Shown piece after piece: positions 1 through 64,000 of a DNA stretch of 64,000 nucleotides. The stretch's first letter is position 1. Each line of letters opens with the position of its first letter. The position numbers and the translations under genes were made by a program. This DNA comes from Candidatus Scalindua sp. SCAELEC01. Lineage in GTDB: Bacteria > Planctomycetota > Brocadiia > Brocadiales > Scalinduaceae. The stretch covers positions 1 through 64,000 of the forward strand of contig SHMT01000022.1 in assembly GCA_004282745.1 (NCBI GenBank), written 5' to 3'. A model generated the notes under the pieces. The model worked only from the letters and a program-made list of their open reading frames with translations, did no database searches and was not told the origin of the DNA.

Positions 1-6
1 ATTCAA

Positions 7-55
7 AAAATGTGTAACTCCAGTCGCCCTACGGGCTCCTTCCGTTACACATTTT
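7..55. repeat. Imperfect palindrome with 12-bp arms
   Basis: Arms AAAATGTGTAAC (7-18) and GTTACACATTTT (44-55) are exact inverse complements around a 25-base GC-richer loop. It lies at the window edge, so it could be the terminator of a gene to the left or one end of a mobile repeat. No T-run follows directly on the + strand, so neither reading is settled. Confidence 0.5.
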
Positions 56-193
56 GTCCCGTACTGATCATTAAGTAATGCATCTAAAAAATAACAAAAA
101 ATGGTCTTGACAAACCAGGCCACCTCATATTGATTACCGAAATAAGATCGTATAAATAAAATATTTGTACTCAAAACTTAAACAGGAGGAAAT

Positions 194-406
194 ATGATTA
201 GGCATTTTTCATTAGAATATTGGGTTTATGATAATTGGTATGTCAGAAGATTAAAGGAAATTCCAGGTGTCTTTAGCCAGGGCAAAACCATTGAAGAGTT
301 AGAGGAAAATATAAAAGACGCTTATCATATGATGATGGAAGATGAGGTTACAACATCTAACAAAGATGTAAAGATTAAAGAAATTGGAGTTGAGAATCAA
401 AATTAA
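194..406 (+). CDS. HicB-like antitoxin domain protein
   Basis: A 70-residue protein with the HicB-type partial RNase H fold pattern: an N-terminal strand, then a central 'EIPGVFSQGKTIEELEENI' segment, which is the usual G-x-T-x-EEA helix region of this family. HicB proteins neutralise HicA mRNA interferases, often with an added DNA-binding domain. This one is short and has no C-terminal HTH or ribbon-helix-helix. A good AGGAGGA Shine-Dalgarno lies 6 bases before the ATG. I see no HicA toxin next to it, so it is an orphan or solitary HicB-domain protein. The DNA after it is degenerate and carries part of another repeat. Confidence 0.75.
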   Translation: MIRHFSLEYWVYDNWYVRRLKEIPGVFSQGKTIEELEENIKDAYHMMMEDEVTTSNKDVKIKEIGVENQN

Positions 407-806
407 GAATGAAGCTTCCAGCTTTGACTTCACCACCGATATTACGGGTGGGAACCAAAGCAATCCCAAAAAACAGAAAAAAGATTTTGCCCCCTCTCGC
501 AAAAACCTAACCCGATGACGCTGAAAGATCTTAAAAAATTATCAAATAAAGAATTATGACGGCATTGTTGAAAATTCGGAAGCTGCACTGAAAGCATTTT
601 TCTCATTCATCAGAAAGAAAATAATAGAGCAACTACCCATATGAGAGGCTCCATAACGTTTTGTGTTACTAAAAGGTTTTATTGGAACATAATTCCAAGC
701 TGTCTACAATTTGACTACAATCGGGAAAAACCCTTGACTTTTTCGCTTGTTTTTGTTAATTATGATGCTCATAAAATACTACATATCATATGCTTACATA
801 ACACGT
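407..806. other. Intergenic stretch with repeat remnant and tRNA leader
   Basis: No convincing gene. Positions 499-511 (GCAAAAACCTAAC) match the terminal inverted repeat of the 152-bp element at 37984-38135, so a remnant of that family is likely here. An unstarted frame from about 522 to 644 could be the tail of a decayed gene, but I do not recognise it. TTGACT near 735 followed 17 bases later by TAATTA is a possible promoter for the downstream tRNA. Confidence 0.35.
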
Positions 807-879
<73 letters not shown>

Positions 880-946
880 TTTACTACATCTGTTAGCCCT
901 GTGGGTACTTACTCAATTTGGACGTCCTATTGAGAAATAATAATGG

Positions 947-1162
947 TTAGGTTGTTTGTGATGTTAATGTTCCTGTTTCTTGATCAACCTTTTGTAGTGC
1001 TTTTTGGATATGATTAACTTCATTTTCCTCAAAAAAAGGTTCTCCACATTGAGTGCATACCCATGCGGGGATAGAGTCCCAAGAAATATGGTAACCATTT
1101 CTATCTACACGAAAGGGAGCTTTACTCTTAACCATTTTACCTTTACCGTGAAAACACTCCAT
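947..1162 (-). CDS. YgiT-type zinc-finger antitoxin-like protein
   Basis: A 71-residue protein of the YgiT/MqsA N-terminal zinc-finger class, the usual partner of small DUF4258 or MqsR-like toxins. The second knuckle VCTQCGEPFF is intact. The first knuckle, normally CxxC, reads C-F-H-G, so one of four expected zinc ligands is replaced by Gly6. The ATG overlaps the end of the upstream DUF4258 gene, whose tail supplies the Shine-Dalgarno AGGAGA, which is a normal operon layout. With the toxin interrupted and the first knuckle damaged, the pair may be decaying. A MqsA-type HTH domain is absent. Confidence 0.75.
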   Translation of the reverse strand: MECFHGKGKMVKSKAPFRVDRNGYHISWDSIPAWVCTQCGEPFFEENEVNHIQKALQKVDQETGTLTSQTT

Positions 1163-1163
1163 T

Positions 1164-1551
1164 TTATCTCCTTGTCTTGAAATCCGTGGACCATTGGTTT
1201 GGTTCTGGTAAATAAGCGGTAACTATTACTAAATAGTGTTTGAACGAAAACTACCCATCTACTACGTTGCTGCAACAATTTCGAAATCCTCAAGTACAAT
1301 TGTACGTTCCGGTTACGATATTGTTACGCGCCTTGTACCTGGGCACTTTTCATTCAAACACAGGGTTTTCGTTCAGACACTAAATATTCTGTTCTTGGAG
1401 CACATACTACATGCAGAGGTCGTTTACCTGGTGTATAGAATATTAAACAACTCTCTCCTCTTGGATCATCCGGGTATTCTTCTATTACCTCACCTTGTAA
1501 AATCGTTTTGCGTACATCATCGGTAGTAATGATTCTGTCTGGTCGGGACAT
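1164..1551 (-). pseudogene. DUF4258 toxin-like gene split by a 145-bp miniature element
   Basis: Reading from 1551 leftward, the frame carries the DUF4258 core (GEVIEEYPDDPRG, SCLIFY, PLHVVCA). It continues to TEYLV at about 1381-1392, then runs into the element and stops within it after seven foreign residues. The missing end resumes on the other side in the same sense as LVIVTAYLPEPNQW...FKTRR, ending TAA at 1164-1166. Removing bases 1236-1380 plus one 6-bp duplication restores a continuous protein of about 78 residues, near the family's usual length. The gene sits directly upstream of its YgiT partner. DUF4258 proteins are generally regarded as toxin-like; loss of the C-terminal strand probably inactivates it. 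Confidence 0.85.
1236..1380 (+). mobile_element. 145-bp miniature element, copy 1
   Basis: The left end is GTGTTTGAACGAAAAC and the right end is GTTTTCGTTCAGACAC, a terminal inverted repeat with one mismatch. It is flanked on both sides by TAAATA (1230-1235 and 1381-1386). Internally there is a second inverted-repeat layer and a central palindrome GTACAATTGTAC. It encodes no transposase. An open frame runs through it but is identical in kind in every copy and is not thought to be a gene. This copy has landed inside the DUF4258 toxin gene. Confidence 0.9.
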
Positions 1552-2208
1552 TTGTTTAAGATGAAATATGAAGACAAACTGGTAAGACTATTGTACCGGT
1601 TTTTTTTAGGGTTCAATTTTTAATTACATTTTTTAATTACCGAACTTTGATACTCTCTATTTGGAGGCTTCATGTTTTCACATTGTTTCTTGTTATTGGC
1701 CCTTATGCCCCTTTCGGTGAGGATGTTCTAACCCACTCTGGATTTTTGATTTTTGATAAAAGTGCGTGGCCCATATTGCTTGGCTAAACAGGGGCCAAGC
1801 AATATGGTTAGACAAAATTTGTAGAAAAATAATTAGGTTATGACTTTTGCAACGAAATGTAGAAGTATATATTTTTTGTATAAACATAGCTGGCGATTGT
1901 GAAGGGTAGAAACCAATAGCCCTATACATATCAGCATTAATTTTATTCGTTTGTGCCTTAAACTTTAATTTCTCAGGTGTCAGTCTATTAATATCTTTAT
2001 TGGTCTCAAGAGATATTTCCTTAACCACCTCTATATCAATAAAAAAAATCATACACATACTGAATAGCAGTCGCTTTCCTTGGAAAAGCTTTTTTCTTGT
2101 GTGTTTTTATGAAATACAATAGTATCATATATTATTCACATGCATGGTCATATCCCCATTGCAACATGGTTTTGAGAGTTCTTGCTTATTAAAAGAAGAG
2201 GTTATTAA
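1552..2208. other. Intergenic stretch, no supported gene
   Basis: One minus-strand frame of 121 codons (1693-2058) is open. Its N-terminal half looks loosely protein-like, but its C-terminal half is low-quality, it resembles nothing I know and it lacks a clear ribosome site. The repeated words AATATTGCTTGG and CCAAGCAATATGG near 1772-1806 form a hairpin around GCTAAACAGGGG, a possible terminator or small repeat. The ATG at 2209 is preceded by AAGAAGAGG. Confidence 0.3.
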
Positions 2209-4347
2209 ATGACACTATCACCGGAAAATGCGAAAAAAGCTTATCATACTATTATTAGTTGCCTTATAGGGGATGGATCTAAGAATGGGATTTGTGGGAT
2301 AAATAGTGTAGGGCAATTTGATCCGGAAGACAGCGGTCGGGTTGCAATTCCACGAAACATCAATGCTGCATTTTTGATATCTCTTTCAGGAGAGGGCCAT
2401 TCCTGTTATACCAGGGCCAAAGAGTATTTGGAAGAGATGGAGAGTGACCCTCTCTGGACAAACCTTGTCACATTCTATAGAGAGGGACTGAGTCTGTTGT
2501 TGGAAGAGTTTCAGGGTTTCTGTTCGATCAGTAATAACCGTGCTGAAAAAGTAGAAAGGTTAGAAAAGACGTTAAGAGAACAAAAAGAGCCTCTCTCAAA
2601 TTCACAAACAATTCAGGAGGATATATGGAGCATATTCCATCCCGAGGCAACTGATATACTCAGTAATAAAGAGTTTCGGACTGAGAGCCTGAGAAATAGG
2701 CGTAGGGTAGAGATTACAAACCTGAATCCAATGCCTATAAAGAGTGTTCCGCAAGAGATCATTTTTACATCCAATGCACTCTTAACTATACCACCTGCTG
2801 GACGAAGGTTTAAAGATCTCGACATTAATCCTAGCTTGTGGAATCTTCTGGAAGATGTAATACAGGAGGAGCAACTCTTCTGGTACGATCATCCCGTTCA
2901 GATAGGTGTAGAACCGGAGAGGAATGAGATCCTCTATGGCCTTCATCATCTGTCTGAGGCCCTTCTCTATGAAAGGAATATAAAGAGTGTCAGAGAAGAT
3001 GAGGTTTTGACGTGTGTCCTTTCGGCTTCTGTTACCCACGAAGGGTTACAGGGGATTGTGAAGGAGTATATTGAATACGAATTGAAAAAATCTCATGACT
3101 TGCCGGGGCTTAAGGTACATCTTTTTACGGAGGCGGAGACCGCTGAATTGATCCATGAGATACTTGTCCCGGCGGCAAACAGGTATCTTAATATTGATAA
3201 GGATTTGTCATCGTTCTTAAGGGAAGTTGTAGGGGTTAACGGGAAGTATGGAAGACACTATAGCTTTCTGAAGGCTATAACCGCTTTCTGGCAAGTATTT
3301 ATTGATCCGAGCAAAAGAGCGACGTTTAAGATTGATCTCGACCAGGTATTTCCCCAGGAGAAGCTGCTTGAAGAGACAGGAAAGAGTGCATTTCAGCACA
3401 TGATGTCTCCTCTTTGGGGTGCCGAAGGTGTTGACACTGAGGGGAACGCTGTTTATCTGGGTATGATGGCGGGTGCACTGGTAAACGAAAAAGATATAGG
3501 CACATCGCTTTTCACCCCTGACGTAACCTATCCAGATCCACCTTTTAAGGGAGAAGATAGTCTCTTCTGCAGTAAAATACCTCAGGCCCTATCCACAGTT
3601 TCTGAGATGATGACAAGGTATGATAAATCCGATCTTGATGGTACGAATTCATGTATATCAAGGATACATGTTACGGGTGGGACGAATGGTATTTTGGTTG
3701 AAGCCTTGAGGAGGTACCGTCCTTTTACTCCGGTATTTATTGGGAGGGCCGAAGATCAGGCTTATCTCCTGTCCGCCATATATGCAAAAGATAAAGAACC
3801 GGTACTGAGATATTTCCATAATTATGGTCTAGTAATGAGACACGATAAACAGGCGTTTGCCGCAGATGCTATAAAGGCCGCTGCCCTAGGAAAGATAGTA
3901 GGTGACTATGAGAGGATACTGTTCTTCTCCAATTATGCCAGGATTCTTTCCTCGGATATCGATGAAGTTAAAGGTGTGATTGATCCTTTTACGGGAAGCT
4001 TTGTAAGTCCACTCCCTAAAAATCTTGCTTATCTTCGTCTTGCACTTAAGGCCGCTGAATTATTTGCAACAAGTGAAGAAGAGAATGAATATAAAGGATT
4101 TGCACTTTTGGAGACGGGGCATAGAAGGTTGCGTGCAAATCTGCAGGAAGTTTCCATGGGAGATGGAAATGGACTTAAGGAGAGGTATGAGAGAGAAATA
4201 AAAGCTTGGGACCTCTATTATGATGTTCTTGACAAGGTTGAGAATGCTCTGGGAAAAGGCGATACATTTGCTTTAGAACTACGGGAGAAGGCTAAAAAGT
4301 TAGTTCAGAAAACCCGCGTTATTGTAGGTGGAAAATCCTCGCTTTAG
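2209..4347 (+). CDS. Large uncharacterised protein, possibly glycosyltransferase-like
   Basis: 712 residues, no signal peptide or membrane segment, and not a family I can name. The second half holds features reminiscent of a GT-A fold. These are an acidic D376-x-D378-Q motif after a beta-like stretch (KIDLDQVFP), a glycine-rich HVTGGTNG segment (487-494), and GRAEDQAY (512-519), comparable to the acidic catalytic loop of family-2-type transferases. The first 200 residues look separate, helical and charged. It is monocistronic, flanked by long AT-rich gaps, and followed 40 bases later by a 112-bp palindromic element. The glycosyltransferase idea is inference from motifs only; a phosphorylase or an unrelated fold is equally possible. 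Confidence 0.55.
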   Translation: MTLSPENAKKAYHTIISCLIGDGSKNGICGINSVGQFDPEDSGRVAIPRNINAAFLISLSGEGHSCYTRAKEYLEEMESDPLWTNLVTFYREGLSLLLEEFQGFCSISNNRAEKVERLEKTLREQKEPLSNSQTIQEDIWSIFHPEATDILSNKEFRTESLRNRRRVEITNLNPMPIKSVPQEIIFTSNALLTIPPAGRRFKDLDINPSLWNLLEDVIQEEQLFWYDHPVQIGVEPERNEILYGLHHLSEALLYERNIKSVREDEVLTCVLSASVTHEGLQGIVKEYIEYELKKSHDLPGLKVHLFTEAETAELIHEILVPAANRYLNIDKDLSSFLREVVGVNGKYGRHYSFLKAITAFWQVFIDPSKRATFKIDLDQVFPQEKLLEETGKSAFQHMMSPLWGAEGVDTEGNAVYLGMMAGALVNEKDIGTSLFTPDVTYPDPPFKGEDSLFCSKIPQALSTVSEMMTRYDKSDLDGTNSCISRIHVTGGTNGILVEALRRYRPFTPVFIGRAEDQAYLLSAIYAKDKEPVLRYFHNYGLVMRHDKQAFAADAIKAAALGKIVGDYERILFFSNYARILSSDIDEVKGVIDPFTGSFVSPLPKNLAYLRLALKAAELFATSEEENEYKGFALLETGHRRLRANLQEVSMGDGNGLKERYEREIKAWDLYYDVLDKVENALGKGDTFALELREKAKKLVQKTRVIVGGKSSL

Positions 4348-4968
4348 GGTAGGGGATACAACTGTTTTTTAGATACTGACTGTATATATACTAAAACCGA
4401 TTTGGTTTTCGGTTTTACCGGAAACCAAATCTTGGTGAAGGTATACTCGCTCAATTTTATCTCGGATTTTATCCGAAAACCATTATGAGATGAGTATAGC
4501 GTGAAATACCAGTAGCGTATACACCATATTGATAATATTTTGGATTATGCGACGGTTCTAAATATAAGAAATATTGTTTAAATATGTAACATTTAGGACA
4601 AAATAACAACATTCGGTTGCCTTGAAACTCATTCCCACGAACTCCTTTTTGCTCAAATAAAAAAATAAAATTTATCTTAACTATTTAGATTTTAAATATT
4701 TTTTTGATCATACATTCACAACACACCACCGAGTACGTAAACAGAAAACCAGAAGTTGAACCAAAACCGCGATATTACACGCGGGGTAGTAATTTTATCA
4801 CCAGAGCGTACGAACACTTGCGTGTGTGCGGTTTACGAAATATTTCCTGCAACTAACTAGACATGAATTCGATGTTAATTAGTGTCTGTAGAAAATCTGT
4901 TATCTTTATTTTTGAACGGCATTTATATTGCGATATTCTATTCAAAACCTTCAATATGGAGAAACGAT
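4348..4968. other. Intergenic stretch with two repeat elements
   Basis: It contains the 112-bp two-hairpin element at 4387-4498 and, at about 4750-4855, a strongly diverged copy of the 145-bp miniature element in inverted orientation. The diverged copy shares TTGAACCAAAAC, GAGCGTAC and a terminal GCAAC block, in the same order as the copy at 26527-26671. The remainder is AT-rich with no coding signal. An in-frame GTG at 4882 precedes the next gene, but the ATG at 4969 is the better start. Confidence 0.5.
4387..4498 (+). repeat. 112-bp two-hairpin element, copy 1
   Basis: It begins TATACTAAAACC and ends GATGAGTATA, so the termini are inverted TATACT/AGTATA. The first hairpin has arms AACCGATTTGGTTT and AAACCAAATC. 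The second is built from TATACTCGCTCA / TGAGATGAGTATA, with inner arms TCGGATTTTATCCGA. A copy of exactly the same length lies inverted at 24508-24619 and a rearranged one at 34019-34174. Confidence 0.85.
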
Positions 4969-6366
4969 ATGATTTCAAATAATGATGAGAAGAGTGACAT
5001 TTCTCACAACAAGTTGCTCAAAGGACTTAACGATAATGAGATTTTTGAATTGTGTGCATTAGGAAAATACAAGTATTACAATCCCGGAGACACACTTTTT
5101 GAAGAGGGAGATTCCGACCAGACTGTCTATTTTATTCTGCAGGGAGAAATAAAATTACTGCAAACCCTGCATGAGAAAAAAAAAGATATCGCCGTACTCC
5201 AAAAGAATGATGGTATTGGAGATTCTGCTTTTGTTAAAGACTCTAAAAGGATAGTCACCGCTCTAGTGCTTACGTCTTCGCATGTCATGGTAATTGACAA
5301 AATAGGTAAGGACATGCTACCACCGAAAATCCAACTCCGTATTTACAATAATTTTAACCAGATGGCTTCAGAACGCATCGGAGGCCCTATACATCGCGAC
5401 ACAAAATTAGTAGATCAAATTCAATATATAGGGTCTCGAATTAAAAAGTTTATTCATACGAATAGTGAAGGATACAAAAAAACGGAGTTAATTCGAAATA
5501 TTTTGGAGAATATTGATAGTCTGCCTGTCTACTCAAGCAACCTGTTTTTGTTGCTGCAAAGTGATAACGCATCAGCAAGTGAAGTGGTTGAACAAGCAAA
5601 ATTGGACCCTTCACTGGTTGGCGTAATACTTAAAACGATAAATTCTGCTTATTATGGCCTGCGATGTAAAATATCAGATGTGCAGCATGCAATCACCTAT
5701 CTAGGGTTCAATCAAGTCTATCAGTTAGTGGTCGATCACGGAGTAAAAAGTACCATGCCAGATACTCCTGAGTTTCAGGAGTTGCAATGCCACTCTAATG
5801 TCATATCACTTTTTTCTTTTGAGCTGGCAAAATTATGCAATAGAAACAAACCTTTGATGCATAGTACGATTGGATTATTACATGATATTGGAAAAAGTGT
5901 TACTCTTTTGATGAAGAAACAGCATCAAAAGCTGGGAATGCTGATTGATCTGTTGGACCATGCCCGTATCGGATCTCTGTTACTCGAAAAATGGAATGTC
6001 CCGGATATCGTTTACAAGAGTGTAGAGTATCAGTGCTTTCCGGAGTTTTTTCCCCCATCAGAGATCCCTGAAGAATTGAAAGAATATGTAGCGGTGCTCT
6101 ATCTTTCCCACATATGCTACGAGTATGCAAAGGGCAATGAGAATGAAGAGCTTCCTGTGGCATTCATCGATGAATATGTTGAGCTTCTGAATTTTCCGGA
6201 GAAGTCCTTTATGCCGCTATTTAAGAATCATATTATGCCGTCTATATATAAGAAAATGAATGCCTGCCCCGAGAACGTGAGGAAATTTTTAACGGAAAGT
6301 AAAGGTAAAATTACCGAGGCTGAGTCAACGTCTGATATAGGTGCAGGCATAGGGAATATTTTTTAA
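4969..6366 (+). CDS. Cyclic-nucleotide-binding / HDOD regulator
   Basis: 465 residues from the ATG at 4969, chosen over the upstream GTG because GGAGA lies 6 bases before it. Residues about 15-125 form a cyclic-nucleotide-binding beta-roll (GDTLFEEGDSDQTVYFILQGEI). Residues about 175-400 form an HDOD domain, with PSLVGVILKTINSAYYG, the conserved ISDVQHAITYLGF helix and HDIGK near 305. HDOD proteins lack a complete HD catalytic set and act in signalling, often with chemotaxis or second-messenger systems. CNB-HDOD combinations are known in Deltaproteobacteria and Planctomycetes. No partner kinase is nearby. Binding of cAMP or c-di-GMP cannot be told from the sequence. Confidence 0.85.
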   Translation: MISNNDEKSDISHNKLLKGLNDNEIFELCALGKYKYYNPGDTLFEEGDSDQTVYFILQGEIKLLQTLHEKKKDIAVLQKNDGIGDSAFVKDSKRIVTALVLTSSHVMVIDKIGKDMLPPKIQLRIYNNFNQMASERIGGPIHRDTKLVDQIQYIGSRIKKFIHTNSEGYKKTELIRNILENIDSLPVYSSNLFLLLQSDNASASEVVEQAKLDPSLVGVILKTINSAYYGLRCKISDVQHAITYLGFNQVYQLVVDHGVKSTMPDTPEFQELQCHSNVISLFSFELAKLCNRNKPLMHSTIGLLHDIGKSVTLLMKKQHQKLGMLIDLLDHARIGSLLLEKWNVPDIVYKSVEYQCFPEFFPPSEIPEELKEYVAVLYLSHICYEYAKGNENEELPVAFIDEYVELLNFPEKSFMPLFKNHIMPSIYKKMNACPENVRKFLTESKGKITEAESTSDIGAGIGNIF

Positions 6367-6429
6367 AGGGAATACCCTGAAAGGGCAATTCATCAGCAGA
6401 GCAGACGTCAAACCCACCCACTTATCTAA

Positions 6430-6685
6430 GTGAACTGCACTTCTATTCCACCTCACGCTTCTGAAGGTGACGTGCCGATGATTCAGTACCAGTCAGAAGA
6501 GAGAGTCGGAAATACCGGCGAGATCCTCACCTACGAAGATTTGAAACAGATGGAAAGAGAGAACGTCCTCGCTGCCCTCCCTCAGACAAATTGGAAGGTA
6601 TCCGGGGGGGGGGGCAGCGGAACTCCTCGGGTCACGCCCCACCACCCTGGCATCTCATATCAAGGTGCTTGGCATTAAGAGGTAA
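6430..6685 (+). pseudogene. C-terminal remnant of a sigma-54 activator, frameshifted at a G-tract
   Basis: The frame encodes an end typical of FhlA/NtrC-type activators (EILTYEDLKQMERENVLAAL, then TNWKVSG), which leads into a Fis-type helix-turn-helix. At 6604-6614 a run of 11 G shifts the frame. Reading with one G fewer gives AAELLGSRPTTLASHIKVLG, the expected HTH, ending TAA at 6683-6685. The receiver and AAA+ domains are missing upstream, so this is a truncated fragment whatever the tract length. A sequencing slip at the G-run is possible, but it would not restore the rest of the gene. Confidence 0.85.
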
Positions 6686-6763
6686 AAAGACAGATGCTGT
6701 TTTCGTTGTATACTCTTTTTCTCCTCCTCAAATACGAGTTATACGAACTGTTAAAAATAGTAC

Positions 6764-6793
6764 TTGACATTATATTAAAGTTATCGGTAACAT
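6764..6793 (+). promoter_or_regulatory. Probable sigma-70 promoter of the metal-efflux operon
   Basis: TTGACA at 6764-6769 and TAACAT at 6788-6793 are separated by 18 bases, upstream of the small Cys-rich gene at 6860. The -35 box is perfect and the -10 box is fair. Neither a MerR-type long-spacer dyad nor a metal-regulator gene is evident. Confidence 0.5.
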
Positions 6794-6859
6794 TCCGCTA
6801 ATGATGTTTGTCATAGTGCACTCATCGGCTTTCTATCGAGGAAGTAAATTTTAGTTTTT

Positions 6860-7225
6860 ATGATCATAGATATGAAATTAAACCAATTGCGTTTCTACAA
6901 GGCGTGCTTAGTTTTAATATTGTGCTTCTCAATTTTTCCGGAAGTTGTTTTCTCGTTTGAAGATACTTTCGATAAAGTGGGGATAAGTTCTGCTTCCTCA
7001 GATGGTACGAGCTCCTGCAATGAACACCACTGTCCTGTTGTCCCTAATCAGCCCTGCCAACACTGCCCAGTCTGCTGTACCGTTTCTCATTTTTTTACCA
7101 ATCAGTCAATCGGAATTACGTTCCATTTTAACAATTCATCTCAACCTTTTCCATTTCCAGAAGACGTTCTTTACAAAGAGCTCTTTGAAAAAACACTTTT
7201 TCGTCCTCCACAATCAATTCTGTAG
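6860..7225 (+). CDS. Small exported Cys/His-rich protein ahead of the metal pump
   Basis: 121 residues (117 from an alternative ATG at 6872). A hydrophobic signal peptide spans about residues 10-32. The mature part has a dense cluster of metal-ligand residues: CNEHHCP, CQHCPVCC and nearby His. It is the first gene after a probable promoter, 268 bases before the TolC-type gene and in the same direction. Small Cys/His-rich periplasmic proteins are often encoded with CusCBA/CzcCBA pumps, so a metal-capture or sensing role is a reasonable inference. I do not recognise a named family. Confidence 0.6.
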   Translation: MIIDMKLNQLRFYKACLVLILCFSIFPEVVFSFEDTFDKVGISSASSDGTSSCNEHHCPVVPNQPCQHCPVCCTVSHFFTNQSIGITFHFNNSSQPFPFPEDVLYKELFEKTLFRPPQSIL

Positions 7226-7493
7226 TTCTTCCATTTTTATTCTCGTTTACTCCTGCTTCATTGATGACCCAATACACAATATTGTTTGTTTCTGAAACAC
7301 AAAGACGTGTAGTCAGTTATAACCTAATTGTGTAAATTGCAAACTATTTTGTAACTCAAGTGTTAGTCGGCAGTGAGGTATTCACTATATCACTGGCTCG
7401 TACGTGTTTTCAGGCATAATCTATCCATTATGGAAATTGCATTTTTATACGTATTCAACACTTTAGCAAACAATTTTTAACAAGAGGTAATAA

Positions 7494-8771
7494 ATGACCT
7501 ATCCGGTACATCATTTTAAATATGTAACTGTTGCAACATTATTAGCGTCTATACTCTTTTTGACTACTCACGTGTTAATTGCTCAGGAAGAGAAAAAGGC
7601 CAAAACTGTTAATCTCGAAGAATGTATTACAATAGCGTTTGAAAATAATTTACAACTAGCTGCTGAAAGAAACAGGTTAGGCACCGCCGAGGCTGACCGC
7701 ATTAAGTCGTCATTGTTTTTCCCTTCAAATCCTAAATTAATTAGTAAGGTTGGACAAAGAGATGGGCCTGATGGAGCAAAAACTACCGATTATATGATTA
7801 GATTGTCTCAGGAATTTCAGGTTTTTGGTCAGAGACGAAAACGAATAAACGTATCAAATAAACTGATTGAAAGGGTAAAATCTGAAATTTCTGATGTAGA
7901 AAGAAACGTTATTGCAAAGGTCAAGACTAGTTTTTACGAGGCGTTAACGACCTTAGAAATTGTGAAACTTCGTGAATATGTCGAAAGTATATTTGAAAAG
8001 ATATGGGATGCTACCAGGGAGCGATTTAAAGCCGGCGCAATATCCGCATTGGAACGCAATTCAATACAAATAGGTTATGGGCAGGCAAGACAACAGCTCC
8101 TTACCGCAAAGAGCAACTATCAGAACAGTCTCTTAAATTTGAAACTCCTTCTGGGGATGTCTAAGGAGGAACCATTAGATATTGAGGGTAAACTGTCTTA
8201 TGAGAAGTTGCAGACAAGTATGGAAGACATTTTGGAATCTGCCTATAAGATAAGGCCTGACCTGAAGGTAGTAGAGCTTGAGAAAGAACGGGCGTCTCGG
8301 GAAATATCATTACGAAAGGCAGAGAGGGTTCCGAACCCAAGCCTTTCAGGTTTCTTCAGCAGAGAAGAAAGAACGGATGATATCATCGGCGGATTTGTAT
8401 CTGTATCCATACCGGTCTGGGATAGAAAACAGTCCGAACTTAAAAGGGCACGAACTGCGAAAGGTACGGCAAGCATAAATATAAGAAATAAGCGACTGGT
8501 GATACAAAAGGAAGTGGCTGCTGCATATCGTACTTTTATAGCCGCAAAAGGCGGTATAGCAATCTATACTGATGAAATTGTACCGAAGGTCGACGAAAGC
8601 CTGAAGCTAAACGAAATATCATATAAAAAAGGCAAAATTGATTTTATCGGGTTCCTTACGGTACAAAAAAATCTTCTAGAGGCCAGAGCTGAATATTTAA
8701 ACGCATTGCTTGATTACAACACTGCCATTATTAACCTGGAGACCGTTTCGGGAGTGAAGTTAATGCCCTAA
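7494..8771 (+). CDS. TolC-family outer-membrane channel (CzcC/CusC type)
   Basis: 425 residues: a signal peptide up to about residue 30 (ending VLIAQ), then the two-repeat helical pattern of outer-membrane efflux proteins. The repeat starts are visible as LEECITIAFENNLQLAAERN near residue 40 and DILESAYKIRPDLKVVELEKE near 245. Periodic Ala/Glu/Lys helices make up the periplasmic barrel. It forms the exit duct of an RND tripartite pump with the next two genes. The length is typical for the CzcC branch. AAGAGG precedes the ATG. Confidence 0.9.
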   Translation: MTYPVHHFKYVTVATLLASILFLTTHVLIAQEEKKAKTVNLEECITIAFENNLQLAAERNRLGTAEADRIKSSLFFPSNPKLISKVGQRDGPDGAKTTDYMIRLSQEFQVFGQRRKRINVSNKLIERVKSEISDVERNVIAKVKTSFYEALTTLEIVKLREYVESIFEKIWDATRERFKAGAISALERNSIQIGYGQARQQLLTAKSNYQNSLLNLKLLLGMSKEEPLDIEGKLSYEKLQTSMEDILESAYKIRPDLKVVELEKERASREISLRKAERVPNPSLSGFFSREERTDDIIGGFVSVSIPVWDRKQSELKRARTAKGTASINIRNKRLVIQKEVAAAYRTFIAAKGGIAIYTDEIVPKVDESLKLNEISYKKGKIDFIGFLTVQKNLLEARAEYLNALLDYNTAIINLETVSGVKLMP

Positions 8772-8875
8772 TTGAGGGGGTCAAACAAAAAAGGTATCAT
8801 CATAAATTTTAAAAAGTCGGAAATGTATTAGATATTTTCCTGCCAGAGGTGTGGGTAAATGAGGTAAAAAAAATT

Positions 8876-10084
8876 ATGAGTATTCGATTATTGGGAATGT
8901 TAATTGTGTGGTTGCTGCTTTTTTCTCAGGTTTCATGCAAGAAGCCAGCAACAGGAGTTACAGGCACTGAGGAACATGGCGAACATGCTCACGAGGAGCA
9001 TCACGAGGGAGAACATACCGAAGAGCAAAGAGTACAAATTTCGCCAGAAGAAATGGAGGAGTTTGATGTAGCAGTCGCAGAAGCGCTTCCCGGAAAGCTA
9101 TATATCACCTTGGGCTTGCCGGGTGAGGTTGCTTATGACCCAGACAGATTTGTGCACATTGTACCTCGGGTTCCAGGCATTGTACGTGGAGTTCTCAAAA
9201 AGTCAGGTGATACGGTGCTGAAAGGTGACGTCATGGCAGTTATCGATAGCAGAGAATTTGCATCTGCTAAATCAAGTTATCTTGCAGGCATTGAAACAGT
9301 TTCCCTCGCCGAAGCGACGTATGATCGCGAAAAAAATCTATGGGATAAGAATATTTCCTCGGAACGCGAATATATGGATGTACAGACAAATCTGGCAAAA
9401 GCCCGGATTCAGCTTCATGAATCGGAACATCAACTCATGTCTATGGGTTTTTCGAAAGAATATGTAAAGGAACTCAAGCATGGTACAGAAGACATTTGCC
9501 GCTTCGAAATAACATCACCGTTCAGCGGAACCGTTATCAACAAGCATATTACACTGGGTGAAAAGGTGAATGACGAAATACCGGTGTTTACGGTTGCAGA
9601 CATCAGTACTGTCTGGGTTTATTTAACGGTCTACCAGAAAGACCTGGAATCAGTTCGTGTTGGTCAAACTGTTACCATACGAGAACAACAAGGTCAACAC
9701 CGTACTCAATCCAGGATTGATTATGTCACTCCCTTTGTGGAAGAATCCACACGTACCGCAACTGCTCGAATCATTTTGAATAACTCTGAAGGTGATTGGC
9801 GTCCAGGCGCCTTCGTAACGGGCGAGGTTATTATCGATGAATTTGAAGTGGAAATTGCAGTGCCTCGTACCGCATTGTTAGTTGTTCAGGAAAAAAATGT
9901 TATTTTTGTCAAGACCGAAGACGGGTTTGTACCACGCCCGGTAACTCTCGGTCGACAGGACGAAGCAAACCGAGAGATATTATCGGGTCTGGACAGGGGA
10001 GAACCGTACATTAGCAAAGGCGGATTTACGCTTAAGTCGGAACTGGGAAGAAGCCGTCTTGAAGGGGGTGGACATGGACATTAA
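8876..10084 (+). CDS. RND periplasmic adaptor lipoprotein, His-rich (CusB/CzcB type)
   Basis: 402 residues from the ATG at 8876, preferred over the upstream GTG at 8849 because it places the signal peptide at the N-terminus and has GAGGT before it. The peptide ends in a lipobox (FSQVSC, Cys21), so the protein is lipid-anchored. Residues about 27-50 are a His/Glu-rich metal-binding-like linker (HGEHAHEEHHEGEH). Then come barrel-sandwich (lipoyl-like), helical hairpin and beta-barrel regions, including SPFSGTVINKHITLGEKV, and a C-terminal membrane-proximal domain. It couples the pump to the channel. The free His-rich tail resembles CzcB more than CusB. Confidence 0.9.
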   Translation: MSIRLLGMLIVWLLLFSQVSCKKPATGVTGTEEHGEHAHEEHHEGEHTEEQRVQISPEEMEEFDVAVAEALPGKLYITLGLPGEVAYDPDRFVHIVPRVPGIVRGVLKKSGDTVLKGDVMAVIDSREFASAKSSYLAGIETVSLAEATYDREKNLWDKNISSEREYMDVQTNLAKARIQLHESEHQLMSMGFSKEYVKELKHGTEDICRFEITSPFSGTVINKHITLGEKVNDEIPVFTVADISTVWVYLTVYQKDLESVRVGQTVTIREQQGQHRTQSRIDYVTPFVEESTRTATARIILNNSEGDWRPGAFVTGEVIIDEFEVEIAVPRTALLVVQEKNVIFVKTEDGFVPRPVTLGRQDEANREILSGLDRGEPYISKGGFTLKSELGRSRLEGGGHGH

Positions 10085-10102
10085 AACATTGGGGAGATTG
10101 AC

Positions 10103-13100
10103 ATGGAACGATTAATTGATTTTTCTCTCAAAAATCGGCTGTTGATGATTGTTCTTACTATAATAGTCATTGCCGGTGGATACTACAGCTACAGGAAGCT
10201 TCCCGTTGATGCCTTTCCGGATGTTTCTCCGAACCTGGTGCAGGTATTTACAATCACTGAAGGTTTGGCCCCGCAGGAAGTAGAGAAATACGTCACCTTT
10301 CCTGTCGAGATGGCCATGACCGGGCTGCCCGGACTGGAGAAGATTAGGAGTGTTTCCAACTTTGGACTCTCCGTGGTGAATATATATTTCGAGGATGGTA
10401 TGGACATCTATTTCTACCGTCAGGTAGTAAACGAACGATTGCAGGAAGCCCGTGATCAGATCCCGGAAGGATTTGGCGAACCGGGAATGGGACCCATATC
10501 TACGGGCATGGGTCTGGTCCTCTTTTATTATCTGGAAGATACAACGGGAAAATACTCCCTTGAGGAACTCCGCACCATTCAGGATTGGGTAATCAAATTA
10601 AACCTGCAGACCGTGCCGGGTGTAACGGAGGTGTTGGGTATAGGTGGATATGAAAGGCAATATCATGTCGTTGTCCAACCTGAAAGTTTGCTGCGCTACA
10701 ATGTCACTCTCCAGGAAATTATAGGACGTGTAGAGGCCAATAATCTTACCGTTGGTGCACAATTCATCGAGAAAAATCGTGAAGAATTCATCGTACGTTC
10801 CGTGGGACTGGCCGATGGAATTGATGACCTTCAAAGAATTATTATTAAAACGGTAGATGGCCGTCCAGTATATCTCAATAATATCGCCGATATTCAGATT
10901 GGAGGAGCAGTTAGACGCGGTCTGGAGACAAGAAACGGGCAAGGAGAAGTGATCGCAGGTATGGTTATCAAGTTATTCGGAACAAATGCCTCGACGGTAA
11001 TCGGACGTGTGGAAGAAAAGATAAAGGAGATAAATAAATTCCTGCCTGATGGTATTCGAATTGTTCCTTATTACCAACAGAAAGATATCGTGGAGGCATC
11101 AGTCAGTACCGTGAGAAACGCCTTAATACAAGGCATTGTACTGGTAGCCCTCGTCTTGCTTGTTTTCATGGGTGGTCTTCGCCCCAGTCTCGTGGTTGCC
11201 TTAGCTATTCCCTTTTCCGTCATGTTTGCGTGTATTGCCATGTATTACTACAATCTTTCAGCAAACTTAATGTCTCTTGGAGGGCTTGCAATTGCCATTG
11301 GCATGATGGTAGATGGTACCATTGTTATGGTAGAAAATGTGGACCGTCATCTTCGGGAAGCAGCTCCAAATGAGTCGAGGATACACGTGGTAGCCCGAGC
11401 GTGCAAAGAAGTTGCCCGCCCTATTACGTTTGCCATATTTATTATTGTCATTGTCTTTTTGCCCCTGTTCACCCTCCAGGGAGTTGAGGGCAAGACTTTC
11501 AAACCACTGGCTTATACTGTCTCCCTGGCAATGTTGGGTTCGCTGGTTTTTGCTATACTAATGGCTCCTCTCTTGAGCAGTTATTTAATGCGCAGGCCTA
11601 GATCAAAGAAAGGCAAAAAGGAAGGGAGTGAATCGTTAGTGGTAAAGATATTGCTGATCCCTTATCGACCACTGGTCGTATTTTTTATTCACAATCGCCT
11701 TTATGCAGTTATTCTGGCAGTGGTGCTCCTTTTACTTGGTGGTTTAGTGTATCCCAGACTCGGTTCAGAATTTACCCCTAAGCTCAAGGAAGGGACTGTG
11801 GTCGTACGACTAACTATGGCCCCGTCAATCGCTTTAACAGAGAGTAAGCGTATGACCATGGTAGTAGAACGTAAATTACTCAACATACCGGAAATTAGAG
11901 AGGTGGTTACTCGAATTGGGAGGGGTGAAGTGGGTGCACATTCAGACCCGATCAATTCTGCTGAAATCTATGTGCTTCTGAAGCCAAAAAAAGAGTGGCG
12001 GAGAAAAGGAGATCAGGAATATATCGAGGAACTCATTAGGGAAGAACTCGGGGTAATGCCGGGTATTCTGAGTAACCTGACTCAGCCGATCGAGATGACC
12101 GTGGATGAGCTGTTGGAAGGGGTAAGAGCCGAACTGGCTATTAAACTATTCGGGCGTGATCTCGACACCTTGAAAAGCAAGGCCGATGAAATAGCCAGCG
12201 TAATACAAACGATTCGTGGAGCAACAGATGTTCAGGCAGACCAGGTCAGTGGCAAGCCACAGCTTCTCATTCGTCCTCAACGTGAAGCTATCGCCCGCTA
12301 CGGTATTAATCTGGAGGATGTACAGAAGGTGATCAAGGCTGCTGTGGGTGGTGAGATTGCTGGTCAGATTTTCGAAGGGATCCGTCGCTTTGATATATTA
12401 GTTCGCTACGACCAAGATGCACGAGGAACATATGACGATATTGCAAATCTATTGATTGCGGCCCCGGGTGGAAAAACGGTTCCACTGGCAGAACTGGCAG
12501 AGATAGAAGAAATAGTCGGTCCCAGGCAGATTATGCGGGAAGATACTCAACGATTTATTACGGTCCAGTGTAATGTTGTGGGCAGGGATATCGGTTCATT
12601 TGTGGAAGAGGCACAGCAGGCAATTGATGATACAGTGGATCTACCACCCGGTTATATCGTAACATGGGGTGGGCAATTTCGGCTTCAGCAGGAGGCAAAC
12701 AAACGATTTGCCGTGGTGATTCCAGCCACAATCCTTATCGTAAGCCTGTTATTATTCAGCAATTTTGGCTCACTCAAGAATACCCTTCTTATTCTTCTCA
12801 ATATTCCTCTGGCGCTGGTAGGAGGAATAATAGCCTTGTGGATAACAGGCCAAAACCTCTCCGTGCCAGCTTCAGTTGGTTTCATCGCGTTATTTGGAAT
12901 TGCACTTGAAAACGGCATGGTGTTGCTGACTTATTTAAAACAGCTCATCCGTGATGGCCTTTCAATAGATGAAGCCTCAATCAAGGGTGCATGCCTTCGA
13001 TTGCGACCGGTTTTGATGACAGCGGTAACCACTGCATTGGGACTTATACCCCTACTCCTTGCAACAGGTACGGGCAGTGATGTCCAAAGGCCGCTTGCCA

Positions 13101-13231
13101 CAGTAGTTGTCGGTGGATTGGTCACCTCTACAGCCTTGACACTCCTGGTTATACCAGCGCTTTTCAAATGGTTCTCTGTTCCATTAGAGACAGAAATATT
13201 ACGTAATAAAGAAGTAACCAAGAAAGGTTAA
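10103..13231 (+). CDS. Heavy-metal efflux RND pump (CzcA/CusA family)
   Basis: 1042 residues, the usual length. It has one N-terminal membrane segment (KNRLLMIVLTIIVIAGGYY), a large periplasmic domain with the family's PVDAFPDVSPNLVQV start, then TM2-6, a second periplasmic domain and TM8-12. The HME-RND signature in TM4 is present (GGLAIAIGMMVDGTIVMVEN), with the proton-relay Asp. It is the proton-driven inner-membrane pump of the operon, starting 18 bases after the adaptor with GGGGAG ahead of the ATG. Whether it exports Cu(I)/Ag(I) or Zn/Co/Cd cannot be fixed by eye. Confidence 0.95.
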   Translation: MERLIDFSLKNRLLMIVLTIIVIAGGYYSYRKLPVDAFPDVSPNLVQVFTITEGLAPQEVEKYVTFPVEMAMTGLPGLEKIRSVSNFGLSVVNIYFEDGMDIYFYRQVVNERLQEARDQIPEGFGEPGMGPISTGMGLVLFYYLEDTTGKYSLEELRTIQDWVIKLNLQTVPGVTEVLGIGGYERQYHVVVQPESLLRYNVTLQEIIGRVEANNLTVGAQFIEKNREEFIVRSVGLADGIDDLQRIIIKTVDGRPVYLNNIADIQIGGAVRRGLETRNGQGEVIAGMVIKLFGTNASTVIGRVEEKIKEINKFLPDGIRIVPYYQQKDIVEASVSTVRNALIQGIVLVALVLLVFMGGLRPSLVVALAIPFSVMFACIAMYYYNLSANLMSLGGLAIAIGMMVDGTIVMVENVDRHLREAAPNESRIHVVARACKEVARPITFAIFIIVIVFLPLFTLQGVEGKTFKPLAYTVSLAMLGSLVFAILMAPLLSSYLMRRPRSKKGKKEGSESLVVKILLIPYRPLVVFFIHNRLYAVILAVVLLLLGGLVYPRLGSEFTPKLKEGTVVVRLTMAPSIALTESKRMTMVVERKLLNIPEIREVVTRIGRGEVGAHSDPINSAEIYVLLKPKKEWRRKGDQEYIEELIREELGVMPGILSNLTQPIEMTVDELLEGVRAELAIKLFGRDLDTLKSKADEIASVIQTIRGATDVQADQVSGKPQLLIRPQREAIARYGINLEDVQKVIKAAVGGEIAGQIFEGIRRFDILVRYDQDARGTYDDIANLLIAAPGGKTVPLAELAEIEEIVGPRQIMREDTQRFITVQCNVVGRDIGSFVEEAQQAIDDTVDLPPGYIVTWGGQFRLQQEANKRFAVVIPATILIVSLLLFSNFGSLKNTLLILLNIPLALVGGIIALWITGQNLSVPASVGFIALFGIALENGMVLLTYLKQLIRDGLSIDEASIKGACLRLRPVLMTAVTTALGLIPLLLATGTGSDVQRPLATVVVGGLVTSTALTLLVIPALFKWFSVPLETEILRNKEVTKKG

Positions 13232-13401
13232 ATTTTGAGAACAGTTTTCTATCCATCTTACCGTAGTTGTATTTGCGTAGTTGCATAGCAGTCAAGACTT
13301 CGATATTTACAATTGATTTTATTGTGGTTTACCATTATATTCAACGTTTCTCATTTGTCTTTTTCACGCACAATTTACCGAGTAGTGCAATACAGCTTCT
13401 T

Positions 13402-14043
13402 ATGGAAAACTCAAAGCTGCTTCTTAAAATGTATGATCGATTATTTGAGGAGTTTGGCAGACAATACTGGTGGCCGGGAGAGAGTGACTTTGAAGTGGTA
13501 GTTGGTGCAATCCTCACTCAGAATACTAATTGGGGCAATGTCGTAAAGGCAATTAAGAACTTGAAGGATGCAAAAGTCTTTACCCCAAGGAAATTATATA
13601 AAATTGATAGAGACAGCCTTGCGGAGCTTATTAGGCCATCAGGCTATTTTAATGTCAAGGCCAAGAGGGTAAAAAATTTTATAGAATGGCTCTTCTTACA
13701 CTATAACGGTAGTTTATCAAAGATGCTGCTTCAGGACGTTGTTGTCTTACGCACACAACTCCTCTCCGTGAATGGAATCGGGAGAGAGACGGCAGATTCG
13801 ATCCTCCTCTATGCGGCTAATCAACCAACATTTGTTGTTGACGCTTACACGAAAAGGGTCCTTGTAAGACACGGCTTAATCTCTGAAGACTTTGATTATG
13901 AAAGTATTAAGATATTTTTTGAAGATCGCCTACCGAGAGATGTGACCCTTTACAATGAGTTTCACGCACTCTTGGTAAGGGTTGGGAACAATTATTGCAA
14001 ACCTAAGATGCAGTGTGAAGAGTGCCCGCTAAAAGGCATTTAA
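13402..14043 (+). CDS. Endonuclease III-like DNA glycosylase, HhH-GPD
   Basis: 213 residues from the ATG at 13402; the upstream extension is not protein-like. The N-terminus (WWPGESDFEVVVGAILTQNTNW) and the helix-hairpin-helix LLSVNGIGRETADSILLYA, followed by the catalytic Asp in VVDAYTKR, place it in the COG2231 branch of the Nth superfamily (base-excision repair). The C-terminal iron-sulphur motif shows only three cysteines (C-x5-C-x2-C), then PLKGI and the stop, exactly where the fourth cysteine would be expected. The cluster may therefore be lost or completed differently. It stands between the pump operon and pyrC. Confidence 0.85.
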   Translation: MENSKLLLKMYDRLFEEFGRQYWWPGESDFEVVVGAILTQNTNWGNVVKAIKNLKDAKVFTPRKLYKIDRDSLAELIRPSGYFNVKAKRVKNFIEWLFLHYNGSLSKMLLQDVVVLRTQLLSVNGIGRETADSILLYAANQPTFVVDAYTKRVLVRHGLISEDFDYESIKIFFEDRLPRDVTLYNEFHALLVRVGNNYCKPKMQCEECPLKGI

Positions 14044-14079
14044 CTATTTTCAGTGAAACGGTAACGAGGGACTTTGGAT

Positions 14080-15357
14080 ATGAAACATATGTTATTAAAG
14101 GGTGGACACGTAATTGATCCAGCAAACGACATGGACTTCGTTTCGGATGTTCTCATTTCAGGCGGCAAGATCTCTGCTTTGTCACCGAACATTAATTTGG
14201 AATTGAACGAAATGGAAACAGTTGATCTTTCTGGGAAGTTTGTGGTACCAGGCCTCATTGATTGCCACGTTCATCTAAGGGAACCGGGATATGAAGAGAA
14301 AGAGACTATTGAAACAGGTTCCCGATCGGCCGCAATGGGTGGTTTTACTACGATTATTTGCGAACCGAATACACGCCCTCCAATAGATACCATTGCTGCA
14401 GTTGAAGACCATGCGAGAAGGGTGGTAGACAAAGGGATGGTGAACATTTTTACAAAGGCCTGTATTACAAACGGGTCAAGAGGGGAGACCCTTACTGATA
14501 TGGAGAAACTGAGTAGCCATAGTAGTCTTGTCGCTTTCTCAGATGACGGTAATCCTGTTTTAAGAGAAGAGGTAATGGAGAGGTCCTTGCAACAAGCGGC
14601 AGCGAATGATAAACCGGTAAGCCCCCATTGTGAAGATTCTGCTTTCTTATCGGTAAAAGATGTTCCGAAAGAGGTACTAGGGTTTATTCCAAGAAATATT
14701 TTCGAAAATGAGTCTAATTTTGTCAAGCGAGACATCAAATGTGTTGAGGGTACCGGTTGCCATCTCCATTTCTCTCACATGAGCCTTAAGGAATCGCTAG
14801 ATTATATTGCCCCGCAGAAGGGGCAGGGGACCATTACGTGTGAGGCTACTCCTCATCACCTGCTGCTTGATAAAAACTATAGAGATGTTAATGGCGCCTT
14901 AACGGTTGTCAATCCTCCGCTTCGTTCTTATGAAGATGTACAGGCGATGAAGAGGGGATTGAGTGATGGTGTCGTAGACGTTATTGCATCTGATCACGCA
15001 CCTCACACTCTGGCGGATAAGAATTTGGGTGCTCCGGGTATCATTGGTCTTGAAACCACATTAGGAGTAGTAATTACCGAGCTTGTAAGACCAAACATAA
15101 TCTCCCTGCGAGATGCTGTCATGAAGATGTCGACAAACCCTGCCAGGATATTTAAGATACCTGGGGGAAGTTTATTGCCAGGGATGGATGCAAATGTTAC
15201 TATCATTGACATGGAAAAGGAGTGGGTGGTGAATGCAAATGCGTTTGAATCAAAGTCGAGGAATTGTCCTTTCGATGGGTGGAAATTGAAAGGGAAAGCG
15301 GTAATGACGATAGTGGCCGGTGAAATTGTGATGAGAGATGGTAAAATAGTTATTTAG
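14080..15357 (+). CDS. pyrC: Dihydroorotase
   Basis: 425 residues from the ATG at 14080 (a TTG at 14074 is possible; GAGGG lies 9 bases before the ATG). It is a class I-type amidohydrolase: the zinc motif DCHVHLREPG near residue 60, Asn/Pro loop CEPNTRPP, later His ligands in SPHCEDSA and HLHFSHMS, and the catalytic Asp in ASDHAPHT. It catalyses reversible cyclisation of N-carbamoyl-aspartate to dihydroorotate in pyrimidine synthesis. pyrE lies 6 kb away. Downstream genes for the NYN RNase and XerC follow closely on the same strand. Confidence 0.95.
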   Translation: MKHMLLKGGHVIDPANDMDFVSDVLISGGKISALSPNINLELNEMETVDLSGKFVVPGLIDCHVHLREPGYEEKETIETGSRSAAMGGFTTIICEPNTRPPIDTIAAVEDHARRVVDKGMVNIFTKACITNGSRGETLTDMEKLSSHSSLVAFSDDGNPVLREEVMERSLQQAAANDKPVSPHCEDSAFLSVKDVPKEVLGFIPRNIFENESNFVKRDIKCVEGTGCHLHFSHMSLKESLDYIAPQKGQGTITCEATPHHLLLDKNYRDVNGALTVVNPPLRSYEDVQAMKRGLSDGVVDVIASDHAPHTLADKNLGAPGIIGLETTLGVVITELVRPNIISLRDAVMKMSTNPARIFKIPGGSLLPGMDANVTIIDMEKEWVVNANAFESKSRNCPFDGWKLKGKAVMTIVAGEIVMRDGKIVI

Positions 15358-15394
15358 CGGTTGAACGAAAATTAGCGACTGGAGGGAGCTAATT

Positions 15395-15931
15395 TTGAAT
15401 GTAATTATTGATGGCTATAATATGATATTTGGTGTTCCGGAGTTAGGCGCCAATATTGATCAATGTGATACGGAGATATTACGGAATCGACTTCTTTCAC
15501 TCTTGGAACAATACAAAGAAAAAAGGAGGCATGAGTTAACCGTCGTATTTGATGGAAATTTTGGTGCCTCATCTACAACAAGTGTTTCCGGAATTGACGT
15601 TGTTTTTCCCAGAACCGGACTTGATGCTGATGAAGAGATAAAGAGTTTGGTTAGTAGCAGCAAGAACCCGAGGCACCTCATGGTGGTTACCGGTGACAGA
15701 AGTATAAGACAATTTGTGCGGAAATATGGGAGTAAGGTTGTTGGTCCAATGGAGTTTTTTAAAGCCATGCAAAGGAAAATTGATCGATTCCCTCAATCTG
15801 GACAGGGAAATAGTAACAAAATACGGGATGGTAAAGAGCCTATGAGTAAAATCATGGGGCCCTCGAAGACCGAATCTCAATATTGGCTGAAGGTGTTTTC
15901 CGAAGTAAAAGGGAAAGGCGTAGATGATTGA
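15395..15931 (+). CDS. NYN-domain (YacP/Rae1-like) ribonuclease
   Basis: 178 residues with a TTG start, supported by GGAGGG 7 bases upstream and by the family's N-terminus (VIIDGYNMIFG) beginning right there. PIN-like acidic residues are seen in IIDGYN, VVFDGNFG, DADEEI and VVTGDRSIR, the metal-binding set of YacP-type NYN nucleases. The C-terminal 40 residues are basic and likely disordered. The related Bacillus protein Rae1 cleaves mRNA on the ribosome; that role here is inference. The end overlaps the Xer recombinase gene by 8 bases, suggesting translational coupling. Confidence 0.85.
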   Translation: MNVIIDGYNMIFGVPELGANIDQCDTEILRNRLLSLLEQYKEKRRHELTVVFDGNFGASSTTSVSGIDVVFPRTGLDADEEIKSLVSSSKNPRHLMVVTGDRSIRQFVRKYGSKVVGPMEFFKAMQRKIDRFPQSGQGNSNKIRDGKEPMSKIMGPSKTESQYWLKVFSEVKGKGVDD

Positions 15932-16808
15932 AACGTTTGTTAACGACTTTATCAGGAAGCTTGAATATGAAAAGAACTCTTCAGCACATACGTTAAGGGC
16001 GTACGAAAAAGATCTTTCTCAATTTAATACATTCTTAAGGGATGAGAAATGTGAAGGATTAAGTGCGATTAATCATCTTACCTTAAGGAAGTATCTGGCC
16101 GTTTTTAGGACTTACAACTATTCAAAGAGAACAATTGCCAGGAAGCTGGCAGCCTTACGCTCGTTTTTTAAGTTCCTCAACTACGAGGGTATCCTTGACT
16201 CAAATCCGATTGAAACATTGAGAATTCCTAAGCAAACAAAGAAATTACCGAATTTCCTAGCCATTCAAGATGTTGATACCTTGATAAATACACCTGATAT
16301 ATCAAATTCAATGGGGTTGAGGGACAGGGCTATCTTGGAGACGTTGTATAGTACAGGAATGAGGGTAAGTGAATTAGTGAAGTTAGATGAAGAGGATGTT
16401 GATTTGTTGGGTGGGATGGTCAAAGTGCAAGGAAAGGGCAAGAAGGAGAGATTAGTGCCCATTGGTGGTTATGCCATCAGGGCGATAGAGGCGTATGCTC
16501 TTACAAAGATGAAAAAAAGAGCATATCAAAATACCCCACTGTTTCTCAACAAATATGGTGACCGCCTTACCTCGAGGAGTGTGGGACGTACCCTTGATAA
16601 ATATGTTAAAGTTTCAGGCGTTAAAGTCGGTACATCTCCCCATACCTTGCGGCATAGTTTTGCAACACATCTCTTGGATAAGGGGGCAGATCTCCGTTCG
16701 GTCCAGGAGTTACTCGGCCATTCCAATCTCTCTACCACACAGATTTATACTCATATAACGACAGAACGTTTACGGCAAGTTTACGAAAAAGCCCATCCTC
16801 GAGCGTGA
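15924..16808 (+). CDS. Tyrosine recombinase, XerC/XerD family
   Basis: 294 residues, the canonical Xer length. It has an N-terminal SAM-like DNA-binding domain (HTLRAYEKDLSQFNTFL) and a catalytic domain with the full set Arg147 (STGMRVSEL), Lys about 172 (GKGKKERLVPIG), His240-x-x-Arg243 (PHTLRHSF), His266 (LLGHSN) and Tyr275. It resolves chromosome dimers at dif together with a partner Xer. It is not an integron integrase: the extra IntI-specific helix between the second and third catalytic boxes is missing. So it is not the obvious source of the attC-like array near 30 kb. It is convergent with leuS, 18 bases apart. Confidence 0.93.
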   Translation: MIETFVNDFIRKLEYEKNSSAHTLRAYEKDLSQFNTFLRDEKCEGLSAINHLTLRKYLAVFRTYNYSKRTIARKLAALRSFFKFLNYEGILDSNPIETLRIPKQTKKLPNFLAIQDVDTLINTPDISNSMGLRDRAILETLYSTGMRVSELVKLDEEDVDLLGGMVKVQGKGKKERLVPIGGYAIRAIEAYALTKMKKRAYQNTPLFLNKYGDRLTSRSVGRTLDKYVKVSGVKVGTSPHTLRHSFATHLLDKGADLRSVQELLGHSNLSTTQIYTHITTERLRQVYEKAHPRA

Positions 16809-16826
16809 AAAGGGGTAGGTGATCCT

Positions 16827-19358
16827 TTACTTTATCACGATGTTAACGATCTTTTTTGGTATGATTATTATCTTGAGTACCTCCTTACCGTCGAGCAGTT
16901 CACATATCCGTTCCTCTTTCATAATACGCATCTTCAAAACATCTTCGCTTATTTCAGACTCTACGGTGACTCTGCTTCGAACCTTACCATTTATCTGGAC
17001 AGCCATCTCCACCTGTTCGGCTTCAAGAACATCCTTATTATACAGAGGCCAAGAGACTGAAAATATGCCAGGTTCATTTCCACAAATAACCCAGAGTTCT
17101 TCACTGATGTGAGGGACAAAAGGTGCAAGGATCTTCACGATTGTTTCAAGTGCGTGTCTCAAAACGTTAAAATCATTTATCCCATTTTCGTCCTCAAATT
17201 TTCTTCCTCCTTGCCCTTCCGTGAAATTTGTTACGACAGTGAGCAGTTCCATTATGGAGGCAACAGCAGTGTTAAAATGCCACGATTCCTCAATATCCTC
17301 GGTAACTTTCTTGATGGTTATGTTAATCTGTCGAAAAAGTTCTTTCGTCTCTTTTGAAAATAGATCGTGCGTTATCTCTCTCCTGGGGATATTATTGAAT
17401 TCGGTCTGCAGTGCAACAACATTTTTCCACAGTTTGTTTAAGAAGCGAAATGCGCCAATGATGCCTCGGTCATTCCATTCGGCATCTCTTTGTGGTGGTG
17501 CCATAAAAAGGGTATATAAACGCTGAGTGTCAGTCCCATATTTTTCGATAATAAAATCTGGGTTTACTACGTTTCCCTTTGACTTAGACATTTTTGCCCC
17601 ATCTTTCACAATCATTCCCTGGGTAAAAAGGCTCTTGAACGGCTCATTGAATCCCAACAGTCCAAGGTCAGATAAAACCTTGGTGATAAAGCGTGAATAG
17701 AGAAGATGTAAAATGGCATGTTCAACGCCACCAATGTATTGATCGACAGGTAACCATTTATTCACCACTTCAGGATCAAATGCTTGAGTATCATCGTTAG
17801 ATGAAAGATACCGTAAATAGTACCAGCTGGAATCTACAAAAGTGTCCATTGTGTCGGTTTCCCGTTTCGCCATGCCTTTACAACTTGGACAGGTAGTGTT
17901 GACAAATTCTTCAACATCAGCAAGAGGACTCTGTCCCTTTTTCTTAAATTCAACGTTCTCAGGTAATAGGACGGGGAGCTCTTCTTCCGGTATGGGAACG
18001 GTGCCACAACTCTCGCAGTATACAATAGGGATAGGTGCGCCCCAATACCTTTGTCTTGAAATTAACCAATCTCTTAATCGATAATTGATACTGCCTTTTC
18101 CATATCTTTTCTCTTCAAGAAACCGGATAATTTTTGGTATAGCCTCTCTATTGTGCATACCATCAAACTGACCTGAATTTACCTGTATTCCATCTTCAAC
18201 GTATGCTTCATCAACCTTCTCGGTCTGCTGCCTCTTCTCACTGTCCGAAGGTTCAATTACTCTCATTACGGGTAGATCATATTTTCTTGCGAATGCAAAA
18301 TCGCGCTGGTCGTGGGCTGGAACCCCCATGACGGCCCCAGTACCGTATTCCATTAACGCGTAATTTGCAACCCATAAAGGTACTTTTTCCCCGTTTACGG
18401 GATTCGTTACGTATCTTCCCGTAAAAATGCCCTCTTTCTCTGTTCCTTCAGAAGTTCTTTCCACAAAGTTCTGATTCTTAATCCTGCTTACAAATTGTAA
18501 GATAGATTCTTCGTTATCGGTACCTTTCACTAATTCGGTAATGAGGGGGTGTTCGGGGGCAAGTGACATAAAGGTAACCCCATAAACGGTATCAGGCCTT
18601 GTCGTAAAGCAGGAGATTACCTCTTTACTTTCCTGCAACGTAAAGTCAATGCTTGCCCCTTCACTCCGGCCAATCCAATTTGCCTGCATCGTCTTTACCT
18701 TTTCTGGCCACTTGTCAAGTGTCTCAAGGTCATCGAGCAGTCTCTGTGCATAGTTGGCAATTCTAAAAAACCACTGCTCTAAATCTCTCTGAGTCACCTC
18801 TGTATCACACCTCTCACAAAGCCCTTCAACGACCTGTTCATTTGCGAGTACTGTAGAACAAGAAGGGCACCAGTTTACAGACGCCTTTTTCTTATATGCG
18901 AGTTTGTTTTCAAAGAGTTTTAGGAATATCCATTGTGTCCATTTGTAATAATCAGGTTTGCAAGAGGTAACTTCCCGGTCCCAGTCATATCCGACACCCC
19001 ATCTTTCGAGCTGTGATTTCATTTTTCTTATATTATCTTTTGTGTGAATGGATGGGTGTATCTGTTTCTGGATCGCCGCATTTTCAGCTGGCAGACCAAA
19101 TGCGTCCCACCCGATCGGAGATAATACCCGGTAGCCTTTCATGATCTTATAGCGGGTTACCACATCACCAATGATGTAATTTCTTCCATGTCCGACATGT
19201 AACGTTCCTGAAGGATAGGGGAACATCACAAGACAGTAAAACTTCTCCTTTGCCTCATGAGAGGTATCATTGGCATCTACCCGGAACAGGCCGCAATCTC
19301 TCCAGTAATTTTGCCATTTTTTCTCTATGTCTCTGAAATTATATTCGTTATCACTCAT
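16827..19358 (-). CDS. leuS: Leucyl-tRNA synthetase
   Basis: 843 residues from the ATG at 19358, which begins with the family's YNFRDIEKKWQNYW; an upstream in-frame ATG at 19433 adds 25 unlikely residues. Class I motifs: HIGH-type HVGHGRNY near residue 50, KMSKS in GAKMSKSKGNVVNP near 610. The CP1 editing domain contains TTRPDT and GTGAVMGVPAHDQRD. A zinc-binding insert is visible (CPSC...CERC). The anticodon-binding domain and the C-terminal domain (VQINGKVRSRVTV) complete it. The length is normal for bacterial LeuS. Confidence 0.97.
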   Translation of the reverse strand: MSDNEYNFRDIEKKWQNYWRDCGLFRVDANDTSHEAKEKFYCLVMFPYPSGTLHVGHGRNYIIGDVVTRYKIMKGYRVLSPIGWDAFGLPAENAAIQKQIHPSIHTKDNIRKMKSQLERWGVGYDWDREVTSCKPDYYKWTQWIFLKLFENKLAYKKKASVNWCPSCSTVLANEQVVEGLCERCDTEVTQRDLEQWFFRIANYAQRLLDDLETLDKWPEKVKTMQANWIGRSEGASIDFTLQESKEVISCFTTRPDTVYGVTFMSLAPEHPLITELVKGTDNEESILQFVSRIKNQNFVERTSEGTEKEGIFTGRYVTNPVNGEKVPLWVANYALMEYGTGAVMGVPAHDQRDFAFARKYDLPVMRVIEPSDSEKRQQTEKVDEAYVEDGIQVNSGQFDGMHNREAIPKIIRFLEEKRYGKGSINYRLRDWLISRQRYWGAPIPIVYCESCGTVPIPEEELPVLLPENVEFKKKGQSPLADVEEFVNTTCPSCKGMAKRETDTMDTFVDSSWYYLRYLSSNDDTQAFDPEVVNKWLPVDQYIGGVEHAILHLLYSRFITKVLSDLGLLGFNEPFKSLFTQGMIVKDGAKMSKSKGNVVNPDFIIEKYGTDTQRLYTLFMAPPQRDAEWNDRGIIGAFRFLNKLWKNVVALQTEFNNIPRREITHDLFSKETKELFRQINITIKKVTEDIEESWHFNTAVASIMELLTVVTNFTEGQGGRKFEDENGINDFNVLRHALETIVKILAPFVPHISEELWVICGNEPGIFSVSWPLYNKDVLEAEQVEMAVQINGKVRSRVTVESEISEDVLKMRIMKEERICELLDGKEVLKIIIIPKKIVNIVIK

Positions 19359-19598
19359 ATCTGAATTATTTAAAAATAGTGGATTCGTGTTGTAGTCAGG
19401 AGGGATTATATCAACCGGTGGAAATTGTTTCAAACAAAAAGGAATGACCCGAAAAAACCGGCAAATTTCAGCAACGACCTTAGGGTGCAGGATAAAGTTT
19501 TACATTACTCGCTAAATTTACCTTAACTTACAGATATTTAAAATGGAATTTCCTTTATAATCAAGTTGTTCTTTCCTGAATCTTTGAGTAATATCCCA

Positions 19599-19640
19599 CA
19601 AAAAAATCCCTGGGAAGCCAAAGGCTAGCCAGGGATTTTG
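19599..19640 (-). terminator. Rho-independent terminator
   Basis: Inverted arms AAAATCCCTGG and CCAGGGATTTT enclose a 15-base loop. On the minus strand the stem is followed by TTTTTTTG. It lies about 40 bases past the stop of the minus-strand gene ending at 19683, fitting termination of the hemerythrin operon. Confidence 0.8.
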
Positions 19641-19682
19641 TGCCTATTCGAAAAAATATGATTCTCGGAATATGTCTGAGTT

Positions 19683-20147
19683 TTAGATCCAATCCTCAGA
19701 CAGGATATCACCTTCGAGACCAACAACGACCTGTTTGAGTGGTATCTTACGAGTCGCTTTATCCGCTCCGGCTTTTGCGACCTGTACCAGGCCTGAGCAG
19801 CACGGTACCTGCATGATTTGAACCGTTAAGGTATTGATCTTCGCATCATCGATGAGAGATTTTATCTTTTCTACATAAATTTCCTGCTCTGAATCGAGCT
19901 TAGGACAGGCAATAGCTAAACTTTTCCCTTTAAGAAAGTCTTTATGAAAATCTCCTAATGCAAATGGGACACAGTCCGCTACCAACATAACATCTTTCTC
20001 TTGATAATATGGCGCTTGTGGAGAAACCAGGTGTAGCTGTATTGGCCACTGCCTAAGTTGCGATGGGCGTTTGCCTGTTTCGCTATCTCCCTGATCTGTT
20101 TTTTCACTAAAATCCATTGTTTTTGAACCTGGACAACAATCACTCAT
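19683..20147 (-). CDS. Small Cys-motif protein of the ferredoxin-associated type
   Basis: 154 residues without membrane segments. The N-terminus starts MSDCCPGS. The body contains QLRQWPIQLHLVSPQAPYY, VADCVPFALGDFHKDFL, IACPKLD and VPCCSGLV. This pattern is common in cytosolic proteins that often carry an added 4Fe-4S ferredoxin domain and occur in anaerobes with oxygen- or NO-response genes; here the ferredoxin domain is absent. The start overlaps the end of the hemerythrin gene by 4 bases, so the two are translationally coupled. The function of the family is not established. Several cysteines suggest Fe-S or metal binding (inference). Confidence 0.7.
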   Translation of the reverse strand: MSDCCPGSKTMDFSEKTDQGDSETGKRPSQLRQWPIQLHLVSPQAPYYQEKDVMLVADCVPFALGDFHKDFLKGKSLAIACPKLDSEQEIYVEKIKSLIDDAKINTLTVQIMQVPCCSGLVQVAKAGADKATRKIPLKQVVVGLEGDILSEDWI

Positions 20148-20944
20148 TTTGAAACCTCCTTTAAAAATTTTTCTTCTAAATCAATGATAAACTTTTCATA
20201 TCTCCTCGGCAATTCCTCTCCTACCGAGGCATCTGCAGCGCTACACTTCTGGAACAGTTCTCCAACCTGTTTATCGGTTAACTGACGGTCAATCCAGGGA
20301 TATAAAATCTCATCCTCTTTTTTTATGTGTTGGGTTAATAACTCTTTGTAGCCAAAGAGATGTTCCCTGATCTGAGCCTTGTTTCCGCTTTCGGCTCCTT
20401 CTACAGCCTGTCGAACATGGTTCCTTCCTGTATCATGGTCCTTATACATGACCTGAATTATTTCTCCTAGCTCATCAACGTACTTGAACAGGATATCCTC
20501 TTCCTTCATGTGATGAAATTTATCAGCATAGCCGCGTATAAAGTCCACACACCCCATGATGAGCTCTTTATCCACTCCATCGCTACTGTCTACGTAATCT
20601 GTAATAGCTGGTATTAAAGCCAACATTCGTTTGATTAACACATGCTCTTCAACAAGATTTCTCACAGCCGGCGAATAATTTATCTCCTTTGGGGCTACTT
20701 TTTTGGTCAAATCCACTTTGGGTTCAGGAATATCTCGATCTGGATACATCGCTTTTTCGATCCGGTACATCAATGTTGCTTCTGTTTGTGGGTCGAGATT
20801 ATGAATCCCCACTACGTCACTTAAGTAACAGCTTCCAACAGAGCAGGGAACACAACCGATGCCATATTCTTCCAAGATGTTGCCTACTTCAGGACATGTT
20901 TCTATCACTTCTTTGATTTCTCTCGATTGTATATCGCTCAACAT
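20144..20944 (-). CDS. Hemerythrin-domain protein with DUF1858/DUF542-like N-terminus
   Basis: 266 residues from the ATG at 20944, set by AAGGAGGGG 5 bases upstream and by a promoter overlapping the longer frame. The N-terminal 60 residues (VIETCPEVGNILEEYGIGCVPC) resemble the Cys-containing ScdA/RIC helper domain. Residues about 95-260 form a four-helix hemerythrin HHE domain with EEHVLIKRM, FHHMKEEDILF, KDHDTGRNH and HIKKEDEILYP, which supply the di-iron ligands. Such proteins bind O2 or NO or repair nitrosatively damaged iron centres. That role suits an anaerobic nitrogen-metabolising host but is inference. Confidence 0.85.
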   Translation of the reverse strand: MLSDIQSREIKEVIETCPEVGNILEEYGIGCVPCSVGSCYLSDVVGIHNLDPQTEATLMYRIEKAMYPDRDIPEPKVDLTKKVAPKEINYSPAVRNLVEEHVLIKRMLALIPAITDYVDSSDGVDKELIMGCVDFIRGYADKFHHMKEEDILFKYVDELGEIIQVMYKDHDTGRNHVRQAVEGAESGNKAQIREHLFGYKELLTQHIKKEDEILYPWIDRQLTDKQVGELFQKCSAADASVGEELPRRYEKFIIDLEEKFLKEVSK

Positions 20945-20992
20945 ACCCCTCCTTAAACATATTTGATCATGAGGATTGTAAATAAAGTTGTT

Positions 20993-21022
20993 ATTATAGC
21001 GGTTATTCACGTAAAATGTCAA
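20993..21022 (-). promoter_or_regulatory. Near-perfect sigma-70 promoter for the hemerythrin operon
   Basis: Reading the minus strand, TTGACA (21022-21017) and TATAAT (20998-20993) are both exact consensus hexamers with an 18-base spacer, about 50 bases before the start codon at 20944. It lies in the divergent gap with pyrE. I do not see a clear FNR/CRP palindrome. Confidence 0.75.
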
Positions 21023-21176
21023 GCCTAGATTCTTTTTAAGAGAAATAATTGAAAAAGAGTCTTCATTCTGTGTATAGTAGTAAAACTATCAATTAATATC
21101 GTAATTTGTAAATCTGGAACCGGGTATTCATTTTCTACTTGGCCAGGTTGAGGTACAATTTTGAGGTACAATTCTT

Positions 21177-21818
21177 ATGAAGGAAGAGATTGCGCGGGTA
21201 TTACTTGAAAAAAAGGCCGTTGCCTTAGATGCCAATGAGCCATTTACGTTTGTCTCCGGTATGAGAAGCCCGATCTATTGTGACAATAGACAGATGATTG
21301 CCTATCCAAAAGAGAGAGCTCAAATTGTTGAAGCCTTTTGCGATGAATTGAAAACTTTTGATTTCGATATTGTTGCAGGCACATCAACGGCAGGAATACC
21401 CTGGGCATCCTGGATAAGTGAAAGGCTATCTAAACCATTGGCCTATATCAGGGGTGAAAAAAAGTCTCATGGAGCGTGTCATCAGATCGAGGGTGCGAGC
21501 GTAGAGGGGAAGAGCGTCATCATTATTGAAGACCTGATCAGCACGGGAGGGAGCAGCTTTTCTGCTGTTGAAGCGGTAAGAGAAGCAGGGGGTGTATGTG
21601 TTGGTGTCGTGGCGATATTCACCTATGGTTTTGAGAAGGCTTCAAAGATGTTTAAGGAGGGGAATTGTAAACTGGTGACAATTACGAACTTTTCTACCCT
21701 CGTAAATGTTGCAAAAGAGAACGGCTTGTTGCATGATAAGGAACTCGCTGTTGTCTCAGACTGGAATAAAGATCCGCAAGGTTGGGGTCAAAAACATGGT
21801 TTTTCTCCTGAGCCCTAG
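21177..21818 (+). CDS. pyrE: Orotate phosphoribosyltransferase
   Basis: 213 residues. The N-terminal half has FVSGMRSPIYCDNR and the central Lys-rich loop YIRGEKKSHG. The PRPP-binding loop is VIIIEDLISTGGSS, near residue 120, the hallmark of type I phosphoribosyltransferases. It converts orotate and PRPP to OMP. It is divergent from the hemerythrin operon. The stop is followed by a small hairpin repeat (21836-21881) and then a 145-bp miniature element. It is monocistronic and separate from pyrC. Confidence 0.95.
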   Translation: MKEEIARVLLEKKAVALDANEPFTFVSGMRSPIYCDNRQMIAYPKERAQIVEAFCDELKTFDFDIVAGTSTAGIPWASWISERLSKPLAYIRGEKKSHGACHQIEGASVEGKSVIIIEDLISTGGSSFSAVEAVREAGGVCVGVVAIFTYGFEKASKMFKEGNCKLVTITNFSTLVNVAKENGLLHDKELAVVSDWNKDPQGWGQKHGFSPEP

Positions 21819-21835
21819 CGGATTAAATTCACTGC

Positions 21836-21881
21836 TAAGGGCCCAGAAAAGAACAACAAGTTATTTTTTCCTGCACCCTAA
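21836..21881 (+). repeat. 45-bp hairpin repeat, copy a
   Basis: It begins TAAGGGCCCAG and ends CTGCACCCTAA, with centre AACAAGTT. It is an imperfect palindrome located 18 bases after the pyrE stop. Related copies are at 24839-24881, 36279-36323 and 39797-39843. It could serve as a terminator. Confidence 0.75.
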
Positions 21882-21956
21882 ATGCAAAGTTAACATTTTA
21901 CAACCTGGTCGAGACGAAATATACGTAAGATACGTTCAACGCTTTTTAGATAGCTA

Positions 21957-22101
21957 GTGTTTGAACGAAAACTACCCATCTACTGCGTTGCTGCAATAAT
22001 TTCGCAATCCTCAAGTACAATTGTACGTTCCGGTTACGAAATTATTACGTGCCTTGTACCTAGGCACTTTTCATTCAAACACAGGGTTTTCGTTCAGACA
22101 C
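21957..22101 (+). mobile_element. 145-bp miniature element, copy 2
   Basis: Full length, same ends as copy 1, flanked by TAGCTA on both sides (21951-21956, 22102-22107). It lies between pyrE and the convergent sulfatase gene, so it disrupts nothing visible. Confidence 0.9.
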
Positions 22102-22183
22102 TAGCTATCCATTTTTTGGTTCTGGCTCGACCAAGTTGGGAAAAATGAGGAAATGTAACATATGATAGTTAGAATAAAGCCAA

Positions 22184-24262
22184 TCAGTCAACTTGCGTGT
22201 TATATTTTCTTTCCTGAAGGAGTTTTTCGGCTGTTTGAAGAATTGCTGTAGAAAGAGTAACCAAACTTCCATGTTTTTCTGAATACGGAGTTTCTACCCA
22301 TTTTCCTTTGGCCGGTTCCCGTTTGTACGTGTAATTATCTCCATTCTCACCAAGTAATGTGAGTATCGAACCAGATATGATACCATACCGCTTTTTACCA
22401 TATACCATGAGTGCGTATTCCGCCTCTTCATCAGGTTGAAACACATTTTTCCCATAAAATGTGCTACGGTATGATCCTCCGAGCAGACCAAGAATTGAGG
22501 GAGCAATATCAAGCTGAGAAGTCGGTCTCTCAATTTGCTCCGGTTTCAGAATATGTGGTGCGTAAAAGAGCGCTCCAACACGATATTCATCAACAGGAAT
22601 CAATTCCATTCCTCTCAGATGAACTCCGTGATCTCCGACGATAACAAATATCGTATCTTTAAAATAGTTTGAATTGCGCGACGTGCTAAAATATTTTCCA
22701 AGGGCATAATCAGCGTATTTAAAATTATTGATTTCTTCATACACAAATCCTGGAGGCAGATAGACATCTTTTGGAAACGGTTTGATCCTTCCATCCGGGT
22801 AGACCCAAGGCGAATGTAAAGAGCTTGTCAGTATTGTACAGAAAAAGGGCTGTTCCTTCTCAAAAAGAGTGGTACATAGTTGATCAGCTCTCAGATACAG
22901 ATCTTCGTCCGACGCTCCCCAAGGAGATTTATAAATTGGATCCTTAAAATCTTTTTCTTCCAGAAATGTATCATATCCGTTCCCCAGAAAAAATCCGATC
23001 TTATGATCAAAAATCCCCTGTCCCCCGTATAGAAACATCGTCTTATAACCACGTTCCTTCAAAACGGAAGCAAGTGTAGTGAATCCATTCTGGGCCTGCG
23101 GCCGCCTGACGATGCCTACTCCCGGCAATGGTGGAAAGGAACAGATTACGGCTTCCAGTCCTTGAATTGTTCTTTCTCCTGTAGCATAACAGTTTTGAAG
23201 CAAAACACCTTCGTCAGCTAAGCGATCAAATTCTGGCGATGCAGCAGGTCTACCGCCCAATGATCCAATAAGTTTAGTTGTCAAACTTTCCATTATAATT
23301 AAAACCACATTCAAATTTTTGCGAGGATGCCCAGTATACACATGGGTAACCAGTGGATTGGAAGAGTCATTCGTTAATCGACCTTTTTTGGCAAAATTGT
23401 GACGCACAACCTCAAAAGCTTCATCATTATCCATGGTAGAAATTACCGATTTTACCGATATATATTTGGTTGATGCTCGCTGAAGACCTTCATACGCGAC
23501 TCTAAATATACCGGAATTCGTTATTTCGTTGGCCACACGGTTTTTTGTAATTGCCGCAGCTGTAGGATTCAGTGGTCTATGATCTAAATTCCCTCTCTGG
23601 AGAAGGCCACACAGAAGAAAAATACAAAACAAAACGCAACGATCACGCCAACCTGACTGTGGAAGTCCAAGATTATCTTTGGTGATAGGGAGATAACAAA
23701 GAGGTGATAAGTGCTTCTGTTGCAAGAATACTCCGGCAAAGAGACACGCTGTAATACCAGCGACCAGCGGGACAGGATAGATCTCTAAAATAGTTTCGAC
23801 CAGCTGGAAATCCTTCCAGTGATCAATAACCAGGTAATTAAACCGAAAATCGAAATATCGAAAAAAATAGATACCGCTTATCTCAGCTATGATAAAAGAC
23901 AGATAGAAAATTGAGGTATAAATAATGACAACTCTCTTGCGCGTTAACCTCCAGCGACTCGGTGAAAACAAGAGAAAAAGCACCAGCAAAACGGAAGTGT
24001 AACCAATCACGACTCCATCTAATCTTGATCCCATCAAGAATATGTCCAGATATTGTCGCAGAGAAAGATCTTGGATGTCTTCATACCGTTCGATAAATAA
24101 CAGCAATCGAAATAGAAAAAATATGAGAAAACAAAAGAAGAGATAATGTAACACACCAACGGAACATGGGAATTGACGAATGACCTGGGTTCCGTATATG
24201 CATTTTCTCCAATCTTTCAGTTTTTGGCTAACTCTGGATAAAAAATTCATTAAAATCCACAC
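22184..24262 (-). CDS. Membrane sulfatase of the LTA-synthase (phosphoglycerol transferase) family
   Basis: 692 residues. About five membrane helices lie in the first 230 residues (e.g. VLHYLFFCFLIFFLFRLLLF). An extracytoplasmic alkaline-phosphatase-fold domain follows: VVLIIMESL (metal-binding Glu), the nucleophile Thr in ATGERTIQGLEAV, VIVGDHGVH (Asp/His ligands) and SQLDIAPSILGLLG. LtaS-type enzymes transfer phosphoglycerol or phosphoethanolamine to cell-surface polymers or lipids. In Gram-negatives they make periplasmic glucans or modify lipids; the substrate here is unknown. It is monocistronic, between repeat-rich gaps. Confidence 0.88.
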   Translation of the reverse strand: MWILMNFLSRVSQKLKDWRKCIYGTQVIRQFPCSVGVLHYLFFCFLIFFLFRLLLFIERYEDIQDLSLRQYLDIFLMGSRLDGVVIGYTSVLLVLFLLFSPSRWRLTRKRVVIIYTSIFYLSFIIAEISGIYFFRYFDFRFNYLVIDHWKDFQLVETILEIYPVPLVAGITACLFAGVFLQQKHLSPLCYLPITKDNLGLPQSGWRDRCVLFCIFLLCGLLQRGNLDHRPLNPTAAAITKNRVANEITNSGIFRVAYEGLQRASTKYISVKSVISTMDNDEAFEVVRHNFAKKGRLTNDSSNPLVTHVYTGHPRKNLNVVLIIMESLTTKLIGSLGGRPAASPEFDRLADEGVLLQNCYATGERTIQGLEAVICSFPPLPGVGIVRRPQAQNGFTTLASVLKERGYKTMFLYGGQGIFDHKIGFFLGNGYDTFLEEKDFKDPIYKSPWGASDEDLYLRADQLCTTLFEKEQPFFCTILTSSLHSPWVYPDGRIKPFPKDVYLPPGFVYEEINNFKYADYALGKYFSTSRNSNYFKDTIFVIVGDHGVHLRGMELIPVDEYRVGALFYAPHILKPEQIERPTSQLDIAPSILGLLGGSYRSTFYGKNVFQPDEEAEYALMVYGKKRYGIISGSILTLLGENGDNYTYKREPAKGKWVETPYSEKHGSLVTLSTAILQTAEKLLQERKYNTQVD

Positions 24263-24507
24263 ATTTTATTTAAAATTTCAAGTTACTATTTATTTTGTAC
24301 AAAAAGTTCAAACTTTTATCCTATTTATAAACGAAAAACTGTGGAAATTGTTCCACCATTGAATTGTACGACTAATTGACGATTTCCCAGTTCCTCAAAA
24401 TGAAACGTTGTTTGTATACACCCTGTTTGCATCACCAGCCTCACTTGTGTAGTTGTAACTCTTTGCTAATATGGGGTTTATACCATGTATTAATGGCTAT
24501 TGCAAGA

Positions 24508-24619
24508 TATACTCATCTCATAATGGTTTTCGGATAATATCCGAGACAAAATTGAGCGAGTATACCTTCACCAAGCTTTGGTTTTTTAAAAAGCCTAAAA
24601 CCAAATCGGTTTTAGTATA
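24508..24619 (-). repeat. 112-bp two-hairpin element, copy 2
   Basis: Exact same length as the copy at 4387-4498 but inverted. Ends TATACT/AGTATA are kept, and about nine in ten bases agree over the second hairpin. Differences are concentrated in the loop of the first hairpin. Confidence 0.85.
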
Positions 24620-24838
24620 TCGGTGAGAAATGGGGGCTAAGAGCGATAGTTTGTGTAAAAAACAAAATTTAAATGCCCATGAATTGCTATAGTGGATTCT
24701 TGCACTATAAAAGTATGATGTCAATAAGTTTTTATAATTTTATGGAAGTTATTGCTCCTTATAAAGTTGTGAGCATAATTGATAAATTGTAGAAGACGAT
24801 TCCCATATAAATAATTAGTAGTCAAGGTAATCAATATG

Positions 24839-24881
24839 TTAAGGGTACAGGAAAAAATAACTTGTTATTCTTTCCTGTGAA
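24839..24881 (+). repeat. 45-bp hairpin repeat, copy b (incomplete)
   Basis: TTAAGGGTACAGGAA, the core ATAACTTGTTAT, then TTCCTGTGAA. The last CACCCTAA arm is replaced, so this copy is partial. Confidence 0.65.
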
Positions 24882-24975
24882 ATCAGGTTCTGAAAACTGA
24901 AAACCAGTTCGTGATGGGTTTATCCAGGTGGAAGAGCAAATAATTTATAGCTGATTGCGGAATAATGAATATTTA

Positions 24976-25120
24976 GTGTTTGAACGAAAACTACCCATCT
25001 ACTACGTTACTGCAACAATTTCGAAATCCTCAAGTACAATTGTACGTTCCGGTTGCGAAATTGTTACGCGCCTTGTACCTGGGCAGTTTTGGTTCAAACA
25101 CAGGGTTTTCGTTCAGACAC
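24976..25120 (+). mobile_element. 145-bp miniature element, copy 3
   Basis: Full length, ends GTGTTTGAACG / CGTTCAGACAC, flanked by TATTTA on both sides (24970-24975 and 25121-25126). Intergenic, downstream of murQ. Confidence 0.9.
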
Positions 25121-25215
25121 TATTTAGCGAGAAAACCAAAATATTTTTGCTTGAAAAGAGATGCAATGAGAACTTCAATTGTGACACAGCCTGTTAGCTA
25201 TTGGTCAAAATGTTT

Positions 25216-26115
25216 TTAACAGGAGTCTAACACTTTTCTGACAAAACCACCGCACTCTTCCAATCTTTTTTTTGCATCCTCACATTCAATCTTCAGTTTT
25301 TCCATTACGATAGCGATCTTTACACTATCGTTTGCCCTTTTTAAGAGTATACGTGTTTTGTCTCTATCGAGATTGGTAACCGCCATGATGATCCGCTCAG
25401 CGCGGTCTCTCAATTTTACATTCTTGATCTGCAAATCGACCATGAAATTCTCATACACCTTCCCGCTCTTGATCATTGCCGCTGTAGTAAGTGTATTGAG
25501 GATAAGCTTTGTTGCAGTACCCGCCTTCATGCGGGTAGAACCGGTTATTACCTCCGGACCGGTTATTGGCCGAATGATAATGTCAACGGTTTCAGCAGGG
25601 TTTGTACCGGGATTACAGCTGAGAAAGATAGTAGATGCGCCGAGTCTCTTGGCCATAACTAACCCACCGTGAACAAATGGCGTTGTTCCTCCGGTGGCGA
25701 TACCGACTACTGTATCGAGAGAGGTAATACCGTTCGCCCTGAGCGCCTCTTCTCCTTCACCATAGCTATCTTCAGCACCCTCTATTGACCGGGTAAGGGC
25801 CTCTACGCCTCCCGCAATAATTCCCTGTACTAACTCGGGATTCGTCCCGAAGGTAGGGGGACATTCAGAGGCATCCAGTACACCTAATCTCCCACTTGTA
25901 CCGGCACCCACATAGAATAGACGACCACCACGGTTAAACGATTCAACAATTAAATCAACCGCTTTTGTTATATTGTCATGCTCTCTGCGAACAGCATCGA
26001 TCACTTTTGAATCCTCGGCATTGATGATGTCTACAATTTCTGATGTCGATTTCTTGTCGATTTGTATACTCTGTTGATTTCTTTGCTCAGTGATGAGTCT
26101 CGAACGGTCTTTCAT
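25216..26115 (-). CDS. murQ: N-acetylmuramic acid 6-phosphate etherase
   Basis: 299 residues, the standard length. The SIS-domain signatures YVGAGTSGRLGVLDASECPPTFG (split here as GAGTSGRLGVLDASE and CPPTFG) and GSTRMKAGTATKLILN are both intact, with the catalytic Glu in the first. It cleaves the lactyl ether of MurNAc-6-phosphate during cell-wall recycling. No murP, anmK or nagZ is adjacent. A peptidoglycan-recycling enzyme fits later evidence that planctomycetes, including anammox bacteria, do have peptidoglycan. It ends 95 bases from a miniature element. Confidence 0.95.
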   Translation of the reverse strand: MKDRSRLITEQRNQQSIQIDKKSTSEIVDIINAEDSKVIDAVRREHDNITKAVDLIVESFNRGGRLFYVGAGTSGRLGVLDASECPPTFGTNPELVQGIIAGGVEALTRSIEGAEDSYGEGEEALRANGITSLDTVVGIATGGTTPFVHGGLVMAKRLGASTIFLSCNPGTNPAETVDIIIRPITGPEVITGSTRMKAGTATKLILNTLTTAAMIKSGKVYENFMVDLQIKNVKLRDRAERIIMAVTNLDRDKTRILLKRANDSVKIAIVMEKLKIECEDAKKRLEECGGFVRKVLDSC

Positions 26116-26849
26116 TAAGGATATCTATACCAGATTTTGTAGATATAGTCAAAGGGAGAACCGTACTCGTGGGACGAATAAATTGTAACATCTCAACCGT
26201 AATAAATCATAACAGGGATAGTACACCACACCTATCCACAGAAGATTGATTGCGTTTATCCTTCCAGGATCTGGCTGGTGAATGAGTGAATGGGAGATGA
26301 GGTAAGGGGGCAGGCCTTAACTTTGGATTATAAGAGCAGCACAATTCGTTGACCAGTTCTCTGATTCAAAACAGAGAACTTAAAATCTTGTATTATTAGT
26401 CTTGAATAGTTAAGATTAACCTGTTTGGAAGAGTGAAAATTAGCGGTTAAACTTCTGATAAGGCTGCGCTCAGGTTCGGCAAGAGCTCCGAAAAAATGAA
26501 AGGTTGACTTTGCTGATTTGTAGATAGTGCGTGAAAGAAAACCCAGTGTTTGAACCAAAACTGCCCAGGTACAAGGCGCGAAATAATTACGTAACCGGAG
26601 CGTACTCAAGTACGTGAGGATTACGTACTTGTTACAGCAACGCCGTAGATGGGTAGTTTTCGTTCAAACACTAGATAATGGTTATTGTTGGTATCATAGA
26701 GCGGCATAGCCGCCCATCTGCACGTTAAAGTCGGGTAGGCAATCAAGATTTGAAGTATCTCAAGTTAACACTATTTCCCCACAACTTTAGCTCACTTCAA
26801 AATTTAGGCACTTTTAACTTTTTGTTATACTCAAAAAACTTTCTCAGAA
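26116..26849. other. Gap with one miniature element and a short hairpin
   Basis: Besides the inverted 145-bp element at 26527-26671 there is a 9-bp stem AGTTCTCTG/CAGAGAACT at about 26357-26382 without a T-run. The rest is AT-rich with no coding frame I can support. The uvrC start follows at 26850. Confidence 0.5.
26527..26671 (-). mobile_element. 145-bp miniature element, copy 4 (inverted)
   Basis: Same length as the others but reversed, with the degenerate outer end GTGCGTGAAAGAAAACCC on the left. It is flanked by TAGATA at 26521-26526 and 26672-26677. The centre has diverged (CGTACTCAAGTACG in place of GTACAATTGTAC) but is still a palindrome, suggesting that the hairpin itself is maintained. 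Confidence 0.88.
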
Positions 26850-28760
26850 ATGGTTGCTGAACAGAATACAGTTTTATCAAGGAAATTAAAGACAATCCCT
26901 ACCGGTGCAGGCGTCTACCTCATGAAGGACTCAAAGAGTGAGGTTATCTATGTGGGTAAGGCAAAAATTCTGAGAAATCGGGTAAGGAGTTACTTTCAAG
27001 CCTCAAGCGATGAGCGGCTATTCGTGGGATTTCTGGTAAAAAGGATCGCGGATATTGAGTTTGTCCTGACGGATACGGAGAAAGAGGCACTCATTCTTGA
27101 GAACAACTTGATTAAGCAATTCAAACCAAGGTTCAATATTAACCTTCGTGATGATAAAACGTTTGTTTCCATTAAACTTGATCTACAGGAGAAGTTTCCG
27201 TATCCAGTTGTGGTTAGGCAAATTGAGGATCCTGCCTCTTCGGCCAATGGACGGAACAAGAAGAGTAAGGTGTTGTATTTTGGCCCTTACTCCTCGACTA
27301 ATTCGGTTCGGGAGGCGTTAAGGTATATTAATAGTCTCTTTCCTATACGAAAGTGTTCTAAAAACGTCTTTAGGAGTCGGGTCAGACCCTGCCTCTATCA
27401 TCAGATTGGGAGGTGTGTTGCCCCGTGCTGCGATCTAATCGATGAAAAATCCTATAAGGAGATCCTCGATGACGTAATCCTCTTGTTAAGGGGGAAGAAC
27501 AGTGACCTTGTGAAGGTATTAAAAGGGAAGATGGAGAGGGAATCAGAGGCAAAGCGATATGAGATGGCCGCAAAGATAAGGGACAGGATTGCTGCTATTG
27601 AAAAGACAGCTGAGAGACAGAAGATCCACACCATAGAGTTTGTAGACAGGGATGTATTTGGTTATTATAAAGAGGGGAAGGATATACAAGTCCAGGTGAT
27701 GTTCATAAGAAATGGGAATCTTGAAAATACCGCATCATACAGGTTTTCCACTTTACATAATTCACGAGATGAAATTTTCCGCTCTTTTCTCAATCAGTTT
27801 TATGGACAAACGAGGTTTATTCCGGACGAGGTTGTCGTACCAATTGAAAGTTCGGATAAGGAGATATTAGAAGAGCTTCTGAGCGAGCGGAAGGGGAAGA
27901 GAGTAACTGTTATATTTCCAAAACGGGGAGAAAAACAGAAACTGCTTGAGTTGGCGATAAGAAATGCTGCAAATGCATTTAAGATTCACGATGTAGCTGG
28001 TGAAAACATCGATGCGATACTTGGTTCACTAAAGAGACACTTACACCTGAAGAATGTGCCGAATAGGATTGAGTGTTTTGATATTTCAAATATCGGAGGT
28101 AAACATTCCGTGGGTTCCCTGGTCACTTTTGAAGGGGGTAAACCGGAAAAGAGTAAATATAAGAGGTACAAGGTGAAGACGGTCATGCAATCGGATGATT
28201 ATGGAATGATGTATGAGGTGCTATCAAGGAGATATTCTCGTGCATTTAAGGAGGATGATTTTCCTGACCTTACGGTTGTTGATGGTGGGAAAGGGCAGTT
28301 GGGTATGGCTGTCAGGGTGTTTGAGGAGTTGGGTGTTGACGGTGTGGACGTTGTCGCACTTGCTAAGGCGAGGAGTAAGGGTGGTGAGAGTAACGATCAG
28401 AAACAGAGGAGGTACGAGCGGGTCTTTATCTGTGGTAATGGTGAACCCATTATCCTGGATCAGGAATCTTCAGAATTGAGGCTTCTCCAAAATGCTCGTG
28501 ATGAGGCCCACCGTTTTGCACTCGACTATCATAAGAAGCTGAGAAGTAAGCACTATTATGTATCACCACTCGATAAGATTTCGGGAATTGGGAGTATCAA
28601 AAAGAAAAATCTGTTAAAAGAGCTTGGAAATATGCAAGGCGTACGCACTGCCTCGATAGATGAACTGAAGAAGGTGAAGAGTATTACCCGGAAAGACGCA
28701 GAGGCTATATATGGCCATTTCCATAATGAAGTGTTTAAACGGAACCCTGTGGGAAAATGA
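26850..28760 (+). CDS. uvrC: UvrABC excinuclease subunit C
   Basis: 636 residues. An N-terminal GIY-YIG endonuclease (GAGVYLMKDSKSEVIYVGKAK) and a Cys cluster (CSKNVF...CLYHQIGRCVAPCC) come first. A UVR motif follows near residue 230 (EAKRYEMAAKIRDRIAAIE), then the RNase H-like C-terminal endonuclease (ECFDISNIGG, LTVVDGGKGQLG) and C-terminal helix-hairpin-helix motifs (ISGIGSIKKKNLL). It makes both incisions in nucleotide-excision repair. A small methyltransferase gene follows after 50 bases on the same strand. Confidence 0.96.
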   Translation: MVAEQNTVLSRKLKTIPTGAGVYLMKDSKSEVIYVGKAKILRNRVRSYFQASSDERLFVGFLVKRIADIEFVLTDTEKEALILENNLIKQFKPRFNINLRDDKTFVSIKLDLQEKFPYPVVVRQIEDPASSANGRNKKSKVLYFGPYSSTNSVREALRYINSLFPIRKCSKNVFRSRVRPCLYHQIGRCVAPCCDLIDEKSYKEILDDVILLLRGKNSDLVKVLKGKMERESEAKRYEMAAKIRDRIAAIEKTAERQKIHTIEFVDRDVFGYYKEGKDIQVQVMFIRNGNLENTASYRFSTLHNSRDEIFRSFLNQFYGQTRFIPDEVVVPIESSDKEILEELLSERKGKRVTVIFPKRGEKQKLLELAIRNAANAFKIHDVAGENIDAILGSLKRHLHLKNVPNRIECFDISNIGGKHSVGSLVTFEGGKPEKSKYKRYKVKTVMQSDDYGMMYEVLSRRYSRAFKEDDFPDLTVVDGGKGQLGMAVRVFEELGVDGVDVVALAKARSKGGESNDQKQRRYERVFICGNGEPIILDQESSELRLLQNARDEAHRFALDYHKKLRSKHYYVSPLDKISGIGSIKKKNLLKELGNMQGVRTASIDELKKVKSITRKDAEAIYGHFHNEVFKRNPVGK

Positions 28761-28810
28761 CTAATTAAAGAGTAAAATGACAGTCGTTCGAAAACAAGAG
28801 AGAGAGAGAA

Positions 28811-29419
28811 ATGGAAACAAATATGAACAGAGGACGTTTCAGGGGTTGCATACCTTCCTATGAAGACGCAAATTTGTGTGCCGCTGTGATGGATACCAAT
28901 CGAGGGCAGTGGCAGAGACCCGACATCGCTAGCAAGCTCATTACTCGGCCAAACATGACGGTTGTGGATCTCGGTGCTGGTACAGGCTATTTTGCAGCCC
29001 TGTTTTCGGACCTTCTGCCGGAAGGGAAGATATATGCGCTCGATCCGGAAAAACCGATGATTTCCTGGCTTGAAGAGCGGAAAAAGAGAGACTCATTAGA
29101 CAATGTCTCTATCTGTCTGATTGGGAAAGAAGACCCGGGGCTTGACCAACTCCATTGTGATGTTGACCTGCTCTTTGTCGGTTACACTTACTTTCATTTC
29201 GGCAATCCGATAAAATACTTTCATGAGAAAGTGTATCCCTTTATTCAAGAGAAAACGGTTGTCGCAATTGCCGATATGGCCCCGACTTTTGGTCAGGGAC
29301 GTCATACCGTCTCTGAACAGCAAGTTATCGCTGAAATGACGGAAGCTTGCTTTAGGCTTCAGGACGAACCAACTACTCTTAATGAGCAATACCTGATTAA
29401 CTTCAAAAAGATTTCATAG
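28811..29419 (+). CDS. Class I SAM-dependent methyltransferase
   Basis: 202 residues. Motif I VVDLGAGTGYFAALFSDLLPEG and the acidic post-motif ALDPEK identify a Rossmann methyltransferase binding S-adenosylmethionine. Later strands (CDVDLLFVGYTYFHF) are consistent. The substrate cannot be told. The N-terminus resembles arsenite/UbiE-like small methyltransferases, but no Cys motif of ArsM is seen. GAGAGAGAG precedes the ATG. It is the last ordinary gene before the cassette-like region. Confidence 0.8.
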   Translation: METNMNRGRFRGCIPSYEDANLCAAVMDTNRGQWQRPDIASKLITRPNMTVVDLGAGTGYFAALFSDLLPEGKIYALDPEKPMISWLEERKKRDSLDNVSICLIGKEDPGLDQLHCDVDLLFVGYTYFHFGNPIKYFHEKVYPFIQEKTVVAIADMAPTFGQGRHTVSEQQVIAEMTEACFRLQDEPTTLNEQYLINFKKIS

Positions 29420-29765
29420 GTGTCGATTGGAAACAGAGGTTTATTTGTCATTGCACTCAGAATACATAAAAAGAGGTCTTTCACTAGAAAATCATAACTA
29501 AAAAGAATTGCGTATATCTGGATATTCGGTCGCGCTGCGCACGACCGAATGCGGAGCTGAGCTGGCGCTCCCTACCACTGATTTATTCGACCGCGCGCTA
29601 ATTCGCGCGTCCGAACAAATCGCTGGAGTGAAAGTCGTCACAGATTTCAAGCTTCGCTTTAGCCAGCTCCAACTTCGCTCAGCTCCGCATTCGCTTAAGA
29701 AGAGACACGCAGCTCATGTAAGAAGTGCTGTTTGATATCTAATTGGAAAAAAAAGGAATTGATTT
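29420..29765. other. Gap with GC-rich palindromic unit, left edge of cassette region
   Basis: A compound inverted repeat occupies 29547-29693. Outer arms GAATGCGGAGCTGAGC and GCTCAGCTCCGCATTC are exact inverse complements, and inner hairpins include GCGCGCTAATTCGCGCG. About 130 bases (29563-29692) recur with roughly four-fifths identity at 32448-32577. I read both as attC-like sites of an integron cassette array. Confidence 0.55.
29563..29692 (+). repeat. GC-rich attC-like repeat unit, copy 1
   Basis: It shares blocks GGCGCTCCCTACC, CTGATTTATTCGACCG, GCGTCCGAACAAATCGCTGG and CTCCAACTTCGCTCAGCTCC with the unit at 32448-32577, in the same order and spacing. The GAACAAATC block also begins the hairpins at 30285 and 31008. 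Confidence 0.7.
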
Positions 29766-30071
29766 ATGATTAAGGAAAGACTACAAGAATTTCTCGGTGA
29801 CATGGAAGGGACAATGTCTTTTACGGAGTATATAAGTATGCTCTCTACAGAAGTTATTCGTTTCCCCGACAACGTCACATTACCTCAAAATCCAAATAAC
29901 TCATATGGATCAGGCTGGGAGCATAAGTTCAGTCTTCCGAAATCACCTATAGGCATTGAAGACTCTAAGAGCCTGATCATCTTGGAGGATACAAAGGCCA
30001 ACGCCAGTAGCATCGAGACTGAGAGAAAGTCTTGTTCATACAGCCACTTCCACGTCCTATGTTTTCAATAG
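29766..30071 (+). CDS. Hypothetical cassette-type protein, possibly frameshifted
   Basis: 101 residues, not recognised. AGGAATTG precedes the ATG. Residues 1-80 look protein-like (LGDMEGTMSFTEYISMLSTEVIRFPDNV). The last 18 (after ETER) are unlike them. Shifting the frame by one near 30022 gives a plausible continuation (VFNRFLLGVGNMLFHF) up to about 30220, so a single-base indel is possible. No signal or membrane segment lies in the first part. It sits between two palindromic attC-like units. Confidence 0.4.
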   Translation: MIKERLQEFLGDMEGTMSFTEYISMLSTEVIRFPDNVTLPQNPNNSYGSGWEHKFSLPKSPIGIEDSKSLIILEDTKANASSIETERKSCSYSHFHVLCFQ

Positions 30072-30395
30072 ATTTCTACTTGGCGTGGGGAATATGCTAT
30101 TTCACTTTCTCTTCTATGAATATGAACGTAGGAATTGCCAAGGAGGGGGAATGGTTTGTTGGAAATTCCGGCTCAGAGTTTTCAGATGGTGTGCAAATGG
30201 CTTCTGCCACGCAGAAATGTGAATCAATGATTGGTCCAGGTCTGACAACGGCCATTGAGCAACTTGTTTATCTACAAACAAGTAAGCGAACAAATCACTC
30301 AAGCTACGCACTTGAGCAATTAGTTCGCTGTACAGGAATAATAACGAAATTAAAATGATTATTGACATTCGTAACCTGTACGGTTACAATCAAAC
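30072..30395. other. Gap with stacked hairpins
   Basis: Besides a possible frameshifted tail of the preceding gene, it contains two perfect or near-perfect hairpins (30262-30283 and 30285-30329) and a small GTAACC/GGTTAC stem near 30370. These are the recombination-site-like elements before the HigBA cassette. Confidence 0.5.
30262..30329 (+). repeat. attC-like paired hairpins
   Basis: ACTTGTTT/AAACAAGT forms an 8-bp stem (30262-30283). Next to it, AGCGAACAAATCACTCAAG pairs imperfectly with CTTGAGCAATTAGTTCGCT across a 7-base loop. The GAACAAATC opening is shared with other units in the array. Confidence 0.55.
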
Positions 30396-30674
30396 ATGAT
30401 CAAATCTTTTAAACATAAAGGACTTGAAAACTTTTTCTATACTGGAAAAAAGAAAGGAATAAGACCTGAGCATGCTAAAAGGCTTGAAAGAATCCTTGAC
30501 CGGCTTAATGCTGCAAATGAAGTAAAAGACATGAATTATCCAGGATCAGACCTCCATAAATTATCCGGAGATAAGCAAGGTCAATATGCAGTCAAAGTAT
30601 CTGGCAATTGGAGAGTCTTTTTTGAGTTTGTAGAAGGAGATTTCTATGTTGTTGATTATGATGATTATCATTAA
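30396..30674 (+). CDS. higB: HigB-type RelE-family toxin
   Basis: 92 residues with the HigB/RelE pattern: MIKSFKHKGLENFFYTG, the helix HAKRLERILDRLNAA, a YPGSDLHKLSGD loop and YAVKVSGNWRVFFEF, ending with DYDDYH (catalytic basic/aromatic region of HigB ribosome-dependent mRNases). It lies 12 bases ahead of a HigA-type antitoxin, in the toxin-first order typical of higBA. The pair is flanked by attC-like hairpins. Toxin-antitoxin pairs with their own promoters are frequent cargo in large cassette arrays, where they stabilise the array (established for Vibrio superintegrons). Confidence 0.9.
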   Translation: MIKSFKHKGLENFFYTGKKKGIRPEHAKRLERILDRLNAANEVKDMNYPGSDLHKLSGDKQGQYAVKVSGNWRVFFEFVEGDFYVVDYDDYH

Positions 30675-30686
30675 TAAGGCGATGCA

Positions 30687-31001
30687 ATGAAAAAAATGAA
30701 AAGACAACCAACGCACCCGGGAAAAATTATAAAGGAAGATTATTTAATACCTTTATCTTTGACCATTACTGAAATAGCAGCCACTCTAGGAATCTCAAGA
30801 AAAACACTGTCAAAAATCCTGAATGAAAGAGGAGCTGTAACACCAGATATGGCACTCCGGTTATCGAGAGCTTTTGATACAACTCCAGATTTATGGCTAA
30901 ATTTACAAAAAAATTATGATTTATGGCAAGCTGAGCATAGCTCAAAGGAATGGTTGAGAGTTAAGCCTTTAGCCAAACAATTACTCCACTCAAATATATA
31001 A
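30687..31001 (+). CDS. higA: HigA-type antitoxin (XRE helix-turn-helix)
   Basis: 104 residues. The opening THPGKIIKEDYLIPLSLTITEIAATLGISRKTLSKILNERGAVT contains the classic HigA/VapI helix-turn-helix (shown continuous here only as family recognition: PGKIIKEDYL, LGISRKTLSKILN, ALRLSRAF). The C-terminus wraps the toxin. It autoregulates the operon. The stop is followed within 7 bases by an attC-like site, so the two genes fill one cassette tightly. Confidence 0.92.
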   Translation: MKKMKRQPTHPGKIIKEDYLIPLSLTITEIAATLGISRKTLSKILNERGAVTPDMALRLSRAFDTTPDLWLNLQKNYDLWQAEHSSKEWLRVKPLAKQLLHSNI

Positions 31002-31007
31002 ACGAAC

Positions 31008-31133
31008 AGCGAACAAATCAGTGGAGCAACCCCTCCGCCATTTGCGATTCGATTATTTTTAGACTCTTTGTTTGCCTTATTATTTTTCTATATTTTATTT
31101 GCCAAACGGGGTTGCTCACCTCTACGTTATGCC
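31008..31133 (+). repeat. attC-like site, about 126 bp
   Basis: Left arm GCGAACAAATC...GTGGAGCAACCCC (31010-31033) pairs with GGGGTTGCTCACC...(31108-31120), leading to the right-hand core ACGTTATGCC (31124-31133). The length, the long imperfect stem and the GTTATGC core resemble Vibrio-type attC. The middle (31034-31107) is AT-rich filler. Confidence 0.65.
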
Positions 31134-31144
31134 GTAAATACACA

Positions 31145-31546
31145 ATGAAATCCAAGCTACGAATTGAACTTGAACGATTACTCCAAAAAGGTGAACAATT
31201 TGGGGAAATTGACAAAAGTCCTGAAGCGTGGGAGCGTCATGTTCGGAACCTCATCGACAAATTCCTAGGACCAAAGTTGGATTCGCCTGCAAATACTCAC
31301 TCACAAGGATATTATGATTTCATTTTCTCCAATTCGCACTCCGCCAAGATAGAAGTGTTACGTGCCGTATTGCTTTTTGACACCTCCGACAACGTGTATC
31401 AACAACTATCGAATGTTGAATCCAATCCAATGAATGGTGAGAAACGGTATTGTGACTTTCACACTGCTAAGGGTATTGCCGAATTTGTGGTAGCGGTGAT
31501 TGCAATCGTTGCCGGGATAACAGCATTTGTCACGTGGTTGTTATAA
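31145..31546 (+). CDS. Hypothetical cassette protein with C-terminal membrane anchor
   Basis: 133 residues from the ATG at 31145; the ATG at 31112 lies inside the attC-like site. A soluble charged domain (LERLLQKGEQFGEIDKSPEAWERHVRNLIDKFL) is followed by a single C-terminal transmembrane helix (FVVAVIAIVAGITAFVTWLL), i.e. a tail-anchored topology. No family recognised. Start and stop are close to the flanking recombination-like sites, as in gene cassettes. Confidence 0.6.
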   Translation: MKSKLRIELERLLQKGEQFGEIDKSPEAWERHVRNLIDKFLGPKLDSPANTHSQGYYDFIFSNSHSAKIEVLRAVLLFDTSDNVYQQLSNVESNPMNGEKRYCDFHTAKGIAEFVVAVIAIVAGITAFVTWLL

Positions 31547-31588
31547 TATTGGTTGGTCAAAGGCTCCAATAATACGTATGCAGCTTTT

Positions 31589-31660
31589 AATAAACTCAGG
31601 CTATTAGCACTGAGCCGAAAAGCCGCCTGAGTGTTACTGACTGATTTTTGTGATGTTATG
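31589..31660 (+). repeat. attC-like site
   Basis: A hairpin AACTCAGGC / GCCTGAGTGTT (31594-31635) is followed by the core GATGTTATG ending near 31660. It lies between the tail-anchored orphan and the next toxin-antitoxin pair. Confidence 0.55.
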
Positions 31661-31719
31661 TCTCAAAAATAAAACCATTTTTCCCTTGCAAAATGTAACA
31701 TATTTGTTACTATAACCCC

Positions 31720-32046
31720 ATGAATTGGGGACTTGAATATTACAGCCCAAAAATAGAGAAGTTAATTCTATCTTTGTCAGAAGGGCTGTTGGCACGTTAC
31801 TTTCGCCTCACGGACTTAATGCTTGAATTTGGCCCTAATTTAGGCATGCCTCATACAAGATCACTGAACAACGGTTTATTTGAATTACGTGTAAAAGGAA
31901 AAGAGAGCATTGCCCGTGTTTTTTATTGCACTAAAATTGGCAAAAGAATTATTATGCTTCATGTGTTCATTAAGAAATCACAAAAAATACCAAAAAAAGA
32001 ATTAAATATTGCTATTAAGCGAATGAAAGAGGTAATTAAAAAATGA
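31720..32046 (+). CDS. RelE/HigB-like toxin (phage Gp49 / DUF891 type)
   Basis: 108 residues. The pattern YYSPKIEKLILSLSEGLLARYFR, then GMPHTRSLNNGLFELRVKGKESIARVFYC and IIMLHVFIKKSQKIPKKELNIAIKRMKE, is characteristic of the Gp49-like HigB group of ribosome-dependent RNases. The stop overlaps the antitoxin start by 4 bases (ATGA). GC content is low relative to the flanking core genes. It is carried in a cassette-like interval. Confidence 0.9.
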   Translation: MNWGLEYYSPKIEKLILSLSEGLLARYFRLTDLMLEFGPNLGMPHTRSLNNGLFELRVKGKESIARVFYCTKIGKRIIMLHVFIKKSQKIPKKELNIAIKRMKEVIKK

Positions 32047-32330
32047 CTCATAATAAATTAAAAAAAATTGCACTAAGTAAACCAAAAGTAAAAGCAGAAT
32101 ACGATGCATTAGAACCAGAGTTTACTTTACTTCGTGAAATGCTTCTTGCTCGTCAAAAAGCCGGTCTAAGTCAAGCTCAAATTGCTGAACGTATGGGAAC
32201 CAAATCTCCTTCAGTCACCAGACTTGAATCGTCACTCAGTAGTGGAAAACATTCACCATCACTTGATACAATCAAAAAATATGCGAAAGCTCTAGATTGT
32301 CATTTAGAGATAAAGTTAGTGAAAAATTAA
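32043..32330 (+). CDS. XRE-family antitoxin
   Basis: 95 residues. A leader helix is followed by an XRE helix-turn-helix (LREMLLARQKAGLSQAQIAERMG; TKSPSVTRLESSL) and a short C-terminal strand (LDCHLEIKLVKN), the usual partner of Gp49-type toxins. Translation is coupled to the toxin by the 4-base overlap. The attC-like left core GCATAAC begins 2 bases after the stop. Confidence 0.92.
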   Translation: MTHNKLKKIALSKPKVKAEYDALEPEFTLLREMLLARQKAGLSQAQIAERMGTKSPSVTRLESSLSSGKHSPSLDTIKKYAKALDCHLEIKLVKN

Positions 32331-32331
32331 G

Positions 32332-32580
32332 GCATAACCAGTCGCTCAAGCTAACCCCTTTATTATGTGTGGTTTTTATGTTTTGAGATTCTTTGATTAT
32401 TTTATCCTTATTCATAGTTTTATAAACCAAGCGGGTTAGCTGAGTGGGCGCTCCCTACCGCTGATTTATTCGACCGAACGCTGACTCGCGCGTCCGAACA
32501 AATCGCTGGAGCAAAGTCGCATCGAACTTCAAGTGTTGCTTGAGCCCGCTCCAACTTCGCTCAGCTCCGCATTATAACAG
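32332..32580 (+). repeat. Compound attC-like site with GC-rich unit copy 2
   Basis: The left core GCATAAC (32332-32338) continues CGCTCAAGCTAACCCC and pairs with GCGGGTTAGCTGAG at 32431-32444, a long-stem VCR-like arrangement. It runs directly into the GC-rich unit (32448-32577) shared with 29563-29692, ending CGCATTATAAC. This may be two sites fused by cassette loss. Confidence 0.6.
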
Positions 32581-32586
32581 AAAAAA

Positions 32587-33237
32587 ATGAAAAACAAGTT
32601 AGATGAAAAAAACATAGAATTAACAAAAATTATCTATGAGTTTAAACAGGCTTTAGATATTTATTTATTAATTGGTTTGAACACGAAAGAAATCAATAAA
32701 AAAGGTGGAAAAACTTTTTTTGCAATGGCTCAACAATTCGCTTTAAAAGTTATCGTTATAGATATATGTAAAATATTTGAAGAAAAAAAGAAAAACAGCC
32801 TCAATTCGATACCAAGCATCATTGATTTTATTAATGGAACCAAATTAAAACTGGATAATCCTAACCCTTTAATTAACTTTATTAAAAAGCACAAAGAAGA
32901 AATCAAAAAAGATGGTTGTTTTGCAAAACCATTAAATAGCATCTTAGAAAAATTTAAAAATACACATGAAAAAGATTTTAATGAATACAAAACAATAAGA
33001 GATACAAAATTTGCACATGCTGAATATAATCCTAGCCAAAATATTGATGCTCTTGCAAGTTACGATACTATGGAAAAAATTCTTTTCTTTGCAATAGATT
33101 TTTATTCTGTTATTCATGAATCATATATTGGTGGCCACCCTGTTCAGCACAGGCAAGAAAGAAAAACTTTTGCAGGATTGCATACTGTACTTAAAAATAT
33201 GGGATACAATGAGGTTAAAATAAAATTAGAAAATTAG
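32587..33237 (+). CDS. HEPN-like (AbiU2-type?) cassette protein
   Basis: 216 residues, helical, Lys-rich and AT-rich. Near residue 140 it carries R-D-T-K-F-A-H, matching the R-x4-6-H catalytic motif of HEPN RNases and the 'RDxxxAH' form seen in AbiU2/AbiV-like abortive-infection proteins. Conserved-looking helices (QQFALKVIVIDICKIF) precede it. HEPN proteins are common in defence and toxin systems. The assignment rests on one motif plus the helical context. It starts 7 bases after one attC-like site and ends 1 base before the next one. Confidence 0.55.
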   Translation: MKNKLDEKNIELTKIIYEFKQALDIYLLIGLNTKEINKKGGKTFFAMAQQFALKVIVIDICKIFEEKKKNSLNSIPSIIDFINGTKLKLDNPNPLINFIKKHKEEIKKDGCFAKPLNSILEKFKNTHEKDFNEYKTIRDTKFAHAEYNPSQNIDALASYDTMEKILFFAIDFYSVIHESYIGGHPVQHRQERKTFAGLHTVLKNMGYNEVKIKLEN

Positions 33238-33302
33238 GAGTTAGAACAAAACTAATTCATCCGACGCAAAAAGCCGCGCGGCTGATTAGTGACGTTATAC
33301 AT
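33238..33302 (+). repeat. attC-like site, about 65 bp
   Basis: GTTAGAACAAAACTAATTC (left) and GATTAGTGACGTTATAC (right) flank a GC-rich centre CGACGC...GCCGCGCGGC. The order and spacing closely recall the 60-bp attC of classical integron cassettes (AACAATTCATTC ... GACGCC ... GCGGC ... GTTA). This is the best single match in the array. Confidence 0.7.
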
Positions 33303-33313
33303 AAATAATAAAA

Positions 33314-33991
33314 ATGAATATATCTAGATTAACTGTATCGTTTATATTAGTTATGCTTCCAGCAGTAGTGCTTATTCGAGATTGGAAATTTCATGATAGG
33401 AGAACAAAAAATCACCACAATATTACGCGTATAATTATTGCTATCTGGTGTATTAGTAGTATTGCAGCAACAATTTACGTATGGGTTGACTCTGCTCAAA
33501 TTAACGAATTAATCGAAGGTAAAAATACTCTTATTACTCAAAACAAAAACCTGTCTAAAAAAATCGATAAATATCAAGAGTATTTAATCGAAAAAGATAA
33601 AGAAATTACTGAGTTGAAATCAAAAGCCAAGAAAAGTGAACGAGGGATTTTTACAAATTATTTACCTGACGGTCACGTAAGAGAAGTAGTTGGTGGAAGT
33701 ACTTCCATGAAAATCACGTGGGTAGAAGTCTCGAAACAAATGTGGAATCTTCATAACCAAGATAACTTCATTGAATTAAAAAATTTATGTATTGGACAGA
33801 TTAAAAAATCTCCAGAATGGCCTATACCATATTTACTTCTTAGCGTCGCACTTACCAATCTAGGCGATAAGCATCAAGCAATTAAAAATTTAAAATATTT
33901 TTTAGAAATTGCGCCAACAGAACCTTCTTTAGGTTATGATGATTATAGAGATCAAGCAGAGAACTTAATTAAGAAATTGCAAAATTTGTAA
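33314..33991 (+). CDS. Membrane-anchored coiled-coil / TPR-like cassette protein
   Basis: 225 residues. Two N-terminal membrane helices (LTVSFILVMLPAVVLI; IIIAIWCISSIAATIYVWV) precede a coiled coil (about 70-115, NELIEGKNTLITQNKNLSKK) and a soluble C-terminal region with one or two TPR-like repeats (WPIPYLLLSVALTNLGDKHQAIKNLKYFLEI). No known family. It is the last gene before the 112-bp element copy at 34019 and probably the last cassette. Confidence 0.6.
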   Translation: MNISRLTVSFILVMLPAVVLIRDWKFHDRRTKNHHNITRIIIAIWCISSIAATIYVWVDSAQINELIEGKNTLITQNKNLSKKIDKYQEYLIEKDKEITELKSKAKKSERGIFTNYLPDGHVREVVGGSTSMKITWVEVSKQMWNLHNQDNFIELKNLCIGQIKKSPEWPIPYLLLSVALTNLGDKHQAIKNLKYFLEIAPTEPSLGYDDYRDQAENLIKKLQNL

Positions 33992-34018
33992 ATATTGTAT
34001 AACGAATAAAGATGGAAG

Positions 34019-34174
34019 TATACTCATCTCATAATAGTTTTTGGATAAAACCCGAGATAAAATTGAGTGAGTAAAGTCCTCGACACCCTTTTCCTGGGAT
34101 AACGACCCGCCTGAACGACATGTCGGGCAGGCAACCAAGATTTGGTTTTCAGCAATACCGAAAACCAAATCGGT
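34019..34174 (-). repeat. 112-bp two-hairpin element, rearranged copy 3
   Basis: The left part (TATACTCATCTCATAATAG...TTGAGTGAGT) and right part (AAAACCAAATCGGTTA) match copy 2. The middle is replaced by about 50 extra bases containing GCCTGAACGACATGTCGGGC, another palindrome, so one element has been inserted into or swapped with the other. Confidence 0.7.
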
Positions 34175-34362
34175 TATTTGATGTTGACATCACTAATTTT
34201 ATATCTTATTTTGGATGCTATGCAATTATGCACGGAAGATCAAAATTTCAAAGTTGAGTACCTTTAATGTAATCGCAGAAAAAAATTTATTTAAGAACTG
34301 GATTTAATATAAAAAAAATGATTAGTGTACACATATTACAAAGAGAGAAATCATGTAACCGG

Positions 34363-35586
34363 ATGAGAATTTTTATTTTATCTATGTTGGTTATGTGTTG
34401 GGTGTTTGCCGTAACGACGGTGGTTAAAGCAGCAGAAAAATCCTATCGTGTTGATTATACCATCACCCTAGTGCCGGATCTTGATGTGGCTAAAGTATCA
34501 ATACAATTGGAAGACGGTGGAAATTTTCGTTGGCTTGATTTTCATATCGATTCAGAACAGTTTTCTGATCTTGAAGCGGATGGCAGGCTCCGGATTGGTG
34601 GAGAACGTGCCATCTGGGAACCACCAAATGGGCCGGCAACTCTGACTCTTACGGCAAAATTGAGTCATCAGCGGACGAGTGGAAAGTATGATGCACGTAT
34701 GACAAGCGATTGGGCAATTTTTCGTGGAGATGATCTGGTCCCCACCGTTAAAGTGCAGACGGTTAAGGGTGCAAACTTAAATGCAAAACTCCATTTCGAA
34801 TTACCCGAGGGATGGACTAATGTGGATACCGGTTGGACCAAGGAGGGCGACGGGAGTTTTACTGTGGACAATCCAAGACGTCGTTTTGATCGTCCTGTCG
34901 GTTGGATGATAGCAGGAAAGGTGGGTACACGTCGCGATATTATTGGGGATACCGAAATTTGTGTAGGCGCACCTTCAGGAACCGGTTTCAGGCGAATGGA
35001 TGTTCTTGCATTCTTAAACTTTGTTTGGCCTCAAATTGAGCTTGCATTTGAGAAGATGCCTCGCAAAATACTCGTGGTAGGAGGAGGAGATCCGATGTGG
35101 AGGGGTGGTTTGTCTGCACCCAACTCGCTTTTCCTGCATGCGGATAGACCCATTGTATGCGAAGATTCGACGAGCCCATTGCTGCATGAATTAACGCATG
35201 TTATCACTCACATCCGTGGAAAGATGAATGATGACTGGATTGCCGAAGGACTCGCCGAATTCTATTCAATTGAATTGCTCTACCGTGCCGGCGGTATGAC
35301 GGAAGCCCGTTACAAAAAAGTGAGAAACTGGCTAACGAGTTCTAGCCGTAATGTCACAACCCTTCGGGTTGCAAATTCGAAAGGTCCAGTGACCGCCCGG
35401 GCCGTTATCCTTTTTCAAGACCTGGACCGCAAGATTCGGCATCTTTCAAATGGAAAGCACACCATTGATGAAGTTACCCGTAAATTGATGCAGCAGAGTA
35501 AAGTTTCACTCCACGATCTTCGCCGAGTCTCGGAACAACTTGTTGGTGTCAAGCTTGCTGTCTTTGATACCCCCCTTCTGAAATGA
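34363..35586 (+). CDS. Exported zinc metallopeptidase-like protein (peptidase MA-like)
   Basis: 407 residues from the ATG at 34363, which puts a signal peptide (LSMLVMCWVFAVTTVVKAAEK) at the start; an ATG at 34318 adds 15 residues. The N-terminal half is a beta-rich domain. A gluzincin-type active site is seen as H275-E-L-T-H279, with a second acidic element in WIAEGLAEFYS (Glu295/299), as in peptidase MA/M61-like families. It probably acts in the periplasm, substrate unknown. It stands alone, 170 bases before the Nudix gene. Confidence 0.78.
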   Translation: MRIFILSMLVMCWVFAVTTVVKAAEKSYRVDYTITLVPDLDVAKVSIQLEDGGNFRWLDFHIDSEQFSDLEADGRLRIGGERAIWEPPNGPATLTLTAKLSHQRTSGKYDARMTSDWAIFRGDDLVPTVKVQTVKGANLNAKLHFELPEGWTNVDTGWTKEGDGSFTVDNPRRRFDRPVGWMIAGKVGTRRDIIGDTEICVGAPSGTGFRRMDVLAFLNFVWPQIELAFEKMPRKILVVGGGDPMWRGGLSAPNSLFLHADRPIVCEDSTSPLLHELTHVITHIRGKMNDDWIAEGLAEFYSIELLYRAGGMTEARYKKVRNWLTSSSRNVTTLRVANSKGPVTARAVILFQDLDRKIRHLSNGKHTIDEVTRKLMQQSKVSLHDLRRVSEQLVGVKLAVFDTPLLK

Positions 35587-35757
35587 GTCGTTCAGGCCAC
35601 AAATTGCAACCTGTTTGTATCAATGATTTGAGATCTGTGATTTAGTAACTTTTTTTAAAGGGCAGGATTGGGACTAATTTCAATTGGAAGACTGTCCATA
35701 TCTCTTCATCTTACAAATGAAAGCCAGGGTTGTTAAATGGGTTAACAGGAATAATAG

Positions 35758-36282
35758 ATGACAGAAGAAAACGCAATATATTACTGCTTACAGTGTGGGA
35801 CGAACAAGTTTAAGAGTGTGAGGGCAAATCAATTCTTCTGTGAATCTTGCGGCTTTACCTACTTTCAAAATATTGCCTCTTCTGTTGCCGCCATAATTGA
35901 GTGCCGAAATCAAATACTTACTTGTGTGAGGGAATATGATCCATGCAAAGGTATGATGGGCCTTCCCGGAGGCTTTGTAGACAGAGAAGAATCTGCAGAA
36001 TTAGCTTTGAAGCGAGAGATATTTGAAGAGGTGAGAATTGCCGTTTCAGAAATGCATTATGTTGGATCTTTTCCCAATGTCTATCAGTATAAGGGTGTAG
36101 AATATCATACCCTCGATCTCTTTTTTTCACTGCGGTTAAAGGAGAAACCTCAAATAACGATTGGCGACGAGATAGCGGCAATAGAGTGGATTCCAAGAGA
36201 GGAGATTACATACGAACAATTTGCCTTTGAGTCTATGAAAAAGGGATTAAGAAGGTATCTTAATGGGAGGAGTAAGGCTTAG
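35758..36282 (+). CDS. Nudix hydrolase with N-terminal zinc ribbon
   Basis: 174 residues. A zinc ribbon (YCLQCGTNKF ... FFCESCGF) precedes a complete Nudix box, G-x5-E-x7-REUxEE (GGFVDREESAELALKREIFEEV). The layout matches small NudC-like NADH/ADP-sugar pyrophosphatases, and the SQPWPFPxS NudC signature is absent, so the substrate is open. The TAG stop is itself part of the 45-bp hairpin repeat at 36279-36323, which may act as its terminator. Confidence 0.88.
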   Translation: MTEENAIYYCLQCGTNKFKSVRANQFFCESCGFTYFQNIASSVAAIIECRNQILTCVREYDPCKGMMGLPGGFVDREESAELALKREIFEEVRIAVSEMHYVGSFPNVYQYKGVEYHTLDLFFSLRLKEKPQITIGDEIAAIEWIPREEITYEQFAFESMKKGLRRYLNGRSKA

Positions 36283-36323
36283 GGTTCAGGAACAAACCAC
36301 TTGTTATTTTTTTCTGCACCCTT
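36279..36323 (+). repeat. 45-bp hairpin repeat, copy c, overlapping a stop codon
   Basis: TTAGGGTTCAGGAAC...CTGCACCCTT with centre CACTTG. Bases TAG at 36280-36282 are the stop of the Nudix gene. Confidence 0.75.
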
Positions 36324-36512
36324 GGCAGTTTAAAAAAATGAGAACAAAAATTTTGTCTTTCGCAGTATTACTTTATTTTTGCTTATATCCATATCTTTTT
36401 CGCATTCTTGCTCCTTTTCGCTCCTTTCATTTCGAAAAATTTATAGCAAAAATGTAGCTTGGCTACCGGTTCAACTTTTTGGGTCCATTATAAAAAAGCT
36501 GGTTTTGTAATT

Positions 36513-37904
36513 TTATACATTCTTTTTTAGCTTCTCAATTTTAGCTAATATTGCTTCAGAATTACTATTAGTAGGATTTAATTCCAATGACTTTTTATAA
36601 TTTGTAATTGCTGATTCATAGTCTTCATTAATCGTATACGCATCACCTAAGCTATCATAAGGGCTAGAAGCTTCCGGATAAGATGTAGTATTCAGCTTAA
36701 ATACATCGATTGCTTCCATAATTTTTTTCTTACCTAATAGATAATAACCAAGAGAATCAAGTTGTCCTTCATCAAAGTTATATTTTTTGTTCGATTCATT
36801 TTTATAGATATGGTACTGATCAATAGCTTTTTCAACTCCACCAGATTTGATAATATCACACAGTGTTTTAGAAATTGGAATTTTGGGTAGTGAATATGGT
36901 TTATTATGTAAAATATTTCTCAAACCTTCGTTTATTTGATCCATGGGGATTGAGTTGCCAAAGTTTGTAAGATAGAAAAAGGAAGTTTTACGAGAAAGAT
37001 TTCGTTCAATATAGGTTCTAAATCCAGATAGTCCACCCTTGTGTGAAACTCTGTGACCCAAACTATCATGGTTAATTGACCAGCCATAGCCGTAATTAGT
37101 AAAACTATCGTTATTTAATTTATGAGATATGTAAGCTTCATTTAAAGTCTCTCGCTTAATAAGCCTGTTATTCATAAGCGCATTATTCCATTTTGATAAA
37201 TCTTCAACTGTTGAAAAGATGCCCCCAGCACCAGTTGTTAAGATATGATAATCATCATCTTCTCTAAAAATATTGTAGCCAATTGCCCGTTTTGCTATTT
37301 GAGGTTTTGATTCATCATAAACGAGTGAGTTCTTCATTCTCAGTGGATCAAAAATGTTTTCTTTCATAAAAGCGTGAAGGGTTTTATTCGAAGTCTTTTC
37401 AATGATCATTGCCAGCATTACATAACCACCATTACTGTATGAATATTTTTCCCCAGGTTCAAAATTGGGGGAGTCCTGTTTGATGAGTACATTCAATACA
37501 TCTCCATTTGTCAGATTCGGTTTATCAATCCCTAGCTTGAAATGATCGGACAGCCCCGATGTATGCGTCATTAGATGTTGAACTGTTATTTTACTTGCAT
37601 ATGGAGGAAATTCCGGAAAATAATCTTGGAGAGTTTCATAATAATTGAGCCTTTTCTGTTCTTTAAGTATCATAATTGCCATTGTGGTAAATGGTTTTGA
37701 AACAGAAGCAAGGTAAAAGACATGATCTGTAGCTAGCTCTTCTTTTTTTAATACATCCGCTAATCCGAATGCTTTCCTATAAAGTATACTATCCTTCTCG
37801 GTGATGCAAATTGTGCCATTAAATATGTCATTTTCATAACAGTATGACATAAATGTGTCAATCACTTTTTCATAACTATTATTGGGACAACTCATGCAAA
37901 ACAA
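36513..37904 (-). CDS. Beta-lactamase-fold serine hydrolase with C-terminal TPR
   Basis: 463 residues. It has the class C/DD-peptidase motifs S-x-x-K (SVSK, about residue 68), Y-x-N (YSYSNGGY, about 155) and H-x-G (SHKGGLSG, about 298). From about residue 350 a TPR region follows (YYLLGKKKIMEAIDVFKLN; SPYDSLGDAYTINEDYESAITNYKKSLELNP). The N-terminus has no clear signal peptide. Such proteins are esterases or D-amino-acid peptidases of unclear substrate; TPR-tailed forms are frequent in Bacteroidetes and Planctomycetes. It is AT-richer than the neighbours, with possible transfer. It is convergent with the Nudix gene. Confidence 0.85.
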   Translation of the reverse strand: MFCMSCPNNSYEKVIDTFMSYCYENDIFNGTICITEKDSILYRKAFGLADVLKKEELATDHVFYLASVSKPFTTMAIMILKEQKRLNYYETLQDYFPEFPPYASKITVQHLMTHTSGLSDHFKLGIDKPNLTNGDVLNVLIKQDSPNFEPGEKYSYSNGGYVMLAMIIEKTSNKTLHAFMKENIFDPLRMKNSLVYDESKPQIAKRAIGYNIFREDDDYHILTTGAGGIFSTVEDLSKWNNALMNNRLIKRETLNEAYISHKLNNDSFTNYGYGWSINHDSLGHRVSHKGGLSGFRTYIERNLSRKTSFFYLTNFGNSIPMDQINEGLRNILHNKPYSLPKIPISKTLCDIIKSGGVEKAIDQYHIYKNESNKKYNFDEGQLDSLGYYLLGKKKIMEAIDVFKLNTTSYPEASSPYDSLGDAYTINEDYESAITNYKKSLELNPTNSNSEAILAKIEKLKKNV

Positions 37905-37983
37905 ATAAGGAACTAAAATAGAAAACAGAGTTAATTGGAAAACTTCTTATAATTCGTTTTTTCTCTTATTATTTCACAGTAGC

Positions 37984-38135
37984 GTCCGGTTAGGTTTTTG
38001 CGTAGGCGGTTTTTGTCATACCCGAACGCTTTTATCGGGTATCCAGATACTCGTTTCATCCTAGATTCCCACTAAAAACATGCGGGAATGACTGCATTTG
38101 GGCAATAAGTTACTCAAGCAAAAACCTAACCGGAC
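37984..38135 (+). mobile_element. 152-bp inverted-repeat element
   Basis: GTCCGGTTAGGTTTTTGC at the left and GCAAAAACCTAACCGGAC at the right are a perfect 18-bp terminal inverted repeat. Inside is a second stem (CATACCCGAACGC / GCGGGAATGAC type). No coding capacity. A matching end fragment occurs at 499-511. Confidence 0.85.
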
Positions 38136-38206
38136 AATGATGATTATTTCAGGAAAGAATTATACTGGAATTATTGAAAAATATAAAATGTAATTAAACT
38201 TACACA

Positions 38207-38315
38207 GTGTTTGAACGAAAACTACCCATCTACTGCGTTGCTGCAATAATTTCGCAATCCTCAAGTACAATTGTACGTTCCGGTTACGAAATTATTACGC
38301 GCCTTGTACCTAGGC
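38207..38315 (+). mobile_element. 145-bp miniature element, copy 5 (right end missing)
   Basis: It matches the other copies from GTGTTTGAACG to CTTGTACCTAGGC, then switches to unrelated DNA, so about 36 bases and the right inverted repeat are lost. No flanking duplication can be scored. Confidence 0.85.
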
Positions 38316-38518
38316 GCTCTAAAGGTCTGAGTGATTGTTACAGAGCATCCAGAAATCTTTGTAAACGGTACACCATTAATACATTTTCTCTTTACAATTC
38401 AGAGTGGAAATTGTAGATTATCCATGTTTACTACCAACCAGCAATGTTTTTCTGAAGCCCAAATCTTAATCTAGAACACGTTGTCTAATAAACTTGAATA
38501 AGAAGGAGACGATATATC

Positions 38519-39505
38519 GTGAATAAGCGAATCGTAATCTCTATTATGCTTGTTTCTGTTTTTGGTTGTGGTAATGAACATTTGAAAGAGAAAATTAAAG
38601 ATCTGGAAGATGAAAAGCACAATGCTCAGTTGCAGTTACAAGAACAAAGTACTCGTTTGGAAGCCACCTCTGATGTAATCAAGGCCGTTAACTCGCTGAT
38701 AAAGAGTATTAATGAAACTGAATTGAAAATTGATGACAATAAACAGAAATTACGTAACACAGAGAGTGTCACAGAGAGTGTAGAAAATGGTGTTGATGCA
38801 AAAGAAGTGATATTGAGTGATATACAAGACCTCTATGACGAACTTAAAATGCATAGACAAAGGGCTGATGAACTGCAGAAGAAACTTGATTCTTTTGTAG
38901 ACAACAGTGATTCCAATACAGATGAATCGTTATCGGCTCTCAAAACGATCATTAAAGAAAAAACCTTAAAAATTGATAATCTGGAACGGCAAATTGGTAG
39001 TCTTAAAAAACAAATTGCTCATCTCGATAAATTACAGAGCGAATTATCCAACCAGGTACACTCATATTCAAATTCATCAAAGGAGAAGAGTTCAAAAATA
39101 AGCTTTTTAAAAAAAGAATTGCTCTTGAAAGATAAAGCGCTTTCCGGTAAAGAGTTAGAAATAGATAAACTACAAGAAGAGATTAACACCGTTTACTGCT
39201 TAATTGGTGAGAGTGATGATTTGATCAAGAGCGGCATTATCGTAAAAAGAGGTATTCCCATTATCAACACAATCAATCCATTCAGCAAGAGCTATTCATT
39301 AGGTCGGAATTGTACTTCGTCTAAATTTAAACATGAGAAAAAAACAAAAACCATTTACAGGATGAATGGTAAGATCGAGGCAATATTACCCTATCGTGAC
39401 AAAGAGTATTATGATATATATTATGAGGACGGTATATCCGTAATCAATATCAAAGATTCAACAAATTTTTGGTATGTGAAATTTCTTGTAATTGCAACAC
39501 ATTAA
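38519..39505 (+). CDS. Coiled-coil lipoprotein, function unknown
   Basis: 328 residues with a GTG start, set by AAGGAG 11 bases upstream. The short signal peptide ends in a lipobox-like SVFGC (Cys17). Residues about 22-225 are a long, interrupted coiled coil (KEKIKDLEDEKHNAQLQLQE; EIDKLQEEINTVY). A C-terminal domain of about 100 residues with many Tyr and basic residues follows (YRMNGKIEAILPYRDKEYYDIYYEDG). It is probably anchored to a membrane and facing the periplasm. Not a family I know. It is monocistronic. Confidence 0.7.
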   Translation: MNKRIVISIMLVSVFGCGNEHLKEKIKDLEDEKHNAQLQLQEQSTRLEATSDVIKAVNSLIKSINETELKIDDNKQKLRNTESVTESVENGVDAKEVILSDIQDLYDELKMHRQRADELQKKLDSFVDNSDSNTDESLSALKTIIKEKTLKIDNLERQIGSLKKQIAHLDKLQSELSNQVHSYSNSSKEKSSKISFLKKELLLKDKALSGKELEIDKLQEEINTVYCLIGESDDLIKSGIIVKRGIPIINTINPFSKSYSLGRNCTSSKFKHEKKTKTIYRMNGKIEAILPYRDKEYYDIYYEDGISVINIKDSTNFWYVKFLVIATH

Positions 39506-39839
39506 TGGACCTGTCAAGGTATGTGGTCCTGATTTGCAGATTCGTTTCTCTTCAAAGTCGTGGAAAGGAGATCTCCATGGTGATATAACGACAGCGGGGC
39601 CTTACATTCTTTACGGCTCTGCCATATGTATTGTGTAATACACGGGTGTTTCCCGATACGCACATTGTGAGACTGTATGCACCACTAAAGGTTGCTCCGG
39701 TAAACAAGAGGTTGGGTTTTGCATACAGGTCTTATGGAGAAAGTTCGTTTTGTGTTGCCGTTTTGTTACCGATCACAAAAAAGCTCATTTTCAGAATTAA
39801 GGACCCAAGAAAGAATAACTTGTTGTTCTTGCCTGTACC
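39506..39839. other. Gap with decayed-looking sequence and a hairpin repeat
   Basis: Short open frames in two registers (e.g. 39631-39790) look like a broken gene remnant that I cannot identify. The right end is the 45-bp hairpin repeat at 39797-39843. Confidence 0.35.
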
Positions 39840-39843
39840 CTAA
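39797..39843 (-). repeat. 45-bp hairpin repeat, copy d, overlapping the birA stop
   Basis: TTAAGGACCCAAG ... CTTGCCTGTACCCTAA with centre AACTTGTT. Its CTA at 39840-39842 is, on the minus strand, the TAG stop of the biotin ligase gene. Confidence 0.75.
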
Positions 39844-40616
39844 GTACGAAACGTTATCTCTCCAGAATTTATATTGATGATATTGCACTCCTCACACTGG
39901 AAGAGCAGAGTTCCATCGTGGTTAAGATCTAAGATCTTCCCCATATGAGCATGTTTTGTTCCATCCTTGACGACAATCCTCTCGTTGGCAAATAATAATC
40001 GCTTCTTTATTTCCCTTCGACTCTGCTTAAAACCTTCTTTGCCTAGCTCAGTAAAACTACTGGAGATTAAGGCAAGGAGTCTTTGAAATACTTCAAATCG
40101 ATCTACTACTGATCCCAACTCTTTGTGCATTGAGGTAGCAAAATAGTCATGATTATGAAATGGAACATCGTTACTGTTTACGTTGAGGCCTATTCCAAGA
40201 ACGGCGTATGTTTTATCTCCGGTTTCAACCGTTTCACAGAGTATGCCGCATATCTTCTTACTATTAATCAGTACGTCATTGGGCCACTTAAAATTTGGTC
40301 TCAATCCATAATGCTCTAAAAGTCTGGTCACCGATAGGGCCGCAATCTGTGTGATATTTTGTCTGTATTTTATTACCTGAGGGGTAAGGGGTAACAAGAC
40401 AGAAAGCGTGAGGTCCTTTCCCGGGCTCGAATTCCAAACCCGATCAAAACGCCCCCTTCCTTCTGTCTGTTCTTCTGCCCATATGACTGAATACTCTTTT
40501 AACCCCATACAGTGTTGTCTTAAGAACGTATTCGTAGAGTTGAGTTTGTTATATTTATGAATAGTAAATACTCTACCGTTAATAGTAAATGTCTCTGGTT
40601 TTTCTCTATTTTCCAT
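39840..40616 (-). CDS. birA: Biotin--[acetyl-CoA-carboxylase] ligase, catalytic-only type
   Basis: 258 residues from the ATG at 40616 (an in-frame ATG at 40703 adds 29 residues that run towards a repeat and are unlikely). The catalytic core is clear: KLNSTNTFLRQH, GRGRFDRVWNSSPGKDLTLSVLL (biotinyl-AMP loop) and KWPNDVLINSKKICGILCE. The C-terminal SH3-like domain is present. There is no N-terminal winged-helix, so unlike E. coli BirA it should not act as the biotin-operon repressor. Confidence 0.92.
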   Translation of the reverse strand: MENREKPETFTINGRVFTIHKYNKLNSTNTFLRQHCMGLKEYSVIWAEEQTEGRGRFDRVWNSSPGKDLTLSVLLPLTPQVIKYRQNITQIAALSVTRLLEHYGLRPNFKWPNDVLINSKKICGILCETVETGDKTYAVLGIGLNVNSNDVPFHNHDYFATSMHKELGSVVDRFEVFQRLLALISSSFTELGKEGFKQSRREIKKRLLFANERIVVKDGTKHAHMGKILDLNHDGTLLFQCEECNIININSGEITFRT

Positions 40617-40952
40617 TAGAGACCCTTGGATATCTATTAGTATTGTCTCTTTCTTGAGATTTGAGTAAAAGGGGCATGATACAGGATACCCCGCTAATTT
40701 CAATTAAATTGTGTTTGAACGAAAACTACCCATCTACGGCGTTGCTGCAACAATTACGTAATCCTCACGTACTTGAAGTACGCTCCGGTTACATAAATAT
40801 TACGCGCCTTGTACCTGGGCAGTTTTTGTTCAAACACTGGGTGATCGTTCAATTAATAGATACGTGTAAGAACTACGCATTTACAAATCAAAAATATTGT
40901 ATTATAATCTATCATCATACTATTGACTATGGAATAGATAGGGGGGAAGATC
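40617..40952. other. Gap holding miniature element copy 6
   Basis: It contains the diverged 145-bp element at 40711-40851 and then a short AT-rich leader. GGGGGGAAGA at 40941-40950 is the ribosome site for the next gene, which starts with TTG. Confidence 0.6.
40711..40851 (+). mobile_element. 145-bp miniature element, copy 6 (diverged)
   Basis: The left end GTGTTTGAACGAAAAC is intact. The right end decays (GGGTGATCGTTCA) and lacks GACAC. The central palindrome is CGTACTTGAAGTACG rather than GTACAATTGTAC, as in copy 4. No clean 6-bp duplication flanks it, consistent with an older insertion. Confidence 0.8.
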
Positions 40953-41759
40953 TTGGATTGGTTATTTGTTGGGATAGCAGTAGGGTTTGGAGTATTGGTA
41001 ACAGGGGTTGCATTTCTTGTCATACGGAAACGGAGAGAGAGGTGGTGGCTCTATACTCTTGTTCTTTTTTTCTCTTGTGTCATCAGTTATGTGACGATGA
41101 GTCTCTTTGTCACACCAACATCGGAGAGAGAGAAATCTCTCAGTGAACTCGAGGTGTCTCTGAGTGAAATCCCTGCATATAAACAGATATCAATGTATGA
41201 TGCGGAGACGTATCAACGTATCAATGCTGAAATCCAGAAATCTCTGTTAAAGGGGGAAAGTAAATCTCAAATTATTCAACGAATTCGTTCCATTGTTGGT
41301 GAATTGGTGGAAAAGTATCTTCCTCTCTCCTCTGATAACGCATTGCTTGATTACATGAATGTGGTAATTCAGGAGATTGAAGAATTGGCCCAACAGAGTC
41401 CAGAGCTTTGCTATAAATTTCTGTTTCCAAAACAATACGGAGCAATCGATGTAACAAAATACATCAGACCTGAAACACAGCAAGCGGACTTAAATGCATT
41501 AGCGGCAGTCATAAAAACGGGAGCCGAGTCATCAACAAACGTGCAAGATTTTCCGGAATATGACGCTTTTATACAAAACATCATTATCAACCTTCACGAA
41601 ACCTATGGTGATGACGCGTTACTCCTTGAAAATCCCCATGCACCAGGAATAGACAAGAGGAAATTTTGTCGTATAATGGTTGCACTCTATCGGGAAATAT
41701 TAAAGTTGCCAAAGAGAGAGAGTTGTCTCGTGTTGCGTAGTATGTTAACGACAAAATAA
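40953..41759 (+). CDS. Hypothetical protein with two N-terminal membrane helices
   Basis: 268 residues with a TTG start backed by GGGGGGAAGA. Two membrane helices (WLFVGIAVGFGVLVTGVAFLVI; WWLYTLVLFFSCVISYVTMSLF) precede a soluble helical domain (from about residue 55) with no recognised motifs. The short basic RKRRERWW loop between the helices suggests a cytoplasmic loop with the N-terminus outside. It is followed 42 bases later by the rhodanese-ferritin gene, possibly in one operon. Confidence 0.65.
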   Translation: MDWLFVGIAVGFGVLVTGVAFLVIRKRRERWWLYTLVLFFSCVISYVTMSLFVTPTSEREKSLSELEVSLSEIPAYKQISMYDAETYQRINAEIQKSLLKGESKSQIIQRIRSIVGELVEKYLPLSSDNALLDYMNVVIQEIEELAQQSPELCYKFLFPKQYGAIDVTKYIRPETQQADLNALAAVIKTGAESSTNVQDFPEYDAFIQNIIINLHETYGDDALLLENPHAPGIDKRKFCRIMVALYREILKLPKRESCLVLRSMLTTK

Positions 41760-41801
41760 TCGCCTGTTACTACAATTATTTATCGAAAAAGGAGGAGATA
41801 C

Positions 41802-42635
41802 GTGCGTTGGAAGCAATTTGTGACACATACGAAATCTATGGATGAGAGCGAAGCAAGGGCTTATATTTCCAAACACAATGAACAGGCGTATACATTACTG
41901 GATGTCCGCCAACCATACGAATACGAGCAGGAGCATATTCCCGGTGCAATATTGATCCCACTTGCACAACTACCTGAGCAATTTGGAACACTTCAACCCG
42001 AGTTGCCGACTCTTGTATACTGTTCAGTGGGGAACAGAAGCCGTGTCGCTTCCCAGTTTCTTATTGGGCGTGGATTTAAGGAGGTTTATAGCCTAAAAGG
42101 GGGTATTCTTGCGTGGAGTGGTGGATTGGCAACAGGCGCAATAGATTCGGGGATGCGGTATCTCAAAGGGGACGAATCTACCGAAGAGATTATCATACTT
42201 GCCTATGGCATGGAAGATGGTCTCGGGAGTTTTTATGCCGCAATGGCCAAAGAGCATAAAGACGAGCAAACGAGAGGTTTATTGGAAAAGCTTTCATCGG
42301 CAGAAGACAACCATAAGCAGAGGCTTTTCGAGGTCTATAAGAAACTCAATACTTCAATTCATGACCAGAGTGATTTCGAGTCAAAAGTTGTTTCACAGGC
42401 AATGGAGGGTGGTTTGACGAGTGAAGAGTTTGTCAACCAGTATAGCTATACACTCGGAACCGTTCGCGATGTCCTGATAACGGCAATGGTGATTGAGACA
42501 CAGGCATTAGACCTTTATTTACGGTATGCAGAAAAACTTAGAGAGGGTGAACCCAAAAATATCCTCTACAATTTAGCAGAAGAAGAGAAGCGCCATTTAA
42601 AGGAATTAGGGGACATCTTAGACAAGCAACGATAA
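41802..42635 (+). CDS. Rhodanese / ferritin-like fusion protein
   Basis: 277 residues with a GTG start and AAAGGAGGAG upstream. Residues about 15-115 are a rhodanese domain with active-site Cys in VYCSVGNRSR and the typical LLDVRQPYEYEQEHIPGAI. Residues about 125-275 are a rubrerythrin/ferritin-like four-helix bundle with Glu/His iron ligands (EDGLGSFYAAMAKEH, SSAEDNHKQRLFE, ETQALDLYLRY, LAEEEKRHLKEL). Fusions of this type occur in anaerobes and may link sulphane-sulphur transfer with peroxide or iron handling. That role is inference; both domains appear complete. Confidence 0.88.
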   Translation: MRWKQFVTHTKSMDESEARAYISKHNEQAYTLLDVRQPYEYEQEHIPGAILIPLAQLPEQFGTLQPELPTLVYCSVGNRSRVASQFLIGRGFKEVYSLKGGILAWSGGLATGAIDSGMRYLKGDESTEEIIILAYGMEDGLGSFYAAMAKEHKDEQTRGLLEKLSSAEDNHKQRLFEVYKKLNTSIHDQSDFESKVVSQAMEGGLTSEEFVNQYSYTLGTVRDVLITAMVIETQALDLYLRYAEKLREGEPKNILYNLAEEEKRHLKELGDILDKQR

Positions 42636-42863
42636 GGTCTATCACCGTATAGGGCTCTCAACGATAGGTCTATGATTAATAATCATTGTCGTTCGCTAAA
42701 ACCTTATCGTAACCCTTCAAACTGTTTAGTATGGGTTGGTGGTCGTCAAGAAATTTTGGTTGTTGTTTTCAGAATATTATGGAGAGTGGTACTTCAAAAG
42801 GAATATGAAATAATAGTACACTGTTTTTTGACACTACTTTTATTTACAGATAGGAGGAGGAGT

Positions 42864-44288
42864 ATGATGGTAAAGAATTGTATCGTTGCTGCCACATTTT
42901 TATTTCTTTCATATACTATAGCGGCTGCCGAAAACAGGGTAACTGAGAGCTCTGTTGATGATCAGGAATCGGTTGAAGTCACCGTGTACAATAGCGATCT
43001 CAGTCTCATAAAGGATATGAGGCACGTAACACTCCCCAAAGAGGAAGGTGAGTTGCGGTTTATGGATGTGGCATCCCACATTATGCCTGAAACAGTCCAT
43101 GTAAAATCATTGAATTATCCGGAGGCTTTCTCAGTTCTTGAGCAGAATTATGAGTATGATTTGATGAGTGCGGACAAGCTCCTCGACAAGTATGTCGGAA
43201 AAAAGATCAAGATTGTTGTTTGGAATAAATATCAGGACAGAAAAGAGGTAGTAGAGGCATCGCTCCTGAGTAATAACAATGGACAGATTTTTAAGATAAA
43301 TGATGAAATATTTCTTGGCCATCCCGGCATTAAAATCCTCCCGGAAATCCCGGAAAATCTGATAGCAAAACCAACGTTAACGTGGATCTATAGTAATAGG
43401 GGAGAAAAGAGTCATAATTTGGAAGTCTCTTACCTTACGAACAATATTAGCTGGAAGGCAGATTATGTGGTTGTCTTAAATAGGAATGATTCATCGGCAG
43501 ATTTGTCCGGTTGGGTCACCTTGCATAACGAAAGTGGCGCAACCTATACAAACGCGACTCTTAAATTGATCGCCGGTGATGTGCATCGTGTCAAAGAGAG
43601 ATTTGAAGAGAGACGGGGATATATGAAGGCAGAAATGGCGATGGCAGATGCGCCACAATTTAAAGAGAAGGCCTTCTTTGAATATCATATCTACGACCTT
43701 CAGAGAAAGACTACCATCAAGGACAATCAAAAAAAACAGATACGTCTCTTAGTGGCCGTTGGTGCGACCGTCAAGAAAGAGTTTCTTGTCAATGGAAACC
43801 AAGGCTATTTTACCAGACAATACACTGGGCAGAATCTAAAGCAATCGGTAAACGTGTATGTTGAATTCAAAAATTCCAAAGATAATAGTCTTGGCATTCC
43901 CCTTCCAGCCGGAATAATGCGTTTGTATAAGAAAGATGAGGAGGAAAGTTTGCAATTTGTTGGTGAGGACAGAATAGGTCATACGCCAAAGGATGAGGAG
44001 GTGAAACTGAAGATCGGTGAGGCCTTTGACGTGGTTGCCGAAAGGATTCAGACAGATTATGTAAAGAGGTCGACAAACCTTCATGAATCAGAGTGGGAGG
44101 TAACCGTGAGAAATCACAAGGAAGAAGATATTACCATCGGCATTATAGAGCCTCTGTTTGGGAACTGGGAGGTAATAAGCAACAGCCATCCATACAAAAA
44201 GGTCGATGCCTTTTCGATCCGTTTTGATACTGATGTTCCAAAAGACGGGGAGGTTAAGGTCAAATACCGAGTTAAGGTGGGGTTGTAG
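42864..44288 (+). CDS. DUF4139-type exported protein
   Basis: 474 residues from the ATG at 42864, with AGGAGGAG just before it and a clean signal peptide (VKNCIVAATFLFLSYTIAAA); the longer frame back to 42672 has no ribosome site. The beta-rich body shows the DUF4139 pattern: VTVYNSDLSLIKDMRHVTLP at the start, VSYLTNNISWKADYVVVLN in the middle, and WEVTVRNHKEEDITIGIIEPLFGNW near the end. It is a periplasmic or surface protein of unknown function, common in Planctomycetes and Deltaproteobacteria. The last residues VKVKYRVKVGL close the fold, so it is probably complete. Confidence 0.82.
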   Translation: MMVKNCIVAATFLFLSYTIAAAENRVTESSVDDQESVEVTVYNSDLSLIKDMRHVTLPKEEGELRFMDVASHIMPETVHVKSLNYPEAFSVLEQNYEYDLMSADKLLDKYVGKKIKIVVWNKYQDRKEVVEASLLSNNNGQIFKINDEIFLGHPGIKILPEIPENLIAKPTLTWIYSNRGEKSHNLEVSYLTNNISWKADYVVVLNRNDSSADLSGWVTLHNESGATYTNATLKLIAGDVHRVKERFEERRGYMKAEMAMADAPQFKEKAFFEYHIYDLQRKTTIKDNQKKQIRLLVAVGATVKKEFLVNGNQGYFTRQYTGQNLKQSVNVYVEFKNSKDNSLGIPLPAGIMRLYKKDEEESLQFVGEDRIGHTPKDEEVKLKIGEAFDVVAERIQTDYVKRSTNLHESEWEVTVRNHKEEDITIGIIEPLFGNWEVISNSHPYKKVDAFSIRFDTDVPKDGEVKVKYRVKVGL

Positions 44289-44505
44289 TCTTTTCAATTG
44301 AGCTTCTACAGGAAAGAAGTGGAGTAGCTACCATGACAACAAAAATGACTATGGTTAAATGGAAAATCATATACAATTGAATCATCGGCTTGAACTTGAA
44401 CATCTTACAGAGTAACAAATCGAAGAGATTTTTTGGTGAACTTATAGCATCAGTTACTCATTTACAGACACATTCTAAAATGGCGAATAAAGAATTAAAC
44501 AGATA

Positions 44506-44817
44506 ATGAGTGATAAGATTAAGGAGACTTTAAATCCTCTTGAAAAACTAAAAGAGATTATTTCAAAATATCTAAAAGATGAGGATATAAAGGTTGTGTT
44601 GTTTGGTTCACGGGCAAGAGGAGAGTTTGTAAACACCTCAGATGTTGATGTTGGAATAATTTCAGGCAAAAGGGCTGACAGGAAGAAGTTGATCTTGTTA
44701 CGTGAATACATAGATGGGCTAAATATTCCATATAAGGTGGAAATTGTGGACTTCTCTACTGTATCTGAGGAATTTAAGAATATGGTTTTAAAGGAGGCAG
44801 TAGTCTGGAAAGAATAG
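44506..44817 (+). CDS. MNT-type minimal nucleotidyltransferase
   Basis: 103 residues with the minimal nucleotidyltransferase signature G-S-x-A-x-G-x(8)-S-D-x-D (VVLFGSRARGEF...SDVDVGII) and a third acidic residue in VEIVDF. In MNT-HEPN modules the transferase adds AMP residues to a HEPN RNase and neutralises it. The gene is followed by, and overlaps, a HEPN partner. The ATG is at 44506 with only a weak ribosome site. Confidence 0.9.
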   Translation: MSDKIKETLNPLEKLKEIISKYLKDEDIKVVLFGSRARGEFVNTSDVDVGIISGKRADRKKLILLREYIDGLNIPYKVEIVDFSTVSEEFKNMVLKEAVVWKE

Positions 44818-45146
44818 AAATTAGATACAAAGATGCTAAAAGGGCTGTTGGCACACTAAGGGAGATATTGCAACAACCTTTTTCTGTCATCATAAGGGAC
44901 GCGGCAATACAAAGGTTTGAGTATACGTTTGAGGCATTCTGGAAATTTATCAAGGGGTACCTGAGGACGAAAGAAGGAATAATCAGCAATTCACCAAAGT
45001 CTTGTTTCAGGGAAGTATTTACTGTAGGTATGGTAAATGAAGATGAGACAATTAAGCTACTTGAAATGACTGATGACAGGAATATGACAAGCCATACCTA
45101 TAAAGAAGAGGTTGCTCAGATTATATATGGAAAGTTAGAAGAATAA
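44805..45146 (+). CDS. HEPN partner of the MNT gene (HI0074 family), probable CTG start
   Basis: 113 residues if translation begins at CTG 44805. The family begins xERIEIRYKDAKRAVGTLREIL, which this start supplies, and AAGGAGG lies 7 bases upstream. The alternative TTG at 44868 has no ribosome site and drops the first helix. The rest (IRDAAIQRFEYTFEAFWKFIKGYL, SHTYKEEVAQIIYGKL) is standard for nucleotidyltransferase-substrate-binding HEPN proteins, including the C-terminal H-x-Y motif (SHTY), the target of AMPylation in known pairs. It overlaps the MNT gene by 13 bases. Confidence 0.8.
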   Translation: MERIEIRYKDAKRAVGTLREILQQPFSVIIRDAAIQRFEYTFEAFWKFIKGYLRTKEGIISNSPKSCFREVFTVGMVNEDETIKLLEMTDDRNMTSHTYKEEVAQIIYGKLEE

Positions 45147-45839
45147 AGAAACTCCTTTCCTACGTACGCAGCAAATTCCTGGAGCTTTTATGAGGATATT
45201 TATATTTTAAATGTATTATGTATTAATTAACCATGTCACATAATCGTCTTTTTTCCTCATGGAATTCACCTGGGGTGATTATGATAATGATGGAGAAATT
45301 ATTGCGATGTATTCCCGCAAAGCATTATTGATTACCGAATTCAGATCGCACAAATAAGCATTCCCAAAATCACATCATACTTTTTTGAGACTGATCCTCG
45401 TTTTCACATTACCAATTTGAGATCGTAATTCCCAAAATACAACGGTATAAATCATCTTTATCAAATTTTGATTGAATGTTTTAACAGATTCATACAGTAT
45501 AAGCTACCATTCCTTCTTTCCTACGAGGTATCATTGAATGTGTTGAAGCATAACCGCTGAGAGAGGCAGGAAGGAAAAAAAGTAAAGTGGGGTAGATATT
45601 GCCTACCGAATCATTCAAAAGAGGATTTGTAAGAGATTCGACTTTGAAGACCGACATGATGTAAGCAAGGCTACTTGTAAAGCTTTTGTAAAAACTACCC
45701 GCCCCGAATAGATGTGGTTCAAGTGATGAGCCCTAGTGAAATAACTTCAGAATTTCAAGGGAAAGGCAGAATTCAAAAGTAATTAACGGAGAAATCACAT
45801 AAACTAAATCATTTCTTTAGGAGTAGAAACTTATACTGC
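45147..45839. other. 690-bp gap with no identifiable gene
   Basis: AT-rich, with no frame of protein-like composition. The words TGATTACCGAATTCAGATCG (45330-45349) and ACCAATTTGAGATCGTAATT (45411-45430) partly repeat each other and resemble TGATTACCGAAATAAGATCG at 131-150. This may be a further low-copy repeat. The stem-like CTGAGAGAGGCAGG is not convincing. Confidence 0.4.
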
Positions 45840-46163
45840 TCATGCAAAAGATATTTTTGTGAGAGGGTATGATACATTTGTTCCGGCACCATCAGTAACT
45901 TGTACATGAGTCCAGGGCTCTTTGCCATCGGTCATTCTTGCAAAGTGAAAGGGTAGAGGTTGCCGCTGCTTGGGGCCGCCACTGGGGTTTACGGTAACGG
46001 TAATTTTTAAGATTTTCTTGTCGAGTTCTGGCTCTTCATGCTGTTCTGCAGACACTTCATCATCAAAGGCGTCAACCATGACGAGTCCATCTACCCTCAA
46101 GATTTTTGATTTTGGCCTTAAATCCCATTCTGCTTTTGTAACTTTAATTTTCATTGTATGCAT
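45840..46163 (-). CDS. Small uncharacterised beta-rich protein
   Basis: 107 residues (104 from an inner ATG at 46154 that begins KIKVTKAEWDL). There is no signal peptide or membrane segment. Alternating hydrophobics (SKILRVDGLVMVDAF; KKILKITVTVNP) suggest a beta-sandwich or beta-barrel. I do not recognise the family. It stands alone and divergent from the thiolase operon. It is plausibly real given its codon pattern and length. Confidence 0.5.
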   Translation of the reverse strand: MHTMKIKVTKAEWDLRPKSKILRVDGLVMVDAFDDEVSAEQHEEPELDKKILKITVTVNPSGGPKQRQPLPFHFARMTDGKEPWTHVQVTDGAGTNVSYPLTKISFA

Positions 46164-46391
46164 GTGGTTTATTTTCCTTTATTGAAAAAATTGAATTACT
46201 CATTTACACAAAGGATTTCCGACAGACATGTCTTGTGGACACATCATATCACTAACAAATACGGTAACAAATACTCAAGAAATTGCAATACTAAAAAATT
46301 AAAAAAAGAAGATGCTTTTGAGAGATTTATTATATATTATGTGCTTAACAATACTATCATACGTACCAAACAGAAATAGAGGGGGTGAAAT

Positions 46392-47528
46392 ATGTATGTT
46401 CTTGGAGTTGGCAGGACAAAGTTTGGAGTACTCACAGAAACCATGCCGGAATTGGCCTATCAGGCAATGTATAACGCCATTAACGATAGCCCAATTTCTA
46501 TTGAAGATATCGGGGCCGTGTATGTGAGCAATTTTTTGGGTGGCCCTTATGAGAAACAGTTGCACCTTAACTCAGTTGTTTCAAGCCTGCTGCCGGAGTT
46601 ACGTCTCCCTATTATTCGAGTGGAGACCGCCTGTGCCTCAGGGAGCAGCGCACTCTATCAGGCCATAATCGCACTCTCAAGGTTCGAAAATATTTTGATC
46701 GTTGGGGTTGAGAAGATGACGAATGCGTCAACCGAAGAGAGTTCGCAAAACCTGGGAATGGCGGGAGACAGATTAGCAGACCAAACGCAGGGTCTCATCT
46801 TCCCCGCCCATTACGCCCTGGTTGCGCAGCAACACATGGAAAAATACGGAACAACACACGAAGATCTTGAATTGGTAGCATTTAAGAATCACGGTAATTC
46901 TCGGTTGAATCCACTCGCACACTTTAACCATAAGGAGGTATCTCGTGAGATGATAAAGAGTGCGCCCGTAATTGCCTCACCCTTGAATCTCTTCGACTGC
47001 TCTCCCATTTCTGATGGAGCGGCAGCAGTCGTGATATCAAAAAATCAAAAGAGTGATCGTGATGTACGCATAACGGGGTCGAGCCTGTTTACCGACCATA
47101 TATCCTTGTCTCATCGAAGAGAACATACCTCTCTTGAGGCTGCTAAGCTTGCCAGCAAGCAGGCATATGAACAGGCTGAAATCACCCCTAAAGATCTTGA
47201 TATCGTTGAGGTTCATGACTGTTTTACCATCAACGAACTGGTCGCAATGGAAGATCTTGGAATCTGTAAGCCGGGGGAGAGTAAAGATTGGGTTCGGGAA
47301 GAAAAAACTACTATTAAGGGGGAGGTTCCCATAAACACCGATGGGGGACTGAAGGCAGATGGACACCCAATTGGGGCAACAGGTCTTGCCCAGGTATTTG
47401 AAGTAACAACCCAATTACGTGGAGAGGCTGAGGGTCGACAGGTAGAGGGGGCGAAGATTGGTTTGACACATAATATTGGTGGTGTCGGTGGAACAGCCGT
47501 AGTACATATCTTTGAAAGGAGGGGGTAA
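46392..47528 (+). CDS. Archaeal/SCP2-type thiolase
   Basis: 378 residues with GAGGGGGTGA before the ATG. The nucleophile is Cys81 in VETACASGSS. His275 in EVHDCFT and the GGLKADGHPIGATG motif (His325) complete the SCP2-like (archaeal-style) thiolase active site; the second Cys of bacterial biosynthetic thiolases is not in its usual CxG place. This class pairs with DUF35 OB-fold proteins, as in archaeal acetoacetyl-CoA synthesis. The next gene begins with a DUF35 domain, 1 base after this stop, so the complex is likely. Condensation of acyl-CoAs (acetoacetyl-CoA type) is the probable reaction. Confidence 0.92.
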   Translation: MYVLGVGRTKFGVLTETMPELAYQAMYNAINDSPISIEDIGAVYVSNFLGGPYEKQLHLNSVVSSLLPELRLPIIRVETACASGSSALYQAIIALSRFENILIVGVEKMTNASTEESSQNLGMAGDRLADQTQGLIFPAHYALVAQQHMEKYGTTHEDLELVAFKNHGNSRLNPLAHFNHKEVSREMIKSAPVIASPLNLFDCSPISDGAAAVVISKNQKSDRDVRITGSSLFTDHISLSHRREHTSLEAAKLASKQAYEQAEITPKDLDIVEVHDCFTINELVAMEDLGICKPGESKDWVREEKTTIKGEVPINTDGGLKADGHPIGATGLAQVFEVTTQLRGEAEGRQVEGAKIGLTHNIGGVGGTAVVHIFERRG

Positions 47529-47529
47529 C

Positions 47530-48636
47530 GTGGTATTTGAGTGTGAAGATTGCCATAAAAAATGGTACTATGATGTAAAAGTGTGTATCTTCTGTCAGGG
47601 GAATGTAGCAGAAGTTGTACCAAAACAGAGTACGGTCAGAGGTTTCACCAAGGTAGCAATCCCGTCACCGGGGCATTCGCGAGTTCCCTACTGTAATCTC
47701 TTATTAGAAGATGATTATGGAAACTTCCGGATCAGAAAATCTTTCACTGAATATAAGCTCGGTGACCTAATCGAAGAAACACCTAAAGAGCAAAAGCAGG
47801 CGGCAAAGCAGAGAACGGTTGGTCTCATAGGGACGGGGACGATGGGGAGTGGAATTGCCCAGGTCTGTGCCCAAACAGGATATCAGGTAATCATGATTGA
47901 CAGACACGAAGAGATTGCCAGAAAGTCGCTCGGAAAGATTGATAAAGCGCTTTCGAAAACAACAAAGGATGAGTTAAAAAAAGAGATTCTCGGTAGGATT
48001 AAGATCACCAATAATTTTTATGATCTTGAACACGCAAACCTTGTGATTGAGGTCTTAACAGAAGATATGGAACTGAAGCACGAGGTGCTTAAGGAGCTGG
48101 AACATGAGTGTTCTCAAGATACAATCTTTGCAACCAATACCTCATCACTCTCTATTGATGGGTTGTCTCAGGTTCTCAAAAATCCGGGCAGGTTAGTGGG
48201 GCTCCACTTCTTCAATCCGGTACCTAAGATGAAGCTCGTTGAGATAGTGAGGGGAAAAGAGACCTCAGATGCTGTTGTTAACTTTGCACAGGAGGTTGCT
48301 ACTGAAATGGGAAAAACCCCTGTTGTTACGGGAGATGCACCCGGTTTCATCGTTAATCGACTCTTGTTACCTTTTCTGAACGAAGCGATGGATAAATTCT
48401 CCGACGGGACATCAACGGCAGAGGATATTGATAGGGCCGTTACCTTGGGCCTTAATCACCCTATGGGCCCTTTAGCCCTCACAGATTTGATTGGCCTAGA
48501 TGTTTGTAAGGCTATATTGGATGTACTATATGCAGGGTATAATGACCATAAGTATAAACCGTGCAAGACACTGTGTGAGATGGTTGAGAAAGGTGACCTG
48601 GGCAGAAAGACAGGAAAAGGATTTTATACCTACTAA
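47530..48636 (+). CDS. DUF35 zinc-ribbon/OB protein fused to 3-hydroxyacyl-CoA dehydrogenase
   Basis: 368 residues with a GTG start, AAAGGAGG upstream. Residues 1-88 are a DUF35 unit: a zinc ribbon with Cys5/8 and Cys19/22 (CEDC ... CIFC) and an OB-fold (STVRGFTKVAIPSPGHSRVPY). Residues about 95-368 are a complete 3-hydroxyacyl-CoA dehydrogenase: NAD-binding GLIGTGTMGSGIAQ (98-111), LHFFNPVPKMKLVE (catalytic-His region) and the C-terminal GLNHPMGPLALTDLIGLD. DUF35 normally acts as a scaffold passing intermediates between thiolase and HMG-CoA synthase in archaea. Here it would tether the reducing enzyme to the thiolase, channelling acetoacetyl-CoA to 3-hydroxybutyryl-CoA. The tethering is inference. 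Confidence 0.9.
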   Translation: MVFECEDCHKKWYYDVKVCIFCQGNVAEVVPKQSTVRGFTKVAIPSPGHSRVPYCNLLLEDDYGNFRIRKSFTEYKLGDLIEETPKEQKQAAKQRTVGLIGTGTMGSGIAQVCAQTGYQVIMIDRHEEIARKSLGKIDKALSKTTKDELKKEILGRIKITNNFYDLEHANLVIEVLTEDMELKHEVLKELEHECSQDTIFATNTSSLSIDGLSQVLKNPGRLVGLHFFNPVPKMKLVEIVRGKETSDAVVNFAQEVATEMGKTPVVTGDAPGFIVNRLLLPFLNEAMDKFSDGTSTAEDIDRAVTLGLNHPMGPLALTDLIGLDVCKAILDVLYAGYNDHKYKPCKTLCEMVEKGDLGRKTGKGFYTY

Positions 48637-48764
48637 AAAATATCACGCAAAGGCACAGAGACACAAAGAATTACGGCTAAAAAAAGCTTGAAAAATGCTA
48701 ATTGATAATTTTACACTTTGCATTTATATGGGTCTGGCTTGGCCAGGCGGGAGTAGAAAAAAAG

Positions 48765-50129
48765 ATGAGTGACGAAGGAAAAATTATAGAAGAGATTACC
48801 GGTAAAATTAAGTCGGGTGAGGTACAACCATGGAAGGCTGAGTCGGTTTTAATAGAAGAGTGCGGACTGAAAGCACCCGAGCACTATCGGATTGCAGCGG
48901 TGAGTAGACGGAGAGTTATTGAAGAGTTGACCGGATACGAATTCAACTACCTGGAGCTGCCGGAACAGCCATATCTGATGCAGTGGCGTTGCCCCAAGGA
49001 CAAATCTATCTGGCATATCGAAGCGAGAGATCAGGATACTGCCTGTACCCGATGCGGCGCTTCACTTGAACCTTTTGGCGAGGAAGGAGAGCGATACCGG
49101 CCGCTTGCAAATAATTATGTCGGTGGTAGTGAAGAGTACTACTCGTATGCTGGGCAGATAAAGGTTTTCGGAGATGTTGACAAGACCTTTACAAATGTTT
49201 TGGCCTATGGACCAGGCTTCGGATCCCTGGGTATCAGTGTGGGGTGTTTCCGGGTGAATAAATTGGGGGGGGCGGAGGTAAAGGTGGCAAAATTGGCAGG
49301 AGCGTCCCGCAACTTAGGGTATGTTTTTCATGGTGAAGAAGAGAGGGAGAGGGCGGTCCAAGCGGCAAAAGAGTATCTGCCAACCTTAAGGGCAGAGATG
49401 GAAGAGAAGTATCTTGCAGAGTTTTCCGGTGAGGTTTATGAGGTTGATTTTGTGAGAAGACAGCATCACGGTCAGTGCTATCTCTCTATCTGTTTTCATA
49501 CGCGGTTTGAACATGCGAGAGGACACGGGGATACTTCGATAGCCGTAGGCTTTGCGAGAGGTAGATTGGACAAGAAATTTGAGGAAAAAGGGGTTAAATA
49601 TCAGCAAAGCCTCATTGCCATGGGCTATGACGGTGATCTCAAGCCCTCACCACGCAATCGACGGGGGCGTTACGTCTCTGCACAAGTGGAATTGCCGATA
49701 TCGGCGTATGAAAAAATGAGCAAGACAAGCATTGATTCGCTACTCACCTATATGGAGATTGACCGGCAGGGAGTTACGCAAGAACAGGGCCATTTTCTCT
49801 ATTCGGGAATGGGGGGGGAGATTATACCCGCCATTTATCGAGGAACCAAGGTGAATCCTCGGCCGTACAACGTCTCATGTACTGAAAATGTGTACGTTGA
49901 AATCAGAGGTGAAAACCTTATCTATGGCGTGGAATTGCCAAATTTAGAAGCGGGAGCAACATCATCAAGAGAGGGACTGATTTGTCCGACCGCAAGAGAG
50001 GTCCTTAAGTTTATGGGTATAGGGACATCAAGAGAATTTGCAGCAGCTACCGCTGCCATCACGCTGGCGGGTGAATTCAACTTTACCTTACTGCATCTTC
50101 GTGGTGAGATGTATGTCAGCAATGATTAG
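48765..50129 (+). CDS. HMG-CoA reductase-like protein lacking catalytic residues, with Cys motif
   Basis: 454 residues from the ATG at 48765. Its C-terminal third aligns by eye with HMG-CoA reductase: Y-G-V-E-L-P-N-L-E-A-G (HMGR: 'ISxTMPSIExG') and REFAAATAAITLAGEF (HMGR: 'ELARxxAAxVLAGEL'). All four catalytic positions look changed: Glu of ENVIG is Asn116 (NNYVGG), Lys of TDKKP is Leu292 (GDLKP), Asp of GQDxxQN is Asn364 (VNPRPYN), and the final GHLxxSH His is absent (GEMYVSND). GDAMGMN reads GDTSIAV. A C76...C94-x2-C97 cluster, probably zinc, is inserted before it. It is probably co-transcribed with the two genes upstream, 129 bases away. The function is unknown; reductase activity is doubtful. 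Confidence 0.7.
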   Translation: MSDEGKIIEEITGKIKSGEVQPWKAESVLIEECGLKAPEHYRIAAVSRRRVIEELTGYEFNYLELPEQPYLMQWRCPKDKSIWHIEARDQDTACTRCGASLEPFGEEGERYRPLANNYVGGSEEYYSYAGQIKVFGDVDKTFTNVLAYGPGFGSLGISVGCFRVNKLGGAEVKVAKLAGASRNLGYVFHGEEERERAVQAAKEYLPTLRAEMEEKYLAEFSGEVYEVDFVRRQHHGQCYLSICFHTRFEHARGHGDTSIAVGFARGRLDKKFEEKGVKYQQSLIAMGYDGDLKPSPRNRRGRYVSAQVELPISAYEKMSKTSIDSLLTYMEIDRQGVTQEQGHFLYSGMGGEIIPAIYRGTKVNPRPYNVSCTENVYVEIRGENLIYGVELPNLEAGATSSREGLICPTAREVLKFMGIGTSREFAAATAAITLAGEFNFTLLHLRGEMYVSND

Positions 50130-50174
50130 ATTCAAGTATAATAATTCAATTTTGGCTTAAATTATTGATCTGAT

Positions 50175-50747
50175 ATGAAAGATAAATTTTATATTGTAAA
50201 TCTATTTATCATTTTAGTTCTGCTTCTTACAAGCGACACGGTCGTTGCAAAAAAACGTTGGCAAGATAGTTTTATAAAACCAAAAGAAGTTGCCGCCGAG
50301 AAATCCGCAGTAAAAGCAATTGCCAGGGCTAGGCTGGCACTGGAGGAAGCTGATATTTTACACCAAGCTTATATTACGCTAATAGCAGAAAATTTCACAA
50401 CAGGCCCTGGAGTGCTTAATGCGGTAGATATCACTGAAAAGGTATTTGAGATAGTGGAGAAAAAAGGAAAGTATAAGGCGAGAATATTGAGTACAGCTGA
50501 AAAGCCATTACTCTCAAAGTACGCTCCAAGAGATGATTTTGAGGTGTATGCAATTAAGATAATACTATCGGGTAAATCTTATTACGAAAGGGTTTTCTTT
50601 GATTACGATGGCAAAGATTTTTTAAGAGCTTCTACACCGGTAAGTGTGACTACAAAGAAATGCTTAGTATGCCATCCAACGAAAAAAGTAGGCGATATAA
50701 TGGGTATCATTTCATATACGTTTCCTCTTGAGGAATATTATAAGTAG
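50175..50747 (+). CDS. DUF3365-type (Tll0287-like) c-haem protein
   Basis: 190 residues. A signal peptide (IVNLFIILVLLLTSDTVVAKK) leads to a helical/PAS-like DUF3365 domain and one haem-binding CxxCH (KKCLVCHPTKK, Cys about 170). Such proteins are small periplasmic sensors or electron carriers. The TAG stop (50745-50747) spans the junction with a 145-bp miniature element: its last G is the first base of the element. The duplicated target TAAGTA already held the TA of that stop, so the protein is unchanged by the insertion. Confidence 0.82.
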   Translation: MKDKFYIVNLFIILVLLLTSDTVVAKKRWQDSFIKPKEVAAEKSAVKAIARARLALEEADILHQAYITLIAENFTTGPGVLNAVDITEKVFEIVEKKGKYKARILSTAEKPLLSKYAPRDDFEVYAIKIILSGKSYYERVFFDYDGKDFLRASTPVSVTTKKCLVCHPTKKVGDIMGIISYTFPLEEYYK

Positions 50748-50891
50748 TGTTTGAACGAAAACTACCCATCTACTGCGTTGCTGCAACAATTTCGAAATCC
50801 TCAAGTACAATTGTACGTTCCGGTTACGAAATTATTACGCGTCTTGTACCTAGGCACTTTTCATTCAAACACAGGGTTTTCGTTCAGACAC
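50747..50891 (+). mobile_element. 145-bp miniature element, copy 7
   Basis: Full length, flanked by TAAGTA on both sides (50741-50746, 50892-50897). It sits exactly at the stop codon of the DUF3365 gene. Confidence 0.9.
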
Positions 50892-50897
50892 TAAGTA

Positions 50898-51482
50898 GGA
50901 AAAATACGATAGAGGGTAAGTTGAAGCAGGAAGCGGCAAGGGTTAGACGAAGGATCTCAAGGACGTAGCTGAAAATGCTTGGAAAAATCTTAAAGAAGAT
51001 CAGAAAAATGCAAATTTTTAACGTCTGATAATGTATCTTATGTTATGTTCGGTCTATTTTTATCAAATCGATGCACTTCGTTTCTCGTTTTTTCAACTTT
51101 ACTCTCATTCCTCTAAAAACCCCGCTGACTCTATTCACACCACCAGGCAAACAATATTCGATGGAATTTTGCCCAAAGCATCTTTGATGTTTTCAGATTT
51201 CTATAAATACTTACTAATGAATACCTTAACGCAGCAGCTTCCAGTGATGTTCGGATATGACAAAATGTGCGTTAGCAGAAACCGAATAGGAATGTCTCCA
51301 TTTAACGATATTAAAAAGATATAGGAAATTATGGAGAAAAGCAAACCTGTTCAACGCTTACTTTCTGTAAAGTATTTTACTGACAATAGTTATGGTGTAT
51401 TGGGAGACCGCTTCGATACGGTAATGTCTTGGAGAGAAAGTAAACAGAAGGTGGAACAGCGCTCATGGTGGAAAGTGATTTG
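50898..51482. other. Gap between miniature element and PEP-CTERM gene
   Basis: Frames at 51031-51324 (97 codons) and 51331-51483 (50 codons) are open on the + strand. Neither has a family signature or ribosome site, and the shorter one has a protein-like N-terminus that may be a gene remnant. No repeats besides the terminator at 51483. Confidence 0.35.
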
Positions 51483-51526
51483 AAAAAACACCTGCACTCC
51501 CCCGAGTATGGAGAGTGCAGGTGTTT
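51483..51526 (-). terminator. Strong rho-independent terminator
   Basis: Thirteen-base stem AACACCTGCACTC / GAGTGCAGGTGTT with a 13-base loop. On the minus strand it is followed by a run of T (AAAAAA on +). It lies 40 bases beyond the PEP-CTERM stop. Confidence 0.9.
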
Positions 51527-51566
51527 GGATGTTGTGCTAAAATTGATTACCTGTTAGTTCAAGGTG

Positions 51567-52235
51567 TTATGCGGCTTTAGACTTTCTCAACCTTCGTCTT
51601 GCCGTTCCGCCTATTATACCAACAAGTCCAATACCGAGAATGGCTATTGTCGCAGGTTCTGGTACCGGTTCTGATGCAAGTTGATTATCAAAAGTTAACT
51701 TTTCGATTCTAAATTGATCAGAGTTTCCATCTCCCCATATCATGAATTCTTCTCCCGGGAGTGAAGTTACAAAAGGGTCGTTTCCATTGTCCTGGAAGAT
51801 GTCAACGCCATCGATAGTAAGATTAAAATCGTCTCCTAGTCCCCACTGTTCAAACTCTATTGCTTCCAAATTGATTGGCGCTGAAAAGGTAAACAAAAGT
51901 CCCTCATCAAAGTCAATGCCATCGGGAGAACCGTTCTGACCGTCTATAGAATATCGGTCATTTCTCGTTCCCGTATATACGCCTAAACCGGTTGAGCCAT
52001 CATACACACCGGCATTTTGACCAGTTACCTGGAACCACGGACTGGACCCATCCTCAGCGCTTAAATTTGCCCATGCCGTAACATTCACTGAAACGCCATC
52101 TACCGTAAGGTTGAGTGATTCGTGTGTCCCCGTGTTTGCCCCGGTAAAATCGTAAATAATCGATGCTGCGGTACTCATGTTAGCCATACCAATTAATAAC
52201 AGTAATCCAAGAGTAAGACTTTTCATAGTTTTCAT
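51567..52235 (-). CDS. PEP-CTERM exported protein
   Basis: 222 residues from the ATG at 52235 (AAGGAG 8 bases upstream; a frame to 52265 is less likely). An N-terminal signal peptide (SLTLGLLLLIGMANMSTAAS) precedes a mature beta-rich domain (TVDGVSVNVTAWANLS; FDEGLLFTFSAPINLEAIEFEQWGLGDDF). The C-terminal sorting tag is PVPEPATIAILGIGLVG followed by a basic RRRLRKSKAA tail. The PEP-CTERM/exosortase system exports proteins to biofilm or outer surface; no exosortase is in the window. The terminator follows the stop. Confidence 0.93.
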   Translation of the reverse strand: MKTMKSLTLGLLLLIGMANMSTAASIIYDFTGANTGTHESLNLTVDGVSVNVTAWANLSAEDGSSPWFQVTGQNAGVYDGSTGLGVYTGTRNDRYSIDGQNGSPDGIDFDEGLLFTFSAPINLEAIEFEQWGLGDDFNLTIDGVDIFQDNGNDPFVTSLPGEEFMIWGDGNSDQFRIEKLTFDNQLASEPVPEPATIAILGIGLVGIIGGTARRRLRKSKAA

Positions 52236-52856
52236 CTCATTTCTCCTTTTTAATAATAATTTCATTTTTGATACCCACTAATAAATGTACTTCTCTACTT
52301 CTCAGAATTTCCTACTATTCATAATATTTAGTTACGCATAAAATGTATTTTTTGTCATCTTCTTGATCAAGCTGCAGGTTGTTTTCGCAGATCCTGTGCC
52401 GACAAAGGAAATATTTTTATTAATATACCACAACTCATTGATAAGATGATACTTACGTTAACTATCCTCATTTTGTCTGAAATAGCGTGCTCTTTTTTTA
52501 CCTTGCGATGTGTCATGTTTTGTTGATAGAAAGACAACAATAGTTTTCAAAATGAAGGTTTCTAAGCGTAAGTCTGTTTTGTCAATGTCTTACCCTGTTC
52601 TGAAGATGAGGAGAGAGTCTAAAAGATCTTTCTCTTTGCACTTATTAAGGTTATCGGCTAATCTGAACATTTCACACATTATAAAGCGCAAAAATTTTGT
52701 CGAAGGCCTAACTTGATTGTTTCTAAAATATAGTTGATAGAAAGATGGTATGAATGGAACCATCCAAATTAAAGAAAATGGTTTTCGTGGGAAGTGAAAG
52801 GAGTGCAGGAATTAAATGTATTACTTTGATTATTGTAACTGTATACTGTTTAACAT
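52236..52856. other. 590-bp gap without a gene
   Basis: AT-rich, with several short open frames but none with a ribosome site or recognisable product. It separates the divergent PEP-CTERM promoter region (near 52250-52300) from the end of the multihaem cluster. Confidence 0.4.
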
Positions 52857-53987
52857 TTACTTAGCGTCCAGATAATCGAGGAGTAATCTTGCTAAATTGA
52901 AATTGTGCATCCCATATTTTTTAACCAGGTTCATGAGGTTTTTATCTCTCTCTTGTAGAGTATCTAATTCTGGATCAGAAAATATATTGGTCCTCTTCTC
53001 AATTGCCGTAATCCAGGCATCATGGAGCTCTCCATACCTCTTATTGTGGCACCCTATACATTTTCCCTTCACACCGAGGAACGTAAATGTCTCTTTATCA
53101 AAAAGGTGGCACTCTTCACAGCTAACGGCCCTCGACATGAGATCCGCTTCAGCAGCTATCCCCTCCACATATTTTTTCCCCCTTGAAAATTCAAAGGGTT
53201 CTTTGTGACACTTAATGCACTCTCTCTCTTCATCAGAGAGATGGTGGCATTTGCTGCAATTTACGTTGTATTTCTCTATTCCGGTCTCACTGTTCCGGGT
53301 ACTCACATGGCACTCATTGCAGCGTACCTCCTGATCCGGATGTGCAGAGTGGTCAAAGTCAACGCTCCATAACAGCTTTTTTGCCTGAATCTTATCCGGG
53401 ACAAAGGATTTCGTCAAATCTTCCTCATGGCACTTGATACAATCGAGGTCGGGGGTGGTATGGTGGCATTTGATGCAGTCTATCTCTTTTTTCAGTGACG
53501 CGGTCGGGTCTTTTTGATGACATAACCTGCAATCAACATCATCATATACGGTAAATCCATGCACAAATTTTTCATTGTTAAATTTCATGGGAGTGGCATC
53601 GATATTCAGGTGACATGAGTTACATTTCAACTCTTCAGATTCCACATGGTGACAAGAGAGGCAGTCTTTCCGGTTAATCAACAATTTTCCATGCCCTTCG
53701 GTATTGACCAGACTGTCGTTATGGCATGATATACAATCGATCTCTTGATTAAATAGGTGTCTCCCGTGCCTGAAAACCTCTCTCTTGTCTGCTGCATATT
53801 CAAACTCAACTTCATATGCCATAAAACCGACATGACACCTTTCCGTACACGAACCGTGACTCTCAAAAGAGTCTCTCTCCACAGTGGTATATCTTGACAT
53901 GTCCAGCAACTCACCAGCAGAAACCCGTTTCTGCGCAAGAGAGAGAGTTGATACAAATAATAGTATTGATAAAACAGTGAATCGCAT
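52857..53987 (-). CDS. Multihaem cytochrome c (11 CxxCH plus one CX3CH)
   Basis: 376 residues from the ATG at 53987 (GAGGT 5 bases upstream; an ATG at 53999 is possible). A signal peptide (VLSILLFVSTLSLAQ) sends it to the periplasm or paryphoplasm/anammoxosome. Eleven CxxCH haem sites are visible, from CISCH through CIGCH, plus a CTERCH (CX3CH) near the N-terminus that could be a twelfth, atypical site. No other catalytic domain is apparent, so it looks like an electron-storage or transfer protein. It is the last gene of the cytochrome b cluster, 150 bases after the preceding gene. Confidence 0.9.
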   Translation of the reverse strand: MRFTVLSILLFVSTLSLAQKRVSAGELLDMSRYTTVERDSFESHGSCTERCHVGFMAYEVEFEYAADKREVFRHGRHLFNQEIDCISCHNDSLVNTEGHGKLLINRKDCLSCHHVESEELKCNSCHLNIDATPMKFNNEKFVHGFTVYDDVDCRLCHQKDPTASLKKEIDCIKCHHTTPDLDCIKCHEEDLTKSFVPDKIQAKKLLWSVDFDHSAHPDQEVRCNECHVSTRNSETGIEKYNVNCSKCHHLSDEERECIKCHKEPFEFSRGKKYVEGIAAEADLMSRAVSCEECHLFDKETFTFLGVKGKCIGCHNKRYGELHDAWITAIEKRTNIFSDPELDTLQERDKNLMNLVKKYGMHNFNLARLLLDYLDAK

Positions 53988-54034
53988 AGAAGACCTCATT
54001 ACTATAAAGAAAAATCTATCGGAGAACTTTTTTC

Positions 54035-54116
54035 CTCACGCCAAGGCGCAAAGAACGCAAAGGGGATTAATTTTTGGACCATGTTTTTCTTGGCGAACTT
54101 TGCGGCTTTGCGTGAG
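54035..54116. repeat. Short interspersed inverted repeat between cytochrome genes
   Basis: CTCACGCCAAGGCGCAAAG at the left and CTTTGCGGCTTTGCGTGAG at the right form an imperfect inverted repeat about 80 bases long. A related word, TCACGCAAAGGCACAGAGAC, lies at 48644-48663. It resembles widespread bacterial CGCAAAG-rich intergenic repeats. Confidence 0.65.
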
Positions 54117-54134
54117 AATGAGTGTCTTGATCGG

Positions 54135-55487
54135 TTAATCATTAATGTTTTCCTGTAAATGATCGATACTAAAGGCGATCAAATCCTTGATATATTTGAT
54201 ATTATGCACACCGTAGCTCCCATCCTTCATAATCAGCTCATAGTTATAGGTTGCGGTGTCAATCTGCTCATCTGGAATCCCTTGATCTCGTGACTCCTTG
54301 ATCAAGTCCGACAAGGTCTTTACCATTCGGGAAACCAACTCCTTCTGTTCCTGCAGAATCTTCTCAAATCCCCTTTCGTGGCAGCTATTACACACCGTTG
54401 GGACTACCTTAAGATCATTGTTATCCGTGTGACAGGCAATACAGTTAACGGTAGCAAGGAACATGGGGTCGGGAAGCCCTTTTACCCCTCTTCCACCGAC
54501 ACCCCTGTAGATTTCGCTTTGTACTCGGAATGGTACGGTATCAAAAAGACCTTCTTCACTCTGTCTGATAAAAGAATTAATGGGATTTGGACTTCCGTTT
54601 CCATGAGCGCTCTCTAATCGCTCCTCTTTCTGGCGCTCTTTATCCCCTTCGGCAGAAAGAAAACGTGAGTATGTATCGTCCCACTTGTGTACTATCCTGT
54701 TGTGACAGGGAGAACAGGGTACCTTATGCTCTTTGACATGGTCTTCGTGCATCCTCGCTGGGCCGGCATACGCTTTCGGAACCTTCGTATGGCAATAGTA
54801 GCAACTTTTACTCTCAACCCCCCCACTCCCCTGTACCGTCTCAAAGTGGCAGTTGGTACATGCTACTCCGAGCCTCTTTTCATATTTCAGATGATCAAAC
54901 ACTTTATCGTAAATTTCCGTCTCTACTTGAACATCATTGTGACACAAAAGGCAGTCGTCGATTGCCATCGACTCTTGAGTTTTCAGTATGGGTGGGCCGT
55001 TACCTTTCGTAAAATGACAGATAAAGCATGCAGTTGCATCTATGGAGAAATGGCTGGCCTTCACCCCCTCTGACTCATCGTTACCAGTATACGAATGGCA
55101 TCCGGTACATTTCAATCTGAGATTCGTATCATACTCCTTGATGTGCGTTGCGTGGCGGAAAGAGACAACGTTCGCATAGTTTGAAACCTGAGAATTGAGC
55201 TCCTCTCTAGGGTGACAGTCTCTGGTTGTGCAACTCTTATCCTCCATCTCAACGGAGAGGGTCTTGCCGCTTCTGTCATGAGTGTGACAATCAAGACACA
55301 CGGCATTACATGATACCGTCTCCTTCCACGAATTGAAAGACGGTTCCATGCTATGGCACCGCGCACAAAATTGAGGAGATACTGGCCTCTCTGCTGCTAT
55401 CTTAATGAGAGAGATGCAACAGATAAAGCTGATGATGGTAACTACCGATAGTACTTTTACACTCTTTTGATTTTTAATTTCATCCAT
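54135..55487 (-). CDS. Membrane-anchored multihaem cytochrome c (10 CxxCH plus one CX4CH)
   Basis: 450 residues from the ATG at 55487, 13 bases after the upstream stop; an ATG at 55532 would overlap it. One N-terminal membrane helix (VLSVVTIISFICCISLIKIAA) followed closely by CARCHSMEP recalls NapC/NirT-type anchors. Ten CxxCH sites follow (CARCH, CLDCH, CTGCH, CFICH, CLLCH, CTNCH, CYYCH, CSPCH, CIACH, CNSCH). There is one CTTRDCH (CX4CH). The C-terminal 100 residues are helical. It could pass electrons from a quinol oxidising site towards soluble carriers; the placement next to cytochrome b supports this. Confidence 0.9.
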   Translation of the reverse strand: MDEIKNQKSVKVLSVVTIISFICCISLIKIAAERPVSPQFCARCHSMEPSFNSWKETVSCNAVCLDCHTHDRSGKTLSVEMEDKSCTTRDCHPREELNSQVSNYANVVSFRHATHIKEYDTNLRLKCTGCHSYTGNDESEGVKASHFSIDATACFICHFTKGNGPPILKTQESMAIDDCLLCHNDVQVETEIYDKVFDHLKYEKRLGVACTNCHFETVQGSGGVESKSCYYCHTKVPKAYAGPARMHEDHVKEHKVPCSPCHNRIVHKWDDTYSRFLSAEGDKERQKEERLESAHGNGSPNPINSFIRQSEEGLFDTVPFRVQSEIYRGVGGRGVKGLPDPMFLATVNCIACHTDNNDLKVVPTVCNSCHERGFEKILQEQKELVSRMVKTLSDLIKESRDQGIPDEQIDTATYNYELIMKDGSYGVHNIKYIKDLIAFSIDHLQENIND

Positions 55488-55500
55488 CAGATATACCGGG

Positions 55501-56505
55501 TTAGTGTTCAATGAGTGCTTCCACTTTTGCAAATAGTGCTTTGTTTACCCTTTTGAAATCAGTTCTATAGAGGAGGGCCTCCAACGTGCTCATTTCCCCA
55601 TCAAATTCATCAACAGCAAAACTGAACGGGTATTCCCTCTTCTCCAGTGGCTTTAGTTGCGTGTTGAGTTCAACGAACATGCTCTCCTCACTGGATCTGA
55701 CACTCCTTCCAAAATTATCCTTGAGGTGAATGAGCAAAAGGACCTCCCGGTATCCGTAACTTCCAGTTGGAATAGTGTGCGGGATCAAAATATTTTGAAT
55801 TTGTACCCTCCCTTCAATGAGGGTATCGGTTCTCTCTATTTCAGAGAAGGACAATGTGATAAAGTCTCTATTGGCTTCCATAGCGCCCAGGCGTGAGAAT
55901 GTGTGAGCCTTACCCTCCTTTTTCTTGTGTATCTTTTGCCACGGTTCGTCTTGTATCAGCTTCCTATTAACTGCAGGCATGTGGCAATCCTGGCACGTCT
56001 GCTTCTCAAACACGTTACCATAGATTAGATACTCCTCGTACGTATCAATGTGACACGTGCCGCAAAGCTTACTGTCCCGGTAAAATGCTTCATTCTTCTC
56101 TAATGGATGGGGACCCATTCCAGAATGTGGGCCGGAAAGGCGGCAATCGGATGTGAGGTGGCACCCTTGACAATCAACCCCATCTTCTACGTTATGACTC
56201 CGCGCTTTTATCTCCTGAGGCTCTGTAAAGACAGTTTCCGGTACATGGCAGCTCAAACAGAATTGAAACTCATAATCGCCGGATGTAGTACGAAATTCCT
56301 CGTTCACGTAACTTTTTGCGTGCGGAGAACCTGCCCACTCGTTGTATATGGTAATGTGGCAATCACCACATCTCTCTGCTCCGGGAGACTCTGCTCCTCT
56401 TTTTACCAGCTCAGGAAAGATATTCATCTGGCATCCTGAAGATAGGATGGAGGTTGCAATCAGAAACGTGGTTAACAGTATAAGAGAAATCGATTTAGTG
56501 CTCAT
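55501..56505 (-). CDS. Pentahaem lipoprotein, cytochrome c554-like
   Basis: 334 residues. The signal peptide ends with a lipobox (SILSSGC, Cys25), so it is lipid-anchored. Five CxxCH sites: CGDCH, CLSCH, CQGCH, CGTCH, CQDCH. The pattern AERCGDCHITIYNEWAGSPHAKSY is characteristic of the cytochrome c554/c-prime group, which in ammonia oxidisers takes electrons from hydroxylamine oxidoreductase. A beta-rich C-terminal domain (about 210-334) is extra. It is encoded between the cytochrome b subunits and the decahaem genes, pointing to a complex. Confidence 0.9.
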   Translation of the reverse strand: MSTKSISLILLTTFLIATSILSSGCQMNIFPELVKRGAESPGAERCGDCHITIYNEWAGSPHAKSYVNEEFRTTSGDYEFQFCLSCHVPETVFTEPQEIKARSHNVEDGVDCQGCHLTSDCRLSGPHSGMGPHPLEKNEAFYRDSKLCGTCHIDTYEEYLIYGNVFEKQTCQDCHMPAVNRKLIQDEPWQKIHKKKEGKAHTFSRLGAMEANRDFITLSFSEIERTDTLIEGRVQIQNILIPHTIPTGSYGYREVLLLIHLKDNFGRSVRSSEESMFVELNTQLKPLEKREYPFSFAVDEFDGEMSTLEALLYRTDFKRVNKALFAKVEALIEH

Positions 56506-56520
56506 GCCTTTTCATTCACT

Positions 56521-56919
56521 CTATTTGAGGTACCTCATGAGTCCCAGGATAATGACCAGTGACAAACTCAAGATGACAAGGGAGAGGAAAACGGGCTTTT
56601 TCCAGAGACGCCTCTTTGGATTTCTGTCCAGAAACGGGATAGCGAGAAAGAACAGTGCAAAAACAGCCAATACCGTACTATAGCATCCCCTACTTTTTAC
56701 AAGAAATGATAATTGGTAAAATGGGAGCAGGTACCAGGGGGGCCTAGTCTGGAATGTGGAAAATTCACCAGTAGCTTTTTGGAACGACTCAGGAAAGGTG
56801 ATGACGGCAACCAGTACCGCACTAATCAGGAAAAATGTTAGCAACGTATGTCTCAGTATCTCGTTAGGAAAGAACGGTTCCAACTCATCTTTCCCTCTTC
56901 CTTTGCGATAATCTACCAT
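56521..56919 (-). CDS. Cytochrome b/b6f subunit IV-like membrane protein
   Basis: 132 residues with about three membrane helices (HTLLTFFLISAVLVAVITF; TVLAVFALFFLAIPFL; PVFLSLVILSLSLVIILGLM). The quinol-site motif region reads R-P-P-W-Y-L-L-P-F-Y-Q-L, matching the PEWY (Qo) position with PPWY, a variant known in menaquinol-using cytochrome bc complexes. The gene is 16 bases downstream of the b6-like gene, so the two are the split halves of cytochrome b, as in b6f. Confidence 0.9.
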   Translation of the reverse strand: MVDYRKGRGKDELEPFFPNEILRHTLLTFFLISAVLVAVITFPESFQKATGEFSTFQTRPPWYLLPFYQLSFLVKSRGCYSTVLAVFALFFLAIPFLDRNPKRRLWKKPVFLSLVILSLSLVIILGLMRYLK

Positions 56920-56935
56920 CGTACTCTTAATCCAG

Positions 56936-57613
56936 TTATAATGGTTCTGAAATTCCCGTTCTCCTTATCATGAGAAAGTGAAAGCCCATAAAGAGCGTCA
57001 TCATGATTGGTATGCCTACGATGTGTAACGCATATATCAAAACAAATGTTTGATTAGATATGGTCTCTCCACCCTCATATGCCCCTGCGCTATGATCAGT
57101 TACCATCGTGGGCATTGCCACCTCACTTCCGACGGCACTTACGCCCCAATATGACACACTGCTGGCTGGTAACAATGTACCTGTGTACGCTATCGTAAGC
57201 GTGAGTATGAGTAGTGAAGCTCCCGACACCCAGTGCAACTCTCGCGGCTTTTTGTAGATGCCCTGAAACAAGACCCTTAGCATGTGTGCGAAGACAAGGG
57301 AGACCATAAAATGTGGGGTCACGGCGTGTACTTTTTGTAGTAACCATCCATAGGGAACCGCATGCCTGATAAATTGAACACTAGCAAATGCCTCACTCAC
57401 CGCAGGTATATAATGAAAAATGAGGAAAATGCCCGTCCCTACCTGAAGCATAAATGCTACGAATGCCAATCCACCCATACAGCCGAACCAACTCAGGCCC
57501 TTTGGTATGAGCTTCTTTGTTACATTCCTCTCTATCATTTCTCTAAGCCGGTATCGCTCTTCAAACCAGTCTCTCACAACTCGCTTTTTTTCTTTTTTGT
57601 ATGCTTCATTCAT
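56936..57613 (-). CDS. Cytochrome b6-type subunit
   Basis: 225 residues, four membrane helices. Two haem b ligand pairs are visible: H-x13-H in helix B/D order (VHAVTPHFMVSLVFAHMLR) and H-x14-H (ALHIVGIPIMMTLFMGFHF), the latter spacing typical of b6 rather than bc1. VSYWGVSAVGSEVAMP is the Qo/cd1 region. It is a quinol-oxidising membrane core of the cluster, first gene, on the minus strand. No Rieske iron-sulphur gene occurs next to it within the window. Confidence 0.93.
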   Translation of the reverse strand: MNEAYKKEKKRVVRDWFEERYRLREMIERNVTKKLIPKGLSWFGCMGGLAFVAFMLQVGTGIFLIFHYIPAVSEAFASVQFIRHAVPYGWLLQKVHAVTPHFMVSLVFAHMLRVLFQGIYKKPRELHWVSGASLLILTLTIAYTGTLLPASSVSYWGVSAVGSEVAMPTMVTDHSAGAYEGGETISNQTFVLIYALHIVGIPIMMTLFMGFHFLMIRRTGISEPL

Positions 57614-57718
57614 GACGGTTATTCTGACAAGTGATGCATCCAGATACTGATTCCTCGAAAAAACGGTGAAAATATATTGTAGGGCCCGTTTCCCAAAAGG
57701 CCTCTACATCAACGAACC

Positions 57719-59029
57719 CTATTTCTGTTGTTTTTCAACATGGCTCAATGCGTCATCGAGAGCGTCAATCAATTCGTCAATATTGTCTTCATTAATGATT
57801 AAGGAAGGCTGAAACGCTAAAACATTTCTGGCTGCCCCTGTCTTTCCAATAAGAACCCCCCTCTCTTTCATGTATTCCAGAATGAGGTCAGTCTCTTGTG
57901 TCGCGGGTGCTTTCTCGCTTCCCACCAACTCTGCTCCCACCATCAACCCTCTCCCCCGAACATCACCCAGTATCGGGTGTTTCTCCTGAAGGTTCTGCAA
58001 TGAATCTGTGAGGTAAGCCCCCACTGTTTTGGCATTTTGGGTCAAACCGTATTTTTCGATTACTTCCAGAGTAGCAAGCGCTGCAACGGAGGTAACGGGA
58101 TTTCCTCCGAATGTTGAAGCACCGGGTCTTGTATAGGATGAGGCAATATCATCATTCGTGATAAAACCACCTACCGGGGTTCCATTTGCTATAGACTTGG
58201 CAAAGGTCATAATATCCGGTTCTACCCCCATATGCTCAATGGCAAACATCTTTCCCGTTCGCCCAAATCCGGTCTGTATCTCGTCCACGATAAGTAATAT
58301 TCCATATCTGTCCAGAATCTCCTTCATCGTTGTAAAATATTCTCGAGGTGGTGTGATGATGCCCCCGTTCCCCTGAATAGGTTCAATAATAAGTGCGGCA
58401 ACCTCTCCTGAGGTAGATGTTTCAATGACATTTTCAATCTGTTTCGCACACTCGATATCGCAATCGGGATAGGTACGATTGAACACACAACGATAGCAAT
58501 ACGCATTGGGTACAAAACTAATTCCTCCAACCGGATGAGAATCGGTACGCCAAAACTTTAACCCCGTAACACTCATGGTCAACTTGGTTCTTCCGTGCAG
58601 ACCGTGCGTAAGTGCTAAAAATTCATGTTTTTTCGTAGAGAGCTGAGAGAGCAGTAGCGCACCTTCATTGGCCTCAGACCCACTGGCGCAAAAAAAGCTC
58701 TTCTTTAAATTTCCCGGAGCAATTTGTGATACTTTTTCAGCTAGATCAACAATCGGCTGTGTTAAATAGATGGTGGTCGTATGTTGGAGTGTCTTTACCT
58801 GTTGGCAAATTTTATCGGTTATTTCGGGATGACAATGGCCCGCATTGAGGACAGAGACCCCACCGTAAAAATCGAGATAGCGTTTTCCCTGATGGTCAAA
58901 CAGGTAGTGTCCCTCACCCCGCACAATCTGCATGGGCTCCTGGTAAAAATGGTAAACGCAGGGAATCAGAAACTCTCTCTTCTTGCGTATGATCTCCCCG
59001 GGTCCAATGTTGTTCTCTTTTTCGTTCAT
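57719..59029 (-). CDS. Class III aminotransferase (PLP)
   Basis: 436 residues. It is a fold-type I, class III enzyme: YLDFYGGVSVLNAGHCHPEI, FFCASGSEANEGALLLS, IIEPIQGNGGI and LLIVDEIQTGFGRTGKMFAIEH, with the PLP lysine in TFAKSIANGTPVGG (about residue 285). The sequence is closest by feel to AGXT2/alanine-glyoxylate or 4-aminobutyrate transaminases; the amino donor is uncertain. A CYRCVFNRTYPDC segment (Cys-rich insert) is unusual. Not obviously in an operon; a cytochrome cluster lies downstream and a repeat upstream. Confidence 0.88.
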   Translation of the reverse strand: MNEKENNIGPGEIIRKKREFLIPCVYHFYQEPMQIVRGEGHYLFDHQGKRYLDFYGGVSVLNAGHCHPEITDKICQQVKTLQHTTTIYLTQPIVDLAEKVSQIAPGNLKKSFFCASGSEANEGALLLSQLSTKKHEFLALTHGLHGRTKLTMSVTGLKFWRTDSHPVGGISFVPNAYCYRCVFNRTYPDCDIECAKQIENVIETSTSGEVAALIIEPIQGNGGIITPPREYFTTMKEILDRYGILLIVDEIQTGFGRTGKMFAIEHMGVEPDIMTFAKSIANGTPVGGFITNDDIASSYTRPGASTFGGNPVTSVAALATLEVIEKYGLTQNAKTVGAYLTDSLQNLQEKHPILGDVRGRGLMVGAELVGSEKAPATQETDLILEYMKERGVLIGKTGAARNVLAFQPSLIINEDNIDELIDALDDALSHVEKQQK

Positions 59030-59069
59030 TTTAGTATCTGTTTATATATCAAAACCAAATCGGTTTTAG

Positions 59070-59251
59070 TATACCCATCGCAAAATGGTTTTAGGAATTT
59101 CTGGGCCGGAGTTTGCTTGAAATTTCGTTTTTTCGATTGAACAAAACCAGAGGCTTAGTAATGCTAAGTCGAGGATTTTGTGATTGAGAAAAATTGAAAT
59201 TTAATGTGAAATCGGGTTTTGAAAACCGAAAACCAATTTGTGATGGGTATA
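59070..59251. mobile_element. 182-bp inverted-repeat element
   Basis: Ends TATACCCATCGCAAAATGG and the inverse complement of CCAATTTGTGATGGGTATA match with three mismatches. Inside are CTTAG/CTAAG and AAAACC stems. The left flank (59052-59073) also carries the AAACCAAATCGGTTTTAGTA block of the 112-bp element, so the two families share ends. A right-end-like fragment is at about 24898-24921. Confidence 0.7.
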
Positions 59252-59297
59252 TATTAACTCCTCGTTGGTTCTGGTACTGCCAGATTAAAATTATGGC

Positions 59298-60074
59298 TTA
59301 TTTCGAAGCCCTTAGATGGTTAACAAAGAATTTGGCCTCCGTATTGTCAGGATTAATCTCAAGTAGCTTCTTAAATGTCTCCGCAGCCCACTCCTCTTCA
59401 CCGCTCTCATAATAGGCAATACCCAGATTGAGGTATCCTTTCTCAAGTGCAGGATGCTCCTCTATGATAGCTTTGAGGATCTCGATTCCCTTTGTAACAC
59501 TCCCACCAAGGAGCCTGGGCTTGTTGATAAATCTTCTTGCATTCTCAATCTGGGCCATGACGTTCTTGTTGTCAATCTCGAGTGCCCTTAATACTTCCAC
59601 CTCTGCCAGTTTACCGTTTCTCATCCCTGAAACCATACCGGAAATCTTATTCGATAAAAGTGCCCCCTTTACTCTATGTGATTCAGAAAAATCTTCCTTC
59701 AATGCAAGTGATCTGTCCGCGTATGCTATTCCCTCCCCTGCCAGCTTTACTCTCTCTTCCTTTCTGATGTTCTTTTCTCTCTTATCCTGGCACTTTCTCA
59801 TCTCAAAGTTTTCCATATCACATAGAGCGAGATATGCGAGGGCAACATAATAGTCCACTTGATAATCAGTAGAGTTCTTGCCTGCTTGCGCAATAAAAAT
59901 CTCTTTTGCCTCTTCTATTTTCTTTGTATCGTATGTTCGGATACCTTCATCAAGCAGCCGTTTTGCCGATTCAAGACTATCCGTTTCCGCTTTCGTGACG
60001 TGGATGAATAACAAAGAGGAGAGAGAAAGGAGTAAGAGTAACGATAGGGCTTTTTTAAGAGTTACATTCTGCAT
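59298..60074 (-). CDS. Exported TPR protein
   Basis: 258 residues from the ATG at 60074 (a GTG at 60086 adds four). A signal peptide (ALSLLLLLSLSSLLFIHVTKA) precedes several TPR units: AKRLLDEGIRTYDTKKIEEAKEIF, YADRSLALKEDFSESHRVKGALL and YLNLGIAYYESGEEEWAAETFKKLLEINPDN. It is probably a periplasmic scaffold for protein contacts. Its middle (RKCQDKREKNIRKEERVK) is highly charged. Monocistronic between an element and the U32 gene. Confidence 0.82.
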   Translation of the reverse strand: MQNVTLKKALSLLLLLSLSSLLFIHVTKAETDSLESAKRLLDEGIRTYDTKKIEEAKEIFIAQAGKNSTDYQVDYYVALAYLALCDMENFEMRKCQDKREKNIRKEERVKLAGEGIAYADRSLALKEDFSESHRVKGALLSNKISGMVSGMRNGKLAEVEVLRALEIDNKNVMAQIENARRFINKPRLLGGSVTKGIEILKAIIEEHPALEKGYLNLGIAYYESGEEEWAAETFKKLLEINPDNTEAKFFVNHLRASK

Positions 60075-60132
60075 AATAGTATTCACTTTCCAATGGATAA
60101 AAATTACTGTTATTTTATATCGTATCTGAATG

Positions 60133-60162
60133 GAAACCCTGCGTTTGAACGAAAGCTATATT
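60133..60162. repeat. Fragment resembling a 145-bp element end
   Basis: CCCTGCGTTTGAACGAAAGC matches the overlapping outer and inner end sequence of the 145-bp family (CCCTGTGTTTGAAC...AAAAC) with two or three changes. No other part of the element is present. Confidence 0.4.
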
Positions 60163-62156
60163 GACGTTTTCATAACTTCAAGCGTACTTCTAGATTGAGT
60201 CACATCCTGGGCATAAGCGCACAGGCTAAGACTCCTAGGGCTCTTTTCAACTAATTCCTCCCACTCTGACTCTGGAATAGGATAAAAGAGGTCCGGATTA
60301 TCCATACATTGGTCCAGGCGGTTTCGGTACCGCCTCACTACTGTTTCGACAACGGCGTCATCATAGTATTGCGCTTCAATGCGAAATACCTCCACCCCAG
60401 TTTTTACAAAGGTGTTAAGATACGGAAGCACACAGAGGTCAGTTGAAAACATGATGTGGTTCCTGCAATACTGGTCTACTTCTATCGTCCTGATTTCACC
60501 TTTTTCATCCTTAAGTGCGTAGTTTATGTAACGACACGGTAACCGACAACCACTTTTTGCATTTGTCTTGGTAACCAGCATTGCCGGCAGGCAGTGTTCC
60601 AGTAGCATACCGGGAAGAGCACCATGAACTACGCACTCTACCGGGATGGTCGAACGGCTGGCGAGTTTTACAAGATCACTGAATGAGGACTCCAGAGAAG
60701 AGGTGACCCTTTTTACCCCCAATTTTTCCAGCATTTTAATAGCGCCTGCATTTAAAATATTAAATGAAAAATCGGCAAAAATGTCCAGGTCAAATTGTTT
60801 CGCGCATTGTAAAGCGCCCAGGTTATGAACAAGTACACCGTCAACACAGGTACTTGTTGCGATATCAAAAAGCCATTCAATCTCTGATAATTCCCGGGAA
60901 GTGCATATCCGAGGTGTACCGAATACGATCTTTTTCCCCAGATCATGCGTCATCTTAACCGCATCCTGTAAGAGCTCCTCTGTCCACCCTTCTCCCCTCA
61001 AAGGGGATATCTCCGCTCCTAAGTATACGTAATCGGCGCCGGCATTCAATGATTTCCTTACCGCGTTTATGGTTGATACCTTTACCGCTAAAGACGTATT
61101 GGTTTTTGGAGTATCATGAACCGTCTCAAACGGATTTTCGTTCAGGTCATGAGTAGTGAGGCTCTTTTCCACCGCTCCACGGCTTAAAAAGAGAGGTTCC
61201 TTACTGCCAGAATAATCAAATACGTTTGACGTTGCATGTGAAAATGCCATTGCAGTGGTAAAATCTCTCACCCTCTCTTTATACATCTTCTCAAAATCTT
61301 CAATCTTGTGCCAATAGGTAAATGGTGAACGCAAATAATCATCAATAGCTTTGCGATATAACGCGATAACGGGCGTGAGAAAATCTTGGTGCCGCATCCT
61401 GCCCTCAATCTTAAAAGAGCTTACTCCGGCTTGAATCAGTTCCGGTATATGCTGAAACATGCACATGTCCTTCATGGCAAGCAGATAACCATTCGGCAAG
61501 TCTCCAATCTCCTCACCGGAGTTGCTTTCTACTATGCTGTACTTCCATCTACATGGCTTCATACATTCGCCACGATTAGCGCTTTTCCCAAATATCACTC
61601 CACTGGAGTGACACTGCCCACTCTGGCTGACACACATATCACCATGAACAAAATATTCAGTTTCGATACCAGCCTTTTCTCCTATCTCTTTAACCTGGGC
61701 AAGGGTAATGTCACGAGAAGTGATAATTCTCGACACACCAAAATTTTTCAACCCTGTTGCCATCTCAACACTATGTACGTTCATCATCGTACTGGCATGC
61801 ATCGGTATATCAAGTTTCATTTCGTTTACCAGGTTAATGACTCCCAGATCATGGACTATTATAGCATCTACTTTGATATCCTGAAGATATTTCAGATAAT
61901 CATAAAGACCGTTCATTTCAGCATCGCTAATAAGATTATTCACGGTAACATAGATTTTTACCTCCCGCTCATGCGCCCATTTAACTGCCAGCGCCAACTG
62001 CTCGTCCGTAAAATTGAAATCGGAACGATGCATACGCATATTAAACCGCTTTCCTGCAAGGTAAACGGCGTCAGCGCCCGCATCTATTACGGCCACTAAT
62101 ACCTCCCATTTGCCGGCCGGGGCGAGCAGTTCAACTTTTATCTCTGATAATTTCAT
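60156..62156 (-). CDS. Tandem peptidase-U32 family protein
   Basis: 666 residues from the ATG at 62156 (GAGAGAGG upstream; the longer frame to 62243 is less likely). Two U32 domains in series: the first begins VELLAPAGKWEVLVAVIDAGADAVYLAGKRFNMR and has the Cys cluster CVSQSGQCHSSG...ANRGECMKPCRW, ligands of the 4Fe-4S cluster of U32 proteins. The second repeats the barrel start (GADYVYLGAEISPLRGEG) and another cluster (CLPAMLVTKTNAKSGCRLPCRYI). U32 members include RNA hydroxylases (RlhA, TrhP) and ubiquinone-hydroxylation factors (UbiU/V). The present substrate is unknown, despite the old peptidase name. Confidence 0.88.
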   Translation of the reverse strand: MKLSEIKVELLAPAGKWEVLVAVIDAGADAVYLAGKRFNMRMHRSDFNFTDEQLALAVKWAHEREVKIYVTVNNLISDAEMNGLYDYLKYLQDIKVDAIIVHDLGVINLVNEMKLDIPMHASTMMNVHSVEMATGLKNFGVSRIITSRDITLAQVKEIGEKAGIETEYFVHGDMCVSQSGQCHSSGVIFGKSANRGECMKPCRWKYSIVESNSGEEIGDLPNGYLLAMKDMCMFQHIPELIQAGVSSFKIEGRMRHQDFLTPVIALYRKAIDDYLRSPFTYWHKIEDFEKMYKERVRDFTTAMAFSHATSNVFDYSGSKEPLFLSRGAVEKSLTTHDLNENPFETVHDTPKTNTSLAVKVSTINAVRKSLNAGADYVYLGAEISPLRGEGWTEELLQDAVKMTHDLGKKIVFGTPRICTSRELSEIEWLFDIATSTCVDGVLVHNLGALQCAKQFDLDIFADFSFNILNAGAIKMLEKLGVKRVTSSLESSFSDLVKLASRSTIPVECVVHGALPGMLLEHCLPAMLVTKTNAKSGCRLPCRYINYALKDEKGEIRTIEVDQYCRNHIMFSTDLCVLPYLNTFVKTGVEVFRIEAQYYDDAVVETVVRRYRNRLDQCMDNPDLFYPIPESEWEELVEKSPRSLSLCAYAQDVTQSRSTLEVMKTSI

Positions 62157-62245
62157 ATGAATACCTCTCTCTCGTGTTTGAAAGCTTCCCACCTTTTTCT
62201 TACCTTTAGTCATGTCAGGCATTTCAATCCTGTTTTCCTGCACCC

Positions 62246-63385
62246 TTAATATAATCCCGCTTTAACCACGTGCTTACTGCTCTCCAAAAGCCTTGGGTTC
62301 CTGACTCCATCCAGGCTGATTCCGTACTCTATCGCAAGGGAAGTGGGAGGTACACGAACGGCCCTGTCACGTTCAAACATATTTGGAATAAAAAAACTTT
62401 CATCCAGCCGGTGAAACACCACCTGCCCCTCTTCCTCATAGTTTACGACCTTGGATAGACGTTCACTATCCGGTTCCTTGCCATTATCCATTTCAACCAC
62501 CTGTACTATCATCCTGGGGCCTAGCGGAAAGTAATCAAGATCATAGGTAGACGATGCTTCTATTTCGAGACAGAGACCAAAAAGCGTATTACCATATCCT
62601 GAAATGTGAACGGCATTCGGAAAATATTCCTCTTTGAACCTCATGAATGCCTCTTTTCCTATTGAAATACCACCGTAATGTACACCTTTTATGGACAAAC
62701 GCTCTTGATCGCTCATACGCAATGCTAGCGTTGCAAGGACTGGAGGAGTGGTATATAAGACCTCTATTTCCTGTGTCTCGATGATGTCCATCGCCTGCTC
62801 CAGTATGTGGTCAAGATACCGTTTGCTTGCGAATGACTCAGCGGGCATCTTTTTTGCCCATCTAGGATCAAAATCAATGGAAAAAGGATCCATGCTTCCC
62901 ATTTTATGAGCGACCGGCCCCACCGCCTTACCAATTATGTGCGGGCCACTTGGTCCAATCCACAACCAGTTACCACCGGTAGGAAAATTACGTTTCCCGG
63001 CAATAAAGGCAAACCAGTCAACGAAGACCGCATGAAATTCCTCATTGCGATAAGCCGTTACTTTGGGCCGACCGGTAGTACCTGCGGTTTCACCGAGAAT
63101 AAAGTCCTTTTTTTGGTTAAGAAAAAACCTTGGAATGAAATGCTCAATTGGATATCTCCTTAAATCATCCTCACACATCGGCCCGAAAAGCTTTAAATCA
63201 TCAAGGGCCTTTATCTCTTTCTTCGCCTTAATCCCCAGCTCACTCTCTTTATCAAGCCAGTATTGACTCCCATAGTCTGGATCAAAGTGTCTGGATACAA
63301 CTGACTTCAACCACTCATCTGGCGACAGGCCAAACCACGTTGAGTTCCGGAATTGAAATGAATCTGCATTATCTGTACGTATCAT
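62246..63385 (-). CDS. Adenylate-forming (acyl-CoA ligase-like) enzyme
   Basis: 379 residues, shorter than full acyl-CoA synthetases. The AMP-binding loop is seen as LGETAGTTGRPKVTAY. A second region YFPNAVHISGYGNTLFGLCLE matches the A4/A5 area of the adenylation fold, and LSKVVNYEEEGQVVFHRLDESF the segment before the hinge. The C-terminal swivel domain seems reduced. The layout resembles phenylacetate-CoA-ligase-type and lipid-biosynthesis ligases. It lies between U32 and an RND exporter on the same strand; the acid activated is unknown. Confidence 0.75.
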   Translation of the reverse strand: MIRTDNADSFQFRNSTWFGLSPDEWLKSVVSRHFDPDYGSQYWLDKESELGIKAKKEIKALDDLKLFGPMCEDDLRRYPIEHFIPRFFLNQKKDFILGETAGTTGRPKVTAYRNEEFHAVFVDWFAFIAGKRNFPTGGNWLWIGPSGPHIIGKAVGPVAHKMGSMDPFSIDFDPRWAKKMPAESFASKRYLDHILEQAMDIIETQEIEVLYTTPPVLATLALRMSDQERLSIKGVHYGGISIGKEAFMRFKEEYFPNAVHISGYGNTLFGLCLEIEASSTYDLDYFPLGPRMIVQVVEMDNGKEPDSERLSKVVNYEEEGQVVFHRLDESFFIPNMFERDRAVRVPPTSLAIEYGISLDGVRNPRLLESSKHVVKAGLY

Positions 63386-63479
63386 TATTTCTCATATTTT
63401 TACTCCTGTAGGCGCTGTTTTCCAAACAGCCTTTTACCAATCCGCCTGTCATTTGGCGGGCAGTACATTTCAGGACGAT

Positions 63480-64000
63480 TTAAAATTTTGGTTTAAATAA
63501 TAAAATACACGCCGGTAAAATAAACAGATCGGCGACAATCGCGCTCACCATTGTTATGCCGGTCAGCAGGCCAAAATATTGAATGGCCTTAAAGTTTGAG
63601 AGACAAAAAACGAGGAACCCGCATGTAGCAACAACGGTCGTGAAAATCAGTGCCCTGCCCACTCCGGAGAGTGCACGTTGTATTGCAAGGTAATGATCCC
63701 CTTCTCCTTTAAACTCTTCTTTGAAACGGTAGAGAAAATGGATTGTATCATCAACCGATATCCCTATCGCGACACTCGCAATCATAATTGTCGCAACATC
63801 CAGATTTATCCCTACGTATCCCATAACGCCTACGGTAATGGCAATGGGAATCAAGTTGGGTATCATACTCAACATACCAATCCTGGCAGATTTTAAGAGC
63901 AGTGCAATACAGATGAATACCAAGATAAAGGCAAGGGAAAATGTCTTTATCTGACTCTCAATCAGGTATCCCTGCATCTCCATAATTAGTGTCACAATAC
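63480..64000 (-). CDS. RND/MMPL-family exporter, C-terminal part only
   Basis: The frame runs off the right edge of the window, so only the C-terminal part of about 172 residues is seen; the GTG at 63995 is internal. Five or so membrane helices show the RND pattern, including the TM4-type motif VATIMIASVAIGISVDDTIHFLYRFKEE. The sequence fits hopanoid/lipid-transporter-type RND (HpnN) or MMPL exporters rather than heavy-metal pumps. Proximity to the adenylate-forming enzyme hints at lipid-related export, but this is inference. Confidence 0.85.
   Translation of the reverse strand, partial: IVTLIMEMQGYLIESQIKTFSLAFILVFICIALLLKSARIGMLSMIPNLIPIAITVGVMGYVGINLDVATIMIASVAIGISVDDTIHFLYRFKEEFKGEGDHYLAIQRALSGVGRALIFTTVVATCGFLVFCLSNFKAIQYFGLLTGITMVSAIVADLFILPACILLFKPKF

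Follow-up and report, generated by a model that had tools for sequence, protein, structure and literature searches.

A conserved gene trio in some anammox bacteria combines a thiolase, a DUF35-like/dehydrogenase fusion and an HMG-CoA-reductase-fold protein without HMGR catalytic residues

Background

HMG-CoA reductase (HMGR) is the target of the statins and, to our knowledge, only one reaction is known for its fold. DUF35 proteins hold thiolases to the enzyme that carries out their next step (PMC12329534), and fusions of DUF35 with Rossmann-fold domains are on record (PMC2954200). Both thiolase/DUF35 complexes and DUF35 domains fused to the next enzyme of a pathway are already known (PMC12329534, PMC2954200).

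We analyzed a stretch of 64,000 nucleotides from Candidatus Scalindua sp. SCAELEC01, which we call the window. A previous inspection, the sequence-only reading, had proposed a three-gene set at positions 46392-50129. It described an archaeal-type thiolase, a DUF35-type partner fused to the next pathway enzyme and a protein with an HMGR fold that lacks catalytic residues, with HMG-CoA synthase replaced by a reductive step. The make-up of the set, including the missing HMG-CoA synthase and the lost catalytic residues, was borne out. The three open reading frames are consecutive and lie on the + strand (Table 1).

Table 1. Positions of the trio genes and of the ribosome-binding signal between the first two
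Feature	Position	Strand	Remarks
Acetoacetyl-CoA-type thiolase (archaeal/SCP2-like subgroup)	46392..47528	+	378 aa; assigned by family score and motifs
Shine-Dalgarno AAAGGAGGG	47515..47523	+	within thiolase 3′ end; sequence of 11 loci
DUF35-like Zn-ribbon/OB fused to 3-hydroxybutyryl-CoA dehydrogenase	47530..48636	+	listed ORF 47512-48636; numbered from the 47512 ORF, Zn-ribbon/OB at residues ~8-95 and dehydrogenase at residues 101-374
Class I HMG-CoA-reductase-fold protein	48765..50129	+	454 aa; catalytic and NADPH-binding residues absent

Results

The thiolase and the fused dehydrogenase

The thiolase scores 428.9 bits against NF004720/PRK06064, above the cut-off of 420, and matches 6esq_A with E=6e-74. 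Its Cys81, His325, HDCFTINEL and HNIGG motifs are intact, and the catalytic motifs (Cys, His, HNIGG) are preserved in 10/10 thiolases. Its substrate may well be acetyl-CoA. Related thiolases associated with DUF35 use other acyl-CoAs, e.g., benzoylsuccinyl-CoA, and such thiolase-DUF35 pairs count against the acetyl-CoA assignment.

The second gene encodes 3HCDH_N and 3HCDH domains (E=2e-58 and 4e-34, respectively). The NAD and catalytic motifs are intact in all 10 of the 10 dehydrogenases, and the score against PRK05808 is 345.9, below the cut-off of 408. Neither Pfam model of DUF35 (PF12172 for the Zn-ribbon, PF01796 for the OB domain) matches the N-terminal Zn-ribbon/OB region. A profile-profile comparison with planctomycete DUF35 gave E=3e-4 over 84/99 columns, while controls gave 0.06-0.26. 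The region consists of a Zn-ribbon with the pattern C-x2-C...C-x2-C followed by an OB domain, and the four cysteines occur in 11/11 sequences. With moderate confidence, in keeping with the moderate profile-profile match, we assign the N-terminal domain as a diverged DUF35-like domain.

The Shine-Dalgarno sequence at the thiolase 3′ end is kept in all relatives (11 loci) and couples the thiolase to the dehydrogenase gene. The start of the dehydrogenase gene is probably the GTG at 47530 rather than position 47512, because the upstream residues MKGG are this conserved Shine-Dalgarno (AAAGGAGG) translated in frame.

A thiolase and a 3-hydroxybutyryl-CoA dehydrogenase together could make the precursor of polyhydroxybutyrate (PHB). 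However, the genomes with the trio have no PHB synthase (PhaC_N was found in 1/62 genomes, and that one lacks the trio), and the dehydrogenase is a member of the (S)-specific 3HCDH family rather than a PhaB. We therefore rejected this reading, which is hardly credible.

Conservation and loss of the trio

Full-length thiolase, fused dehydrogenase and HMGR-like protein co-occur in 11 of the 62 genomes of the order. The genes are not scattered in relatives: in all 11 genomes with intact copies they are adjacent, amid varying neighborhoods. A partial set occurs in G013 alone among the 62 genomes; it comprises the thiolase and the start of the Zn-ribbon/OB domain, where the contig ends. Distance matrices of the three proteins co-vary (r=0.93-0.97).

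At four other loci (L020, L030, L031 and L032) the block has been lost, with deletion end points that differ among them. Of the HMGR-like gene, the 3′ part alone is left at these loci, and L020 additionally retains the first 40 thiolase codons. Given the adjacency amid differing neighbors, the co-occurrence, the correlated distances and the joint loss, we take the three genes to be one inherited, stable unit. A scan of contigs with a single query sequence, which reaches close relatives only, found Scalindua-type contigs and one contig binned as Neomarinimicrobiota.

Because anammox bacteria make ladderane and other unusual lipids, the sequence-only reading had also thought a dedicated C4 supply or a new chain-building route conceivable. 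The trio would then provide C4 units for the synthesis of ladderanes or of further lipids shared by all anammox bacteria. The host belongs to this group, and the trio's enzymes could yield C4-CoA. However, ladderane synthesis occurs throughout the anammox bacteria, yet the trio is missing from 32/33 genomes of one family (f5, by inference Brocadiaceae, the family of Kuenenia, Brocadia and Jettenia), is deleted in several Scalindua-type genomes and is absent from most other anammox genomes. Moreover, the genes proposed for ladderane synthesis are FASII-type clusters, e.g., kuste3335-3352 (PMC4790861). The ladderane link is thus unsupported and was rejected as very improbable.

The HMGR-fold protein

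The third reading frame opens at a TTG at 48702, but conservation sets in at the ATG at 48765, which is probably the start. A Zn-ribbon-like stretch (C76..D79..C94..C97) precedes the HMGR-like domain. This domain matches the Pfam HMG-CoA_red model with 30.4 bits, above the cut-off of 27, and a profile-profile comparison with class I HMGR (hhalign) gave E=5e-15 over 313 columns, with E=0.17 for the reversed control. The family profile had no significant match among PDB sequences, and tblastn against plasmids found no relative of the protein.

An AlphaFold model based on 10 family sequences alone was poor (pLDDT 44) and was set aside. A second model, whose alignment included HMGR rows, reached pLDDT 73 and pTM 0.67. 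Its Foldseek match to HMGR (E=1.6e-20) would support the fold, though it depends on the homology claim because of those HMGR rows. The rmsd is about 15 Å over the whole chain in most matches, reflecting domain placement, and 3.6-3.9 Å over shorter alignments.

Once aligned, the HMGR motifs are clearly not intact. The catalytic tetrad (E559, K691, D767 and H866 in the human enzyme) is replaced in 11/11 sequences: E559 by P or T, K691 by L and D767 by N, while H866 is lost. By comparison, 12/12 planctomycete HMGRs keep all four residues. The NADPH motif GDAMGxN is also gone (D653 is H, G656 is T and N658 is variable), as are Ser565 and Arg568, which contact CoA. HMGR Arg590, Asp690 and Lys692 are kept, and new conserved polar residues appear in RRQHHG, ARGHG and TKVNPRPYNVSCTEN. 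Even so, dN/dS is about 0.07-0.08, which means strong purifying selection on the gene. To judge from these alignments, the protein is a former class I HMGR that is no longer capable of the HMGR reaction. Since all residues required for that reaction are lost, it presumably does another job.

The archaeal thiolase/HMGCS/DUF35 complexes feed HMGR, and the trio protein has the class I HMGR fold, so the locus could in principle be an active or remnant mevalonate pathway with a working HMGR. Three results led us to reject this idea as practically inconceivable: the tetrad is entirely lost, HMG-CoA synthase (TIGR00748) exceeds the cut-off in 0/62 genomes of the order, and no other HMGR was found in the genomes with the trio.

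Proposed function

We propose that the trio encodes a multi-protein acyl-CoA complex. In this complex, the thiolase would condense two acetyl-CoA to acetoacetyl-CoA, or cleave the latter. The DUF35-like domain would dock its fused dehydrogenase onto the thiolase, so that the intermediate could be handed on directly to the step that interconverts it with (S)-3-hydroxybutyryl-CoA. For the HMGR-fold protein, the most likely role is that of a structural or acyl-CoA-holding subunit, by analogy to the inactive thiolase-fold PhlA in PhlABC. All three proteins are presumably soluble. The sequences themselves show that the motifs of the thiolase and the dehydrogenase are intact, that the fusion exists, that the genes stand in tandem, occur together and are lost together, and that the third protein is homologous to HMGR but has lost its residues. 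The formation of a complex, its substrate, its direction and what the HMGR-fold subunit does are inferred. We put the chances of this proposal as a whole at about even.

The many conserved new polar residues of the HMGR-fold protein would also be compatible with a new active site, which counts against a structural subunit. The protein could then be an active enzyme that takes the product of the thiolase and dehydrogenase one step further, e.g., by a different transformation of a 3-hydroxyacyl-CoA. Its very strong conservation with an invariant polar set of its own, the retention of Arg590, Asp690 and Lys692 despite the loss of the tetrad, and its constant association with the thiolase and dehydrogenase are all consistent with a rebuilt active site. 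On the other hand, the CoA contacts and the NADPH motif have disappeared as well, and the literature searched contained no HMGR-fold enzyme with another reaction. We consider an active enzyme possible but rather unlikely. It is slightly more doubtful still that the protein is the first HMGR-fold member with a different reaction, acting on 3-hydroxyacyl-CoA or 3-oxoacyl-CoA from the attached thiolase and dehydrogenase.

Alternatively, the trio could be degradative, oxidizing 3-hydroxyacyl-CoA that stems from ketones or from branched or short acids scavenged by the cell, and cleaving it to acetyl-CoA. In acetone-degrading sulfate reducers, a dehydrogenase oxidizes 3-hydroxybutyryl-CoA to acetoacetyl-CoA, and a DUF35 protein and acetyl-CoA acetyltransferases share one induced cluster (PMC8084838). 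The patchy occurrence of the trio and its loss in small genomes would also be compatible with an accessory catabolic trait. However, a family scan, mainly within the window, recognized no acyl-CoA synthetase, mutase or acyl-CoA dehydrogenase beside the trio, and the direction of the reaction is not readable from the sequence. We consider a degradative role, too, possible but rather unlikely.

Crotonase genes are present in 52/62 genomes. As they occur irrespective of the trio, they are uninformative on its product.

Comparison with known systems

The sequence-only reading spoke of an undescribed condensing system. This is too strong, given the known thiolase/DUF35 complexes and fusions of DUF35 to a next enzyme (PMC12329534, PMC2954200). 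The part that stands is the dehydrogenase fusion in a thiolase/DUF35 context together with the HMGR-fold subunit; we found no description of either in the literature searched. The trio adds to the thiolase/DUF35 theme a bridging domain that is fused to a 3-hydroxybutyryl-CoA dehydrogenase. Its third protein represents a family, with 11 or more members, in which the HMGR fold persists under strong purifying selection although every catalytic residue is lost. As this family is also linked to a thiolase and a dehydrogenase, it makes a clear case of fold re-use.

The archaeal thiolase/HMGCS/DUF35 complex shares with the trio the thiolase subgroup (6esq_A), a DUF35-type Zn-ribbon/OB bridge and an attached next enzyme (PMC12329534). 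By contrast, the trio has the dehydrogenase fused to its DUF35-like domain instead of HMG-CoA synthase, and adds the HMGR-fold protein without HMGR residues.

The steroid aldolase-hydratase complexes Sal-Shy and Ltp2-ChsH1/ChsH2 resemble the arrangement proposed for the trio, since their thiolase-fold enzyme is held by a DUF35 domain to which the enzyme of the neighboring step is fused (PMC12329534). However, their partner is a hydratase rather than a dehydrogenase, and the trio's thiolase has thiolase, not aldolase, residues. The PhlABC acyltransferase of Pseudomonas also has three components, namely the active thiolase-fold PhlC, the DUF35 protein PhlB and the inactive homologue PhlA (PMC2954200). 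The presumed inactive member of the trio differs in having an HMGR fold instead of a thiolase fold, and the DUF35-like part is fused to a dehydrogenase.

The HMGR-fold protein resembles class I HMGR (PF00368; 6hr7/6hr8, 1dq8) in the fold and length of the whole catalytic domain, but it lacks the tetrad and NADPH motif and has the extra Zn-ribbon-like stretch. The dehydrogenase part is nearly colinear with 3-hydroxybutyryl-CoA dehydrogenase (PRK05808; PDB 9fbd, 6aa8), with intact motifs, and differs from it by the N-terminal DUF35-like extension.

Conservation of the three-gene module

The window belongs to a Scalindua-type anammox host; the named genomes closest to it are those of Candidatus Scalindua. 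As the sequence-only reading had stated, three genes follow one another; they lie on the + strand. They adjoin in identical order in the 11 genomes with intact copies, while the flanking genes vary. Across the order (62 genomes), the same 11 give full-length profile matches for thiolase, fused dehydrogenase and HMG-CoA reductase (HMGR)-like protein. In a twelfth, G013, the thiolase and the beginning of the fused gene lie at a contig end (base 4130). The pairwise distances measured for each of the three proteins are mutually correlated (0.93-0.97). The trio is a real, conserved module rather than a scattered set of genes. We found no description of it in the literature searched.

Features of the trio, its remnants and other loci
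Feature	Position	Strand	Remark
Thiolase gene	46392-47528	+	Scores over the PRK06064 curated cut-off
Shine-Dalgarno sequence TTGAAAGGAGG	Overlaps thiolase end	+	Read in-frame as near-invariant 'MKGG' of second gene
Second-gene start (probable)	GTG 47530	+	Next in-frame start after 'MKGG'; ATG, GTG or TTG in relatives
Third-gene start (probable)	ATG 48765 rather than TTG 48702	+	Protein conservation starts at ATG 48765
107-aa protein gene	45840-46163	-	Divergent, upstream of trio
Tll0287-like protein	50175-50747		Close to the cytochrome genes
Three successive multihaem cytochrome c genes	52857-56505	-	Cytochrome_C7/c3-type; one with NapC/NirT-like N-terminus
Intact class I HMGR, planctomycete genome G303	L053:1568-2839	-	
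Tandem genes, own genome, contig C19	L130:5818-9136		3-hydroxyacyl-CoA dehydrogenase, FkbH-like protein, acyl-CoA dehydrogenase
HMGR-like remnant start, L020	Residue 352		
HMGR-like remnant start, L030	Residue about 218		
HMGR-like remnant start, L031	Residue 432		
HMGR-like remnant start, L032	Residue 421		

The 107-aa protein has no Pfam match and accompanies the trio at almost every locus (57-86% identity), with none seen near the trio in genome G021. It persists at three loci that have lost the trio (L020, L030, L032).

Thiolase and fused dehydrogenase

The thiolase matches the archaeal acetoacetyl-CoA thiolases 7yvy and 6esq in a PDB search, in keeping with the archaeal type first assigned to it, and its catalytic motifs are kept in 10/10 relatives. 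The product of the second gene is a 3-hydroxybutyryl-CoA dehydrogenase extended at its N-terminus by about 95 residues, in which a four-cysteine ribbon precedes an OB-like stretch. This N-terminal domain matches neither of Pfam's two DUF35 models. Compared by hhalign with a planctomycete DUF35 alignment, it gives E=3e-4 over 84/99 columns, and the cysteines line up; controls made by shuffling or reversal give E 0.06-0.26. The proposed DUF35-type fusion is thus upheld with moderate confidence, the domain being probably a diverged member. Among 294 sampled planctomycete genomes, we found such a domain only in trio carriers.

The Shine-Dalgarno sequence is found at 11/11 loci, with its final base altered in L029. 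Its overlap with the thiolase end, together with the start of the second gene, implies that translation of the thiolase and dehydrogenase is coupled.

HMGR-like protein

The third gene product (454 residues) has a weak but above-threshold HMGR match. By hhalign, its family matches class I planctomycete HMGRs with E=5e-15 over 313 columns (reversed profile, 0.17; shuffles, 0.006-0.5), and class II HMGR with just 6e-4; by descent it is an HMGR. An AlphaFold model (pLDDT 73) matches archaeal and human HMGR; because HMGR rows stood in its alignment, this match is supportive, not independent. An HMGR-family match over the cut-off occurs in 68/392 planctomycete genomes.

We mapped residues with established roles in human HMGR through the true planctomycete HMGR of L053 to the HMGR-like family. 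In 11/11 members E559 is Pro or Thr, K691 is Leu, D767 is Asn and H866 is absent, whereas all four are retained in 12/12 planctomycete HMGRs; the suggested lack of catalytic residues therefore stands. The NADPH motif and the CoA contacts Ser565 and Arg568 are also lost, and Arg590, Asp690 and Lys692 are kept. Despite these losses the gene is tightly constrained: its dN/dS (0.07-0.08) is similar to that of the dehydrogenase (0.05-0.09), with the thiolase lower (0.02-0.04). The protein is therefore still at work, though no longer as an HMGR. It would most likely be a structural or acyl-CoA-holding subunit of a complex with the other two proteins; the main alternative is that the fold has a new catalytic role.

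Distribution and loss

Carriers comprise two genera of the window's family (named contigs suggest Scalinduaceae), plus single genomes from families f4 (G021) and f5 (G299), f5 being presumably Brocadiaceae. The trio is absent from the remaining 32/33 f5 genomes. At four loci (L020, L030, L031 and L032) all that survives of the trio is a 3′ portion of the HMGR-like gene, joined directly in L020 to thiolase codons 1-40. The end points differ, which points to separate deletions of the block. Three of the scarred genomes are small (2.1-2.7 Mb), in line with the genome streamlining that has been reported in Scalindua from oxygen-deficient zones (PMC11104535). The L020 contig (PBZW01000054.1), binned as Candidatus Neomarinimicrobiota, carries Scalindua-like remnants (about 80% identity) and is probably mis-binned.

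Since the trio is missing in most ladderane makers and was lost repeatedly, it is an accessory trait, and the ladderane link once suggested for it is not supported. Trio genomes contain no PHB synthase, no HMG-CoA synthase over the cut-off and no HMGR besides the HMGR-like protein. Elsewhere in the window's own genome, the L130 tandem resembles a methoxymalonyl-ACP-type extender unit cluster and lies near a gene similar to part of an acyl-CoA ligase.

Comparison with known systems

DUF35 domains tether thiolase-fold enzymes to the enzyme of a neighbouring step (PMC12329534), and DUF35 fusions to Rossmann-fold domains have been described, as has PhlABC, whose three components include an inactive subunit (PMC2954200). 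By analogy, we propose a thiolase-(DUF35-dehydrogenase) complex that would interconvert two acetyl-CoA and (S)-3-hydroxybutyryl-CoA. Like PhlABC, the trio has three parts, and the HMGR-fold protein would be its non-catalytic one. As a variant of thiolase/DUF35 systems the trio is new, and what surprises in it is an HMG-CoA reductase fold that has been disarmed.
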